Origin: Holophagaceae bacterium
GTDB lineage: Bacteria; Acidobacteriota; Holophagae; Holophagales; Holophagaceae
Reading direction: 5' to 3'
DNA length: 10,289 nt
Assembly: GCA_025355915.1 (NCBI GenBank)
Contig: JANXYT010000106.1
Span: 1-10,289 of the forward strand
In this document: positions 1 through 10,289 of the stretch, piece after piece
How positions within the stretch are numbered: position 1 is the stretch's first letter
Layout: each line of letters opens with the position of its first letter
The notes under the pieces: generated by a model
The model's input: only the letters and a program-made list of their open reading frames with translations
Database searches by the model: none
Told to the model about the DNA's origin: nothing
Position numbers and translations under genes: made by a program

Positions 1-81
1 CATGAAGTCGGAGAGGTTCATGTAGAGGATGCGCCAGGGGCCGTGGTGCTTGCGCCGATCGAGGGAATCGCTGTTCATCAT
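1..81 (-). CDS. N-terminal fragment of an unidentified protein (runs off the window)
   Basis: This is a leftward reading frame open to the window edge. It begins with two consecutive ATG codons (81-79 and 78-76) and encodes 27 visible residues starting MMNSDSLDRRKHHGPWRILY. A GAGGAG Shine-Dalgarno sequence lies at 92-87, 5 bases before the first ATG and 8 before the second, so the second may be the better start. The short stretch is hydrophilic, then becomes aromatic and hydrophobic (PWRILYMNLSDFM). That loosely recalls the membrane-entry segment of MotB-like proteins, but too little is visible to assign a family. A weak leftward promoter may lie just upstream (TTGACC at 135-130, TACAGC at 113-108, 16-base spacer) in the AT-rich stretch 111-170. 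Confidence 0.6.
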   Translation of the reverse strand, partial: MMNSDSLDRRKHHGPWRILYMNLSDFM

Positions 82-280
82 GGACACTCCTCGGGGAGTG
101 GAAGAAGGCTGTATGTTGCAGCTATTCTAGGTCAATTGAAAGAAAAAAGCGGCAATATCACAAAATAGTTCGCCTATTTGAAGTCCGGCCCGCCAGCCTT
201 CGCGGAGCCTCCGTGCCCAAGCAGGTCTGGGCATGGCTTTGGGTGCAGCCGAGGGAGGTCAGGAAGGCGACGAAGGCCCT

Positions 281-308
281 CTCGGTATCGGCTTCGCCGA
301 TACGCGAG
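281..308. repeat. Short hairpin (8-bp stem, 3-base loop, plus 4 bp after a bulge)
   Basis: GTATCGGC at 285-292 pairs perfectly with GCCGATAC at 296-303 across the loop TTC. CTCG at 281-284 pairs with CGAG at 305-308 after a one-base bulge at 304. No T-tract follows on either strand, so it is not a standard terminator. It could be a stem within a larger repeat element or a structured remnant. Confidence 0.5.
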
Positions 309-385
309 ACGTACTGACCCTTGGTGGTTCCAAGGACGAGGAGCCTGACGCAGCATCCCGACGGCTGCCACCCCAGCCCGAAGGG

Positions 386-480
386 TTGATGGCAAAGGGC
401 TCCCGTGCCTCACCGGGCTTGAACGGTGAACCCGCACCGCCCTGCGCCCACTTCCTTGCCTGGAAACCCTTTGCCATCAA
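386..480. repeat. 95-bp unit bounded by perfect 14-bp inverted repeats
   Basis: TTGATGGCAAAGGG at 386-399 is the exact reverse complement of 467-480. The 67-base interior holds a further small stem, TCACCG (410-415) with CGGTGA (424-429), loop GGCTTGAA. I see no flanking target duplication and no T-tract. The unit may be a miniature terminal-inverted-repeat element, a REP-like unit, or a long RNA hairpin. It lies about 30 bases beyond the broken end of the sialidase-like gene. Confidence 0.6.
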
Positions 481-511
481 TGCAGCCCCTATCGATTACT
501 TGGACGCGCTC

Positions 512-823
<312 letters not shown>

Positions 824-833
824 AACAACCTCC

Positions 834-1103
834 TCAACCTCCGGAGAGGGCCTGCATGACGAAGATCTCCCCGGTTTCGGGCACGGGGTCGCCGAGCCCC
901 TTGCGGTCCGTGATGGGCACGCCGTCCACGTAGACGGCCATGTGGAACCTCAGGGCACCGTGCTCATCCAGCACATAACCCTGGAGCTTCGGGTACAGCG
1001 CGAACGCAGCCTCCAGGCTTTCCCGCACGGTGGCGCCCGCCACGGCGCAGGGCGGGCAGGCCACATGGCGCTGCAGGTTGCGGGTGAACGCGACGCGGGG
1101 CAT
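834..1103 (-). CDS. MoaD/ThiS-family (beta-grasp) sulfur-carrier-like protein
   Basis: This 89-residue protein begins MPRVAFTRNLQRHV and ends QALSGG. The terminal Gly-Gly is the hallmark of MoaD/ThiS/ubiquitin-like carriers, which are adenylated and thiocarboxylated at that end. The length, the early beta-hairpin, the VRESLEAAFALYP helix and the late HMAVYVDG and ETGEIFVMQALSGG strands fit the beta-grasp fold. The frame can also start at GTG 1127, 8 codons upstream, with GGGGGA five bases before it. I prefer the ATG at 1103 because the family usually begins with this PRVAF-type strand, though its own ribosome binding site is weak. No moaE, moeB, thiF or thiG lies nearby, so molybdopterin or thiamine synthesis is not implied. 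It lies directly upstream of, and is translationally coupled to, the BNR-repeat gene, a pairing I recall from other genomes; the joint role is unknown. Confidence 0.8.
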   Translation of the reverse strand: MPRVAFTRNLQRHVACPPCAVAGATVRESLEAAFALYPKLQGYVLDEHGALRFHMAVYVDGVPITDRKGLGDPVPETGEIFVMQALSGG

Positions 1104-1168
1104 CGGGATCCAGAAATGCCCCGCCACTGTCCCCCAGGGTGGGCCTTCCTGTCAAGACAGCAGAAACC

Positions 1169-1384
1169 CTACCCGGAGCCGGCAGGATGGTGCCAGCGCT
1201 CCAGATGCGCCTGGGCCCTCCGTTTTTCCTGCTCAAGCCGATTCTGGGCCTCGCAGAACTCCTCGTCTTCAAGCCGGGTGGGGTCCGGAAGGGGGCGGCC
1301 CTCCAGTTCCTGAAGGAGCGCCGAGCGCCGTTCCAAGCCGATGATCCTGCTCCACACCTGACGCCGTTCCAAGGCACTCATCAT
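1169..1384 (-). CDS. Small hypothetical protein, 71 aa, highly charged helical
   Basis: I do not recognise a family. The protein is rich in Arg, Glu, Leu and Gln, with long amphipathic helical stretches (QVWSRIIGLERRSALLQEL; EEFCEAQNRLEQEKRRAQAH), suggesting a helical hairpin or short coiled coil. There is no signal peptide or membrane segment. The start is convincing: a strong GGAGGTGG Shine-Dalgarno at 1395-1388 precedes tandem ATG codons (1384 and 1381). It lies 65 bases upstream of the MoaD-like gene on the same strand and may be co-transcribed with it. Codon use resembles the neighbours. It is probably a real small gene of unknown function. Confidence 0.6.
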   Translation of the reverse strand: MMSALERRQVWSRIIGLERRSALLQELEGRPLPDPTRLEDEEFCEAQNRLEQEKRRAQAHLERWHHPAGSG

Positions 1385-1440
1385 GATCCACCTCCGGGTG
1401 ATGAACCAGCATAGGTCCGCTGGGCCAGGCCGCCACGGGC

Positions 1441-1473
1441 AGAAAAAAACGCAGGGGGCATGGCCCCCTGCGT
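1441..1473 (-). terminator. Rho-independent terminator of mdh
   Basis: ACGCAGGGGG (1449-1458) pairs perfectly over 10 bp with CCCCCTGCGT (1464-1473) across a 5-base loop. Read leftward, the stem is followed by seven T residues (1449-1443) and then CT. It lies 24 bases after the mdh stop codon. A smaller perfect stem (1486-1491 with 1495-1500, loop TAG) overlaps the mdh stop codon just before it. Confidence 0.92.
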
Positions 1474-1496
1474 GTCTCGATCTACGTAGGTTAGAC

Positions 1497-2483
1497 CTAC
1501 ACGAGCCCGAGCTGCTTCACGGCTTCGCGCTCTTCGTCCAGTTCCTTGGCCGTGGCGTCCATCTTGGCGCGGCTGAAGGCATTGATTTCCAATCCCTTCA
1601 CGATCTCCACTTGGCCGTTCTTCACGGTGACCGGGAAACCGTAGACCAGCCCCTTGGGCACACCGTAGCTGCCATCAGAGACGAAGGCCATGCTGGTCCA
1701 GTCGCCTTCAGGCGTTCCCAGGGCCCAGCTCCTCATGTGGTCGATGGCGGCATTGGCGGCGCTGGCGGCGCTGCTGAGGCCGCGGGCCTCGATGATGGCC
1801 GCGCCGCGCTTGGCCACGGTGGGGATGTACGTGGTTTCGTACCAGGCGTGGTCATTGACCAGGTCGTAGGCCACCTTGCCTTCCACCGTCGCGTGGTAGA
1901 GGTCGGGGAACTGGGTGACGCTGTGGTTGCCCCAGATGGTCATGTGCTGGATGGCGGTGACGGGCTTGCCGGTCTTCTCGGCCAATTGCGAGATGGCGCG
2001 GTTGTGGTCCAGGCGCACCATGGCGTGGAACTGGGTGGCCTTGAGCTTGGGCGCGTTGGACAGCGCGATGAAGGCGTTCGTATTGGCGGGGTTGCCCACC
2101 ACCAGCACCTTCACATTGCGGCTGGCCACTTCGCTGAGGGCGAGGCCCTGGGGCTTGAAGATGCCGCCGTTGGCGGTGAGGAGGTCGCTGCGCTCCATGC
2201 CAGCCTTGCGGGGCAGCGCGCCCACCAGCAGGGCATAGTCGACATCCTTGAAGGCCACCATGGGATCGTCGGAGGTGACCACGCCCGCCAGCAGCGGGAA
2301 GGCGCAGTCCTTGAGCTCCATGACGACGCCGTTGAGCGCCTTCAGGGCCGGGGTGATCTCCAGCAGCTGCAGGATCACGGGCTGGTCATTGCCGAGCATC
2401 GCGCCGCTGGCGATGCGGAAGAGCAGGCTGTATCCGATCTGACCGGCAGCGCCGGTGACGGCCACGCGAACGGGGGTCTTCAT
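1497..2483 (-). CDS. mdh: Malate dehydrogenase (NAD-dependent)
   Basis: This enzyme interconverts malate and oxaloacetate with NAD in the cytoplasmic TCA cycle. The 328 residues match the cytosolic-type bacterial MDH subfamily in length. Visible landmarks in order: the Rossmann dinucleotide loop GAAGQIG (11-17); acidic Glu42 at the end of strand 2, typical of NAD preference; the mobile active-site loop with Arg92 and Arg98; VGNPANTNA with Asn131; RLDHNR with Arg157 and Asp159; and IWGNHS with His187. Asp159/His187 is the catalytic relay and has the same numbering as characterised members of this subfamily. The start has AGGAGG at 2496-2491, 7 bases before ATG. The gene is followed by its own terminator and preceded by 130 non-coding bases, so it is likely monocistronic. 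Nothing is missing or unusual in the protein. Confidence 0.97.
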
Positions 2484-2510
2484 GCGGGATCCTCCTGGGA
2501 GATTTAGCTC

Positions 2511-2538
2511 ATTCTATACCGCGCGTCAGCCCTCAAAA
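2511..2538 (-). promoter_or_regulatory. Candidate sigma70-type promoter for mdh
   Basis: Read leftward, TTTTGA (2538-2533) and TAGAAT (2516-2511) are separated by 16 bases. The -10 box matches well, the -35 box poorly. It lies 28 bases ahead of the mdh start in the gap after mtgA. An overlapping TATAGA is an alternative -10. Confidence 0.3.
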
Positions 2539-2613
2539 CCCCAGGGTCTGGAATCGTGACGCAGATCTCCGGAGCCCCATCCCGGTGGAGACTTGTTTCC
2601 AGCCTTCCGTGGC

Positions 2614-3330
2614 TCAGGTTTCCAGGTCCTTCACCACCTGCGCACCGCCCAGCTGGCGCATCTGACCGAGGATCCAGGCCTGCCGTCCACGGAGGTATTC
2701 GCTGGGGGCGTTCGCCCGGAACTTGCGGGGGTTCGGCAGCACCGCCGCCAGCAGGGCAGCTTCCGAGGGCGTGAGGCGTTTTGCGGGCTTGCCGAAGTAG
2801 GTGCGGGCCGCGGCCTCGGCGCCGTAGACGCCATCCCCGAACTCCACGATGTTGAGGTAGACCTCCAGAATCCGCCGCTTGGACCAGCCCGCCTCGATCA
2901 GCAGCGTAAACCAAGCCTCGAAGCCCTTCCGCGTCCAGGAACGGCTGTTCCACAGGAAGAGGTTCTTGGCAGTCTGCTGCGAGACCGTGGAGGCGCCCCG
3001 CTTCCGGCGGCTGTGCTCATTGTGCTGGATGGCCTTCTCGATGGCCTGCCAATCGAAACCAAAATGATCGGCGAAGGCCTGATCCTCCGCCGCGATCACC
3101 GCCGCGCCCAGGCTGGGGGAGATCTCCTCCAGCGGCACCCAGCGGTGGCGGGAGGTATAGGGCTTGTCGCCGGTCCAGGCTTCGATGCGCCGCTGCACCA
3201 TCAGCCCCGACACGGGCACCGGCACGAACCGGAAGACCAGCACGAGCACGATATTCAACGCCAGGAACAGCCCCACCGCCCAGGCCAGCCCCCGCAGGGT
3301 CCGCCGCAGGAAGCCCCGCTTCTTCACCAT
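2614..3330 (-). CDS. mtgA: Monofunctional biosynthetic peptidoglycan transglycosylase
   Basis: This GT51 enzyme polymerises lipid II into glycan strands at the outer face of the inner membrane. The 238 residues show a basic N-terminus ([14 protein letters not shown]), one membrane anchor at about 14-36, then the GT51 domain. The conserved motif [14 protein letters not shown] carries the catalytic Glu82. [17 protein letters not shown] (111-127) is motif 2, and Glu146 with [19 protein letters not shown] (152-170) covers motifs 3 and 4. There is no transpeptidase domain, so it is MtgA rather than a class A PBP. The frame stays open upstream, but the only start that gives a normal membrane-anchor N-terminus is the ATG at 3330-3328. 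It overlaps the end of the upstream acetyltransferase gene by 7 bases, suggesting coupled translation. The ribosome binding site is weak, which fits coupling. Confidence 0.94.
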
Positions 3331-3845
3331 GTCTTCACCAGAATGAGGTGCACCAGCAGGGTGCCGTACACATGCATGTCCTCGCGGCCCACTTCCCCGA
3401 ACCCCCACCGGCGGTAGAAGGCGCGGCCTCTGGGGTTGCCCTCCCACACCTTCAGCCACAGGCCCCGCGCGCCGGCGGCCTGCGCCGCGTCCACGCAGGC
3501 CTGCATCAGGGCCTGGCCGGGGCCACGCCCGTGATGGGTTCGCCGAACATAGAGCCGGCCCAGTTCCCAGCCAGGCAACCCCGCCGATCCCAGGCCGGGG
3601 CAGGCCGCAGGCTGGGCATGGGCGTACCCCACGAGCCGCCCCTCCTCCTCGGCCACCCGGAGGCAGCCTTCTGGATCGTCCTGCAGGGCCTCGAACTTCC
3701 CCTGAGTGAACCGTCCCATGAGCAGCTGTTCGAGGGCGGGACCCGGCAGGGCATGGGCGAAGGCTTCGCGGAAGGTCGCCTCCGCCAGGTCGCGCAGGAG
3801 AGGGATCTCTGCGGTACGGAGGGGTCGGATCAATGGGTCGGTCAT
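3324..3845 (-). CDS. GNAT-family N-acetyltransferase
   Basis: This 173-residue protein is predicted to transfer an acetyl group from acetyl-CoA to an amine; the substrate cannot be inferred. The fold signature is clear: an N-terminal [15 protein letters not shown] strand and helix, the VGYAHAQ strand near 72-78, motif A with [17 protein letters not shown] (94-110) forming the pyrophosphate-binding loop, and motif B with [18 protein letters not shown]. It overlaps mtgA by 7 bases, so the two probably share a transcript. The acetyltransferase comes first, facing away from ilvA. The start is chosen because the IRPLR strand normally lies at the extreme N-terminus. GGAG lies only 2 bases from the ATG, so the ribosome binding site is poorly spaced. 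No signal peptide is seen. Confidence 0.88.
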
Positions 3846-3878
3846 GGCTCCAGTCTGCCAGTGACGGCCGCCGCCCGG

Positions 3879-3940
3879 GCAGGCTTACGCTTGAGCCTGC
3901 GGAACCGGGATGTCCCATGAATTCCTCGACCCGGACATCC
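3879..3940. repeat. Two inverted repeats in the GNAT/ilvA divergent region
   Basis: GCAGGCT (3879-3885) pairs with AGCCTGC (3894-3900) around an 8-base loop. GGATGTCC (3908-3915) pairs with GGACATCC (3933-3940) around 17 bases. Both are perfect. They could be operators serving either divergent gene, or RNA stems if transcription toward ilvA starts further upstream. Confidence 0.45.
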
Positions 3941-3954
3941 ATTCCCGCCATGAT
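3926..3954 (+). promoter_or_regulatory. Candidate ilvA promoter
   Basis: TCGACC (3926-3931, 4 of 6 to the consensus -35) and CATGAT (3949-3954, 4 of 6 to the consensus -10) are separated by exactly 17 bases. Transcription would start near 3961, giving a leader of about 97 bases that contains the terminator-like hairpin. This is motif matching only. Confidence 0.28.
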
Positions 3955-4003
3955 TCGCTTCCCTGGAGGCGGCTAGGACGGGTTCCCACCTTCGTTCCAA
4001 GCC

Positions 4004-4034
4004 ACCCCCCGCACCTCACCGTCGGGGGGTTTTT
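4004..4034 (+). terminator. Terminator-like hairpin in the ilvA leader (possible attenuator)
   Basis: ACCCCCCG (4004-4011) pairs with CGGGGGGT (4023-4030) across an 11-base loop and is followed by TTTTT (4030-4034). The orientation works only for rightward transcription, yet no rightward gene lies upstream in this window and ilvA starts 23 bases later. It is therefore either an attenuator for ilvA or the end of a short unannotated RNA from the divergent region. Confidence 0.65.
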
Positions 4035-4057
4035 CGTGATGCCATTCGGGAGTTCCC

Positions 4058-5596
4058 ATGCCCCATGAATCGACCCCTGAGCCGCGCGACCTGCTGGACC
4101 GCATCCTCACGGCCCTGGTCTATGACGTGGCCATCGAATCCCCCCTGGAACCGGCGAAGCAGTTGACGGCCCGCCTCGGCACCCCCGTCTGGTTCAAGCG
4201 GGAGGACCTGCAGCCCATCTTCTCCTTCAAGCTGCGCGGCGCCTACAACAAGCTCGCCCACCTGAGTGAAGCCACCCGCAGCCTCGGGGTCATGGCCGCC
4301 TCGGCGGGCAACCATGCCCAGGGCGTGGCCCTCGCCGCCCAGCGCCTGGGCTGCCGGGCCACCATTGTCATGCCGGTGACCACGCCCCGCATCAAGGTGG
4401 ACGCCGTACGAGCCCTGGGCGCCGAGGTGGTGCTCCACGGGGACACCTTCGACCTGGCCTTCGCCCATTCCCAGACGCTCCTGGCTCAGGGCGGCGCCAC
4501 CTACATCCACCCGTACGACGATCTCGATGTCATCGCGGGCCAGGGCACCATCGGCATGGAGCTGCTCCGCCAGATGCCCCGGGGCATGGAGGCGGTGTTC
4601 GTGCCCGTGGGCGGCGGGGGTCTCATCGCGGGCATCGCCGCCTACCTGAAGCGCCTCCAGCCCGGCATCCGCGTGATCGGTGTGGAGCCGGTGGACGCCG
4701 ATGCCCTGCACCGCTCCCTGGCGGCGGGCCATCGCGTGAAGCTGGACCAGGTGGGCCTCTTCGCCGACGGCGTGGCCGTGAGCATGGTGGGCGAGCACAG
4801 CTTCGAGCTCTGCCGGCAGTTCGTGGACGAGGTGGTGCTGGTCAGCACGGACGAGATCTGTGCCGCCATCAAGGACGTGTTCGAGGAGAACCGGTCCATC
4901 CTCGAACCCGCGGGCGCCCTGGCGGTGGCGGGGCTCAAGGCCTGGTCGGAGCGGCACTGCGACCGGCTCCTGCCCGGCGGGCTGGTGGCGATCCTGTCGG
5001 GCGCCAACACCAACTTCGACCGCCTGCGCTTCGTGGCGGAACGGGCGGAACTGGGCGAGCAGCGCGAAGCCATCCTGGCGGTGACCATCCCGGAACGCCC
5101 CGGCAGCTTCCGCGCCTTCTGCGAGCGCATCGGCCAGCGGTCCATCACCGAGTTCAACTACCGCTACGCCGATCCCGCGCGGGCGCACATCTTCGTGGGG
5201 GTGCAGGTAACCGACCGCGCGGAAACCCAACTGCTGCTGGAACACCTCCGCGGCGATGGCCTGGAGGCGGAGGATCTCAGTGATAACGAAATGGCCAAGC
5301 TCCACATTCGGCACCTGGTGGGTGGCCGGGCGCCCTCCGTCACCCACGAGCGGGTGTTGCGCTTCGAATTTCCCGAACGGCCCGGCGCCCTGCTCCGCTT
5401 TCTGGACCGCATGAACCGGGGCTGGAACATCTCGCTGTTCCACTACCGCAACCACGGCGCCGACTACGGGCGCGTCCTGGTGGGTATTCAGGTACCGCCA
5501 GAGGACCAGATCGAATTCCAGGCCTTCCTCGATCAGCTGGGCTACGCCTGGGTGGACGAAGGCGACAACCCGGCGTACCGGTTGTTCCTGGCGTGA
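4058..5596 (+). CDS. ilvA: Threonine ammonia-lyase (threonine deaminase), biosynthetic long form
   Basis: This enzyme converts L-threonine to 2-oxobutanoate and ammonia, the committed step of isoleucine synthesis, in the cytoplasm. The 512 residues equal the usual E. coli-type long form. The fold-type II PLP domain occupies about residues 1-325: FSFKLRGAYNK contains the PLP-binding Lys58, SAGNHAQG (82-89) contains the substrate/PLP Asn85, and the phosphate-binding loop is GGGG at 185-188. Two ACT-like regulatory domains follow. One starts near 338 (AILAVTIPERPGS), the other near 432 (VLRFEFPERPGA), each with the Pro-Glu-Arg-Pro-Gly turn. This supports isoleucine feedback inhibition and valine relief, as known for the family. 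GGGAG at 4048-4052 is 5 bases before the ATG. A terminator-like hairpin in the leader suggests transcriptional control. No other ilv gene is nearby. Confidence 0.97.
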   Translation: MPHESTPEPRDLLDRILTALVYDVAIESPLEPAKQLTARLGTPVWFKREDLQPIFSFKLRGAYNKLAHLSEATRSLGVMAASAGNHAQGVALAAQRLGCRATIVMPVTTPRIKVDAVRALGAEVVLHGDTFDLAFAHSQTLLAQGGATYIHPYDDLDVIAGQGTIGMELLRQMPRGMEAVFVPVGGGGLIAGIAAYLKRLQPGIRVIGVEPVDADALHRSLAAGHRVKLDQVGLFADGVAVSMVGEHSFELCRQFVDEVVLVSTDEICAAIKDVFEENRSILEPAGALAVAGLKAWSERHCDRLLPGGLVAILSGANTNFDRLRFVAERAELGEQREAILAVTIPERPGSFRAFCERIGQRSITEFNYRYADPARAHIFVGVQVTDRAETQLLLEHLRGDGLEAEDLSDNEMAKLHIRHLVGGRAPSVTHERVLRFEFPERPGALLRFLDRMNRGWNISLFHYRNHGADYGRVLVGIQVPPEDQIEFQAFLDQLGYAWVDEGDNPAYRLFLA

Positions 5597-5613
5597 GGCC
5601 TTCAAGAAAAAAC

Positions 5614-5714
5614 TGAATCCACAGATTGCACAGATTGCACAGATTTGGACACCGACTCACCTCGCCTGAAGCCCTCCTTTCCATCTGTGTGAATCGGTGG
5701 AATCTGTGGACTCA
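5614..5714. repeat. CACAGATTG tandem repeats within an imperfect inverted repeat
   Basis: Three 9-base units (5620-5628, 5629-5637, 5638-5646; the last ends T instead of G) form the left arm. The right arm (5681-5714) contains ATCTGTG and AATCTGTGG in reverse orientation. TCCACAGATT (5618-5627) and AATCTGTGGA (5701-5710) are perfect complements, extended by TGA/TCA after one mismatch. Transcription of ilvA would yield a long stem that could end or stabilise its message. I recall similar CACAGATT/AATCTGTG repeats recurring between genes in many bacterial genomes, so this is probably a dispersed non-coding repeat. Confidence 0.75.
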
Positions 5715-5761
5715 ATAGCTTTCTCCATCCATCTGCGGGATGCTCCCAGGCGGAGGACGGC

Positions 5762-6910
5762 ATGAGCGAAGCGTTGAGTGGACCGGAACTGGTGGCCTTG
5801 GTGCAGCGGGTGTTTCAACCTCAACCCGGCGAAAGTGCGCTGGCCATCCTGGTGGATCTGCCGGACGCCAAGGTGTCGGACGACGCGAACTGGGCAGCCC
5901 GCCGGGACATCGCCGTGGCCTGGGCCGCAGAGCTGACGGCGCACCGCGCCGAACTGGGCCTGGACACGCACCTGGTGGTCTATCCCAATGTCCACACCAA
6001 CAACGGCGACCTGCCCGATCGCGCCTGGATCCACAGCAGCGGGCCCCTGCCCTCGTCGGCATTACTGGATCCCGCGGCGTCCCTGACCTTCGCGGAGATC
6101 TACGCCACGCATCCCATCCTCATCGCGCTCACCAAGTTCTCGGCCACGGCGCCGCTGAAGCTGGCCGCGAAGCAACACCCCATCCGCGCCGCCACCATGC
6201 CGGGCTTCCGGGCCGACATGATCCCCGCCCTGCGCCTGGACTACACGGAGGTGAACCACCGGGTGGAGCTCCTGAAAGACCTGCTGGACCGGGCCGAGGG
6301 CGCGGACTTCCGTTTCGACACGCCCGCGGGCCCCTGTGACCTGCACCTGGACCTGCGCCACCGCACGGGCCATGCGTCCGGCGGCCTGCTGCCCAAGCCC
6401 GGCGTGGCGGGCAACCTGCCCTCGGGCGAGGCCTACATCGTGCCCTACGAGGGCGAGCGCGACGGCGATCCCAGCCGCACGGCGGGCATCATGCCCGTGC
6501 AGTTCGGTGCCGAGCTCGTGCGCTACCGCATCGTGCGGAACAAGGCGCTGGAAGTCATCAGCGAAGGCCCCAAGTCCCGCGAGGAAGCAGCCCTGCTGGC
6601 CAAGGAACCCGCCTACGGCAACCTCGCCGAACTGGGCCTGGGCGTGCTTTCAGCCTTCGGCATCAAGCCCATCGGCGAGATCCTGCTGGACGAAAAGCTG
6701 GGCCTCCACCTCGCCTTCGGCCGCAGCGACCACTTCGGTGGCCAGGTGGGTCCCAAGGACTTCAGCGGCCCCGAAGCCGTCATCCACATCGACCGCGTCT
6801 ACGTCCCAGAAACCCAGCCGGATGTGAAGGTCGTGAGCGCCGATCTGAAAATGGCCGATGGCAGCGTTGTGGCGCTCATGCGAGATGGGGAGTATGCGGT
6901 GGGGTTCTGA
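5762..6910 (+). CDS. M29-superfamily metallo-aminopeptidase-like protein
   Basis: This 382-residue protein resembles thermophilic aminopeptidases (peptidase family M29, AmpS/AmpT), which remove N-terminal residues using a two-metal centre. The clearest signs are C-terminal. NLPSGEAYIVP supplies Glu223, NLAELGLGV supplies Glu290, GLHLAFG supplies His316, and VIHID supplies His342 and Asp344. These five correspond in order and roughly in spacing to the Glu, Glu, His, His, Asp metal ligands of M29. The N-terminal half is less conserved but shows the expected alpha/beta pattern. The same superfamily includes 2,5-dihydroxypyridine 5,6-dioxygenases, so an oxygenase role cannot be excluded from motifs alone. 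GGAGG at 5752-5756 lies 5 bases before the ATG. There is no signal peptide, so it should act in the cytoplasm. It follows ilvA by 165 bases with a repeat between, so it may have its own promoter. It converges on the nuclease pair. Confidence 0.78.
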   Translation: MSEALSGPELVALVQRVFQPQPGESALAILVDLPDAKVSDDANWAARRDIAVAWAAELTAHRAELGLDTHLVVYPNVHTNNGDLPDRAWIHSSGPLPSSALLDPAASLTFAEIYATHPILIALTKFSATAPLKLAAKQHPIRAATMPGFRADMIPALRLDYTEVNHRVELLKDLLDRAEGADFRFDTPAGPCDLHLDLRHRTGHASGGLLPKPGVAGNLPSGEAYIVPYEGERDGDPSRTAGIMPVQFGAELVRYRIVRNKALEVISEGPKSREEAALLAKEPAYGNLAELGLGVLSAFGIKPIGEILLDEKLGLHLAFGRSDHFGGQVGPKDFSGPEAVIHIDRVYVPETQPDVKVVSADLKMADGSVVALMRDGEYAVGF

Positions 6911-6977
6911 AGCGGCCACCCCGCATCTCATCAGTTACCAAGGGAGTCATTTCCTCAAACGAAAATGGAATCCCTAA

Positions 6978-7751
6978 TCACACCCTTCGTTTGCGCCGTT
7001 CGATGTTCTCGGCAGCCGCATGGGGCCTGCCGATAATCCCGAACAATTCCTGGAAACTTTCACGTAGGGTCTTCCGCTGACCACTGAAGACCTGACGATC
7101 CGCCTCTAATGGGCTTTGGTAGCGGAAGACCATGATGTCATCGCCGTTGGTCACCATGTAATACGGCGTCCCCATGAACATGGCGTAGCTGCGGGCTTGA
7201 CTCACATGGTCCTTCACCCGTTTTGTGGTTCGCTTGGCTTCGATGATCAGCAGAGCGTTGTCCATGCTCCGGTTCCGCCCATCGAAGAGCACAAAATCAG
7301 CCTCCGTAACGGTTCTCTTTGATCCCACGATGATCTCAATGGGAAAGCCATCTGCGCGATCATCTTCGGTGTAGCCCAAACGTTCGAGCAGCGGGACGAT
7401 GAAACGGATTTCGACCTCCTTCTCGGTCGCAAACTCCTTCTTAGCGATCTCGTCAAACCAAGCGTCTAGAGGGTTGGGTTCAGGTTCGGGCGCTGTGATC
7501 GGTCGGATAACGGACAGGGCAACCCAATCATCCCGGTCGCAGTCTGAGAGGGTAGGTAGGGTTAGTATTCCGACCTCAGTAAAAGCATTGGTTAGGTGCT
7601 GGAGACGATCTACGGTTCGAGTCTTGAAACCAAACTTGGCAAGGAGTGATCGCAGCCGCGTCCTTCGAATCTGCTTCGGGGCTGTGCTTATTGAGTCCTT
7701 GAGGGCAAGGACCGCAGCTTCAAATAACTCCTCTTCCAATCCCGTAGGCAT
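6978..7751 (-). CDS. HsdR N-terminal-like PD-(D/E)XK nuclease with a novel N-terminal region
   Basis: The protein has 257 residues. The C-terminal part (about 95-245) is a restriction-enzyme-type nuclease domain as in the N-terminus of type I HsdR. A helix with Glu114 (KEVEIRFIVPLLERLGY) is followed by Asp152 (EADFVLFDG), Glu171-Ala-Lys173 (LLIIEAKR), Gln185 (SQARSYAMF) and a TNGDDIMVFRY strand. All core PD-(D/E)XK residues are present, so DNA cleavage is plausible. Residues 25-80 (RRTRLRSLLAKFGFKTRTVD onward) look like a small helical or winged-helix-type domain, possibly DNA-binding; I cannot name it. The C-terminus is strongly basic (ERRKRRV). The ATG abuts the TAG of the upstream nuclease gene with no spacer, and AGGGA lies about 10 bases before it, so the two are a coupled operon. 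No helicase motor, methyltransferase or specificity subunit is attached or adjacent. Confidence 0.8.
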   Translation of the reverse strand: MPTGLEEELFEAAVLALKDSISTAPKQIRRTRLRSLLAKFGFKTRTVDRLQHLTNAFTEVGILTLPTLSDCDRDDWVALSVIRPITAPEPEPNPLDAWFDEIAKKEFATEKEVEIRFIVPLLERLGYTEDDRADGFPIEIIVGSKRTVTEADFVLFDGRNRSMDNALLIIEAKRTTKRVKDHVSQARSYAMFMGTPYYMVTNGDDIMVFRYQSPLEADRQVFSGQRKTLRESFQELFGIIGRPHAAAENIERRKRRV

Positions 7752-8825
7752 CTACTGTTGTCCCTTGGTGTAGAAAGTGGCAATAGACTTCAGGTTCTCC
7801 ACCAATTGGTATAGTTCCGTCAGGTCGTTGATCGACTTACGGGTTTCCGCTTTATGGGCATCAAAGACGCCGACTGTCTTCTGTTTTGAGCTGAAGTAGA
7901 AGCGGCAGATGGGCTTTCGATTGTTGTTATCGAAGAGGACCCCACAATAGCTCTGTGCATCTCGAATCATCACCCGTTTTGGGTCCACCACTTGCCGGAG
8001 AATCGCCCGGACGATGTAGAAGGCTTCCCATTCCTCTGGCGTGGTGATGATTTTGTCTTCCTCGTCCTGGGGCGGCATGACTGGTTCAGTGGTTTCAGCA
8101 GAGGCTGCCACGCTGTCAGCAAGCGCAACCTTGAGGCGGTCATTGATCTTGTCATTGACCAACTGCTGGAATGCCCGCTTAGTGAGTTGGGAGAACTGAT
8201 CCTTCACCACGTGGGTCATTCGACCGCTATAGACCTTCCCTGCCAGCAATCGAACGAACTCTTCGGTCGGATTGTGAAGCTGCTCATTGAGCACCCGCTG
8301 AATTTCCTTCGTGTATTTCAGGTCGGTGGCAGTCAAAAGGATGTTACTGATGTCAAAGGTGGTCTTCGTGAACTTCTTGAGTTCCTCGGCATCCTGATCC
8401 TTGAAGTCCAACAGGTTGAATTCCAGGAAGGGTTTGGCGTCCAACATGTTGGGTTGGTCTAGGTCGGTATAAAAGAAATACTGTGTGCCATTGGTAAGAA
8501 CACCGAATCGGGTCTCGGTAACTGTGAAGTAGCGGAACAGCTGCGTCGCCTGGATCTTCCGTAGGTCGGTCCCGTACTTCTTGCATTCCATGATGATGAT
8601 TGGCTTCCCGTCCCGAAAAATGGCGTAGTCCACCTTCTCACCCTTCTTCACGCCCACATCGGCAGTGAGTTCAGGTCGGACCTCCGTGGGATCGAAAACA
8701 TCGAATCCCAGTGCCTTGATGAAGGGCAGGACAAGAGCGTTTTTGGTCGCTTCTTCTGTCTGAAGATGCCCCGCCTGATTTGGCACGCGAGAGGCGATCA
8801 GCCGAAGTTGATCGAGGAAATCCAT
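7752..8825 (-). CDS. HsdR N-terminal domain protein, stand-alone restriction-type nuclease
   Basis: The protein has 357 residues and belongs to the stand-alone type I HsdR N-terminal-domain family (HSDR_N_2-like). It opens MDFLDQLRLIASRV, then a helix TEEATKNALVLPFIKALGFD (23-42) with the first acidic residue. The PD-(D/E)XK core has Asp66 (KVDYAIF) and Glu80-Cys-Lys82 (IIMECKK), followed by the QATQLFRYF helix (92-100) and the FGVLTNGTQYFFYTD strands. A helical middle region (about 145-235) leads to an acidic linker near 241-248. The C-terminal domain contains SYCGVLFDNNNRKPICRF (272-289), a segment I recall in full-length members of this family. The frame is open for 55 more codons upstream, but those look non-coding. 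The ATG at 8825 has GGAG 6 bases ahead and gives the family's usual N-terminus. It is the first gene of a two-nuclease operon and lacks the ATPase of true HsdR, so it is not a type I restriction subunit as such. Confidence 0.85.
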   Translation of the reverse strand: MDFLDQLRLIASRVPNQAGHLQTEEATKNALVLPFIKALGFDVFDPTEVRPELTADVGVKKGEKVDYAIFRDGKPIIIMECKKYGTDLRKIQATQLFRYFTVTETRFGVLTNGTQYFFYTDLDQPNMLDAKPFLEFNLLDFKDQDAEELKKFTKTTFDISNILLTATDLKYTKEIQRVLNEQLHNPTEEFVRLLAGKVYSGRMTHVVKDQFSQLTKRAFQQLVNDKINDRLKVALADSVAASAETTEPVMPPQDEEDKIITTPEEWEAFYIVRAILRQVVDPKRVMIRDAQSYCGVLFDNNNRKPICRFYFSSKQKTVGVFDAHKAETRKSINDLTELYQLVENLKSIATFYTKGQQ

Positions 8826-9018
8826 CTGCGGCTCCGAAATGAATGGATCAGGTTGAACTCCTTCCAGATAAGCATGATTACCCCTTGGCCACAATTTTCG
8901 TGTGATGCAAGCCCGGAGGTTTTTCCCTCTTCCAGCCTTTGGCGGAGTCGGGAAGAAATCCTTCCCATCCCACCTATCCCTGTCCATCACCGGCTAAAAT
9001 GGTTTTCTCCCCGGCCCC

Positions 9019-10289
9019 TCACCGTTTCGGATAAGCGGGTACTGGCGGGAATACCGGCGTGGGGTTGTCGCGAAGCTGCTTCAGCAGGGTTTCAATGCCC
9101 ACTTCCAGCTGGCGGTCGTGGCCCTGCAGGGTGCTGGTGGGATCGTTCTCCACGGTGAGGTCGGGGTCGGCGCCGTGGTTTTCCACCCACCACTTGCCTT
9201 CGCGGCCGTAGAAGCCGTTGTTGCTCTGCTCCACGCGGCCGCCGTCCAGGGTGAACTGGGTGTTGATGATGCCCACCAGGCCGCCCCAGCTGGGCACGCC
9301 CACGATGGTGCCCAGGTTCCGGGCCTTCACGTGCATGAGAAAGGCTTCGCCGTCGCTGCCGTTCTGTTCGTTGCTGAGGAAGACGTAGCGGCCGTCGGAG
9401 GCTGTGTTGGGGTAGCGGAAGGGGCCCATGCCGCGCATGACGTTGAAGCCCACCTGCTTGCGCTCCAGCTTGTCGATCAGGAAGTACTCGGTCCAGCCGC
9501 CGCCGTTCCCGCGTACGTCGATGACGAGGCCTTTCCTGTAGCGGAAGGCCCGCCAGTACTTGTCGAACTGGCCGATGTTCTGATCGCCCATGGCCGTGAT
9601 GTGCATGTAGCCCAGCTGGCCGTTGGACGCCTTGTCCACGGCGGCGATGTTGCTGGCGATCCAGCGCTCGTAGCGCAGGTTCCAGTCGCTGCCGACGGGT
9701 TCCACCTCGAGGCTGCGGGCGCCCTCCAGCGTCGGCTGGCTGTTCACGGTGAGCCTCACCTTCTGGCCCTTGATGACCTGCAGGCGCGCCTGGATGGCTT
9801 CCGGCGCCCGCAGGAGCTTGCCGTCGATGGCCAGCAGGTACTCGCCCTCCTTCACTTTGGGTGCCGGATCCGCCAGGGGCGCCTTGAGGTCGCGGGCATA
9901 GGCCGTGGGGCCAAGAACCTTGGTGAACTTGTAGACGCCGTTCTCAACCGTGAAGTCGGCGCCCAGGTAGCCCGTGAACACCAGACTGGGAGCGAGCCGC
10001 GCGGGACCGAAGTCGCCGCCGCCCACGTAGGTGTGGCTGACATTCAATTCGCCCACCATCTGGCTCAGCAGCCAGTTCAGTTCCTGGCGGGAGTTCAACC
10101 CCGGCAGCCAGGCGCGGAACTTGGCGCCGATGGCGTTCCAGTCGTTGCCGTTCATGTCCTTGTCGTTGATGAAGTCCCGGTACCAACGCCAGGTGTCCTC
10201 GAAGATCTGCTTCCACTCCTCGCGGGGCACCGCGGTCATGGTCATGCGCTCCAGGTCCAGCTTCTCGGGCAGGAGCTTCGTGGTGAACA
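9019..10289 (-). CDS. Tricorn-type protease, C-terminal half (S41 family), N-terminus outside the window
   Basis: The frame is open to the window edge, so the upstream beta-propellers are not seen. The visible part (about 422 residues) covers the tricorn core: a helical C1 domain, a PDZ-like domain (KEGEYLLAIDGKLLRAPEAI) and the C2 S41 domain (VIDVRGNGGGWTEYF). The tricorn tetrad is present: Ser-His in ELNVSHTYVGGG (codons 10038-10033), the nucleophile in NGSDGEAF (Ser at 9357-9355), and Glu in VENHGADPDL (9183-9181). Tricorn degrades peptides of about 6-12 residues and often feeds aminopeptidases, so the M29-like enzyme nearby is a conceivable partner. An internal ATG at 10245 is not the start, because the frame upstream (TTKLLPEKLDLER) is continuous protein-like sequence. 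The C-terminus ends with a proline-rich tail (NPTPVFPPVPAYPKR). Whether a signal peptide exists cannot be seen. Confidence 0.92.
   Translation of the reverse strand, partial: FTTKLLPEKLDLERMTMTAVPREEWKQIFEDTWRWYRDFINDKDMNGNDWNAIGAKFRAWLPGLNSRQELNWLLSQMVGELNVSHTYVGGGDFGPARLAPSLVFTGYLGADFTVENGVYKFTKVLGPTAYARDLKAPLADPAPKVKEGEYLLAIDGKLLRAPEAIQARLQVIKGQKVRLTVNSQPTLEGARSLEVEPVGSDWNLRYERWIASNIAAVDKASNGQLGYMHITAMGDQNIGQFDKYWRAFRYRKGLVIDVRGNGGGWTEYFLIDKLERKQVGFNVMRGMGPFRYPNTASDGRYVFLSNEQNGSDGEAFLMHVKARNLGTIVGVPSWGGLVGIINTQFTLDGGRVEQSNNGFYGREGKWWVENHGADPDLTVENDPTSTLQGHDRQLEVGIETLLKQLRDNPTPVFPPVPAYPKR

Follow-up and report, generated by a model that had tools for sequence, protein, structure and literature searches.

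Two adjacent HsdR-N-like nuclease genes in Holophagaceae: a candidate restriction-like cassette

The two genes described here, g1 and g2, lie next to each other in the genome of a Holophagaceae bacterium and encode short HsdR-N-like nucleases whose pairing is real and is seen in Holophagaceae only. The g1 family is huge, and elsewhere its members occur alone, often in prophages; the g2 family is small and its members are mostly alone. Context suggests that the pair may serve in defence, and the best explanation, to which we give even odds, is that g1-g2 constitutes a small, horizontally mobile, restriction-like anti-DNA cassette, with phage as its most likely target. The window analysed, a stretch of 10,289 nucleotides, is the whole of contig JANXYT010000106.1 (assembly GCA_025355915.1). 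No description of the pair was found in the literature searched, which covered few subscription papers, and no experimentally characterised member of the g1 family was found.

The two genes and their products

Both genes are on the minus strand, with g1 (8825-7752) encoding a protein of 357 amino acids and g2 (7751-6978) one of 257. The stop codon of g1 is followed directly by the start codon of g2 (TAG|ATG, 7749..7754, zero spacer), so the exact junction reported in the initial annotation is confirmed together with its coordinates, and just upstream of it, inside the end of g1, is an AAGGGA stretch that by eye resembles a Shine-Dalgarno sequence. The mechanical ORF of g1 begins upstream at a GTG (8990); because Met1-Asp2-Phe3, at 8825, is kept in at least 90% of 47 aligned g1 proteins, 8825 is the likely start. 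Comparison of g1 with two same-genus copies gives dN values of 0.09-0.11 against a near-saturated dS of ~1.9-2.3, which argues for strong purifying selection on g1 as judged from these two relatives.

That both products possess an HsdR-N-like nuclease core was already proposed in the initial annotation and is borne out here: each scores above the curated Pfam cut-off for HSDR_N / HSDR_N_2 only and retains the catalytic D-E-K residues of that family, and the two can be aligned with each other at 26% identity over 98 amino acids (E = 0.013 in a single comparison). The g1 nuclease domain, of the PD-(D/E)XK type, spans ~residues 20-140 and is followed by a helical middle region; its active-site set (D66, E80, K82 and Q95) is invariant in 47 of 47 aligned proteins. 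In g2, the equivalent domain occupies ~residues 85-257 and the set D152, E171, K173 and Q185 is likewise invariant (50 of 50 aligned proteins), so that the catalytic residues are conserved among relatives of both proteins. Beyond the nuclease domains, g2 has a predicted winged helix (~residues 7-86). The C-terminal domain of g1 (residues 259-354) has no Pfam match; structure prediction gives it, tentatively, a double-wing fold with a weak resemblance to MotA/DUF419 domains.

The insert and its genomic slot

The pair is found within an AT-rich insert (6911..9018) located between a Tricorn/S41-type peptidase gene (9019-10245, minus strand) and a conserved gene without a Pfam match (5762-6910, plus strand), referred to here as AP. 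The AT-rich character noted earlier stands: the GC content of g1 and g2 is 0.52-0.54 as against ~0.59-0.72 outside the insert. No repeats were found flanking the insert, the window contains no tRNA and no match to an Rfam family, and a scan for regulatory sites returned just two, one resembling a promoter and the other a terminator; both lie on the plus strand, and neither scores above shuffled sequence. The open frame of the S41 peptidase (9019-10287) runs past the contig end. Its counterpart measures 1069-1225 amino acids in 27 of the 29 loci compared within the genus, so the window carries just the C-terminal part of this protein.

The S41 gene is present in 31 of 47 genomes of the same genus, which is probably Geothrix, and 29 loci besides the window were used to compare the slot. 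AP could be placed in 28 of these, the contig having ended in the other. The S41/AP gap ranges overall from ~0.14 to 4.9 kb, being ~1 kb or less in nine of the 28 and ~1.5-4.9 kb in the remaining 19; three short slots that were read measure ~0.14-0.34 kb. With tblastn, g1 and g2 are absent from the relatives' slots except for a g2-family gene in G. fuzhouensis. The slots instead hold a sensor kinase (a gene of a single family in six of the 19), a LA2681-type HEPN protein, a GntR-aminotransferase with a Ser/Thr kinase and an erythromycin-esterase-like protein, and five of 10 ORFs scanned, from a total of 58, have no Pfam match. The idea that the slot is a defence hotspot was rejected on account of these mixed contents, which make it a variable locus rather than a defence island as such. 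The G. fuzhouensis gene (8694-9515 of locus L016, GC 0.48) belongs to another g2 subfamily and, at 39% identity, is too divergent to be a vertical orthologue of g2.

Pairing and spread of the two families

Adjacency need not imply cooperation. The two proteins could be independent stand-alone defence nucleases with different targets, sharing one mobile cassette and promoter and brought side by side by the stacking of defence genes, a reading that we regard as a serious possibility with somewhat less than an even chance of being correct. The occurrence of the two families apart from one another speaks for it. The g1 family comprises at least 7997 proteins, a figure obtained by scoring the best 8000 candidates by shared words, and tblastn located relatives in 60 plasmid records (25 at a query coverage of at least 80%) and 18 phage records. 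Four phage records were inspected: in three g1 sits between repressor and integrase, and in the fourth it is beside a HicAB pair, ahead of neck and tail genes. From 99 confirmed g1 stretches in IMG/VR we retained 80 loci, and a g2-profile hmmsearch of stop-to-stop ORFs of at least 50 amino acids detected g2 at none of the 80, 68 of which have at least 900 bases downstream of g1 and 12 less. The profile matches in three of these loci (L139, L149 and L153) are weak and located in the g1 frame itself. These counts led us to reject g1-g2 as a general operon.

The g2 family is far smaller, with 122 proteins among 924 candidates; it was detected in seven plasmid records (one covered to at least 80%) and in none of the phage records, and its loci include two from the genome-contig scan and one from IMG/VR. 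Across the phylum, g2 was found in two of 396 genomes at E <= 1e-30, a threshold at which one Holophagaceae carrier discussed below (G066) is not among the matches, and in the order around Magnetospirillum it was found in two of 297 genomes, both known already; neither search gave a new g1-g2 pair. There is no g1 match at the g2 loci of Phaeospirillum (L002), Magnetospirillum (L003), a Deinococcus plasmid (L004) or a viral contig (L014), again as expected of stacking; the Magnetospirillum genome does encode g1, on a different contig from g2. Some relatives of g1 and g2 adjoin ordinary genes, as judged from annotation or, at L002 and L003, by eye, which counts against a defence cassette. On the viral contig (L014, 4689-5486), the g2-family gene has ~50% identity to g2, and the frames next to it resemble those of phages when read by eye, a hint that g2 also travels on phages or prophages.

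The initial annotation named, as one thing that would refute its reading, homologues of the two genes that are hardly ever adjacent. The viral g1 loci and the solitary g2 loci above, outside Holophagaceae, match that description; within Holophagaceae a different picture is seen. Among 77 genomes of the family, five encode g1 (counted at E <= 1e-20) and three a full-length g2-family gene, with five further genomes having g2 matches that cover the nuclease part alone, in larger proteins. All three genomes with a full-length g2 also carry g1, a result with a random-draw probability of 1.4e-4 if relatedness is ignored, and two of the three have them side by side, namely the window and genome G066, taken to be Mesoterricola silvestris. 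The latter belongs to another genus, yet its g1 (60% identity) and g2 (52%) are 13 bp apart in the same gene order. In the third (G008, taken to be Geothrix fuzhouensis and of the same genus as the window), g1 and the divergent g2 are ~694 kb apart, and another genome of that genus (G007) encodes g1 (82%) without a full-length g2; both cases fit stacking.

For six more g2 relatives (73-88% identity), a g1 relative (82-86%) is listed on a contig of equal size (3653, 5478, 5514, 59641, 600091 and 3479236 bases), the match in size being the basis for placing the two genes together; on the three short contigs their separation would be at most 1.8-3.7 kb. Counting the window, seven of 11 g2 clusters of at least 71% identity have g1 on an equal-sized contig. 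No g1 match is listed for the other four (P0003, P0005, P0009 and P0010), for which clustering at 90% could mask one. Divergence of the two genes is also correlated: with M. silvestris included, r is 0.966 (33 of 40320 permutations as high), and for the seven pairs without it r is 0.635 (23 of 5040). Set against stacking, the linkage in two genera, the correlated divergence and the no-gap junction of the window suggest selection for joint expression.

The same three features, with gene order kept in both genera, would also be expected of a heteromeric nuclease, dimer or tetramer, with g1 supplying the active site for one strand and g2 that for the other; the initial annotation had raised a heterodimer as a possibility. 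So would the complementary architecture predicted for the proteins, with a winged helix on g2 and another C-terminal domain on g1. Either family has partnerless members, however, and so neither protein needs a partner in general; we think a heteromer of this kind rather unlikely. It is a special form of the cassette we propose, and the likelihoods we assign to the two overlap. Overall, the evidence pulls two ways: the members of either family that stand alone speak for stacking, and the lineage-specific linkage for cooperation.

A restriction-like reading and its alternatives

How might a restriction-like cassette of this type work? Both proteins would be translated from one mRNA. Where a type I enzyme has helicase, specificity and methylase parts, each nuclease may instead rely on its own predicted DNA-contacting domain, the winged helix of g2 and the possible double-wing of g1. 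Invading DNA would then be cut without ATP-driven translocation, and self DNA would be spared without a co-encoded methylase if the target were DNA that is modified or in a state specific to infection, in the manner of type IV enzymes. Because both families occur mostly alone, the proposal in its simplest form has a pair of complementary enzymes stacked within a single operon; a shared g1-g2 complex would be a possible extension. The boldest version, which we consider unlikely, is a two-component restriction enzyme that is independent of ATP and has no methylase: g1 and g2, each with its own DNA-reading domain (double-wing and winged helix, respectively), would assemble on a target and each cut one of its strands. 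This would be a new restriction organisation built in Holophagaceae from two formerly solitary enzymes. Whichever version applies, this lineage links a nuclease of different architecture to one member of a nuclease family that is very large in bacteria and their prophages. Both genes are small, their catalytic residues are clear and the partner is present in some natural versions and missing from others, so that g1-g2 offers a compact test system in which to ask what solitary HsdR-N proteins do and how self is avoided without a methylase of their own.

Comparison with known systems begins with the type I enzymes. The nuclease domain that g1 and g2 have in common is that found at the N-terminus of HsdR (EcoR124I; Vibrio vulnificus 3h1t), as judged by Pfam and by fold, but both proteins are short, Pfam finds the nuclease domain alone with no helicase motor in the same chain, and the other predicted DNA-contacting domains are different. 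HsdM and HsdS are absent from the 11 window ORFs scanned. Lacking a motor, and lacking hsdM and hsdS alongside, the pair does not qualify as a type I system, of which these are defining parts. The Pfam scan of these ORFs, in a window that is a whole contig, also upholds the earlier observation that no methyltransferase or helicase accompanies the pair. At the level of the source genome, an assembly 77.6% complete, PF02384 has no match, and a single PF01555 (N6/N4 methylase) gene lies on a separate contig (C55); a methylase could therefore act from elsewhere.

A lack of a co-encoded cognate methyltransferase among the window ORFs is what a type IV system would show, with the PF01555 gene on another contig to be borne in mind. 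The g1 protein matches the phrog_4225 'endonuclease' profile near full length (E 5e-121, residues 1-352 on profile positions 2-354 of 357), making it a member of that family, and its relatives carry the JGI name 'predicted type IV restriction endonuclease', which we take to be COG4748. The phrog_4225 relatives inspected elsewhere have no g2 alongside; g1, by contrast, is paired with g2 here. Shedu (SduA) is itself a stand-alone PD-(D/E)XK defence nuclease. It gives a weak fold match and is not among the PADLOC matches at E <= 1; PADLOC contains no model fitting g1, and its restriction-modification matches to the g2 nuclease domain are all partial and low in score. The best remaining reading for g1-g2 is a nuclease that is type IV-like or triggered by infection.

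The proposal that the pair is a compact defence module was supported in part. In its favour are the intact catalytic residues of two divergent stand-alone nucleases, the AT-rich insert, the linkage in Holophagaceae with its correlated divergence, and defence-like neighbours of some relatives, but in the window itself the genes adjoining the pair are of housekeeping type according to Pfam. The M. silvestris pair lies in a low-GC run (0.40-0.58 as against 0.65-0.74 around it) and is followed by a Fic protein (PADLOC SoFic, E 2e-117), an ORC-CDC6-like protein and a tRNA-Arg; in G. fuzhouensis, g1 starts 285 bases past a tRNA-Leu. On a plasmid of Deinococcus sp. NW-56, a g2 relative belongs to a BREX cluster that also includes brxC, and is flanked by a DarT1-associated NADAR gene on one side and pglZ-brxL on the other.

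The PD-(D/E)XK fold is also used in repair and recombination and g1 relatives are found in prophages and plasmids, yet a pair devoted to DNA processing or element maintenance (recombination, repair, plasmid or prophage stability) rather than defence is improbable, given that its distribution is sporadic (g1 in five and full-length g2 in three of the 77 family genomes), that no integrase, recombinase or replication gene is present among the 11 window ORFs scanned, and that the Deinococcus g2 relative within a BREX cluster points to restriction.

A BREX setting for an accessory nuclease has a precedent in BrxU, a type IV enzyme of the GmrSD family that confers phage protection as part of a BREX island on an Escherichia fergusonii plasmid (PMC8565348). 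The Deinococcus g2 relative resembles BrxU in its location; the nuclease families differ, however, Pfam identifying nothing but HsdR-N domains in g1 and g2. The pair in the window does not share this location, with no BREX genes among the window ORFs scanned nor among the M. silvestris neighbours scanned. In the Deinococcus sp. NW-56 cluster (L073, 7479-26211), the interval separating the N-6 DNA methylase gene from pglZ holds this g2-family nuclease together with an HNH endonuclease, DarT, an IS3 element and a NADAR antitoxin.
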